DNA from: Burkholderiales bacterium
GTDB taxonomy: Bacteria > Pseudomonadota > Gammaproteobacteria > Burkholderiales > Burkholderiaceae_C
Direction of reading: 5' to 3'
DNA length: 36,109 nt
Assembly: GCA_947446855.1 (NCBI GenBank)
Contig: CANFIH010000021.1
Coordinates: 1 to 36,109, forward strand
Under the pieces are notes generated by a model that saw only the letters and a program-made list of their open reading frames with translations, did no database searches and was not told where the DNA came from. Below, one piece after another: positions 1-36,109 of this stretch. Each line of letters starts with the position of its first letter. The first letter of the stretch is position 1. The translations under genes and the position numbers were made by a program.

Positions 1-522
1 ACCAAGCAGGCTGAAACTGGATTTTTTGCCGGGAATGTCTACTGCCCCCAACATGACGCCGCCGATGTTGGCCGGTGTCGGCAAAATGCCCGCTCCTTGG
101 ATTTCCTCTGCACCGGCCCAATGCGCGGAACCATGCAAATCATTTCGTTCGTCTTGGAGCTTGCGGGTGCGCCGGAATACGTAGGCCACGGGCAGAACGA
201 TCGCGCCCATCGCACCGACAGCCAAAAGCACTTGTGCGGTCTTGATGACGGTCAGGACGTCAGGTGACGAGTCGGGTCGGAAGAACCGGAAGATCCAGAT
301 CAAGATTTTCCAGGGCCAGTAAATCCGTGTCTGACCGACGATAGTGGCAGGTGCGCCAAGGGTTGGGTGGTACCGGAACTGCCACGCGGTGTACTGCGTC
401 ACCAATACGAACGTCAACGCTGTGATGAGGCCAAATAGCAGGAAGGCGACCCACACGAAGCGGGTGATATCACCTTGGGCGCGGGGAATGACGTAAAGCG
501 GTTGGCGCTGTGGCTCGGACAT
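1..522 (-). CDS. traG: Type IV coupling protein VirD4/TraG, N-terminal part (cut by window edge)
   Basis: The coupling protein is the membrane ATPase that hands relaxosome DNA to the conjugative type IV secretion channel. The 174 residues visible start MSEPQRQPLYVIPR and hold two hydrophobic segments (about residues 21-42 and 92-115). They are followed by an LHGSAHWA motif (about 131-138), typical of the region just before the ATPase domain in VirD4/TraG proteins. The Walker motifs would lie beyond the window. The ATG at 522 is supported by a Shine-Dalgarno AAGGGA four bases upstream. The gene diverges from the AbiE-type pair and is far from the trb genes at the other end of the window. Family assignment rests on the motif and topology; the ATPase core is not seen. 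Confidence 0.85.
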   Translation of the reverse strand, partial: MSEPQRQPLYVIPRAQGDITRFVWVAFLLFGLITALTFVLVTQYTAWQFRYHPTLGAPATIVGQTRIYWPWKILIWIFRFFRPDSSPDVLTVIKTAQVLLAVGAMGAIVLPVAYVFRRTRKLQDERNDLHGSAHWAGAEEIQGAGILPTPANIGGVMLGAVDIPGKKSSFSLLG

Positions 523-532
523 TGAATCCCTT

Positions 533-551
533 GGTATCGGTGTTCGATACC
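533..551 (-). promoter_or_regulatory. Stem-loop in the traG leader
   Basis: A perfect 7-bp inverted repeat (GGTATCG, 5-base loop, CGATACC) ends next to the traG Shine-Dalgarno sequence. There is no T-run, so it is not an obvious terminator. It could be an operator or a translational control hairpin. Confidence 0.4.
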
Positions 552-644
552 GGGGGCGTGCAATCGGAGAGGTCGATTTGCAGGCTGATTTGCTTATCCA
601 GTAAACAAGCATCCCCTCCAATTGGGGCCACCGAATTGGATAGC

Positions 645-702
645 TGATGCCATGGTGTTGGCATCAACATCTTCAAAGTGTCAGAAATTGTATAATATTT
701 CT
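645..702 (+). promoter_or_regulatory. Promoter and candidate operators of the AbiE-type pair
   Basis: A perfect -10 box TATAAT lies at 691-696. It is bracketed by an inverted repeat, AGAAAT (683-688) and ATTTCT (697-702). Just upstream is a second perfect repeat, TGATGCCA (645-652) and TGGCATCA (659-666). No good -35 box is visible at 17 bases spacing. AbiEi antitoxins are known to repress their own promoter by binding inverted repeats, so these two repeats are the natural candidates; that link is inference. Confidence 0.55.
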
Positions 703-719
703 ACCACTTGAGATTGACC

Positions 720-1316
720 ATGGAAACCCTCGCCAAAAAAATACTGGAGCACGCCACCGGGTTGCCGGAGGGCACGCCCTTGGCGGCCAAGGAATTGCTT
801 CACCTTGGTGGACGGGCAGCGGTGGACCAGGTCTTGTCCCGTCTGGTGAAGCGGGGCACCTTGTTGCGTGCTGGTCGGGGTGTCTACGTTCTGCCTGTCC
901 AGAGCAGTTTCGGCACCCGTGCCCCATCGGCGGTCAAGATGGTCGAGGGTCTGGCGAGCCAGCGCGGTGAGGTCATCGTGTCCCATGGGGCGGCAGCTGC
1001 CAACGCGCTCGGTCTGACGACCCAGGTTCCCATGCGCTCAGTCTTTCTCACATCAGGGCGCAATCGCAGGCTTACATTGGGTGCGCAAGCGGTCGAGTTT
1101 CGACATGCACCAGCATGGCAATTGCTGTTTCCCGGGCGGGCTGCGGGTGATGTGGTGCGGGCACTGGCCTGGCTGGGGCCTCAAAAAGCAGGAGCAGCGC
1201 TCCAGGCGCTGCGTTCGAAACTGTCGCCACCAGAGTTGGAAGAGGTGGCTTCAGCCCGGGCGCGGCTGCCGACGTGGATGGCGCAAGAGGTCAGTGCTTT
1301 GGTTCATCATGGCTGA
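720..1316 (+). CDS. AbiEi-type antitoxin (DUF6088-like, N-terminal winged helix)
   Basis: Probable antitoxin and autorepressor of a type IV toxin-antitoxin/abortive infection pair. The 198-residue protein (METLAKKILEHATGLPEG...) starts with a winged-helix-like segment ending in LVKRGTLLRAGRGVYVLP (about 43-62), the usual N-terminal signature of AbiEi-like antitoxins. The C-terminal half has the alternating helices seen in DUF6088 proteins. An in-frame TTG at 708 would add four residues, but the ATG at 720 is preferred. The 3' end overlaps the toxin start by 8 bases, so the two genes are translationally coupled. A near-consensus -10 box with flanking inverted repeats lies 25 bases upstream. 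Assignment to the antitoxin role is strengthened by the nucleotidyltransferase that follows. Confidence 0.8.
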   Translation: METLAKKILEHATGLPEGTPLAAKELLHLGGRAAVDQVLSRLVKRGTLLRAGRGVYVLPVQSSFGTRAPSAVKMVEGLASQRGEVIVSHGAAAANALGLTTQVPMRSVFLTSGRNRRLTLGAQAVEFRHAPAWQLLFPGRAAGDVVRALAWLGPQKAGAALQALRSKLSPPELEEVASARARLPTWMAQEVSALVHHG

Positions 1317-2322
1317 GTTTTTCCAGCTTTCACCGGCAGAGCGACTGGAGGCGCTGGCGTTCGCCGCCGACGCGTCGGGTCGTCCGCCCCATTTGCTTGA
1401 GAAAGACATCTGGGTGGTCTGGTCACTTCGCCACCTTTTTGCCGGACCTTTTGCAGAGCACCTGGTATTCAAAGGCGGGACGTCCTTGTCAAAGGCCTAT
1501 GGAGCAATCCGGCGCTTCTCGGAGGACGTAGACCTGACTTACGACATCCGGGCCATAGCCAGAGAACTGGTTGGCGATGCCGATGTGCCGTTGCCAATCA
1601 GCAAGAGCCAAGAGAAGAAGTGGAGCAAGGAGATTCGATCCCGACTGTCGAACTGGGTTGGCAGCGAAATTGTGCCCAGACTCCAGCAAGACCTTGCGTC
1701 GCAAGGTCTTACGGCCACCGCACGGGCGGAAGACGACAAGGTTTTCATTGAGTATGTTCCCTTTGCTGTGGGTACCGGCTATGTTGCCCCTGCCGTCATG
1801 CTGGAGTTTGGCGCCCGCTCCACGGGCGAACCCAGTGAATGGCGCGATGTTCAATGTGATGCCGCCGCGTACCTGCCGACAGTGGTATTTCCGATGGCCA
1901 GGCCACAGGTCATGCGTGCAGAACGCACCTTCTGGGAGAAGGCCACCGCGATCCATGTATTTTGTGCGCAAGGGGCCTTCCGTGGCGGTGATCGTTTTGC
2001 CCGCCATTGGCATGATGTGGTGCGACTCGATGCCGCTGGCATTGCAGATTCAGCCATCGCCGATACGGCGCTGGCCAAGGCGGTTGCCGACCACAAAAGC
2101 ATCTTCTTTGCAGAGAAGACCCCGGCCGGTGACACGATCGACTACCACGCCACCGTCTCGGGCCAGCTCCAGCTTGTGCCGCTGGGCGCTGCATTGGAAA
2201 CCTTGCAGGCTGACTATCAGCACATGGTTGATGACGGTCTGTTCTTGGACGACGCCGAACCCTTCGAGTTACTCATAGAACAATGCCGACGCATTGAGCA
2301 AAGCGCTAACGCCAAGCGCTGA
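1309..2322 (+). CDS. AbiEii/AbiGii-type nucleotidyltransferase toxin
   Basis: Probable toxin of the pair, a cytoplasmic nucleotidyltransferase of the DNA polymerase beta-like fold. In the 337-residue protein the signature KGGTSLSKAY (residues 55-64) is followed by FSEDVDL (70-76), giving the GGTSL and D73-x-D75 metal/nucleotide motifs. The conserved block RTFWEKATAIH follows further on. Known AbiEii relatives inhibit growth by transferring nucleotides to RNA, in some homologues tRNA; the target here is unknown. The open frame continues upstream to 1081, but the ATG at 1309 overlaps the antitoxin stop in the usual way and the upstream part has no family similarity. All active-site residues are intact, so the pair is probably functional. 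Confidence 0.85.
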   Translation: MAEFFQLSPAERLEALAFAADASGRPPHLLEKDIWVVWSLRHLFAGPFAEHLVFKGGTSLSKAYGAIRRFSEDVDLTYDIRAIARELVGDADVPLPISKSQEKKWSKEIRSRLSNWVGSEIVPRLQQDLASQGLTATARAEDDKVFIEYVPFAVGTGYVAPAVMLEFGARSTGEPSEWRDVQCDAAAYLPTVVFPMARPQVMRAERTFWEKATAIHVFCAQGAFRGGDRFARHWHDVVRLDAAGIADSAIADTALAKAVADHKSIFFAEKTPAGDTIDYHATVSGQLQLVPLGAALETLQADYQHMVDDGLFLDDAEPFELLIEQCRRIEQSANAKR

Positions 2323-2330
2323 ATGATCTT

Positions 2331-2346
2331 GCTGGGCATACCCAGC
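2331..2346 (+). terminator. Hairpin after the toxin gene
   Basis: GCTGGG, loop CATA, CCCAGC form a perfect 6-bp stem nine bases after the toxin stop codon. There is no clear T-run, so it would be a weak or Rho-assisted terminator at best. Confidence 0.35.
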
Positions 2347-2679
2347 TAGGGTTCCCCCGTGCGAGCCATGTCATTTTTGGCGTTAAGGAAATTTCTGAAC
2401 ACACTCAATGAGTTGCAGACTTCCCCGCGGCCTCCCCAATGATCTTTGACACCTGAAGGCGGATTTGCTCCGTTACCCGTTCGGAGGTTTCCAGTTGGAC
2501 CTTCATTGCCAGGAATTCACTGCTAAGTTCTTAGATTCGTCCTGCTGCCGCCAGATGCAATCCCGTCCGGGCAGGAACTAGCGCCCTCAAAAGACCCGCA
2601 AAGTCATTCCTGTGATACGTTCGAATATATGTCTACTTATAAAGGCTGATTATTTTTTCAGCCCTACCTATAGTGTTCA
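2347..2679. other. Intergenic region with a minus-strand coding remnant
   Basis: No intact gene is visible. On the minus strand an open stretch (about 2405-2530) encodes a short helical, charged tail (…VQLETSERVTEQIRLQVSK…) that ends at a stop and is closed upstream by another stop. It looks like the C-terminal scrap of a coiled-coil protein. A perfect 6-bp hairpin, GGCTGA...TCAGCC, lies at 2644-2663. The rest shows nothing recognisable. Confidence 0.4.
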
Positions 2680-2708
2680 TTGACTTGCAAAACCACTAGC
2701 AGTACCAT
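2680..2708 (+). promoter_or_regulatory. Predicted sigma-70 promoter of the E2/E1/JAB-patatin operon
   Basis: TTGACT (2680-2685) matches five of six -35 bases. After exactly 17 bases comes TACCAT (2703-2708), four of six -10 bases. Transcription would start near 2715, inside the CIRCE element that follows. Confidence 0.55.
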
Positions 2709-2711
2709 TTG

Positions 2712-2738
2712 TCAGCACTCATGGCGGTTGAGTGCTAA
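2712..2738 (+). promoter_or_regulatory. CIRCE element (HrcA operator) upstream of the defence operon
   Basis: The sequence TCAGCACTC-N9-GAGTGCTAA matches the CIRCE consensus TTAGCACTC-N9-GAGTGCTAA at 17 of 18 positions with the exact spacer length. About 3e-5 such sites would be expected by chance in 36 kb of random sequence. CIRCE is bound by the heat-shock repressor HrcA, whose activity depends on GroEL. It covers the predicted start of transcription and ends 29 bases before the first ATG, a standard repressing position. That HrcA acts here is inference; the sequence match is direct. Confidence 0.85.
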
Positions 2739-2767
2739 TTTTCGTTGCCGCCGAATACGAGGGAAAT

Positions 2768-3943
2768 ATGAGTCAAACACATCTGGTTCGGTTCTACCCG
2801 GTAGGCAACGGGGACACAAGTCAAATCATCGCAATCGATGGGAAGAGGTATCTGTTCGACTACTGCCACCGAAAGCAAGACAAGGACGACAAACGCATAG
2901 ATCTGTACAACCGCCTGAACGAGGAACTAGAAGCAGATCACCGGAACTACTTTGACGTGGTTGCCTTTACGCATGCTGACCTGGACCACATCGCCGGTAG
3001 CACGGAATTCTTCCACCTGAACCACAGCGGTAGCTATCAAGGTGGCCGGCGCAAAATCATCTCGGAGTTGTGGGTTCCCGCAGCCATGTTGCTGGAGCCG
3101 GTTGGGAAGGGCGAACAGTCGGATGAATTCGCTCTGTGGCGTAAAGAGGCCCGCCACCGCCTCCTAGACGGCAAAGGCATCCGGGTTTTCTCCCAACCGA
3201 AACCGCTCATGGACTGGCTCGAACCCAAGTTGAAAGAACGGGGTGAAAGTCCGCAAGCACGCGACCATCTGTTTGTAGACGCCGGCACACTGGTACCGGG
3301 TTATACATTGCAGAACGAGGGCATCGAGTTCTTCTGTCACAGCCCGTTTATCGAACATTGCGAGGACGGAGACATCGTCCGCAATGATGCGGCCCTGATC
3401 CTCAACATCCGCATGCGCGTTGCCGACATGGATACCGACTTCTTCCAGGTCGGTGATAGCACTTGGGAGGTGTTGGATGACGTAGTCCGAATCACGCAAT
3501 TCCACGGCAATGACGACCGACTGCGGTGGGACCTTTTCAATGTTCCGCACCACTGCAGTTACCTTGCCTTGAGCGATGAAAAAGGCGACGTTAGGACAGC
3601 TCCTAAGCCGAGAGTCAAGGAGCTGCTGGAGGCTGGCCAACCCGGAAGCTACATGGTCAGTTCCAGTGATCCCATCATCGAAACCAAAGAGGCCTACGAG
3701 CAAGTTCAGCCACCTCATGTGCAAGCGCGCAACACCTATGTGGAGTCCCTCGCGAAGGTCAGGGGCCGGAAATTTATGGTCACAATGTCTGAACCGAGCG
3801 GGTACAACCCACAACCCATCGAGTTTGCCATCGGTTCAGGGGGCGTCGCCAAACTGGCTGCAGCGGCAACTGGTGCTGCAATGGCTGCGGTCAGCAGCCC
3901 GTCGCGCAATGGCTTCTCAACCCCGGCACCGAAGTTAGGCTGA
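2768..3943 (+). CDS. MBL-fold metallohydrolase, first gene of the ubiquitin-like operon
   Basis: A 391-residue metallo-beta-lactamase-fold protein. The metal motif H69-A-D71-L-D73-H74 (FTHADLDHIAG) is intact. Further candidate ligands appear in a GD motif (QVGDSTWE) and in NVPHHCS. This H-x-D-x-D-H form is that of ComEC-type MBL domains, many of which act on nucleic acids; the substrate here is unknown. The last 35 residues are rich in Ala, Gly and Ser, look flexible and end in SRNGFSTPAPKLG, so the final residue is glycine. The ATG at 2768 has GAGGG just upstream; a GTG at 2732 lies inside the CIRCE element and is rejected. The stop is two bases before the next gene. MBL genes beside fused E2/E1/JAB genes have been noted in comparative genomics (from memory). 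Confidence 0.85.
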   Translation: MSQTHLVRFYPVGNGDTSQIIAIDGKRYLFDYCHRKQDKDDKRIDLYNRLNEELEADHRNYFDVVAFTHADLDHIAGSTEFFHLNHSGSYQGGRRKIISELWVPAAMLLEPVGKGEQSDEFALWRKEARHRLLDGKGIRVFSQPKPLMDWLEPKLKERGESPQARDHLFVDAGTLVPGYTLQNEGIEFFCHSPFIEHCEDGDIVRNDAALILNIRMRVADMDTDFFQVGDSTWEVLDDVVRITQFHGNDDRLRWDLFNVPHHCSYLALSDEKGDVRTAPKPRVKELLEAGQPGSYMVSSSDPIIETKEAYEQVQPPHVQARNTYVESLAKVRGRKFMVTMSEPSGYNPQPIEFAIGSGGVAKLAAAATGAAMAAVSSPSRNGFSTPAPKLG

Positions 3944-3945
3944 TC

Positions 3946-6207
3946 ATGGCTGAATGGCATCAGCTGCCCGAAGACCAATACAAAGTACCAGCGACTACGC
4001 TGACATTGCCGCGTTCGCAAGCCATCTTGGCCGCAGTAGCGCGACGGACGGACCTATCCTTGGAATGGTGTGCTCTTTTTAAACGCGACAACCAGCCGTT
4101 GCTGGAAACCCTTGTGGTCGATTTCGCCTGCGATGGAGTACCGAATCGCAATCATGTCGGGATTGAAATTCCCGAACGCATCGCCATACGGATTGCCACT
4201 GATAAAGACCTGCCAATCGAAGTACGCGCGCTTCGCAAGGGGTTCCCGCTGCTACTGCATCAGAATGCGGTCGAGCCAAACACAGCACCCAGTCTTTGCC
4301 TGTACGCAGAACCACAAGCGGCAGTCAATCGCAGCTGGACCGCAGAACGATTTCTGCACCGAATTGAGGAATGGCTGATTCGTGCGGCAACTGGATCCCT
4401 ACACTTAGATGACCAGCCGGTTGAGCAGTTGTTCTTCACAACCCGCTCCGAGCTGGTGCTACCACACGACTATGAAGTTCGGCGAAACGAGCCCAACCTC
4501 AAAGCCTGGGGAACGGCCAGTGCCGAACGTAGCAACAAGGGTTGCACCTACACATTGCACTGGGACTCGCCTGAACTGCAGAACCAAGCCAAGCTGCTGG
4601 ATCTGTTGATCGTGTCACTTTCACCGGTTGTACATGGTCGACCAGAAGAAAACCCGGTTACCTTAGGGCAACTGCACGACATTTTTGCTCTGCGCGGCGC
4701 TGATGTGGCTGGTAGTCTGCGAGAAGCAATTCGGTCCCGAGTCTCCAGCGCCGGCCGCAATGAAAAGGAGCAAGACGGATCCACGATGATCCTGCTGGAG
4801 ATACCTGTTGTGCGCCACACCGGGGGCCCGGTTGAACGTACCTTTCGTCGTGCCTTTTTGATCATGAAAGGCTTCTTGGACCTTGGACAATCCTTGACGG
4901 CACTGATACGCCATGAAAGGAAGTTTTATGCCGAATCCAGCGGCATTTTGCAACCAATTCAATCGGACGAATGGAGAAGTACTGCGATCGAGGGGATTGA
5001 TGTTTTGTTCGCCATATCGAAGACGCTGGCTCGACTGCACTCGGGGGTAGTCCCGTCAGGCCCGATTGGCGTTTTGGTCGGGGCCGGAAGCCTTGGGGCC
5101 GTAATGCTCGACTGCTGGCTGCGAAGTGGGTGGGGAACTTGGTCGGTGGTTGACAATGACTACCTGAAGCCACACAACCTCGTCCGACACCCTGCGGAAT
5201 ACTGGGCAATTGGTTTGAACAAAGCGGTGGCTGCTGCGGCGCGTGCAAACGAGTTAGGTCAAGGCGCGAACCAGGTTAGGGCCTTTCCCATGAGCGGACT
5301 CGACGACGGCAACCCCGAGTTGCAACAGGCATTCGCCAATGCTCAGCTGGTCGTTGATGTCACCACAGATCTGGATTTCCCGCGCAAGGTGAGTCAGTAT
5401 GAAAACAAAGCGCGCCACGCAACTGCTTTTCTGACTCCCAGCACCAATGGCAGCGTACTCATGATCGAGGACGAGAGACGCGGTGCTAGGTTGCGCACAT
5501 TGGAGGCCCAGTACTACCGGGCAGTACTTAACGAGCCCTGGGGTGCAACGCATCTGCTGGGGCATAACGGTCGCCAATGGACGGGAGCGGGTTGCAGAGA
5601 CAAATCTACGGTGATGCCCTATACCGCAGTCCTTGCGCATGCGGCAAACCTGGCGGAGCAGGTTCGCGTCCATTTGGAGTCGCCCGAGGCCTGTATTCAG
5701 GTCTGGACTCGCAATCCCGCCACTGGCGACGTCTTGAATCGCGGTGTGCCGTGCACCAACGAGTGCAACATTGGGCTAGGCCAAATCACGATCTCCATAG
5801 ACGAAGGCCTCATCGCCAAGTTGCGCGCATTGCGCAAAGCACAATTGCCAAGGGAAACCGGTGGCATTTTGCTGGGCTACCACGATTTCAATCTGAACTT
5901 ATTGGTGGTGGTGGACGCAAGTCAAGCGCCTACCGATAGCGAGGCAACGGCGACAACCTTCAAACGCGGTACGGCTGGTGTAAAGCAGCTGATTGAATCC
6001 GCAGCGACTCGCACGGCCAACATCGTTCAATACGTTGGCGAGTGGCATTCTCATCCGCCCAAAGTCTCGGCTTATCCCAGCGTCGACGACAAGATTCAGG
6101 TGTTGAATCTGGCTGCCGTGCTGGCTGAAGATGGCTTACCAGTCCTGTCACTCATTGTCGGGGACGGAAGCAGCGAACTCATGGCCATGTTGGGAGCTGC
6201 TATATGA
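3946..6207 (+). CDS. E2-like / E1 (ThiF) / JAB triple-fusion ubiquitin-like conjugation protein
   Basis: One 753-residue polypeptide carries three activities of a ubiquitin-like pathway. Residues about 65-165 resemble bacterial E2-like domains, with FP, H105 and a candidate catalytic Cys118 in SLCLY, then a helix EEWLIRAATGSL. Residues about 190-365 form a linking domain I do not recognise. The E1/ThiF domain (about 370-590) has nucleotide loop GAGSLG (379-384), D403-x-D405, NLVRH (411-415) and a candidate catalytic Cys550 in GCRDKS. The C-terminal JAB/JAMM isopeptidase (about 610-753) is complete: E637 in ETGG, H701-x-H703, S712 and D715. It combines in one chain what Cap2 and Cap3 do in type II CBASS: activation, transfer and removal of a protein tail. 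The next gene overlaps by four bases (ATGA). No ubiquitin-like protein is encoded nearby, so the conjugated partner is unknown. Confidence 0.9.
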   Translation: MAEWHQLPEDQYKVPATTLTLPRSQAILAAVARRTDLSLEWCALFKRDNQPLLETLVVDFACDGVPNRNHVGIEIPERIAIRIATDKDLPIEVRALRKGFPLLLHQNAVEPNTAPSLCLYAEPQAAVNRSWTAERFLHRIEEWLIRAATGSLHLDDQPVEQLFFTTRSELVLPHDYEVRRNEPNLKAWGTASAERSNKGCTYTLHWDSPELQNQAKLLDLLIVSLSPVVHGRPEENPVTLGQLHDIFALRGADVAGSLREAIRSRVSSAGRNEKEQDGSTMILLEIPVVRHTGGPVERTFRRAFLIMKGFLDLGQSLTALIRHERKFYAESSGILQPIQSDEWRSTAIEGIDVLFAISKTLARLHSGVVPSGPIGVLVGAGSLGAVMLDCWLRSGWGTWSVVDNDYLKPHNLVRHPAEYWAIGLNKAVAAAARANELGQGANQVRAFPMSGLDDGNPELQQAFANAQLVVDVTTDLDFPRKVSQYENKARHATAFLTPSTNGSVLMIEDERRGARLRTLEAQYYRAVLNEPWGATHLLGHNGRQWTGAGCRDKSTVMPYTAVLAHAANLAEQVRVHLESPEACIQVWTRNPATGDVLNRGVPCTNECNIGLGQITISIDEGLIAKLRALRKAQLPRETGGILLGYHDFNLNLLVVVDASQAPTDSEATATTFKRGTAGVKQLIESAATRTANIVQYVGEWHSHPPKVSAYPSVDDKIQVLNLAAVLAEDGLPVLSLIVGDGSSELMAMLGAAI

Positions 6208-7283
6208 CCGACCGACCCCAGCAGAGTATCGCGATTGCGCTGTCCGGCGGCGGCATTCGCGCGATGGCGTTTCATCTGGGGGTTTTCAAATTCTTGGCTG
6301 AAATGGGCTTGCTGGAAAGGGTTTCCAAGCTGTCTTCGGTTTCTGGCGGAAGCCTGTTGGTTGGCTTGATCCTGCATCATCACAAAATGCGGTGGCCTAC
6401 TTCTTCGGAGTTTTTGGCTGACACATACCCCTCCCTGCGAACCACGTTGTGCCACACCAACCTTATTCCCGGTGCCTTGTTGGCGCTACTGAAGCCATGC
6501 AATTGGCGGTTTCTTATTTCCCGCGCCAACTTGTTGGCTAAGGCCTTGGAGTCGGTCTGGGGCATCCACGAAAAGGTTTGCGACCTTCCTGAGTTCCCAG
6601 AAATTTCATTCAATGGAACGACCGCCGAAAATGGCAAGCGTTTCCGATTCAAGCGTGACTCAATGGGCGATTACTTGCTGGGCTATGCCAAGCCCCAAGA
6701 TTTCCAGTTGGCCGAAGCATTGGCGGTGTCAGCCGCAGTGCCCGGCGTCTTTGGGCCACTTGCTATCGAGGCCTCCAAGTTCAACTGGGAGCGGCGTGCC
6801 AATTGGGGCGCCCCGAAAGATGATCTGCAGCAGGTCCCGCCGTCGTTTAAACGCCTGCACCTATACGACGGAGGCGCTTACGACAATTTGGGGATTGAGC
6901 CGTTTTTTGACTGTGGCAAGAATGCCGCCAAGGAAGGTGCGGATGATTGCTACATCATTGTTAGCGATGCCGGTGCCGTATTGAAGGATGGATTCAGAAT
7001 GCACCCATTCAACTTCATGCGACTCAAGCGCGTGTCGGACATCCAGGGTGAACAGACCCGCTCGCTGCGTGTACGGTCATTTTGGACATTTCTGAAGCGA
7101 AGTGCTACGGGTGGTGCTTATATCTATATCGCAGAACCACCAATCCCTCCAGACAAATCCGCTCAAGGCGCGATTTTTTATCGCACGACACTGTCACCCT
7201 TGTCCGAATCAGATTTCGACGCCATTGCCGATCGGGGTCACGCAGTGGCAAACTTGAACCAGCAACTGGCAAGCTTCACTTGA
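6204..7283 (+). CDS. Patatin-like phospholipase, probable effector
   Basis: A 359-residue patatin-fold lipid hydrolase. The oxyanion loop GGGIRA is at 15-20, the nucleophile Ser47 lies in SVSGGS (45-50) and the catalytic Asp222 in DGGAYDNLG (222-230), so the Ser-Asp dyad is present. The nucleophile elbow reads S-x-S-x-G rather than G-x-S-x-G, a variation some patatins tolerate. Patatin phospholipases such as CapV are membrane-degrading effectors of CBASS anti-phage systems. By analogy this one may destroy membranes when the operon is triggered; that role is inferred from its neighbours. The start overlaps the preceding stop (ATGA), so its synthesis is coupled to the E2/E1/JAB protein. Confidence 0.88.
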   Translation: MTDRPQQSIAIALSGGGIRAMAFHLGVFKFLAEMGLLERVSKLSSVSGGSLLVGLILHHHKMRWPTSSEFLADTYPSLRTTLCHTNLIPGALLALLKPCNWRFLISRANLLAKALESVWGIHEKVCDLPEFPEISFNGTTAENGKRFRFKRDSMGDYLLGYAKPQDFQLAEALAVSAAVPGVFGPLAIEASKFNWERRANWGAPKDDLQQVPPSFKRLHLYDGGAYDNLGIEPFFDCGKNAAKEGADDCYIIVSDAGAVLKDGFRMHPFNFMRLKRVSDIQGEQTRSLRVRSFWTFLKRSATGGAYIYIAEPPIPPDKSAQGAIFYRTTLSPLSESDFDAIADRGHAVANLNQQLASFT

Positions 7284-7352
7284 TGTCAACAATGGTTTCT
7301 ATGTCATCACGTGGACTGGATGGCTTCAAAACTTCAGGGAGTGAGTTCAACA

Positions 7353-8345
7353 ATGAAAGCAAATGAACTGTTTGGTAAAAAACAACCAGCCGCGAAGGCC
7401 GTGCGCACGCGTTTTCGTGCCTACAAGCTTGGCAGGGCTGGTTCGTTGTGCTCCTATTTTGCCGACGGGCACTTTACGCTGATTGAGGCAATGGATACTG
7501 AGCTCAGTCGGCCCAGACTACTGGCGGAAATGAAACTCTGCGGCAAGAAATCCATTGACACGCTTCATATTACGAGTTGGGATGAAGATCATTGTGAGGC
7601 GAACTCCCTGGAATGGATTCTGGCAACAATCAGTCCCAAGAAGATTCAGGTGCCCGGATACCAGCACGACACTCAGAATGTTAAGGATTGTCAGAACCTA
7701 ATTTCGCAGTACCAGTCCACACGACGACGTATTGGAAAAAACACCGATGTAATGGCCATCACTCCTGAGTACATCACGAGCTTGGGCAAAGCGGCGGTGC
7801 TGGGCTATGAAAACATCCTTTACCATCCAAAGTCCATCTTCACAAAATCCAACGATAACTCCACGGTCAAATTTTTCCGCAGAGGCTGTTTCAATGTGTT
7901 GAGCACTGGGGACATAGAGCACCACAATATCGGTGCCTATCTGCGGTGCTGCAAAAAGCTTCAGCGTGAACTGGATGTTTTGCTGTTACCGCATCACGGC
8001 GGGGCAGTAGATTTGATGAGCAAGAAGTTTCTGGAAGAGCTTAACCCGAGCCTCGCAGTTTGTACCTCCAATACTGGAAATCAGCACGAGCATCCTGACC
8101 CTGCAGTTCGAAAACTATTGAGCGACCGACGTATCCCACTGATGACGACAAAGCGCGGCGACGTGGTCATTGAGTCGATTGGAAGTCATATGAGCAAGTA
8201 CCAAGCCTTTGACCTGATTTCAGATGGCGAGACTGCGCAAGAACAACGGACCTTCACTGCTCGAAAATTTGAGGTTATGTCCATGAATGGCGATACCATT
8301 CGAAACAGACTTGAAATCCGGAGCAATCGGCCACGTCTTCATTAA
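7353..8345 (+). CDS. ComEC-like MBL-fold protein, last gene of the operon
   Basis: A 330-residue protein with the C-terminal-type MBL domain found in ComEC. GD in STGDIEHHN, LLLPHHGG and HEHPDP supply candidate metal ligands. The first motif reads S75-W-D77-E-D79-H80 instead of H-x-D-x-D-H, so the first histidine ligand is missing. It may bind metal at one site only, or be a non-catalytic partner of the first MBL protein. The gene begins about 70 bases after the patatin gene. The ATG at 7353 is chosen because AGGGAG (7336-7341) lies 11 bases upstream; GTG codons at 7311 and 7341 are alternatives. It is the last plus-strand gene before a strong hairpin. Confidence 0.8.
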   Translation: MKANELFGKKQPAAKAVRTRFRAYKLGRAGSLCSYFADGHFTLIEAMDTELSRPRLLAEMKLCGKKSIDTLHITSWDEDHCEANSLEWILATISPKKIQVPGYQHDTQNVKDCQNLISQYQSTRRRIGKNTDVMAITPEYITSLGKAAVLGYENILYHPKSIFTKSNDNSTVKFFRRGCFNVLSTGDIEHHNIGAYLRCCKKLQRELDVLLLPHHGGAVDLMSKKFLEELNPSLAVCTSNTGNQHEHPDPAVRKLLSDRRIPLMTTKRGDVVIESIGSHMSKYQAFDLISDGETAQEQRTFTARKFEVMSMNGDTIRNRLEIRSNRPRLH

Positions 8346-8352
8346 AAAGCAA

Positions 8353-8381
8353 GGCCATCCGATGTCAGTCCTCGGATGGCC
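8353..8381. terminator. Strong 10-bp hairpin between converging genes
   Basis: GGCCATCCGA, a 9-base loop and TCGGATGGCC form a perfect 10-bp stem eight bases after the operon stop. Read on the minus strand it is followed by TTGCTTTTTAATG, so it fits best as a terminator of the converging phosphoesterase remnant. On the plus strand the following bases are only weakly T-rich. Confidence 0.6.
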
Positions 8382-8595
8382 AGTGATTGGTTTGGGCAAC
8401 AAGAGTCCTCAGTCTGGATTGCGGTTCGATCAGTAGATCGGTGAACGCAGGATTCTGAGGGCCTAGCTCTAAGGATGAATGCGCACATAGGATTGCAAAC
8501 GACACGCGTTCCATGCATTTCGTAGTCGCAAGACTCATGGACATGTCCGTGAATCCACAACGCGGCTCGTCCACCCAGGTGGCTGAGGTCGACCT
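8365..8595 (-). pseudogene. C-terminal remnant of a calcineurin-like metallophosphoesterase
   Basis: The minus strand encodes LSHLGGRAALWIHGHVHES then TRVVCNP, the conserved C-terminal block of small calcineurin-like phosphoesterases (GHxH metal motif and the closing NP). The frame then breaks: the expected tail GPQNPAFTDLLIEPQ appears in another frame, ending at the stop at 8365-8367. The N-terminal half is missing and replaced in frame by transposase sequence. A dead gene. Confidence 0.75.
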
Positions 8596-8738
8596 CCACC
8601 CACGTTTCGTCCACTTCAACTGCAAATTCGCCACCAATGCGGTCGCGGTCCGGACGCACCATGGCCGTGCGGAGTTTGTGCAGGATTTGGAACGCCGTCT
8701 CGTGGCGTTTAAGGCCAAGTTGACGCTGGAATGTAGAT
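8590..8738 (-). pseudogene. IS1595-family transposase fragment
   Basis: The minus strand reads FQRQLGLKRHETAFQILHKL, then RTAMVRPDRDRIGG and VEVDETWV. This is the segment that leads up to the first catalytic Asp (VEVDET) of IS1595/ISXO2-type transposases. An in-frame stop precedes it and it runs directly into the phosphoesterase tail without a frameshift, so it marks a deletion junction. No terminal repeats of this element were found. Confidence 0.7.
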
Positions 8739-8841
8739 CACCAAGTTGCATGACCTGTAACCACGCACTGAAGTCCGAAACCGCAAGCACTGGGTTGCTG
8801 TGCGAATGGGCCTATTTTCAGCAGAAACCTAATCAAAGTCC

Positions 8842-8858
8842 CCGCCCCAGAGGGGCGG
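8842..8858. repeat. GC palindrome left of the IS21 element
   Basis: CCGCCCC-AGA-GGGGCGG. A 16-base core, CGCCCCAGAGGGGCGG, recurs exactly at 11539-11554 on the other side of the insertion sequence. It may be a terminator-like hairpin or part of the element ends. Confidence 0.6.
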
Positions 8859-8881
8859 CGTATCCTGCCCCGATGGCCACC

Positions 8882-8905
8882 CAAATTCCCCCGCCTGTGG
8901 CCACC
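8882..8905 (+). repeat. IS21 end repeat, left copy
   Basis: CAAATTCCCCC followed by GCCTGTGGCCACC. Similar copies lie at 9154-9176 and 9198-9220, inside istA, and inverted at 11452-11475. Probably a transposase-binding repeat. Confidence 0.6.
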
Positions 8906-9011
8906 TCAAACTCCTCCACCTGAGTTGATCGGGGACAGGGGTTAAACGCTGGCGTAGTCGGCACCTGCCGGCAAGACATTTGTCCGGTCTTCCCCGAGGG
9001 AAGGCCAAGGA

Positions 9012-10628
9012 GTGAATGTTTTGAGACCCAACCAACGCGCAACGGTCTACACGCTACTGGAGCGCAATACTCCACAGCGTGAGATCGCCCGTATTACAGG
9101 AATAGACCGCAAGACGATCAGAAGTTACCAGCGGCGCTGGCTGAGCGAGCACGCAAATTCCCCCGGGGTGGCCACCGGCTCGGATGCCGTGGCCGTTCAA
9201 ATTACCCCACCCTGGCCACCGGCTGCGGTGCCGGTGGCCACCTCCCTGTGCGAACCCTACCGAGACTTCATCGAGGCACAGTTGCGCTTGCGACGAAACG
9301 CCATGGCGATCTATCAAGATTTGGTCGATACCCAGGGATTTGCCGGCCAGTACAACTCCGTCAAGCGCTTTTGCGCCAAGCTGCGTGAGCGCGAGCCCCA
9401 GCAGTTTGACCGCCTGTCCTTCCTGCCTGGTGAGGAGATGCAGGTGGACTACGGCGAAGGCGCCCCCACCCTGGTGTCTGGAAGTGAGCGATATCGCAAG
9501 CCCCGTCTGTTCGTGGCCACCCTGCGTTACTCGCGCGCCAGTTACCGTTGCGTGGTCTGGAAATCCAGTCAGCAGGTCTGGGCCGAACTGCACGAGCGGG
9601 CGTTCCGGTACTTCGGCGGTTGCCCGCAGTACGTGGTGCTGGACAACCTCAAGGAGGGTGTCATCAAGCCCGACCTCTACGAACCCGAGCTCAATCCGGT
9701 CTACGCCGCCACCCTGAAGCACTACGGCGTGGTGGCCGATCCGGCGCGGGTGCGTGACCCCAACCGCAAGGGTACGGTGGAAAACGCAATTCAGCATACC
9801 CAGAACACGGCCTTGGGTGGGCGACGCTTCGAATCCATAGAAGCGCAGAACGAGTTCCTGGCTCGCTGGGAGTACAACTGGGCGGCCAAGCGTATCCACG
9901 GTACAGAGCGGCGCCAGGTGCAAGCTATGTTTGAGGAAGAACGACCCCACCTCAAGGACTTGCCGCTGTTGGGCATGCAGTACTTCACCGAGACCCAGCG
10001 CAGCGTCTGCGATGACGGCTGCGTGCGCATCGACCACAGCAGCTACGCGGCCCGCCCGGCGGCCATCGGCACTAAGGTACTGGTGCGCATCTACACCCAA
10101 CGCATCGAGATCCGCGAACTGCACACGGGCAGCCTGCTGCGCACCCACACCAAGGCCGAACGGCCCGGCACCGTTGTGCTGCCGCAGGACGAACGTGTCT
10201 TCAATCCATCACGCGAGACCCGTCAAATCTTGCGTCAGGCCGGTGAGATTGGTAAGGACGCAGCCCGCCTGTGTCAGTTGCTGTTTGCCATTGAGGGCCG
10301 GGTGGGTCAGCGCAAACTCTGGGGCATCGTCGGCTTGGTGCGTCGCTATCCGGCGCACTGCGTGAATGCCGCCTGTGCCCAGGCGTTGGAGAGCGGCACT
10401 TACAGCTACAAGCGAGTGCTGGCCCTGACTGAAGCCCTCTTCGCCCAAGCGATCAACGCCATCGAGGCGGACGCTGGCAAAGCCGCGCAAGCAAACGGCC
10501 CAGGCGGCGCAGTTCCACGACTGGTCCAGCAACACGAACTGATCCGCGATGCACACGAGTACGGCGATCTGTTTGCGCATGCCGCCGCCACGGCAATGCC
10601 CACCATTGGACAGGGAGAGCGCGCATGA
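9012..10628 (+). CDS. istA: IS21-family transposase IstA
   Basis: A 538-residue DDE transposase. An N-terminal helix-turn-helix (about 13-42, TPQREIARITGIDRKTIRSY) is followed by a Pro/Ala/Val-rich linker. The DDE residues appear in MQVDYGEG, VVLDNLKEGV and GTVENAIQ, all intact. The start is a GTG with AAGGAG just upstream; no competing ATG with a better ribosome site is seen. The linker is encoded by two further copies of the terminal repeat of the element (9154-9220). The stop overlaps the istB start (ATGA), as is normal in IS21. Confidence 0.93.
   Translation: MNVLRPNQRATVYTLLERNTPQREIARITGIDRKTIRSYQRRWLSEHANSPGVATGSDAVAVQITPPWPPAAVPVATSLCEPYRDFIEAQLRLRRNAMAIYQDLVDTQGFAGQYNSVKRFCAKLREREPQQFDRLSFLPGEEMQVDYGEGAPTLVSGSERYRKPRLFVATLRYSRASYRCVVWKSSQQVWAELHERAFRYFGGCPQYVVLDNLKEGVIKPDLYEPELNPVYAATLKHYGVVADPARVRDPNRKGTVENAIQHTQNTALGGRRFESIEAQNEFLARWEYNWAAKRIHGTERRQVQAMFEEERPHLKDLPLLGMQYFTETQRSVCDDGCVRIDHSSYAARPAAIGTKVLVRIYTQRIEIRELHTGSLLRTHTKAERPGTVVLPQDERVFNPSRETRQILRQAGEIGKDAARLCQLLFAIEGRVGQRKLWGIVGLVRRYPAHCVNAACAQALESGTYSYKRVLALTEALFAQAINAIEADAGKAAQANGPGGAVPRLVQQHELIRDAHEYGDLFAHAAATAMPTIGQGERA
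9154..9220 (+). repeat. Two internal copies of the IS21 end repeat inside istA
   Basis: CAAATTCCCCCGGGG then TGGCCACC (9154-9176), and CAAATTACCCCACCC then TGGCCACC (9198-9220). They are in the same orientation as the left terminal copy and encode the linker region of IstA. Confidence 0.6.
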
Positions 10629-11423
10629 ACATGCAAGAGATTGAGCGCACCCTGCGCGCACTACGTCTGTCGGGCATTGCCGAGACCCTGTCAACGCGTG
10701 TCATGCAGGCGCAAGCCGCGCAGCAGCCGTTCCTGGAGACCTTTGCTGCCATGCTCCAAGACGAGCTCGATCGGCGCCACTCACGCCTAATGCAGCGGCG
10801 CTACAAGAGGTCAGGGTTGGACGAGAAAGTTACGCTGGCCGACTTCGACTGGCGATTCAACCCCAAGTTGCCACGCGCTGCTTGCTTCGAGTTGCACACC
10901 CTGAAGTTCGTAGCTGAGGGAGCAAATGCCCTGATCGTTGGCAAGCCCGGTACTGGCAAGAGCCACTTGGCTAAGGCTGTGGCGTATCAAGCCACGCTGC
11001 AGGGCCATGATGTGCGTTACCTGGAAGCCGATGCCGAGTTTGCTCGCTACGCGCTGGCAAGTGCAACTGAGCGCAGTGGCCTGCTCAAAGAGTGGGTGGA
11101 GCCGGATTTGCTTATCTTGGACGACCTCTTCCTGGCAAGGCGCATCAGTGAACACGCAGCAGAGGTTCTGCAAGCCATCGTGCACCAGCGCTACAAACTG
11201 CACCGCTCCGTTGTAGTGACTTCCAACCGAGTAGTTCAGGACTGGGGGCGCTATCTTGGGCAACGGTGAATAAGTAATCGTCAAATCCCTTGGTGACGCC
11301 ACCATGGCCACCACCATCCTGGATCGACTGATGCACCGTTGCACCATGCTGGAATTCGAGGGCAAAAGCTACCGACTAAAAGAAGCCGCCGCACGCCTAG
11401 CCATTAACCCTGAAACGCCATAA
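10625..11423 (+). pseudogene. istB: istB, interrupted by a 34-base insertion
   Basis: IstB is the AAA+ ATPase helper of IS21 transposition. The first 214 residues carry Walker A GKPGTGKSH (about 105-113) and Walker B LLILDDLF. At 11260 the frame is broken by 34 extra bases and stops at 11267-11269. After the insertion the normal C-terminus resumes in the proper reading (LGDATMATTILDRLMHR ... AINPETP) and ends at 11421-11423. The insertion begins and ends at a duplicated CTTGG (11255-11259 and 11289-11293). The truncated product lacks about 47 residues. Removing 34 bases restores a full-length IstB. Confidence 0.85.
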
Positions 11424-11723
11424 TCCAGTTGTCTTGCCTGGGGGAGTTTGGGGTGGCCAAGGGTGGGGGAATTTGAACTGGCCATCGGGGCCTGGGGCCG
11501 GGAACCATTCGGCTCAATGCGTCTCGCCTCGATGGGAGCGCCCCAGAGGGGCGGGGAATATACCCACCCAGATTGAACGCAAGGCGGCACTGATGGCGAC
11601 GTATGCCGAAGTGTCAGCTACACACTTGTGCGAAAAATGGCGGGGGTCTGAAAAGGGCTCTTGACGGTCGAGCGGGTACGTTGATTCTGATTGCGTTGAC
11701 TTGCATTACCAATCACCCTGGAT
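11424..11723. other. IS right end and gene-free flank
   Basis: It holds the inverted copy of the IS21 repeat (11452-11475), then a GC palindrome at 11539-11554 identical to the one left of the element. The remaining bases up to the ihfA-like gene show no coding signal I can support. Confidence 0.5.
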
Positions 11724-12059
11724 TTATTCAGGCGTCTGTGCGGAAGTCCGGCCAATCTGTTCTTTCAAAGCGTTTGAGGCCCTGAAAGTTGCCACACGTC
11801 GCGGTGCGATGGTGACGGCTTCCCCCGTTTTTGGATTGCGACCGGGTCTGGGTGCCTTGGTCCGTATCTGAAAATTTCCAAACCCAGGTAACTTCACTTC
11901 GTTACCGGAAATCAACGCATCCGACATCAGCTCGAAGACAGCATCCACCATATCTTTGGCTTCCCGGGCATTGAGTCCCAGGCTTTCGTTCAGCCGTTCA
12001 ATCAGCATGGCTTTGGTCAGGGATGGGGTTTCAAGGCTTTCGACAAACAGATCAGGCAT
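11724..12059 (-). CDS. ihfA: Integration host factor alpha subunit (HU/IHF family)
   Basis: A DNA-bending nucleoid protein of the HU/IHF family, closest to IHF alpha by the core LTKAMLIERLNESLGL, VKLPGFGNF and PGRNPKTGEAVTIAPRRV, which holds the DNA-intercalating proline region. From the ATG at 12059 it has 111 residues, close to the usual 100; the frame stays open to an ATG at 12158 (144 residues), but the extra part is unlike the family. Neither start has a clear Shine-Dalgarno sequence. On a conjugative element such a protein would shape oriT, recombination sites or promoters. It faces the IS element and is divergent from radC. Confidence 0.85.
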   Translation of the reverse strand: MPDLFVESLETPSLTKAMLIERLNESLGLNAREAKDMVDAVFELMSDALISGNEVKLPGFGNFQIRTKAPRPGRNPKTGEAVTIAPRRVATFRASNALKEQIGRTSAQTPE

Positions 12060-12159
12060 GGGCGTATGGGTTGAATGGGCATAGCTGGTGGTTCCTTGAG
12101 TTGACGCGATTGCACCGGTTCGGGTCAAGGGTTCCGGATAACAGAGTGTTGTAAACACA

Positions 12160-12501
12160 GCAGTACACAGGGGTAAGCCATTTTTGCGTCCCGGCGTTGA
12201 CGCCGTCGGGCTCTTGGGCGTTGCCCCGCGCCTCGTGCCGAGTCGCGGCCTTGCGGCTGTGGATCCCTCACGCCTTCGGTCTCACTGCGATTGCGACCTG
12301 CGCGCTGCGCTTGCCTGTGGAGTGGAGGAGCGCGTGGGGTGGCTTGCTGTTCCCTTTACCGTACCACGTCGTTCTGGTCGTCAAGGTCTGCGCGCACGGT
12401 GTGCGCTTGCGTCCTGGCGGCCGTTTGTGAACCTGTGACCACTGCGCTGCGGCGTGTTCCTACCGGTCTCGGGCAATCCCGCCCGATGCACGGAGCTGAC
12501 C
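12160..12501 (+). other. GC-rich leader region upstream of radC
   Basis: Gene-free, with several short hairpins such as CGGCGT-TG-ACGCCG just after 12190. Open frames here have no recognisable content. The last bases give radC a GGAG ribosome site. A similar leader style is seen before the ParB and DUF736 genes. Confidence 0.4.
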
Positions 12502-13032
12502 ATGTCGCACGATCTCATTTCTTCCTCTGTTTCTTTTCATTCTTCCCAGCCTACTGTCCTGCTCGTTCGTGATGTTGCAGGCGACTATCGCCAAATCGGG
12601 GCTGACCAGGTGCTGCAGGCCGCGCAGCAAGTTTTGCTGGAACGGGTGCGCGGCAGTGATGTCCTGAGTTCACCACAGTTCGTGCGGGACTATTTGCGCA
12701 TGCGTCTGAGTGGGCTGGAGCACGAGATCTTTGCGGTCGTGCATCTGGATTCCCAGAACCGGGTCATCGACTATGTCGAAATGTTCCGAGGCTCGGTGAG
12801 CCAAACATCGGTGTATCCCCGTGAAGTGGTCAGAGAGTGCATTTTGCGCAATTCAGCGGGTTTGCTGTTGGTACATAACCATCCGAGTGGCTCAGCCCAG
12901 CCGTCACGGGCCGACGAGGTTCTGACTCAGACCCTCAAAACAGCCTTGTCACTGATAGACGTCCGGGTGTTGGACCACTTGATCGTCGCTGGAAGCGACA
13001 CCCTTTCTATGGCCGAGCGGGGGCTCATGTAG
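12502..13032 (+). CDS. radC: RadC family JAB-domain protein
   Basis: A 176-residue RadC/MPN-fold protein common on plasmids and ICEs. The JAB-type metal motif is intact: E75 in LEHEIF, H125-N-H127-P-S-G and D138 in SRADEV. It lacks the helix-hairpin-helix part of chromosomal RadC, as is usual for element-borne short forms. The biochemical role of the family is unsettled; the old radiation-repair name should not be taken as a function. The ATG at 12502 has CGGAG nine bases upstream. An excellent terminator follows the stop, so it ends its own transcript. Confidence 0.88.
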   Translation: MSHDLISSSVSFHSSQPTVLLVRDVAGDYRQIGADQVLQAAQQVLLERVRGSDVLSSPQFVRDYLRMRLSGLEHEIFAVVHLDSQNRVIDYVEMFRGSVSQTSVYPREVVRECILRNSAGLLLVHNHPSGSAQPSRADEVLTQTLKTALSLIDVRVLDHLIVAGSDTLSMAERGLM

Positions 13033-13036
13033 CAGC

Positions 13037-13056
13037 AGGGGCTTCGCCCCTTTTTT
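13037..13056 (+). terminator. Rho-independent terminator of radC
   Basis: AGGGGC, loop TTC, GCCCCT, then an unbroken run of T (13051-13056), starting four bases after the radC stop codon. Confidence 0.9.
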
Positions 13057-13453
13057 ATTTTCTTCAAGTGGCGCTGCGCGCTGTCCTGGTGCCCTGCGGC
13101 AGGGTGCCGTCAGGGCCGCTCGCCGCTGGGCGTTTGTACCGGCGCAACCCTTGCCCGTGGTTGCCATTTCTCCATCTTTCCTTCCCCCATCACTTCTTCC
13201 GCGACGGTAGCCAGCGCTGCCTGGCCGTCAAGGCGCGCAGGGCCGGGTCCTCGCCGGTGGCTGCGGGCCGCACCACCCCCTGTACTTGTCTCCTTGACAG
13301 CCCGTCCGCGCCGGCCCCGTTGATTCGCGGGCGATGAACTCAGGAAAGACGGCGGCAACGACGACCGGCCCAGGTGGTCGCGCCGAACAAACCGAAGCCA
13401 GAAATCGGATACCGGGCTCTGAATCTTGGAATCCGGTCAGCTTTGAAAACCAC
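13057..13453. other. GC-rich non-coding stretch before parB
   Basis: No gene is supported. An ATG frame from 13334 (81 residues) overlaps the parB start and shows no family features. The stretch leads into a strong ribosome-binding sequence at 13454. Confidence 0.4.
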
Positions 13454-13466
13454 AGGAGGGAACTGC

Positions 13467-13487
13467 ATGCAGCCATTGAAGACGTGA
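13467..13487 (+). CDS. Possible leader peptide (MQPLKT) upstream of parB
   Basis: A perfect Shine-Dalgarno sequence AGGAGG (13454-13459) sits seven bases before an ATG that opens a six-codon frame, MQPLKT, closed by TGA. About 70 bases later a short hairpin (GTCCCA-C-TGGGAC, 13531-13543) directly abuts the parB Shine-Dalgarno AGGAG. The arrangement resembles a translated leader that could control parB, but no experimental family is known to me. Confidence 0.35.
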   Translation: MQPLKT

Positions 13488-13556
13488 ATCGATACGAAGC
13501 CTCTCTCATTTCTTTGTCTGTTTTTTTAACGTCCCACTGGGACAGGAGCTATCACC

Positions 13557-15659
13557 ATGAACACCATGACCTTGTCTGAAACCACTGCCATTGCCACTGC
13601 TGTTTCCACCGCTATTTCCACGGCCGTTGCAGCCACCACGGGCGCTACCGCCATCACCGAATCGCAGGAACTGCTGTTGATTCCGCTGTCACAGCTTCGG
13701 CCATCGAGCCGCAACGTGCGCAAGAGTGGCGGGGTTTCCATTCCCGAACTGGCATCGAGCATTGCGCGTGTTGGACTGCTGCAAAACCTCACCGTGGTGG
13801 CTGCACCCGATGGGGAACACTACGAGGTGGTCGCCGGTCGCCGTCGGCTGGCCGCGTTGAAGCTGCTGGTTAAACGCCACAAGCTGGACAAGCACCATGC
13901 GGTGCATTGCCTGCTGGTGCAGGACGATGCCGCCCGCACTGTCAGTCTGACTGAAAACGTGCAGCGAGAGGCCATGTCTCCCATTGAAGAGCTGTTTGCA
14001 TGGAAAGACCTCGCAGCGGAGGGGCGTCCCGTGGAGGACATTGCTGCCGACTTTGGCGTAACCCCCTTGGTGGTGCAACGCCGTTTGAAACTTGCGAATG
14101 TCTCGCCCCGGTTGCTGGCGGACTTTGATACGCGGGTGGTAACACTGGAGCAGTTGATGGCATTGGCGATCACCGATGACCATGCTGCGCAGGAAGCAGC
14201 GTTCTACGACACACCCCAATGGCAGCGCAACCCGGAAGCACTGCGCGATCACCTCACCAGTGAAGAAATTGATGCCAGCCGCGATGCGGTGGCGCGTTTC
14301 GTGGGGCAGGAGGCCTATGAGCAGGCGGGCGGTGGCATTCGCCGTGATTTGTTTGCAGACGAGAAAAACGGTATCTATCTGACGGATAGTGCCTTGCTGG
14401 AGTCACTGGCGCGGGATAAGCTGGCCGCTTCCGTGGAACAAGTGCGTATTGAGGGATGGGCTTGGGTGGATGCCGCCCCGCGTGTCACTTCTGCCGATCT
14501 GTACCAGTTCCAGCGGGCGCGCAGCACCCGGCGTGAACCGACCAGGACAGAGGCCAAGCGCATCGCCAAGCTGGAGGCACAGCAATCCAAGCTGCAAGAC
14601 CGCATCGAGGACGAGGACGACATGGGCGATGACGAGGCCCAGGCACTGGAAGCTGAAATGGATGCATTGGGTGACGAACTGGAGGCTATCGAGCGCGGAT
14701 TGATGGAGTACCCAGGTGCCGTTATGGCAGTTGCTGGGGCGGTGGTGTCGGTGGATTCCATGGGCGGGGTGGTGGTGCATCGCGGTTTGTTGCGTGCGGA
14801 ACAGGTCAAGGCCTTGCGCATGCAGGAGCAGCAAGAGGCTGGCGGTGAGAGCGGGGAGGGCAGTAGCTCGGACGCCGATGCAACGGAACCCGCCAAGCCC
14901 GGAATCTCAGAGAAGCTGGCGAAGTGGCTCAGTGCGCACCGCACGGTCGCCCTGCAGGCCGAGGTGGCAAGACATCCGCATATCGCCTTGGTGGCGGTGG
15001 TGCACCGGCTGGCCTTGCGCGTCGTGGTGGATACCTATTATTCGAACGTGTCATCGGTGTGCATCAACGCCACCCAACGCCACGGACTGGAAATGTTGGC
15101 TCCGGACATCGCACAGTCACCCGCAGCCACCGGCATGCAGGAAGTCCACCAAGCGTGGGCAGAGCGTCTGCCCCAAGACTCTGACGCACTGTTTGCAGAG
15201 TTGCTGACGTTCCCGCAGCAGGAGCTGTTGTCCCTGCTTGCCGTGTGTGTGGCATCCACGGTGGACGCCGTGGCCTCTCGGGAAAGCGATATACCCGCTG
15301 CCTTGCTGGCCCAAGCGGTGGAATTGGATATGCACAACTGGTGGACGCCGACAGCGGCGGGATATTTTGAACACGTCTCCAAGGCCAAGACGCTGGAGGC
15401 GGTGCAGCAATTTGCGCCTGAGCAGGTCAATCGCCTTGCCAAACTGAAAAAGGCAGAGTTGGCGAGCGAAGCCGAACGGTTGGTTGTGGGTACGGGATGG
15501 CTGCCGGGGATGTTGCAGAAAATGGAGGTGCCCGATGCAGATGCATCAGAAAACCCCATTGCTACAGACGATGTGCCTGCGAATAGGGATGAAAGTAACA
15601 ATGACAGCCGAAATGACAGCAGTGCTGACAGTGCAATTCACAGCGGCAATGACAGGTAG
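13557..15659 (+). CDS. parB: Large ParB/RepB/Spo0J-family partition-like protein
   Basis: A 700-residue plasmid/ICE ParB-like protein. An Ala/Thr-rich N-terminus (1-35) precedes the ParB/Srx domain: LLIPLSQLRPSSRNVR (40-54), VVAGRRRLAALKLL (91-104, box II) and LTENVQREAMSPIEE (131-145). A helix-turn-helix region follows (about 150-180). A charged coiled-coil-like stretch (about 335-385) and a long C-terminal domain of unknown role complete it. No parA is adjacent, so whether it partitions DNA or acts as another DNA-binding or CTP-dependent factor is open. The ATG at 13557 has AGGAG nine bases upstream. The last 30 residues are rich in Asp, Asn and Ser. Confidence 0.85.
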   Translation: MNTMTLSETTAIATAVSTAISTAVAATTGATAITESQELLLIPLSQLRPSSRNVRKSGGVSIPELASSIARVGLLQNLTVVAAPDGEHYEVVAGRRRLAALKLLVKRHKLDKHHAVHCLLVQDDAARTVSLTENVQREAMSPIEELFAWKDLAAEGRPVEDIAADFGVTPLVVQRRLKLANVSPRLLADFDTRVVTLEQLMALAITDDHAAQEAAFYDTPQWQRNPEALRDHLTSEEIDASRDAVARFVGQEAYEQAGGGIRRDLFADEKNGIYLTDSALLESLARDKLAASVEQVRIEGWAWVDAAPRVTSADLYQFQRARSTRREPTRTEAKRIAKLEAQQSKLQDRIEDEDDMGDDEAQALEAEMDALGDELEAIERGLMEYPGAVMAVAGAVVSVDSMGGVVVHRGLLRAEQVKALRMQEQQEAGGESGEGSSSDADATEPAKPGISEKLAKWLSAHRTVALQAEVARHPHIALVAVVHRLALRVVVDTYYSNVSSVCINATQRHGLEMLAPDIAQSPAATGMQEVHQAWAERLPQDSDALFAELLTFPQQELLSLLAVCVASTVDAVASRESDIPAALLAQAVELDMHNWWTPTAAGYFEHVSKAKTLEAVQQFAPEQVNRLAKLKKAELASEAERLVVGTGWLPGMLQKMEVPDADASENPIATDDVPANRDESNNDSRNDSSADSAIHSGNDR

Positions 15660-16594
15660 GACGATGAAGCGGTAAAACGCGACGGCAGCCAAATGCTGCT
15701 GAAGAAACCCAAGCCCCGGCGTTGGCCGGGGCGATCCAAGGCGCGGACGTGCCCAATAGACTCTCCACACGGAGAGTGGTGTGCCTGGCGGCGCAAAATC
15801 TGGCGCTCAAAAAGAGAGGCCAATCTGCCGCGTCCGGAACGTCCCCATACGAGGACAACCACGCCCCCGCCAGCTTCGCCCCCTTTGCCGCTTGGCTTAT
15901 CCCCTGGATTCGCTACTGGGTGCGGCCCACCCGCAGCGAGGAACACAGCAGACTTGCATTCTTGCGTGCGACTGCACGGTCCGAAAAAGGGGTCCGCACG
16001 CGCACTCCATTGCGCCCATAGGATGGAATGCGTGTTGGAGCCCCGCACCTGGGGCTACGCACAATGGACGCCATCAAGCCTGCCGCGCCAGATAACTCTG
16101 GAGCGGGACCCACTTCGATACTGGAAGCAGTCCGGCAACGATCCAATTTCACCGACCGGCCATCACCTTGCCCGGAGCAGTCCCCACCGGCAACGATTTC
16201 GGCAACATCAATGGCAAATGGCATTCGTCCTTGCAGACAAACATCTCGATCTTGACCATGTCAGAGGCCGTGCCGGAAAGCTGGCGCATGGTGGCGGTGC
16301 CGTGGCCATGCGTCCTTTGGAAATCAGGTTTGCAAACACGGCAGCCTTGTTTTGTCGTGAATCCTGGTGCGGGCACGGCTTCGCCTCGGGCTGATGCGCT
16401 GCAACCGTCCAGTCCAACAAATTTCCCCGACCTTTGGTCTTCCTCGCGAGCCAAATTTCTTGTACCTCCCGGTCCTTCACGGTGTTGCGGCCCCATCGTA
16501 TTGCACTGGGGTGCTGCGCGCCCGGACCCGCCCCCATCGGGTCACGCCAAGGCCGCAGTGGTTGCGACCTGGTTAAATTTCAAAGGACTTCATC
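15660..16594. other. 935-base hairpin-rich non-coding region
   Basis: No open frame here shows family content or a good start. Perfect hairpins recur: an 8-bp stem GCCCCGGC/GCCGGGGC (15713-15732), ACTCTCC-ACAC-GGAGAGT (15760-15777) and AGCCCC...GGGGCT (16039-16056). None has a T-run except by weak approximation. The region may hold a structured RNA, an origin of transfer or partition sites for the ParB-like protein. The last bases provide AAAGGA, the ribosome site of the next gene. Confidence 0.45.
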
Positions 16595-16900
16595 ATGGCC
16601 CACATTGGCACTTTCACCGAACAAAACAACAGCTACAGCGGCACGGTTCGCACCCTGACACTGAACGTCAAGATCAAGATCGTTCCCAATGGCAAGGAAA
16701 AGGGGAATGCCCCGGACTACCGCATCCTGGTAGACAACTTCGAAATCGGCGCGGCCTGGAAGAAGGTCAGCAAGGCAGATCGGCCCTACCTGTCGGTGAC
16801 GCTGGATGACCCATCGTTCCCAGCCACCATCTATGCCAGCCTGGTCGAAGCAGATCCCGGTGTCTACAACCTGATCTGGTCGCGAAACAAGGGCGACTAA
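16595..16900 (+). CDS. DUF736 family protein
   Basis: A 101-residue protein beginning MAHIGTFTEQNNSYSGTVRTL and ending in the NLIWSRNKGD tail typical of DUF736. This small all-beta family is common on ICEs of the Tn4371 type and on alpha/beta-proteobacterial plasmids. Its function is not established. Length equals the family norm. The ATG has AAAGGA upstream. A strong hairpin follows the stop. Confidence 0.9.
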   Translation: MAHIGTFTEQNNSYSGTVRTLTLNVKIKIVPNGKEKGNAPDYRILVDNFEIGAAWKKVSKADRPYLSVTLDDPSFPATIYASLVEADPGVYNLIWSRNKGD

Positions 16901-16907
16901 ACGTCGC

Positions 16908-16935
16908 ACGTCCCGCCGACTGCGGCGGGACGTTT
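16908..16935. terminator. Strong 11-bp hairpin after DUF736
   Basis: ACGTCCCGCCG, loop ACTG, CGGCGGGACGT form a perfect 11-bp stem seven bases after the stop, then TT. The T-run is short, but the stem is the strongest in the window. It separates two converging genes. Confidence 0.7.
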
Positions 16936-17032
16936 CGGGTGTGTGCCAAATTTTCTATGCAGTGCATGCGGGAGCGCATTCAATGTGGCGGGAGCCAGTG
17001 CTGGCCTTTTTGAGCACCGCCGAATGCGTAGC

Positions 17033-18223
17033 TCAAATTTCCATCTCGGGTTCGGATTTGGCAACTTTCTTGCGGGTTCGCTTTTTGGGTTCGGCGGCTT
17101 CCTGTTGAACGGCTTCCACCTGGGTCGGTTCCACAGTCTTTTCGATACTTGGGTCGACGCCTTTTTCAGCACCTATTTCGGTGGCTTTCTCGACTTCAAT
17201 CCCCTGGCTTTTTTCGATCAGGTAGTCGACTGCCTTTGATGCGTCCTTGGCCGCTGCAAAGACTGCATGCTTGTCGCCTTTGAGTGCTTCAAGCCATGAA
17301 CCGATATAGGCCGCATGGTTCTTGTCATCGAATTGCACACCGGTCTCCGCACTGGCGAAAGCGCTGCTCAATTCGGCAACCAGTTCTTCGCGGGCATATT
17401 CCGGCGTTCCAAATGCGTTGGCGAGTGGACGGTTGAGACGGTTTTCGCCACCAGTCGCATGGCCAAGCTCGTGCAGCAGGGTGCCTGCATAGGCCTGCGG
17501 GCTTTCAAATTGATCGCGATGGGGCATTTGAACCGCATCGCGCGCGGGTGAGTAATAGGCGCGGTCACCACCATGGCCAAGCTCCAGACCATCACGCTGC
17601 ATGCCCTGGGCGATCTTCTCTACAGCCGCAATTTTTTCAACGATGGGGCGCTCCTTCGTTGGTGCCATTGGCTCAATGTTCAGTCCACTGCATTGCTCCA
17701 CATTGAACGCGTGGCTGGTTTTGTCGAAGAGCAGATTCAAGGATCGCTCTGCTTGCCGCCAACTGTATTTGGCCCCATCCGCTTCAATGACCAATTTACG
17801 GGTATCGACTTCCGACCCGTTGGCCAGTTTGACGGACTGCGCATTTTTCTCAGGCGCTTCGCCAAGCGTCACCCGAGCACCGTTCAGAGTAATGTTCACA
17901 TCCCGGCGCCGATGAAAGGGCAGTTCATCCCAGTATTCAATCGGCGTGGACTTCTCGCCTTGGTTGACGGTGCCGCCCAGGTTTCGCGCCTGTTTGAATG
18001 TCAGCCACCGGGGATCCGCATAGCCCTTGTCCATCCCCTGCATCATCAACATGAGACGATTGCCGCCGCTGTAGGTGCGCCCCGAGACCGCATTGCGGGG
18101 CAGTCCGTTTGCCACACCGCCTTCATTGGTCCAACCTTTTCGCCAGGGCATGACGCCCGATTCGAGGGACGCGATGATACGCTCCGTAATCTGTTCGCGC
18201 AGGTCTTTTCTTTCCTCAGCCAT
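17033..18223 (-). CDS. ardC: ArdC-type anti-restriction protein
   Basis: A 396-residue ArdC-like protein. The N-terminal ssDNA-binding domain (about 5-135) contains LESGVMPWRKGW and YSGGNRLML. The C-terminal zincin-like metallopeptidase domain has the zinc motif HELGH (251-255) with a downstream acidic segment YAREELVAELSSA (about 276-288). A Lys/Arg-rich tail (KKRTRKKVAK) ends the protein. ArdC proteins protect incoming conjugative DNA from restriction; that role is inferred from the family. Its start overlaps the upstream small frame by 8 bases, suggesting coupling. It converges with the DUF736 gene. Confidence 0.88.
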   Translation of the reverse strand: MAEERKDLREQITERIIASLESGVMPWRKGWTNEGGVANGLPRNAVSGRTYSGGNRLMLMMQGMDKGYADPRWLTFKQARNLGGTVNQGEKSTPIEYWDELPFHRRRDVNITLNGARVTLGEAPEKNAQSVKLANGSEVDTRKLVIEADGAKYSWRQAERSLNLLFDKTSHAFNVEQCSGLNIEPMAPTKERPIVEKIAAVEKIAQGMQRDGLELGHGGDRAYYSPARDAVQMPHRDQFESPQAYAGTLLHELGHATGGENRLNRPLANAFGTPEYAREELVAELSSAFASAETGVQFDDKNHAAYIGSWLEALKGDKHAVFAAAKDASKAVDYLIEKSQGIEVEKATEIGAEKGVDPSIEKTVEPTQVEAVQQEAAEPKKRTRKKVAKSEPEMEI

Positions 18224-18389
18224 AGTTCACCTCTGCAAAGTCTGATGAATCCACGTCGTCGTGTTCAGGTCCCAAGAGATCGATGCCGAGCTGGTCCGCA
18301 TCGCGCGCAGGGTGGACTTCCTTGTCAGGCGGGATATCCAGTGCGGCAAGGGTCTGTGCGGAGAAAATCGATTGGGCTTGCATGGTCAT
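18216..18389 (-). CDS. Small hypothetical protein upstream of ardC
   Basis: A 57-residue acidic protein (MTMQAQSIFSAQTLAALDIP...) whose end overlaps the ardC start by 8 bases. No family recognised. The start is uncertain: ATG codons at 18389 and 18383 lie directly after the T-run of a terminator hairpin, leaving almost no room for a leader, so it would be translated from read-through or from a promoter inside the upstream gene. Coupling to ardC is the main argument that it is real. Confidence 0.5.
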   Translation of the reverse strand: MTMQAQSIFSAQTLAALDIPPDKEVHPARDADQLGIDLLGPEHDDVDSSDFAEVNYG

Positions 18390-18392
18390 TCC

Positions 18393-18417
18393 AAAAAAAT
18401 GCCCGGGCAAATCGGGC
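18393..18417 (-). terminator. Terminator after the LPD7 gene
   Basis: Read on the minus strand: GCCCG, loop ATTTGCC, CGGGC, then ATTTTTTT. It lies just downstream of the stop of the LPD7-type gene. Confidence 0.75.
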
Positions 18418-18425
18418 GTGGTTGT

Positions 18426-19832
18426 TCAAAGTTCGAGGCTGTCTTCCAACTGGGGATGTCGGGCAATGGGTTTGGGTGGAGTCAGTTGAAAGGCCTTTTC
18501 GTTCCCGAGCATTTGGTGCTCCATTTCCTCTGCCTGATCTTCTTTTTCTTGAGCGACTTCAGGGGCTACCATTTCACGTTCCCTCGCATAGGCTTCTCGC
18601 ACGTAGTCACCAGAGGTTTTGAAATACTGTTCTGTTGCTGCCTGCTGCGACGGTTCCAGTGGCTCGCGTTCTCGTATGACACGGTCATCACGCACCATGA
18701 CCACATCGCCGCCTAACGGCGTGAGCTTGCCGTCGGCATCCAAAAGGCCTTTCTCAAGCAAGATACTGACGATATCTGGACTACTGCTGCCAAGGCCACC
18801 GTCTGGTTTTTCAAGGTCGGCTCTGGCGAGCTGGTGAATGACTTGGTAGCCCAGATCCTTGATGCTGGCGTGGGCCGCTAGCATGCGTACATCCGGCATG
18901 GTGAGCTTGTCGTCGCCAATCGTGTCGACCCCGGCCACAGGGCTTTTTCGCAGGATTTCGATCGTGCGCAGATCGGCCCTTAGAGTAGATTGGCCCAAAG
19001 GTGCCATCGTCAGATTGTTGGCTGGATCGCCCGAAATCCCAGCGTCAACGCCAGGAAAACGGGTTTGCTGAATTCCTTGGGCGGCCTGCTTTCCACGCAT
19101 CCAGGCCCGCAACACATCAGGTTCGGCATTTTGAAGTGGGTAGCCCAGTTGGCCGGAAATTTCGGCTGCACGAACTTTGAACGCTGTGTCGCCGGTCAGT
19201 AGCAAGCCCTTGTCCACGTCAAACTTCTTGGCAGCAATTTTGAGAGCGGCTTCAATGTCGCGGTCATCGGTTTTACGGACATCCAGGCGGTCACCCACGT
19301 CGCGCACCGCCACCGTCATGCCACGGGCATACTCCATGACCCCATCTTTGCCTTCGCGTGCTTGCAGGTCATTCAAGACGACGTTGGGTGTAACTTGCGA
19401 GGAAAATGATTCCTGGCCAATCTCCGGTGCCTTCTCTGCTTCCTCAATCAGTGCGTCAATTACTGGCTGGTCGGGTTGCTCACGTTTTGATTCCTTCAGG
19501 AATTCAATCCAACTCTTGGGCTTGGGAAGCTCTCCATCAAGTTGTCGTGCTGCCTTGTCCTTGTCGGCGTAGTAGCCTTCCGAGAGCTTTGCCAACTCGA
19601 TAGCCACTGACGCGGCAATGGATGACTCGGAATAATTCTGCCCAGTCAGTTTGGCATGCAGGTCGCTACGCGTGGCCTCCATGCTTGATTGCAGTTGAAG
19701 CCACTTTTCACGGAACTCTTGTTCGTGAAGGTCAAAACGGCTATGGCGAGTATCGCGATCGGGTGCCGTGATGGCCTCAAAGGCTTCAAGCAGTGCGATT
19801 CGTTGCTGCTGCTCTGGGGTCAGGTTTTCCAT
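18426..19832 (-). CDS. LPD7-domain conjugative-element protein
   Basis: A 468-residue, highly charged, soluble protein. About residues 165-240 match the LPD7 domain of large polyvalent and relaxase-associated proteins (ALKIAAKKFDVDKGLLLTGD, then TAFKVRAAEISGQLGYPLQN). The N-terminal third is helical and coiled-coil-like. Proteins of this kind sit beside relaxase and anti-restriction genes on ICEs; the exact function is unknown. The ATG at 19832 has GGAA eight bases upstream and is preferred to the longer frame from 19892, which would overlap the upstream gene. Confidence 0.7.
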   Translation of the reverse strand: MENLTPEQQQRIALLEAFEAITAPDRDTRHSRFDLHEQEFREKWLQLQSSMEATRSDLHAKLTGQNYSESSIAASVAIELAKLSEGYYADKDKAARQLDGELPKPKSWIEFLKESKREQPDQPVIDALIEEAEKAPEIGQESFSSQVTPNVVLNDLQAREGKDGVMEYARGMTVAVRDVGDRLDVRKTDDRDIEAALKIAAKKFDVDKGLLLTGDTAFKVRAAEISGQLGYPLQNAEPDVLRAWMRGKQAAQGIQQTRFPGVDAGISGDPANNLTMAPLGQSTLRADLRTIEILRKSPVAGVDTIGDDKLTMPDVRMLAAHASIKDLGYQVIHQLARADLEKPDGGLGSSSPDIVSILLEKGLLDADGKLTPLGGDVVMVRDDRVIREREPLEPSQQAATEQYFKTSGDYVREAYAREREMVAPEVAQEKEDQAEEMEHQMLGNEKAFQLTPPKPIARHPQLEDSLEL

Positions 19833-19864
19833 GAAGTTATTTCCGGAAGAGGGCAGTGTTGCCG

Positions 19865-20482
19865 CTAGCTGCCAGAATCGGGCGGAGTGCAATCGATATA
19901 GGGCACTGTTAGTGCCAATCCCCAGCGGCCATCGTTTGCGGATTTCTGAACCAGGGCATTGCGATAGGCCACGTCGTCTTCATAATCCGGGCGCCACTTG
20001 CCTTGTTGCTGTAGCCAGGGCTTTGCTTGATCGAGTGACGCACGCCGCTGTGCGATCAAGGCCTGGTGCTCAGGTGTCAGAACGCCATAGCCAGCATAGA
20101 TTTTCCAGCCCACGAAGCTTGCACTTGTAGAAGTGCAACCGCTGCCGTACTGGGAATTGGGGACGCACGCTGAGTGCGAGAAGCCTGGTCCCATGGACTG
20201 TGTTTCAACGTACGCAGGGAAACCACCTGTTGTCCAAGTTACCCAACCAGAGGGTGTCAAGAATGCTGCTGGATAACCAGGTTTCGCTGGGTCTTCGATT
20301 CCAACCCAGACAGCGCCGGGTAGGCCAACATCAGTTAATGCCACCGATCCACTTATGTCCACAGAGGCAAATGGGGGGGCATAAATCGCTGCTGTGCAAA
20401 ATGCGCTGCCACTGACGGTTTGCGCCATGGTGCCTAGGCTGTATGCGAACAATAGAGCAAATAATCTGAATTTCTTACGCAA
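19865..20482 (-). CDS. Secreted/periplasmic hypothetical protein with four cysteines
   Basis: A 205-residue protein with a clear signal peptide (MRKKFRLFALLFAYSLGTMA, cleavage likely before Gln21). The mature part is rich in Gly, Ser and aromatic residues and has four cysteines (AFC, SAC, GSGC, IDC), which could form two disulfides. The start is TTG: the only in-frame ATG would remove the signal peptide. It lies just upstream of the LPD7 gene with no overlap. I do not recognise a family. A role at the cell surface during mating, such as exclusion or adhesion, is possible but unsupported. Confidence 0.7.
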   Translation of the reverse strand: MRKKFRLFALLFAYSLGTMAQTVSGSAFCTAAIYAPPFASVDISGSVALTDVGLPGAVWVGIEDPAKPGYPAAFLTPSGWVTWTTGGFPAYVETQSMGPGFSHSACVPNSQYGSGCTSTSASFVGWKIYAGYGVLTPEHQALIAQRRASLDQAKPWLQQQGKWRPDYEDDVAYRNALVQKSANDGRWGLALTVPYIDCTPPDSGS

Positions 20483-20844
20483 GGCGAGGTGTTCCCATGA
20501 GAGAGCCAGTCCCCTGTCAAAGTTTGAAAGGGATGTCTGCTGGATTGGCTCAAGCCATACCGCGACAGCGCAACTGAATTGGCGCGGTCTTTGGGCCTAC
20601 CTGCTAGTCAAGAAAATCATTCCGCGAAAATTGAATGCGGACTACTTTTCACCATTTTTAGCTTGTGTTCTCGACCGTCGGGTTTGGGGAGATGAACTTC
20701 GGTCAACGTTTGAATCCCCTCGTGTATTTCGGCACCGTGCCCATTGCAGCCTTTCAATCCTGCAAAGGCTACTTCGGCAATGCCGCGATTGCTGCCCTTC
20801 ACGAACGTCTGCCAAGGGCATGCCAATCGATTGATGAATTTCAC
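20483..20844. other. Gene-poor boundary between backbone and cargo
   Basis: No convincing gene. A 75-residue minus-strand frame starts with GTG directly after the LysR stop, but it shows no family features. This is the likely edge of the cargo. Confidence 0.4.
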
Positions 20845-21783
20845 TCAAGATTTGTCTCCCATGGTCAGTCGAGTAAGCCGTGCTTGTGCCAAAAGCCACG
20901 AGGATAGAGCGTTGATTTCTGGCCGTACCTTGCTACGTTCCGCAATCGCCAGCCAATAAGACATCGGGGAGTCAACCCGAAAATCTGGAAATACTTCTAC
21001 GAGTTCACCCTGTGCCAGGCTCTCTGCTATCAGTGGCATGCGCAACAAGGCCACACCTTGACCGGTCAAAGCGGCTTGCGCCATTTGATGCGCAAAGTCG
21101 AAGTACATCCACCGTTTGGGTTCAAGCTTCTTTAGGTCATGAGACTGTACCCATCCGTGCCAGGTAAGCCATTCAAGGTTCTGACTGGTGTGCGCATCAC
21201 CCGCTTCAATCAAAGTGAAATTCTTCATGTCCTCGGGTTTGTGCAGTGGCGCGGACTCCTTCAACAGCCATGGACTGGCAGCTGCAGTGATCTTTTCCCC
21301 AAACATCTTGATCGACCCATGAGGAACGCCGCTGTCACGGGTGTAGCGAAGGGCTATGTCAGCGTCACTGGACTCCAGATCAATTGCCACGTCAGTCGTA
21401 TGAACGTGAATGTCAATGTCCGGGTGATCGGCCTGAAAAAGTTCCAAGCGAGGGATCAGCCACATCGATGCGAACGATGCCCAAGTGGTCACGACAATCC
21501 GCTGTCGGCCAGCGTGGGCACGGATCTGGCGCACTGCGGAGTCAACCCGTTCCAGTGATGGGACGACGGCACGCAGCAATAAAGCACCAGCGCTGGTTAA
21601 CTCAACAACTCGCGTGTGCCTAACAAACAGCGGGACGCCAATTTCTTCCTCAAGACTTTGAATCTGCCTGCTCACTGCACTCTGTGTCAACGCCAATTCC
21701 TGCGCAGCAGCACGAAAATTCAGATGCCTTGCGACTGCCTCAAGTGCTCTGAACTGAACCAAAGAAAGTGGCCGACTTCGCAT
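20845..21783 (-). CDS. LysR-type transcriptional regulator (GcvA-like)
   Basis: A 312-residue LysR regulator. The winged helix-turn-helix occupies residues 1-60 (LSLVQFRALEAVARHLNFRA, then ALTQSAVSRQIQSLEEEIG). The effector-binding domain follows and resembles the GcvA/AmpR branch. The open frame extends far upstream, but LysR proteins start just before this motif, so the ATG at 21783 is chosen. It diverges from the MFS gene at 21933, its probable target; the inducer is unknown. The shared 149-base region holds their operators. Confidence 0.88.
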   Translation of the reverse strand: MRSRPLSLVQFRALEAVARHLNFRAAAQELALTQSAVSRQIQSLEEEIGVPLFVRHTRVVELTSAGALLLRAVVPSLERVDSAVRQIRAHAGRQRIVVTTWASFASMWLIPRLELFQADHPDIDIHVHTTDVAIDLESSDADIALRYTRDSGVPHGSIKMFGEKITAAASPWLLKESAPLHKPEDMKNFTLIEAGDAHTSQNLEWLTWHGWVQSHDLKKLEPKRWMYFDFAHQMAQAALTGQGVALLRMPLIAESLAQGELVEVFPDFRVDSPMSYWLAIAERSKVRPEINALSSWLLAQARLTRLTMGDKS

Positions 21784-21932
21784 CGTTGCCCCGCTGGTCT
21801 TAGCTTGTAGATGTTGCATGCGCAGTTCGATGATTGATGCCATATTGGTATCAATAGGGTACCGCGTTTTCATTGGACTCCGAGAGATGAAGGCTTGCAT
21901 GATGAGGGTCGTTGCAAACGGACTGCCCATTC

Positions 21933-23186
21933 ATGAAACCAAGACGCCCAACACCAAGAAGAACCGGCCCAGTCGAGTTGACCATTCTTTTGACCAGTTT
22001 CATCGCAGCGACCTATGCCTTTGGCGTGTACCTCTTTTCGACTCTGCTGCCGGAGATGCGAGTGGCACTTTTCCTGAATTACACCGAAATTGGTTGGATC
22101 ACTGGTGTGGCGCAAATTGGCTTTCTCGTGGGTGCATTCGTCAGTGCGAAACTGGTTCGCATCATGGGCGCAGTTCGACTGATTCTTGCCTCGGTTTTCG
22201 CTTGTTGTGTATGCCTCGGCCTAATGCCATTGGTTGCCAATGCGTTTCATATCGCCGTCCTCATGGTGATGACTGGTTGCGCTGCCGCCACCGTATGGGT
22301 GCCAATGGTGGCCGTTGTGCAGAGTGGAATCACTGTGCGGCACCAAGGTAAAGTATTGGGCCTTATTTCTTCTGGGACGGCCTATGGCCTGTTCTTCAGT
22401 GGGCTCAGCACTCCAATGCTGCTTCCTATCGGCGGATGGAAATCAGTTTGGCAGTTTTCAGCGGCTATGACCTTCCTATTGTTGGTCTGGGGTGTCCTAC
22501 GTCTGCAGGTAGGGCAAAAATTTGCAACGGCTGAAGATGCCGGTCAAGACCGAGCATCTGGTGGATTCGGTTGGGCTGCAGCGGTTCGCGACCCACTGGC
22601 AATCACTGTGGTTGTGCTGATGTTTTTGAATGGAATCGCATGCATGCCAACAATGAACTACCTAGTCGCTTATCTGCGCGAGGAGATTGGATACAGTGTT
22701 CAATCTGCTGGCTGGGTGTGGTCCACCATTGGCTTTGTGGGGATGTTTGGTGGATTTGCAATGGGAGCGCTGGCGGACCGGATCACGGTTGCAAGGTCCT
22801 TAAATCTGACGTACCTTCTGCTGGGAATCAGCACCATGCTGTTCCTTCACCATGCGTACATTTGGGAGGTGCTGATTGGCTCCGGCCTCTTCGGGTTGTC
22901 GTTCAATGCGATCTTTGGACTTGTTCCCGCGTTTGTCAGCCTGTCCTTTGACGCCGACAAGGCAACAGCAGTTTTTGCTGCCAGCAATGTCATGCTGGGG
23001 CTTGGCTCCATGCTGGGAAACTTGCTTGGTGGTCTTTTGCGAGAGCTGCAGCAATCGTTCGTGCCGGTCTACGTTGGCTCTCTTGGAATAAATTTCCTTT
23101 TGATCATGCTCAGCCTGTATCTACAACATACCCATCGGCGCCATACATACGGCGCTTCGCCTACCTATGCAGTAGTTACGGAGTGA
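21933..23186 (+). CDS. MFS transporter
   Basis: A 417-residue major facilitator protein with about 12 hydrophobic segments. After a basic N-terminus (MKPRRPTPRRTG) come TM1 (about 12-34) and a second segment, GWITGVAQIGFLVGAFVSAKLV. The inter-helix motif GALADRITVARS marks the second half. The substrate cannot be read from sequence. It is expressed divergently from a LysR regulator, the usual set-up for a regulated uptake or efflux carrier. The ATG at 21933 is chosen over a TTG at 21912. Confidence 0.85.
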   Translation: MKPRRPTPRRTGPVELTILLTSFIAATYAFGVYLFSTLLPEMRVALFLNYTEIGWITGVAQIGFLVGAFVSAKLVRIMGAVRLILASVFACCVCLGLMPLVANAFHIAVLMVMTGCAAATVWVPMVAVVQSGITVRHQGKVLGLISSGTAYGLFFSGLSTPMLLPIGGWKSVWQFSAAMTFLLLVWGVLRLQVGQKFATAEDAGQDRASGGFGWAAAVRDPLAITVVVLMFLNGIACMPTMNYLVAYLREEIGYSVQSAGWVWSTIGFVGMFGGFAMGALADRITVARSLNLTYLLLGISTMLFLHHAYIWEVLIGSGLFGLSFNAIFGLVPAFVSLSFDADKATAVFAASNVMLGLGSMLGNLLGGLLRELQQSFVPVYVGSLGINFLLIMLSLYLQHTHRRHTYGASPTYAVVTE

Positions 23187-23306
23187 AATTTGCGAATTTC
23201 AGGTATTCGCTTGGCCAAGCAGTCAGACCGTTGCTGGTGGCAAAATGGATCACCGGTTCGCCGCGAAAGCAGTCCTTCAAGTGACGAGTTCGGCGGACTG
23301 TAGTGT

Positions 23307-23954
23307 CTATAGGCCCGCCAGCGCATGCCTTGCCAACATGATTGCCAGCACCCACATGGTCAGACCAATTAGCCCATCGAGCACTTGCCATGCCTTTGGC
23401 CGGGCGAACCAAGGTGCCAGCCAACGCGCACCAAACCCCAACATTCCAAACCAGAACAGGCTGGCAAAGCTCGAACCCGCGATGAACCAAGGGCGCAGGG
23501 CAACTGGTTGTTGAGCACCAATGCTACCGACCAGAAGAACGTCCAGGTACACATGGGGATTGAGCAACGTAAAGGCCGCAGCCTGGGCAATAACGGACGC
23601 CAGTCGTGAACTTGTACCTTTTTCTTGCGAACGCAACTGGTTTGATTGCCGGGCACGGCAAAGGGCCTGCCAACCATAAGTCGCCAGAAACACAGCTCCT
23701 GCCAATGCTAGTGCGCGAGCAAATTCCTGGTGCTCACCCAAAACTTGTGCCATGCCCAGGACACCGGCGGCAATGAGCACGGCATCCGTCAGGGCGCAGA
23801 ACAGCACCACACTGCCCACATGCTCACGGCGCAAGCCCTGGCGCAATACAAATGCGTTTTGTGCGCCAATGGCCACGATGAGCCCGAGGCTCAATGCAAG
23901 GCTCTGCATGAAGACTGGGGCAAAGATTGAAAAAGTCTCTGGCGGATTTGTCAT
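23307..23954 (-). CDS. argO: LysE/ArgO-family basic amino-acid exporter
   Basis: A 215-residue inner-membrane exporter with about six hydrophobic segments. The LysE signature GLIVAIGAQNAFVLRQGL is present near the N-terminus (about 24-41), followed by NPHVYLDVLLVGS in the middle of the protein. It exports arginine, lysine or analogues in characterised relatives. It diverges from an ArgP-like regulator, exactly as lysE/lysG and argO/argP pairs do. An internal ATG at 23909 is the alternative start, closer to ArgO length. It may serve the amino-acid-modifying cluster further on. Confidence 0.88.
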   Translation of the reverse strand: MTNPPETFSIFAPVFMQSLALSLGLIVAIGAQNAFVLRQGLRREHVGSVVLFCALTDAVLIAAGVLGMAQVLGEHQEFARALALAGAVFLATYGWQALCRARQSNQLRSQEKGTSSRLASVIAQAAAFTLLNPHVYLDVLLVGSIGAQQPVALRPWFIAGSSFASLFWFGMLGFGARWLAPWFARPKAWQVLDGLIGLTMWVLAIMLARHALAGL

Positions 23955-24027
23955 TCCCGAAGATTGCCAGCCTTCGCAAATGAAGACAAACTATCATTGC
24001 TTCATTAGATTAAGGAACGCTAACTTC

Positions 24028-24924
24028 ATGTTGGACTACGCATCACTTTCAGCTCTGGCCGCAGTGGTGCGGGAGGGCAGCTTCGAGAGGGCTGCTCGTG
24101 CACTGCATGTGACGCCATCGGCAGTTTCGCAACGCATTCGCTCGCTTGAGGAGCACGTTGGATGCGCCCTGGTGGTGCGCGGTCAGCCCTGCCAAGCCAC
24201 CGAGACGGGGCGGCGTCTTTGTCAGCATTTGGACCGAGTGCGACTGCTTGAGCATGAGATCAACAGCGAAGTGCCGGCCCTAGGGCAGGACGCAGACACA
24301 CGTGTACCTTTGCCCATCGCGGTGAACGCTGACAGCTTGGCCACCTGGTTTGCACCAGCCGTTGCTGCTTTCGCAGCCGATGCCCCGGTTCTGATGGAAG
24401 TCGCTGTGGACGACCAGGACTACACTTCTGAGTGGTTACGCTCCGGGAAGGTGCTGGCCGCTGTTACCGCTACGGCACGCGCGCCCACTGGTTGCAACAG
24501 TCGTCCCTTGGGTGCCATGCGCTATATGGCCGCTGCCAGTCCTGAATTTGTAGAGCGATTCTTTACCAAAGGAGTTGGCAGTAGCAGCTTGGCCCTTACA
24601 CCCAGTCTCGTGTTCAATACCAAGGACGAACTGCAATCGCGATGGGTGCGCCGTCTCTGCCATCGCCATGTCGAATTGCCCCGGCACACATTGCCCTCCT
24701 CGCAGGCATTTGTCGCCGCATCGCTCGCTGGAATGGGTTGGGGACTGCATCCAGAGCTATTAATCAGCCATCATCTTAAAAGTGGATCCCTTCAAGAATT
24801 GGTACCAAATACGCCGCTTGATGTGCCTTTGTACTGGCAACAGGCGCGGGCCGCTTCATCACTCTTGGATGGGCTGACCCGCGAAGTACATGCTGCGGCG
24901 AGTATTGCGCTTTTGCGACGGTAG
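24028..24924 (+). CDS. argP: ArgP/LysG-type LysR regulator of the exporter
   Basis: A 298-residue LysR regulator of the ArgP (IciA) branch: LDYASLSALAAVVREGSFERA, then LHVTPSAVSQRIRSLEEHVG. ArgP relatives sense lysine or arginine and activate the divergent exporter gene. The start is the ATG at 24028, preceded by AAGGAAC; the long frame upstream overlaps the exporter gene. The intergenic region is only 73 bases and should contain the operator. Confidence 0.9.
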   Translation: MLDYASLSALAAVVREGSFERAARALHVTPSAVSQRIRSLEEHVGCALVVRGQPCQATETGRRLCQHLDRVRLLEHEINSEVPALGQDADTRVPLPIAVNADSLATWFAPAVAAFAADAPVLMEVAVDDQDYTSEWLRSGKVLAAVTATARAPTGCNSRPLGAMRYMAAASPEFVERFFTKGVGSSSLALTPSLVFNTKDELQSRWVRRLCHRHVELPRHTLPSSQAFVAASLAGMGWGLHPELLISHHLKSGSLQELVPNTPLDVPLYWQQARAASSLLDGLTREVHAAASIALLRR

Positions 24925-25433
24925 ATTCCAATTGAATCTTCACCAGATTCGAATGTCAGTTAGCGAGACGCCAAATTTCAAGTTTCTACTTCCGGTTACA
25001 GCCCACCACTGCCAATGGGTCTGCGAGGCGGCAGGAAATCATGGAAAATCACCCGAATGGGTGATGGTCACCGTCGCCAGCGGCTGTCAAGATTGCCGCG
25101 GAAGCCGACTTCCACTGGATGGTGTTTTTCGGCAGTGAAAGCACAGACTGCTCAGTAATTTCCCCCTACATTCCGGTCATAGCCAGGCTCTGATTCATAG
25201 GCAGCGGTCATTCGGCGGCGATTGAGAATTGCTCTATTTTGCTGCGATTTTTTTCCTTGGACTGGTCATTGGCTGACCCGCCAACTCCAAACTTTCCCAA
25301 ACAGGACGGTCAAATTATTGGGCTTGGAGTCGGTGCATGGGCTGCCTTGAAGACTGCCCTCGTATTCTGAAACGCATGTCGTCAAATTGACTAGTTGCTG
25401 ACGGCTACAAAGTAAAATCACCGCCATGCCTTA
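24925..25433. other. Gene-free 509-base region between the exporter and biosynthetic clusters
   Basis: No gene is supported. It contains a perfect hairpin ATCACCC-GAAT-GGGTGAT (25048-25065). It also has a 16-base stretch TTACAGCCCACCACTG (24996-25011) and an 11-mer ATGTCGTCAAA (25376-25386) that recur, in the same order, in the region right of the cargo (31839-31854 with one mismatch; 31946-31956). Confidence 0.4.
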
Positions 25434-26528
25434 CTAGGCAGGCACAGACTGCTGAGCCAGTCCATTCACCGCTACAAGTATTGCGGCCATGGACTGATCC
25501 AACACAGCAAACTTCCAGTCTGGACTGTCAATGAAAAAGGCGCTCTTCATGGCTTCGGCGCTGTCGACTTTACAAAGAACAGCATCTTTTAGCTTGCTAT
25601 GGGCCCATGCATCGGCGCGCAAGGCCTGTAGTACTTCTAAAGTTCCACATGTGCCAAACTCCAACGTGATTGAGCTGGTCAACCGATTGCCAAGTCGCTT
25701 GCGAACCAGTACGCCTAGCTGACCGGTGAGTGCAGTGGATACCGCTGACTCGTCTTCAGTTAGCGTGACATTGCCCCACCATTGGCGGGCAAGACAAAGT
25801 GCATTTTCCCCTCCACCGCCCGTGAAGATGCACTCTCCAACTCCACGTGACCCCAGTCCTGTATGCAAATCGATCCATGCGATATGGTCAATGGACAGAG
25901 GGATTTTTTCCAGCACAGCGGAGAACATACGCTGACTCCAGGTTGGGGCACTCCCCCCGTAAAAAATACCATCTGAATATTCATATTGCCCTCGAGTAAC
26001 GGCCTCTTGAAAGCTACGCATTCCGTTGGCTTTTATGGTTGCTGCGATTGCATGAATATTGTCAGGGGTCGGTGGCCAAACGGATGGCAGCAGCAAGGAA
26101 TGCAAACTCGCATACGCAGGGTTACAGGGTAGCTGCTGGCTGAAGTCGACGCAGTTCCGGTTGAGGTCTACATTCTCGGCAGTAACTCGACGGGAATAGG
26201 AAAAGCCATACGGATTTAACGCATGAACAAGCATTATGGAAACACCCTGATTTTGCAGTTGCTGTTGTAAGCTGCGGTCACGTAGGCACATTATTTGAGC
26301 TGCGGATCCAGCGTAGCCTTCTACACCATGGCATGCGCTACTTACAATGAGCAGCCGACGTGCATCAATCGGTCCTATATGCACGACGTCCATTGCAAGT
26401 GCTTCACCCTGCAGTCCTAGGCTATGCTTCAGGTATGTCTCAGATTGCCACGCCACGTCGACAGAAGCTTCTAGAAATTTACTGCGCGCGTGTTTGTAGC
26501 TTGTTGCAAATACGTCAAATGTCGACAT
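25434..26528 (-). CDS. DUF2817 / M14-family zinc hydrolase
   Basis: A 364-residue zinc hydrolase of the carboxypeptidase-like M14 fold, DUF2817 branch. Metal ligands are seen as H67 and E70 in SACHGVEGYAGSAAQ and a third histidine in WIDLHTGLG; the general base is probably the Glu in SITLEFGT. The arginine-containing block ALNPYGFSYSRRVTAENVDLNRN is typical. Relatives are predicted amidases or peptidases; the substrate is unknown. As the last gene of the six-gene operon it could remove an acyl or aminoacyl group from the pathway product. Confidence 0.82.
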   Translation of the reverse strand: MSTFDVFATSYKHARSKFLEASVDVAWQSETYLKHSLGLQGEALAMDVVHIGPIDARRLLIVSSACHGVEGYAGSAAQIMCLRDRSLQQQLQNQGVSIMLVHALNPYGFSYSRRVTAENVDLNRNCVDFSQQLPCNPAYASLHSLLLPSVWPPTPDNIHAIAATIKANGMRSFQEAVTRGQYEYSDGIFYGGSAPTWSQRMFSAVLEKIPLSIDHIAWIDLHTGLGSRGVGECIFTGGGGENALCLARQWWGNVTLTEDESAVSTALTGQLGVLVRKRLGNRLTSSITLEFGTCGTLEVLQALRADAWAHSKLKDAVLCKVDSAEAMKSAFFIDSPDWKFAVLDQSMAAILVAVNGLAQQSVPA

Positions 26529-26540
26529 GTTCTTCCATAT

Positions 26541-26750
26541 TCAGTTACCACAAAGGCTCCGAAGCATCAGGCCGTCCACTTGCCTAAAGGCGAAGGATAG
26601 TGGGTCGCCAGTGCAACCCAAACCAAAGATCAGCATGGCTGTAACCCAGCGAGTGGCGCACCAGGACTGACCACGCAGCCGCCATGCCATCAACAGAATC
26701 GGCGCGGCACAGCTGAGGCCCAATAGCGCACGCAAAACCAGTGGCTCCAC
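26541..26750 (-). CDS. Small membrane protein in the biosynthetic operon
   Basis: A 69-residue protein with two hydrophobic segments (about 4-22 and 34-50). It starts with GTG 14 bases after the MetZ-type gene and ends 12 bases before the hydrolase gene, so it fills the operon gap exactly. No family recognised. It could be a stabilising partner of the MFS exporter. Its reality rests on spacing and hydrophobicity. Confidence 0.5.
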   Translation of the reverse strand: MEPLVLRALLGLSCAAPILLMAWRLRGQSWCATRWVTAMLIFGLGCTGDPLSFAFRQVDGLMLRSLCGN

Positions 26751-26764
26751 TTGCCCGTTACTCG

Positions 26765-28009
26765 TCAGACTTCGGATCGCGCCAACTGCACTAGTTTGTC
26801 TTGCAGCACGTGAACGTTGGAAAGCGCCACTCCCAAGTCATTGGTGATATCCGCGGGTGACTCCAGACCGACCGACAGTCGAACAAGACGCTCACTTACA
26901 CCAGCTTTTTCCCGCTCCAGCGCAGTTAGCTTGCCATGGGTAGTGGACGCTGGATGGGTCACCATCGTACGCGTATCACCGATGCTGGTGGCAATTGAAA
27001 TCAGTTTCAGTGAATCAATTAAGTGCCAAGCGCACTCCCGTCCGATTCCGACCTCGAAACTCAGGACGCCGCCATGTCCGGATTGCTGAGAGCAGGCTAG
27101 CTCATACTGCGGATGTTCCGATAAACCGGTGTAGTAGACCCGCCCGATCTTGGGTTGTGAGCACAGCCACCGCGCTAGTTGTTGCGCATTGCGACTGATG
27201 GCCGCCATTCGCAACTCCAGAGTTTCAAGGCTCTTGAGTAGCAACCATGCATCCATGGGACTAAGACTTGCACCCATCACCCGTATTACTGCACGGATGT
27301 CAGCCATAAGTTGCTCACTGCCCAGCACGACACCAGCCACACAGCGGCCCTGCCCGTCTATATACTTGCCCGCAGAATGCACTACAACATCCGCGCCATG
27401 CTTAAGCGGGTTCTGCTGAGTCGGGGTCAACAGTGTGTTGTCCACAACGACCTTTGCACCACAGGTATGTGCCAAATGAGCGATTTTCGCGATCGCAGCT
27501 ATGTTAAGGATTGGATTTGAAGGGGTCTCAAGAAACACAAAGGCGGTGTTGCTGTCAATTGCCTTACGCCACTCTTCAATATCGACAAGACTGACCACGC
27601 GCACATCTGCACCCAGTTTGCCGAAATAGTGTCTGAAGGCCGTCAAGGTGGTACCAAAAACATCTCGGGAACAGACAACGTTTTTACCTGCCACCAGCCA
27701 AGCGTGCGCAATAGCCACAATCGCTGCCATGCCTGATGAGAAGGCCACTCCATCCTCTGCGCCCTCCATGCACGCTACACGTTGCTCGAATGATCTGACA
27801 GTTGGGTTGGTAAAGCGCGAATAGACATTGCCGGGCCTGGCTCCGCTGAATTTGCCTGCTGCATCCGCAGCGGAAGCAAACACGTAGGCGGAGGTCATGG
27901 CTATCGGCTCGCAATGCGCGTCTGACATATCTGGGTACTGTCCAACGCGAATAGCTTGGGTTAAGGTTTCGAATTTCAAAGGTCTTGACTCCTGGTTACA
28001 GGGCTTCAT
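26765..28009 (-). CDS. MetZ/cystathionine gamma-synthase family PLP enzyme
   Basis: A 414-residue PLP enzyme of the Cys/Met metabolism family, closest to O-succinylhomoserine sulfhydrylase (MetZ). The phosphate-binding NVYSRFTNPT (61-70), the aspartate of VVVDNTLLTP (D190) and the Schiff-base lysine K215 in HSAGKYIDGQG are intact. The usual SATK reads SAGK here, a small but unusual change next to the lysine. The family performs gamma-replacement or gamma-elimination through a vinylglycine ketimine. In this operon, next to an HDO oxidase rather than methionine genes, it may work on a non-standard amino acid. It could still be an ordinary sulfhydrylase. Confidence 0.85.
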   Translation of the reverse strand: MKPCNQESRPLKFETLTQAIRVGQYPDMSDAHCEPIAMTSAYVFASAADAAGKFSGARPGNVYSRFTNPTVRSFEQRVACMEGAEDGVAFSSGMAAIVAIAHAWLVAGKNVVCSRDVFGTTLTAFRHYFGKLGADVRVVSLVDIEEWRKAIDSNTAFVFLETPSNPILNIAAIAKIAHLAHTCGAKVVVDNTLLTPTQQNPLKHGADVVVHSAGKYIDGQGRCVAGVVLGSEQLMADIRAVIRVMGASLSPMDAWLLLKSLETLELRMAAISRNAQQLARWLCSQPKIGRVYYTGLSEHPQYELACSQQSGHGGVLSFEVGIGRECAWHLIDSLKLISIATSIGDTRTMVTHPASTTHGKLTALEREKAGVSERLVRLSVGLESPADITNDLGVALSNVHVLQDKLVQLARSEV

Positions 28010-28024
28010 GGTGAAATTTGGTAT

Positions 28025-29284
28025 TCAACGCTCGCCTGCCGGAAGAGTGGTGCTCGCTAGTACGGCGCTGCTGTCCTGGATTACTGGTCTATGCAAAAAA
28101 AGCCGGCAGGCAAGACCTCCTGCAATAGTCAGGAATGAGAGAACGAGAATGGTCGGCACATAACTGCTATACCAGTCGTAGCTTATGGCGCCCAGTTGCA
28201 CCGACAGGAAGGCTCCGATCTGATGTACCAAAAAAAGCAGCCCGAAGGTCTGACCTTTAATGCTGCGTCCATAGCGCTCTAGGCAGTACATGGAGGTCAG
28301 CACCACAGTACCAAGGTAACTGGCACCGAATACGGTGGCAAATACCAGTGTGTAAACCACCGGGTTTGAGCTCAGCAGCAGCAGCATGGCGCAAGTGCGC
28401 AGAAAGTAAAATAGCGTTATCAGCAAGTGTTTTTTGAAGTGCATGGCCAGCCAGCCGGTTGCTAAGCCGCTGAGCAGTTCCAAGAGGCCTAACAGGCTCA
28501 AGCTCAGCCCCATCAAGGAACGTGGTGCGGCCGCATCCTGCCAGAATGCCACCAGGTGCACATCGATAAAGGCCATAGTCGCGCCACATCCAAAAAATGC
28601 AATTGCCAGCGCATAAAAGCCGCGGTCTGACCGCACCTGTTTCCAAGCGGATAGCTTAGGCGTGACAGTGACCGATGTGCGCCCCAGACCGGCAATGTCG
28701 GCTTTGTTGGCGGCGAACCAAGCAACAGCCGACGCGGGAAGCAGCAAAACCATCCCAGTAGCCAGAAAAGTCTGTGTCCATTCAAATTGTGGCTGTAGCC
28801 ATAACCAGAACGGGGAAAGAATGATGAAACCAATCGCCGTGCCATTGGTCACAACAGCATATGCAAAGCCAGCATTCTTGTGTTCAAAAAGTCGGTCGAC
28901 TAGGACACCCATAGGTACATAGGTCATGGCGGCCAGGCCAAAGGCCCCACATACGCCATATGCCAGCACAAAAATTGGTAGCGAGTCGCGAAATAGGGTG
29001 ACGCCAACCAGAGCAGCACCGCCTGCCAGCGTACCGAGGACCACTGTGCGCAGCGGTCCGTGGCGATCACTGAGCGATCCAACAAAAGGAGAAACCAGCC
29101 CGGTTACCAACATAAAAATAGACCCCGACCAAGCGAAATCCGCTCGGCCGCGACCGAAGTGCGTGGCCAGTTCACTGAAGTAGATCTGATACACGCTTTT
29201 TATGCAGGTCGAAAGCAGCATCACTATAAATCCCAGGACCACTAGGCGATATATGAGCCCTCGCGGCGCTTGCGTTGCTTGCAT
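28025..29284 (-). CDS. MFS transporter of the biosynthetic operon
   Basis: A 419-residue major facilitator with about 12 hydrophobic segments. The signature GSLSDRHGPLRTV follows the second segment. Architecture resembles MFS carriers of the NNP/oxalate-formate type. Position between the PLP enzyme and the HDO gene suggests export of the pathway product. The ATG at 29284 (MQATQAPRG) lies four bases after the HDO stop and is preferred to the longer frame from 29392, which would overlap the HDO gene. Confidence 0.85.
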   Translation of the reverse strand: MQATQAPRGLIYRLVVLGFIVMLLSTCIKSVYQIYFSELATHFGRGRADFAWSGSIFMLVTGLVSPFVGSLSDRHGPLRTVVLGTLAGGAALVGVTLFRDSLPIFVLAYGVCGAFGLAAMTYVPMGVLVDRLFEHKNAGFAYAVVTNGTAIGFIILSPFWLWLQPQFEWTQTFLATGMVLLLPASAVAWFAANKADIAGLGRTSVTVTPKLSAWKQVRSDRGFYALAIAFFGCGATMAFIDVHLVAFWQDAAAPRSLMGLSLSLLGLLELLSGLATGWLAMHFKKHLLITLFYFLRTCAMLLLLSSNPVVYTLVFATVFGASYLGTVVLTSMYCLERYGRSIKGQTFGLLFLVHQIGAFLSVQLGAISYDWYSSYVPTILVLSFLTIAGGLACRLFLHRPVIQDSSAVLASTTLPAGER

Positions 29285-29288
29285 ACGG

Positions 29289-30023
29289 TTACCGTTCAAG
29301 TACTGCTTGCTGGACTGGAGGCTTGCAAAAGCTTCTGTACATATCCTCGTACATGCCGTAGAACAAGCGACAGGTTTGGTCCACCGCTTCAAGCGCCTCG
29401 GCTTGCATGAGCTCGGTATTACACAAGGCAGACACCAAATTCAGCCCCTGTTCCACATGTCCCACGTCCTCCTGCTGGTGCACGGAAAAAAACTGTAAAT
29501 CGAATGCGCTTAAACCGTACACTTTACCCAACAACTCATGACGTGCGATTCCAGCTTGTGTTTCTAAGTTTTGGCCTTCGCTGGCAATCATTACCGCAGC
29601 CGCACCCATGTGGTAGCGGGCCGGGTCTAATACCGCTTGCAAGCGATAATCAATCAAGCGCTGCGTTGCTGGTAACGCAATAGCAGCATCTCTTTCCGCA
29701 TCATCTATCCCCAGTGCACGAATAAAGTTCTGCATCAAAACTACATGGTTATCAGTCTTGGACAACAGGCCCGTTTCCTCTTCGTACACATTTACCAGCA
29801 GGGCACGCTTGAATTTTGGTAGAGGGCAATGAAAGAATAGATGCTCCACATACCCCAAGAAATGTTTAGTGAGCTGGTAGCCCTGCAATGTAACCAATTT
29901 GAGCAGTTTGGTATCTCTACTTTCCGGGTTGAGCAACTCGCTGAAAATCGGGTGAGCCAGAGTTAAGTGACTGTTCAACAGTTTGCGCAGTTCTTCCTTG
30001 AAGGCAGGGGGATTCTTAAGCAT
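29289..30023 (-). CDS. Haem-oxygenase-like diiron oxidase (HDO, BesC/CADD-like)
   Basis: A 244-residue helical protein of the TenA/PqqC/CADD-like fold. The six diiron ligands of the HDO superfamily are all recognisable: E83 (EEETG) and H93 ten residues on, E149 (ASEGQ), then H182-x3-D186-x2-H189 (SVHQQEDVGH). This spacing is the one of BesC, which cleaves the side chain of lysine or chlorolysine to give (chloro)allylglycine; other HDOs are UndA, SznF and CADD. Substrate here is unknown. It overlaps the GNAT gene by 8 bases and is followed after four bases by an MFS gene. The neighbouring MetZ-type enzyme favours an amino-acid substrate. Confidence 0.85.
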   Translation of the reverse strand: MLKNPPAFKEELRKLLNSHLTLAHPIFSELLNPESRDTKLLKLVTLQGYQLTKHFLGYVEHLFFHCPLPKFKRALLVNVYEEETGLLSKTDNHVVLMQNFIRALGIDDAERDAAIALPATQRLIDYRLQAVLDPARYHMGAAAVMIASEGQNLETQAGIARHELLGKVYGLSAFDLQFFSVHQQEDVGHVEQGLNLVSALCNTELMQAEALEAVDQTCRLFYGMYEDMYRSFCKPPVQQAVLER

Positions 30024-30591
30024 TCTGAGTTTCCTTGGATGGTGTGGAGTTGAGATGGTCTCGCAGAGCCTTCACGGTTTGGACCATGAAATGACCGCGG
30101 CAGACTTCACTGTGGACACGTGCATAGTCCTCTAGTATTCCGTAAGTGACAAAACCAAAGCGTTGCCAGAGAAAGTGGGCGCGGCTGTTCTCGCGCACGT
30201 CAAGAACTAACTGGTCAATACCCAGCAACGCCGAACGTTGCACAATTTGCGCAAATGCAATTTCTACCAAGTGGCGCCCGCGGAAATCAGGTCGTACAAC
30301 GCCCTTGCTGAGTTCCGCGCGATGGCGGCAGTTTGGCATTTCGTTAAGGCTCAGAATGGCAAGGAATACAGGCAGCCCTTCTGAACTGCCAAGCAACACA
30401 TGCGCATTTCCGCCAGCAACACGAAGGCGTAATCCGTTTAAGAAGGACTGCGCCTCTTCCTCCTTCATTGGGCTTTCAAAGCCTAATGTGCCGCCATCTG
30501 CTGTAGCGCAGTCCACCAGTTCAATGATGCTACGTTCTGTTGCATTCGTGAAATCGGTTACCCATTCTGTAAATATATTTTGCTTTATCAT
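30016..30591 (-). CDS. GNAT-family acetyltransferase
   Basis: A 191-residue GNAT protein. The acetyl-CoA loop region is GVVRPDFRGRHLVEIAFAQI, followed by LVLDVRENSRAHFLWQRFGF, typical of motifs A and B. It probably acetylates a small molecule made by the operon, or confers self-protection; that is inference. First gene of the operon. Starts at an ATG with a poor ribosome site; the frame extends upstream to 30684. Codon use is AT-richer than the backbone. Divergent from the GlxA-type regulator with about 120 bases between them. Confidence 0.8.
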   Translation of the reverse strand: MIKQNIFTEWVTDFTNATERSIIELVDCATADGGTLGFESPMKEEEAQSFLNGLRLRVAGGNAHVLLGSSEGLPVFLAILSLNEMPNCRHRAELSKGVVRPDFRGRHLVEIAFAQIVQRSALLGIDQLVLDVRENSRAHFLWQRFGFVTYGILEDYARVHSEVCRGHFMVQTVKALRDHLNSTPSKETQNA

Positions 30592-30712
30592 AAAAAATAT
30601 TCTTCGTTTGTGAGAGTGATCATAGGTGTGCGGTCTCAGCGCGGCCAGCAACGAACTGGACAAGAAGAGCAAAAAATCGGACATTACTAATTTTTAACGA
30701 AACGTCACCACT

Positions 30713-31711
30713 ATGAAGCACGTCTTTTTTTTAATTCTCCCAAATACGCATGTCCTTGATCTCGCTGGTCCGCTTCAAATCATGGCATCTCTCAATGAAC
30801 TCGGGATTGCAAATGTTGTCGTCAGATGCATAGGACCTCAATCCACGGTGAAGACATTTCAAAATCTGACCCTAAGCGAGGTTCATCCAATGCCGAATCG
30901 TCTGCCTCCCAATGCCATTCTTTTTGTTATCGGTAGCAAGATCGATACTGTGCTGATGCGCTCCACTTCATGGAAAGATGCAACGGCCTGGCTCCAAAGT
31001 AGGTTGTCGATTGCAGACGCGTCCAACTTAATCGTCTGCGGTGTTTGCACTGGCACCCTGCTACTGGCAGACGCCGGTATTCTGGATGGGTATCTTTGCA
31101 CCACACATCACCGTTTCACACAGCAACTCAGGCAGCAACACCCATCGGTCAATGTTGTAGAAAACCGCATATACGTAAAGGATCGAAACATTTGGACATC
31201 TGCGGGTGTCTCCTCGGGTATTGATTTGGCCTTACATGTCGTCGCTGAGCATTTCGGACAGAGTGCGTCAATCAGTTTGGCTCGTGAAAATGTGGTTAAT
31301 TTCCGTCGCTTTGGTGCTGACCCCGCATTGGACGCCTTGATGCGATATCGTTCCCACTGCAATGCAGTCGTGCACGAGGTTCAGGACGCAATTTCCAGAG
31401 ACCTGTCACTGCGCCTAACCAGTGCCGAACTGGCAAAGCTGGCCAATTTCAGCGTTCGACATCTATCACGAGTTTTTCTTGCTGAAACCGGCCTGACTAT
31501 TCACAAATATCAGACAGAATTGCGGATGGATCGAGCGCGCAGGCTCTTGTCTGGCTCTAAGTTGCCCCTGGAACGAATCGCAGACCAGTGCGGGTTTGGC
31601 AGTGTGCAGGCGCTGCGCGCCTGTTGGAACAAGGAAGAGTCCAAAACTCTCAATGCTGGGGCGCGGCAAAGCTCCATTACTATCACACGGCTCACTGCCC
31701 TTGAACGGTAG
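30713..31711 (+). CDS. GlxA-family regulator (DJ-1/PfpI + AraC helix-turn-helix)
   Basis: A 332-residue regulator. The N-terminal DJ-1/PfpI-like domain (about 1-180) has the nucleophile-elbow region IVCGVCTGTLLLADAG and WTSAGVSSGIDLALH. Two AraC helix-turn-helix motifs follow (about 225-315: LTSAELAKLANFSVRHLSRVF and LERIADQCGFGSVQALRACW). It diverges from the biosynthetic operon and is its likely activator. Known relatives respond to amino acids or quaternary amines; the signal here is not known. AT-rich compared with the trb genes. Confidence 0.88.
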   Translation: MKHVFFLILPNTHVLDLAGPLQIMASLNELGIANVVVRCIGPQSTVKTFQNLTLSEVHPMPNRLPPNAILFVIGSKIDTVLMRSTSWKDATAWLQSRLSIADASNLIVCGVCTGTLLLADAGILDGYLCTTHHRFTQQLRQQHPSVNVVENRIYVKDRNIWTSAGVSSGIDLALHVVAEHFGQSASISLARENVVNFRRFGADPALDALMRYRSHCNAVVHEVQDAISRDLSLRLTSAELAKLANFSVRHLSRVFLAETGLTIHKYQTELRMDRARRLLSGSKLPLERIADQCGFGSVQALRACWNKEESKTLNAGARQSSITITRLTALER

Positions 31712-32109
31712 AGTCGTCAGATTGGCATGGACGCCCTGAACGACCGCTGCTGAGAAATTGGGACGTTTTGGCGAACGACAGCTTTATCAGGGCCGAACTC
31801 AATTCCCTTGAAGTTTGTCCAAAAAATCAAATGGCTCCTTACAGCCCATCACTGACGGTCCGGGTGAATACTCTTAAGACCGTAAGTGGTCGAGTCCGGG
31901 CGCCCACTTTGACGGATTGCGCATCCTATTGAGTCACTCGATGCTATGTCGTCAAACGCGGCAATCGGGCAAATCGATATCCTCTAAGTTTGGTATCAGC
32001 TTTGATGATGGGCCAAAGCGGCTCATAGTCAAAAATCCCTCGGTTTCTCTATTTGGCTGATTGGCTTCGCAGGAGAGTGCCTGTATAAGATGGGGCTTGA
32101 GTTCGAAGG
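31712..32109. other. Gene-free boundary between cargo and trbI
   Basis: About 400 bases with no supported gene. It carries TTACAGCCCATCACTG (31839-31854) and ATGTCGTCAAA (31946-31956), which also occur left of the biosynthetic operon. It ends right at the trbI stop. Confidence 0.4.
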
Positions 32110-33594
32110 TCATCGGTAGGGTGCTAGCGCGATGGACCGGTTTACCATTACGTTGAACGCCATGCCTGGGCGCACCTGTAGCGTCGGTGAAATATTCAAA
32201 CTCTTTTGCAAAATTTTTGAACTGACATCACTCAAAGAATTTACGGCTGCTGCAGATGCTTGAGCGGTACCCGATGGGGTATTGAAAACACCTTGGTTTT
32301 GGGGTTGAGACTGCTGTGCGGCGACACCCAAGAGCGATACCAATAAAGCTGAAGACCATGTACGCCAAAAGTGGTTGTTTACCTGATCTTCTATGCCGGA
32401 CTGGCCCTGACCATCCGCAGCTGACATTCCGCGTAATGCAATACGCGAACCATTCGGAAAAATTAACTCATCCCACGCCGCCAGTACCCGCGATTGCCCA
32501 TAAACGATATCAGCCGAGTACCTGCCAACTAGGCGAGAGCCCTGCGGGATTAAAACAGCACTTGGGTCATTGGTGGCATACACCGTTTGGCGTGTCTGTG
32601 CCACGATCGTTCCTGGCAAATCCGAGTTAATGCCCGACAACATGACTGCTGGAATCACAGAACCAGCTGTCAATTCAAACTCACCCATTTGGGTTTTGAT
32701 CAATTCTGGCAAATACCCGTTTTCGGCTGCTTCCTTCAAAAATGTCTTGTTGCGCGCTTGGGCTGCGACTACAGGGTCTTGTGCTGAAACCCCTGCAGCT
32801 TGAGTGGCCGCGAGACTCGCCGGGCCTGCGTTGGTGCCCACCGGACTAACTGGCAGATTCGCGGTACGCATGCCTTCAGCCATAGCAGACACGCGCGCAT
32901 TGGCGGTGCGCATGTTGGCCGCAGATAGCCGTTGGTTCAAATTTTCTGAAATGCCATCACCGTCAGGAGTAATACTTTGAGTCCCCGCATTCACTGATTT
33001 GGTGGCAAGTGCACTACCACCTTTGCTTATCTCCGCCGTTTCAGCGGAATCCGACGCCATGATGGAGCCTTGAATGCGCTCGTACTTGCGTTTTTGAAGC
33101 CACAGCCTGTGTGCTTCAGCAGGAGAGGGGGGTGACGCACCGCCCACGGCATTGGCAGTTGGGCTGGCACCTGCATTGCTCTTTTGGACAGATGTACGGG
33201 TAGTCAATGGCCCGGTTTGCTGTCCATCGGTTGTCACAGCCGTGGGCTGATTGGCTGTCGTGGCAGCCGCTGAGTTGGTTGCAGCGACTCGGCGTTGGAT
33301 ATCGTCCGCACTTTCTTTGTAGGGCGCAGCTTGACCCGGCGCATCTCCAGCTGTCATTTGCTTTTTCGATTCGGTACTGCTTCCGCTCTTGCCGCTGATC
33401 ATGATGCCAATCAAGATCGCCGTTGCCACAGCGGATGCTCCCCCCAAAAGCAAAAATTGCCCCTTTTTGGAAAGGCGCTTGGTGCCGGGCGGAGAAGCAT
33501 GGATTTCGAGTGGTTGCTTGGGACCATCAATGGCGGGCGCCTCACCGGCTTCGTTATCGATGTCCTCGGCGCGCTTGCCCAATTTGAAACTCAT
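32110..33594 (-). CDS. trbI: TrbI/VirB10 conjugal transfer protein
   Basis: A 494-residue VirB10-type protein, the energy-coupling channel component that spans both membranes in the type IV secretion core. A short cytoplasmic N-terminus precedes one membrane helix (46-67, QFLLLGGASAVATAILIGIM). A long low-complexity periplasmic linker rich in Ala, Thr and Ser (about 70-270) follows. The conserved C-terminal barrel (about 300-494) carries LIPQGSRLVGRYSADIVYGQ and LIFPNGSRIALRGM. The start overlaps the trbG stop (ATGA). It is the last trb gene before the cargo. Confidence 0.93.
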   Translation of the reverse strand: MSFKLGKRAEDIDNEAGEAPAIDGPKQPLEIHASPPGTKRLSKKGQFLLLGGASAVATAILIGIMISGKSGSSTESKKQMTAGDAPGQAAPYKESADDIQRRVAATNSAAATTANQPTAVTTDGQQTGPLTTRTSVQKSNAGASPTANAVGGASPPSPAEAHRLWLQKRKYERIQGSIMASDSAETAEISKGGSALATKSVNAGTQSITPDGDGISENLNQRLSAANMRTANARVSAMAEGMRTANLPVSPVGTNAGPASLAATQAAGVSAQDPVVAAQARNKTFLKEAAENGYLPELIKTQMGEFELTAGSVIPAVMLSGINSDLPGTIVAQTRQTVYATNDPSAVLIPQGSRLVGRYSADIVYGQSRVLAAWDELIFPNGSRIALRGMSAADGQGQSGIEDQVNNHFWRTWSSALLVSLLGVAAQQSQPQNQGVFNTPSGTAQASAAAVNSLSDVSSKILQKSLNISPTLQVRPGMAFNVMVNRSIALAPYR

Positions 33595-34613
33595 TTGGCA
33601 CCCCAGTTAAAGAAACTGGTCTGCACTGTTTTCTCACATTTGACAGTTTGTGCGCGCTCGCCCACGCCCAGCACCAGACTCAGCTTGGCAGGCTTGCCGT
33701 CAATGATGTAGTACCCGTTGACCAACCTGGAATTGAGTAGCTCGGTTTCATTGTTTGTGACATTGAATACCGCAGGTACGTCACGTGTAGATGCGCCAGG
33801 CGGGAGCTGGATAAAGGTGTGCGTGTCGTTCGCAAAGACTCGGGCCGGCCTAAATGCTGCATCACCGATGCAGCTATAGGCAAAATCCAGTGTTGTCGGA
33901 TCCAGTTTGCCAACCGACTTGTCGGCAACCACACGTTGTGCCTTGGCTTGTTCTGCGGCAAGTTTTGCGGCGGCAATGGCGGCTTCCAGCTCCGCTTTCT
34001 GTCGTGCGGATGCCTGTGCTTCTGCGCTCAGATCGCGGGTCATGGCCGCCGGGTCATACCAGGTCACCATGGGCGTGTACTCGATCTTGCTGGATACCAG
34101 GTGTATGTAGTACACGCGACCTTTGTCCGTTGTTACCACCAGGTTCGTCGAAAGACCAGCCTGCGTCGGTTTGATCATCAGAACAGGTTTGTTTGCGGCC
34201 GACGCGCTTTGCAGGAGCCAGCGCACGGTGTCACCAATGGAAATGCTGGTCACGGCCTCACCGTCCTGCAAAGCAATGGTGCATACGTGCAGCGGGGCAC
34301 AAGTCACGGTTGGCCGCGAATATCCATATGGATATTCGACCGCACCACTGGCACCGACCAATGCTTCAGCTACTCCAGTTTGGTCCCAGCGTTGGACCGC
34401 TGCAAGCCTCGCAGTATCAAGAGGAGATAACTTGCCAAGTTGAACTTTGGCGGTGGGGGAGATGGGCGCTGGTGCGCTGACTTCCGGCGATAGTGATATT
34501 CCTTGCGTTGCTGGAGTTGGTGGCAACGTGACGGATTCAACGGACGGGACGTTTTGTGCAATTGCCATGGTGAACATGGAGATCGCCGAAATGGTGAGAA
34601 CGATTTTTTTCAT
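33591..34613 (-). CDS. trbG: TrbG/VirB9 conjugal transfer protein
   Basis: A 340-residue VirB9-type protein of the outer-membrane core complex. The signal peptide is MKKIVLTISAISMFTMAIA. The VirB9 N-terminal domain contains VEYPYGYSRPTVTCAPLHVC. A helical, Ala-rich linker (about 190-235) separates it from the C-terminal domain with FRPARVFANDTHTFIQLP, the conserved contact region for VirB7/VirB10. It starts 11 bases after trbF and overlaps trbI by four bases. Confidence 0.93.
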   Translation of the reverse strand: MKKIVLTISAISMFTMAIAQNVPSVESVTLPPTPATQGISLSPEVSAPAPISPTAKVQLGKLSPLDTARLAAVQRWDQTGVAEALVGASGAVEYPYGYSRPTVTCAPLHVCTIALQDGEAVTSISIGDTVRWLLQSASAANKPVLMIKPTQAGLSTNLVVTTDKGRVYYIHLVSSKIEYTPMVTWYDPAAMTRDLSAEAQASARQKAELEAAIAAAKLAAEQAKAQRVVADKSVGKLDPTTLDFAYSCIGDAAFRPARVFANDTHTFIQLPPGASTRDVPAVFNVTNNETELLNSRLVNGYYIIDGKPAKLSLVLGVGERAQTVKCEKTVQTSFFNWGAK

Positions 34614-34624
34614 GGTGTTGGCCT

Positions 34625-35278
34625 TTACAGCGCTTCTTTAGTCCAGGAGATGGATTTGACGTAGATTCCAAACGGGTTCCAAAGCGCGACCTTTGGGTTC
34701 TCCGCCAGCTTTGCGTCAACTCCGACCGTAATGACGGCCTTCCACCGTTCCGCAATTGCAGCTGTTCCAGGCTTTGCCCTGGTTTCCAGCCAGGACACTT
34801 GGTAGGTTTCCCCTCCTTGGGGGATGACGGATGAAATATCGACGCGGGTGACCGAGCCATCAACCGAGAACGGGGAGTTCTCTTTGAAGAAATCATTGAG
34901 AAAGCCGGCCACGTCACGACCGGCCATGGCATACACACGGTTAATCGAAACTTGCTGGGCGACGGCGTCCGGCAACATGGTTCGCACGTCCTTGATGAAG
35001 GCCGCCAATTGGGCGACCATCAGCCGCTTATCAAAATCGGCCTTGGCAATGGCAGCGGGACGTGCCACTGCGACTGGGGAGCCCAGTTGGTCTGTGACCA
35101 CCACAAAGGGCTGTATCTTGGATTGGGATCCCACGTACGCAATGCCCACGACCGCCACCACTGCGACAGCCAACGATCCTGCGGCCATCAGTTGCCAATT
35201 GCGTGCCCGTGAAATAAGGCCCCCGTAGCGCTCATCCCATTCCTGTCGGGCGTTGAGGTAGGGGTTCTGTTTTGACAT
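34625..35278 (-). CDS. trbF: TrbF/VirB8 conjugal transfer protein
   Basis: A 217-residue VirB8-type inner-membrane protein. A short cytoplasmic segment (MSKQNPYLNARQEWDERYGG) leads into one membrane helix (about 29-50). The periplasmic VirB8 domain follows, ending in WNPFGIYVKSISWTKEAL, the usual TrbF C-terminus. The ATG at 35278 has AAAGGA seven bases upstream and is preferred to the upstream in-frame start at 35344. Confidence 0.93.
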   Translation of the reverse strand: MSKQNPYLNARQEWDERYGGLISRARNWQLMAAGSLAVAVVAVVGIAYVGSQSKIQPFVVVTDQLGSPVAVARPAAIAKADFDKRLMVAQLAAFIKDVRTMLPDAVAQQVSINRVYAMAGRDVAGFLNDFFKENSPFSVDGSVTRVDISSVIPQGGETYQVSWLETRAKPGTAAIAERWKAVITVGVDAKLAENPKVALWNPFGIYVKSISWTKEAL

Positions 35279-35368
35279 GCAATCGTCCTTTGTTTGCTGT
35301 TGCCAATTACCGTTCAGGCGCAAACAACTCAAAGGTGTGAGCACGGATCCAGGGTCAACCTTTGAACA

Positions 35369-36109
35369 TCACGAATCCAAACCCATGCGCAGTCCCGGCG
35401 CGTGACCAATATGGCCATCATTTACCCAATGCGGTTTGCGACGGTCCGCTGCATATTGCAAACGTTTGGAGAATGCATTCAATTGATCGACCACGGAGCC
35501 CGGTTGACGTTTGTAGTCGGCTTCAAATCGCAGCTGGGCAGATCGAGCGTCGTGCGGGCTTGCAGACATGCCACCTGTTTCATTGCTAGTTTGATTGCTC
35601 ACGTTTGGTCCACCGTTTGCAGGCTTTGAAGATGGATCAAAGCGTGGGTCGACAAATCCAGGGGCTTGGGTTTCGCCAATATTCACGGGTTCGGTTGACT
35701 GACTTTGCCAACTTGGCGATATGGCGGAAGGCGGGGCGGGCGCTGCGTTGTTGTTCGTGTCGCCACCACCTCCCAGACTTTGCGATGTGCTGACCTGGCC
35801 AGTACCGATGGCGCTGCCTGTTGCGCCTACCGTATTGCTTTTCATGCCTGTGCTGGTCTGCGGCGACGTACTCGGGATCATGACGCCACCGATACCGCCC
35901 GCGTAACTGGAAGCGGATGCACCACCAGAAATTGCACCGACTGCATTTTGAATGGGCCACAGCGCCCCCATGGCGCCACCCGTAATCCCAAGGGCGCGGG
36001 CGCCGGCAGCACTGGCCGCTAGTCCCGCCGCAACCGGAGCACCACCTACCATGCCTGCAGCAGTTCCCGCACTTTGTAAGGACATTGCCACTGTGCCATT
36101 GAGCATTGC
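35369..36109 (-). CDS. trbL: TrbL/VirB6 conjugal transfer protein, C-terminal part (cut by window edge)
   Basis: Only the last 246 residues are visible; the gene runs off the right end. The start of the visible part is Gly/Ala-rich and hydrophobic (end of the membrane domain). A low-complexity Gly/Ser/Asn/Pro tail follows. TrbL/VirB6 is the polytopic inner-membrane subunit of the mating channel. Assignment is supported mainly by its place directly upstream of trbF, trbG and trbI and by the Gly/Ala composition. The 90-base gap to trbF holds no gene. Confidence 0.8.
   Translation of the reverse strand, partial: AMLNGTVAMSLQSAGTAAGMVGGAPVAAGLAASAAGARALGITGGAMGALWPIQNAVGAISGGASASSYAGGIGGVMIPSTSPQTSTGMKSNTVGATGSAIGTGQVSTSQSLGGGGDTNNNAAPAPPSAISPSWQSQSTEPVNIGETQAPGFVDPRFDPSSKPANGGPNVSNQTSNETGGMSASPHDARSAQLRFEADYKRQPGSVVDQLNAFSKRLQYAADRRKPHWVNDGHIGHAPGLRMGLDS

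Follow-up and report, generated by a model that had tools for sequence, protein, structure and literature searches.

Predicted HrcA and NrdR operators at the promoter of a mobile 6A-MBL anti-phage operon

What holds costly defence operons off, and what then turns them on, is a largely open question. It is raised here by a four-gene operon on a Burkholderiales contig (CANFIH010000021.1), of which a stretch of 36,109 nucleotides, hereafter the window, was analysed. All four genes lie on the forward strand. The first (2768..3943) encodes a 391-residue MBL-fold enzyme, which NCBIfam model NF058524 assigns to the 6A-MBL system (350.8 bits; cut-off, 220), and the second (3946..6207) encodes a 753-residue E2-E1-JAB fusion, the 6A-MBL cap2_3 protein (NF058523, 621.4 bits against a cut-off of 320), which contains Prok-E2_A, ThiF and Prok-JAB domains. 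They are followed by a gene for a 359-residue patatin-like phospholipase (6204..7283; PF01734), probably the effector of the operon, and by a gene for a second, weakly ComEC-like MBL protein of 344 residues (7311..8345). The MBL enzyme and the E2-E1-JAB fusion both score well above the equivalog cut-offs of the NCBIfam 'anti-phage 6A-MBL system' models, which bears out the original prediction of a defence operon; that the window operon protects against phage is predicted from the name of those models. The class of the operon is already known, and its regulation is what appears, by sequence, to be new.

ArdC, RadC, ParB, TrbI, CagX and VirB8 matches suggest that the window operon is carried by a conjugative element, which we take to be of the Trb type. 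An AbiEi/AbiEii type IV toxin-antitoxin pair lies directly upstream of the operon, at 708-2322. The second, weakly ComEC-like MBL gene recurs beside some patatin-type 6A-MBL operons (L036, L064, L067 and L120), and operons that lack patatin, for example L007 and L043, have another kind of MBL-like gene together with a gene that has no Pfam match.

What could control this operon? At 2712-2738 on the forward strand, the window reads TCAGCACTC ATGGCGGTT GAGTGCTAA. As originally claimed, this stretch matches the CIRCE element, TTAGCACTC-N9-GAGTGCTAA, at 17 of 18 arm bases with the exact 9-bp spacing, and it is the sole CIRCE-like site in the window at three or fewer mismatches (0.01 expected from shuffles). 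The only sigma-70-like match between 2400 and 2800 is TTGACT-N17-TACCAT at 2680-2708, with a predicted -35 hexamer at 2680..2685 and a predicted -10 hexamer at 2703..2708, both on the forward strand. Given that 0.5 such matches are expected by chance, the promoter prediction is weak taken alone; many relatives have TTGAC and then TATAGT at the equivalent positions. The CIRCE element begins 3 bp past the predicted -10 hexamer and, as proposed at the outset, lies over the predicted transcription start, a geometry that is similar in relatives. It ends 29 bp before the likely start codon of the MBL gene, ATG at 2768; a longer frame from GTG at 2732 would begin within the element and is less likely.

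The surroundings of this site also speak to its identity. The genome bin of the window (4.48 Mb, 334 contigs) contains three CIRCE sites at three or fewer mismatches, including that of the window, and the other two are perfect: one precedes rpoH (L001, where rpoH runs leftwards from 1469 and CIRCE lies at 1501-1527) and the other precedes groES (L002). A chance origin of the window element is rejected on the shuffle expectation, on these three genomic sites and on a calculated chance of 1e-7 for a CIRCE match with at most one mismatch per 170-bp region of even base composition. Two hrcA genes exceed the cut-off in the bin (G000:C246 and G000:C76). The bin contamination is 6.5%, so the second copy may be foreign, and it is either a paralogue or a contaminant. 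An inverted repeat at such a position could also terminate transcription intrinsically or stabilise the 5' end of the mRNA instead of serving as an operator, and a scan indeed marks 2714-2736 as terminator-like; however, the letters conserved beyond the needs of pairing equal those of the groES and rpoH elements, which leaves this explanation very little room. The terminator itself is rejected, since relatives have no consistent T-run after the repeat.

Is the element a property of this operon family? An alignment of E2-E1-JAB proteins was used, by way of two short peptide patterns and thus short of a full census, to scan 84,980 species genomes, which yielded 52 loci; five of 302 matching plasmid records and nine viral loci were added. 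Before counting, we dropped L012 (same place as L044), L032 (identical to L006), L055 (a near-copy of L054), L061 (close to L008/L063), L034, L050 and L072 (no MBL found), L078 (MBL truncated) and the viral loci L079-L087, which left 51 operons. The best CIRCE match in the dropped rows has 5-7 mismatches, except in L012, which is counted once as L044. Of the 51 operons, 19 have CIRCE with 0-2 mismatches ahead of their MBL gene: the window operon, L007 and 17 from the 45 genome loci. Nine of these elements have no mismatch, six have one and four have two. The element is therefore present in 18 of the 50 homologous operons besides the window, so that the idea that such operons never carry it fails. 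Scans of whole loci are bimodal: CIRCE occurs at 0-2 mismatches before the MBL gene, or else the best match anywhere has at least 5 mismatches, and in CIRCE-bearing loci the next-best match also has at least 5. In 18 of the 19 operons, the distance from the first base of the element to the MBL start is 56-78 bp; in L051, this distance is 425 bp and the interval contains a small ORF. Among 14 representatives, the mean pairwise identity is 0.88 and 0.97 in the two arms, 0.43 in the spacer and 0.30 and 0.26 in the flanks. Conserved arms with a diverged spacer and diverged flanks would be more readily explained by selection for an operator than by recent common descent. By their record titles, the CIRCE-bearing operons come from Comamonadaceae, Gallionella, Sideroxydans, Methylibium, Sinimarinibacterium, Allochromatium, Fulvimonas, Dokdonella, a Micavibrio bin and others.

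The element is recurrent and not obligatory, given that 32 of the 51 operons are without CIRCE and several of these have other dyads. A GCATCA-N7-TGATGC dyad was seen by eye upstream of the MBL gene in the CIRCE-less L006, L030, L037 and L041, and a TTGTCTAG-type palindrome lies at the same place in L027, which has no CIRCE; a WYL gene adjoins the operon in L009 and L010. The other palindromes suggest that repressors may have been swapped in the CIRCE-less operons. Hold-out searches of family, class and phylum samples (399, 369 and 398 genomes) yielded only close operons already in the set (L284-L288, 100% identical to L032, L069, L037, L033 and L049), plus distant ones. An order sample of 399 genomes yielded L119, identical to L047 in the tree described below, and two distant operons. 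Three of the five new distant operons (L120, L121 and L289-L291) could be judged, and none of the three has CIRCE. A search of plasmids with the L031 promoter and a search of phages with the E2-E1-JAB protein gave no match.

An hrcA gene was found in 43 of 50 host genomes. Hosts with hrcA account for 39 of the 45 genome loci, 15 with CIRCE at the operon and 24 without, which indicates that CIRCE is dispensable or replaceable. The remaining six are in hosts where hrcA was not found: L029 and L051, both from MAGs, have CIRCE at the operon, and L042, L056, L064 and L076 do not. Further CIRCE sites, ahead of groES or an rpoH-like gene, are present in the L029 and L051 bins, and hrcA is thus probably missing from the assembly. 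No CIRCE at two or fewer mismatches was found anywhere in the genomes of L042, L056, L076 and L078, all without a found hrcA. The L042 operon has a site with six mismatches in the left arm, a spacer equal to that of L071 and a right arm one base off, which by its letters appears to be the remnant of a CIRCE element in a genome where hrcA was not found; such cases are too few for statistics. Separately, the L068 operon clusters with operons from proteobacteria although its bin carries the label Bifidobacterium, so that the contig may be misbinned and the host hrcA result unreliable there.

All 17 genomes with CIRCE at the operon have at least one further CIRCE. Among the matches listed, 56 other CIRCE sites from 29 host genomes were compared by tblastn with groES, the first part of groEL, rpoH and hrcA, all taken from the genome of the window. 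Their targets are groES/EL in 28 cases, rpoH-like genes in 24 (another sigma factor being possible in individual cases), hrcA in two and an hsp20-like gene in one (L268, by eye); the 56th site (L236) is at a contig edge. The 56 do not include some further sites (those of G214 and G198, for instance), a site close to hrcA in G238 or the second members of tandem pairs. Within the sites examined, the 6A-MBL operon is the sole CIRCE target outside the heat-shock set. The window CIRCE is, by every sequence test run, very probably an HrcA operator. Compared with the known HrcA/CIRCE operons (groESL, rpoH, hrcA and hsp20), its operator letters, spacing and position at the start region are the same and hrcA is present in the bin, whereas the genes that it would control belong to a mobile anti-phage operon and encode neither a chaperone nor a heat-shock regulator. 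That all 55 assignable other targets are heat-shock genes could be taken to mean that the ubiquitin-like machine is itself a heat-shock or quality-control system, coinduced with chaperones, and that defence is a by-product. We regard this as improbable, since the proteins match anti-phage 6A-MBL models, the effector is of the patatin type, and NrdR boxes, described next, tie the operon to the nucleotide state. Moreover, unlike a housekeeping system, the operon is rare (4 of 399 genomes in the order sample and 5 of 399 in the family sample, the window's own included) and occurs on plasmids and on a conjugative element.

Upstream of CIRCE, many operons have two further palindromes near ACACTATATATAGTGT, usually one before the -35 hexamer and one over the -10 hexamer. 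Paired palindromes near ACACWATATATWGTGT, the consensus used here, are what we take to be NrdR boxes, and a scan with this consensus made pairs at a start-to-start distance of 31-32 prominent in many operons. A matrix trained on six RNR promoter pairs alone, themselves chosen by that consensus, places 19 of the 51 operons, the window included, above all 3870 control windows; L074, L049 and L065 nearly reach the control maximum. The gap between the boxes is 15-16 bp in the operons above controls, except for 26 bp in L044. One study describes NrdR boxes 15-16 bp apart in Listeria, Streptomyces and E. coli and reports that a gap of 24-27 bp likewise allows binding (PMC12051234), a second range into which the L044 gap falls. 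Another places the boxes at a three-turn spacing, in many cases across the polymerase site, and gives the dATP/ATP-loaded protein as the DNA-binding form of NrdR, which binds when dATP is high (PMC9110341). The operon boxes are laid out as in NrdR-controlled RNR operons, with two 16-bp palindromes and a 15-16-bp gap over the promoter. They differ in that the 6A-MBL gene is not an RNR gene, that CIRCE is added downstream and that the second box of the window is weak.

The reverse comparison was made with a matrix from 15 operon NrdR pairs, tested on 30 RNR loci of ~4.5 kb each and 86 control chunks of 3 kb. Thirteen of the 30 RNR loci score above all 86 controls, the best at 35.8 bits, and in every one of the 13 the pair lies 5' of the RNR match; the other 17 do not outscore the controls. 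The nrdA promoter of the window's own genome has a pair that scores 32.0 bits by this operon-trained matrix. An exact-spacing search of the window's genome with the NrdR consensus, at three or fewer mismatches in all, gave no match, which indicates that even its nrdA boxes are not close to that consensus in the form used. An nrdR gene is present in 23 of 24 genomes examined, including that of the window, and was not found in the L040 host. These results give us high confidence that NrdR would control the operon in relatives. In the window, box 1 (GCCCTACCTATAGTGT, 2661..2676, forward strand) has 12 of 16 consensus letters and 15.0 bits by the RNR-trained matrix, and a degenerate box 2 (CCACTAGCAGTACCAT, 2693..2708, forward strand) follows after a 16-bp gap with 2.5 bits. 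The pair scores 17.5 against a control maximum of 17.3, with a weak box 2; some relatives above all controls also have one weak box. Whether NrdR control would still act in the window itself is, by these scores, evenly balanced.

CIRCE and NrdR pairs tend to occur together: 15 of the 51 operons have both, four CIRCE only, four NrdR only and 28 neither (Fisher 3e-6; 3.4e-5 after dereplication to 45). Six phylogenetically independent pairs show an association in the same direction that is not significant (median p 0.22). On a tree of 52 rows, in which L119 is a copy of L047, CIRCE requires 10 changes, compared with 15.7 for shuffled labels. CIRCE-bearing operons sit on several separate branches, including that of the window, and we therefore favour an old element that would have been repeatedly lost or replaced over one that was repeatedly gained. 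The branch of the window is long (1.24) and insecurely placed. Together with the decay of the second NrdR box, this long branch could make the window CIRCE an inherited relic that functions in relatives and has lost its importance here; the element nevertheless retains 17 of 18 bases while the flanks in the family fell to ~0.3 identity, and we consider a relic highly unlikely.

We propose that HrcA and, in many relatives, NrdR lock the mobile 6A-MBL operon, which we judge to be likely from the operators described, and we infer that both would act as repressors of it. Under good conditions, host HrcA, kept active by free GroEL, would sit on CIRCE over the transcription start, and in most CIRCE-bearing relatives dATP/ATP-loaded host NrdR would sit on the two boxes around the -35 and -10 hexamers, both repressors blocking a single sigma-70 promoter. 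Occupation of GroEL by unfolded or foreign protein would release HrcA, and a fall in dATP would release NrdR. The operon would then be expressed, and the E2-E1-JAB machine, the MBL enzyme and the patatin would be stocked for defence. Given that HrcA, NrdR and their operators are widely conserved, such control could travel with the operon and work in new hosts without a regulator of its own. These sites thereby offer a reason for regulation surviving transfer between distant bacteria.

What would the lock respond to? Phages use GroEL, and the original prediction read the locus as a chaperone-titration sensor of infection. Its HrcA operator stands, in view of hrcA, the groES and rpoH sites and the 18 of 50 homologues; a chaperone sensor alone probably does not, since the NrdR pair is found in many relatives and, partly decayed, in the window. 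One paper reports that HrcA binding is raised by GroE, with GroE titration by misfolded protein as the proposed model; it also describes C. jejuni HrcA as sensing heat by itself as well as via GroE, which weighs against a simple infection sensor (PMC8533110). With GroE-raised HrcA binding and NrdR binding at high dATP, the promoter would read two host variables, both of which a lytic phage could alter. That phage infection is its main inducer seems to us somewhat less likely than not. More speculatively, and with considerable doubt on our part, the two repressors could form a two-key lock in which lost free chaperonin, read by HrcA, and falling dATP, read by NrdR, together recognise lytic infection. 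Phage proteins folding on GroEL would free HrcA, and phage DNA synthesis would lower dATP, which we assume to fall during the relevant infections; each repressor alone could cover the single promoter, so both would have to leave. If this is true, infection is told apart from plain heat shock or plain replication stress, and host stress repressors serve as a portable, sequence-independent infection sensor for a mobile defence operon. One special case points the other way. A report on Campylobacter jejuni in phage carrier-state cultures finds lower hrcA and describes repression of the HrcA heat-shock regulon, with a phage-made GroES substitute as a possible cause (PMC4534711), which would also speak against a simple infection sensor. 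Phage-borne chaperones could also keep such a lock closed.

The same sites can be read as portable silencing rather than sensing. Two host repressors would keep a costly, potentially self-harming operon low in new hosts, which is possible and in our view rather unlikely, as is the further part of this reading, that infection has no role in release and defence is activated post-translationally. The operon does move with its promoter between distant hosts, as the near-identical L031, L035 and L038 in Sinimarinibacterium, Allochromatium and a bin labelled betaproteobacterium illustrate, and some relatives have other dyads or a neighbouring WYL gene, as if any repressor serves. However, the pairing of exactly these two physiological sensors recurs in 15 of 51 operons, the CIRCE arms are much more conserved than their surroundings, and a constitutively weak promoter would be simpler. 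With either sensing or silencing, conserved sites tie a mobile defence operon in many proteobacterial genera to two housekeeping repressors, one reading the chaperonin state and the other the dNTP state; the HrcA regulon gains a predicted defence-operon member, and so does the NrdR regulon in relatives.

How does this operon compare with known systems? In the literature searched, no text on 6A-MBL regulation was found and the term '6A-MBL' appeared in no paper; among the matches listed, no paper joined HrcA/CIRCE or NrdR to a defence system. The operon shares E2-E1 conjugase and JAB isopeptidase domains with type II CBASS (Cap2/Cap3), in which patatin effectors also occur. Membership in type II CBASS is rejected, since Pfam, PADLOC and NCBIfam reveal no CD-NTase among the four operon genes and an MBL enzyme takes its place. 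For one CBASS, the cyclase has been proposed to be held by conjugation to PspA, a control at the protein level (PMC11153139). The C-terminus of the MBL enzyme carries a PPRAG-like tail in nearly all operons (L006-L078), sometimes with a few additional residues or a tail repeat, and in the window (3900-3943) this ubiquitin-like tail region reads SPSRNG plus nine residues. Because the tail resembles a ubiquitin-like C-terminus, E2-E1 may conjugate, and JAB may trim, the MBL enzyme itself.

CIRCE is found in viruses as well. Exact elements occur in 104 viral (IMG/VR) stretches, such as L150, L164, L195, L196 and L154, and tblastn with the four proteins of the window found no 6A-MBL genes in them. 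These stretches hold 114 CIRCE sites, with groES/groEL within 1500 bp downstream in 13 and not in 101. Ten first ORFs chosen from the 101 sites comprise four HSP20, one HSP90 and five unmatched ORFs. The HSP20 and HSP90 ORFs indicate that phages, too, seem to place some of their genes under HrcA control. A high NrdR-pair score occurs at one of the 114 viral sites, on the contig L189, where the stretch 2374-2560, with no obvious gene, contains several NrdR-like boxes and then a perfect CIRCE.
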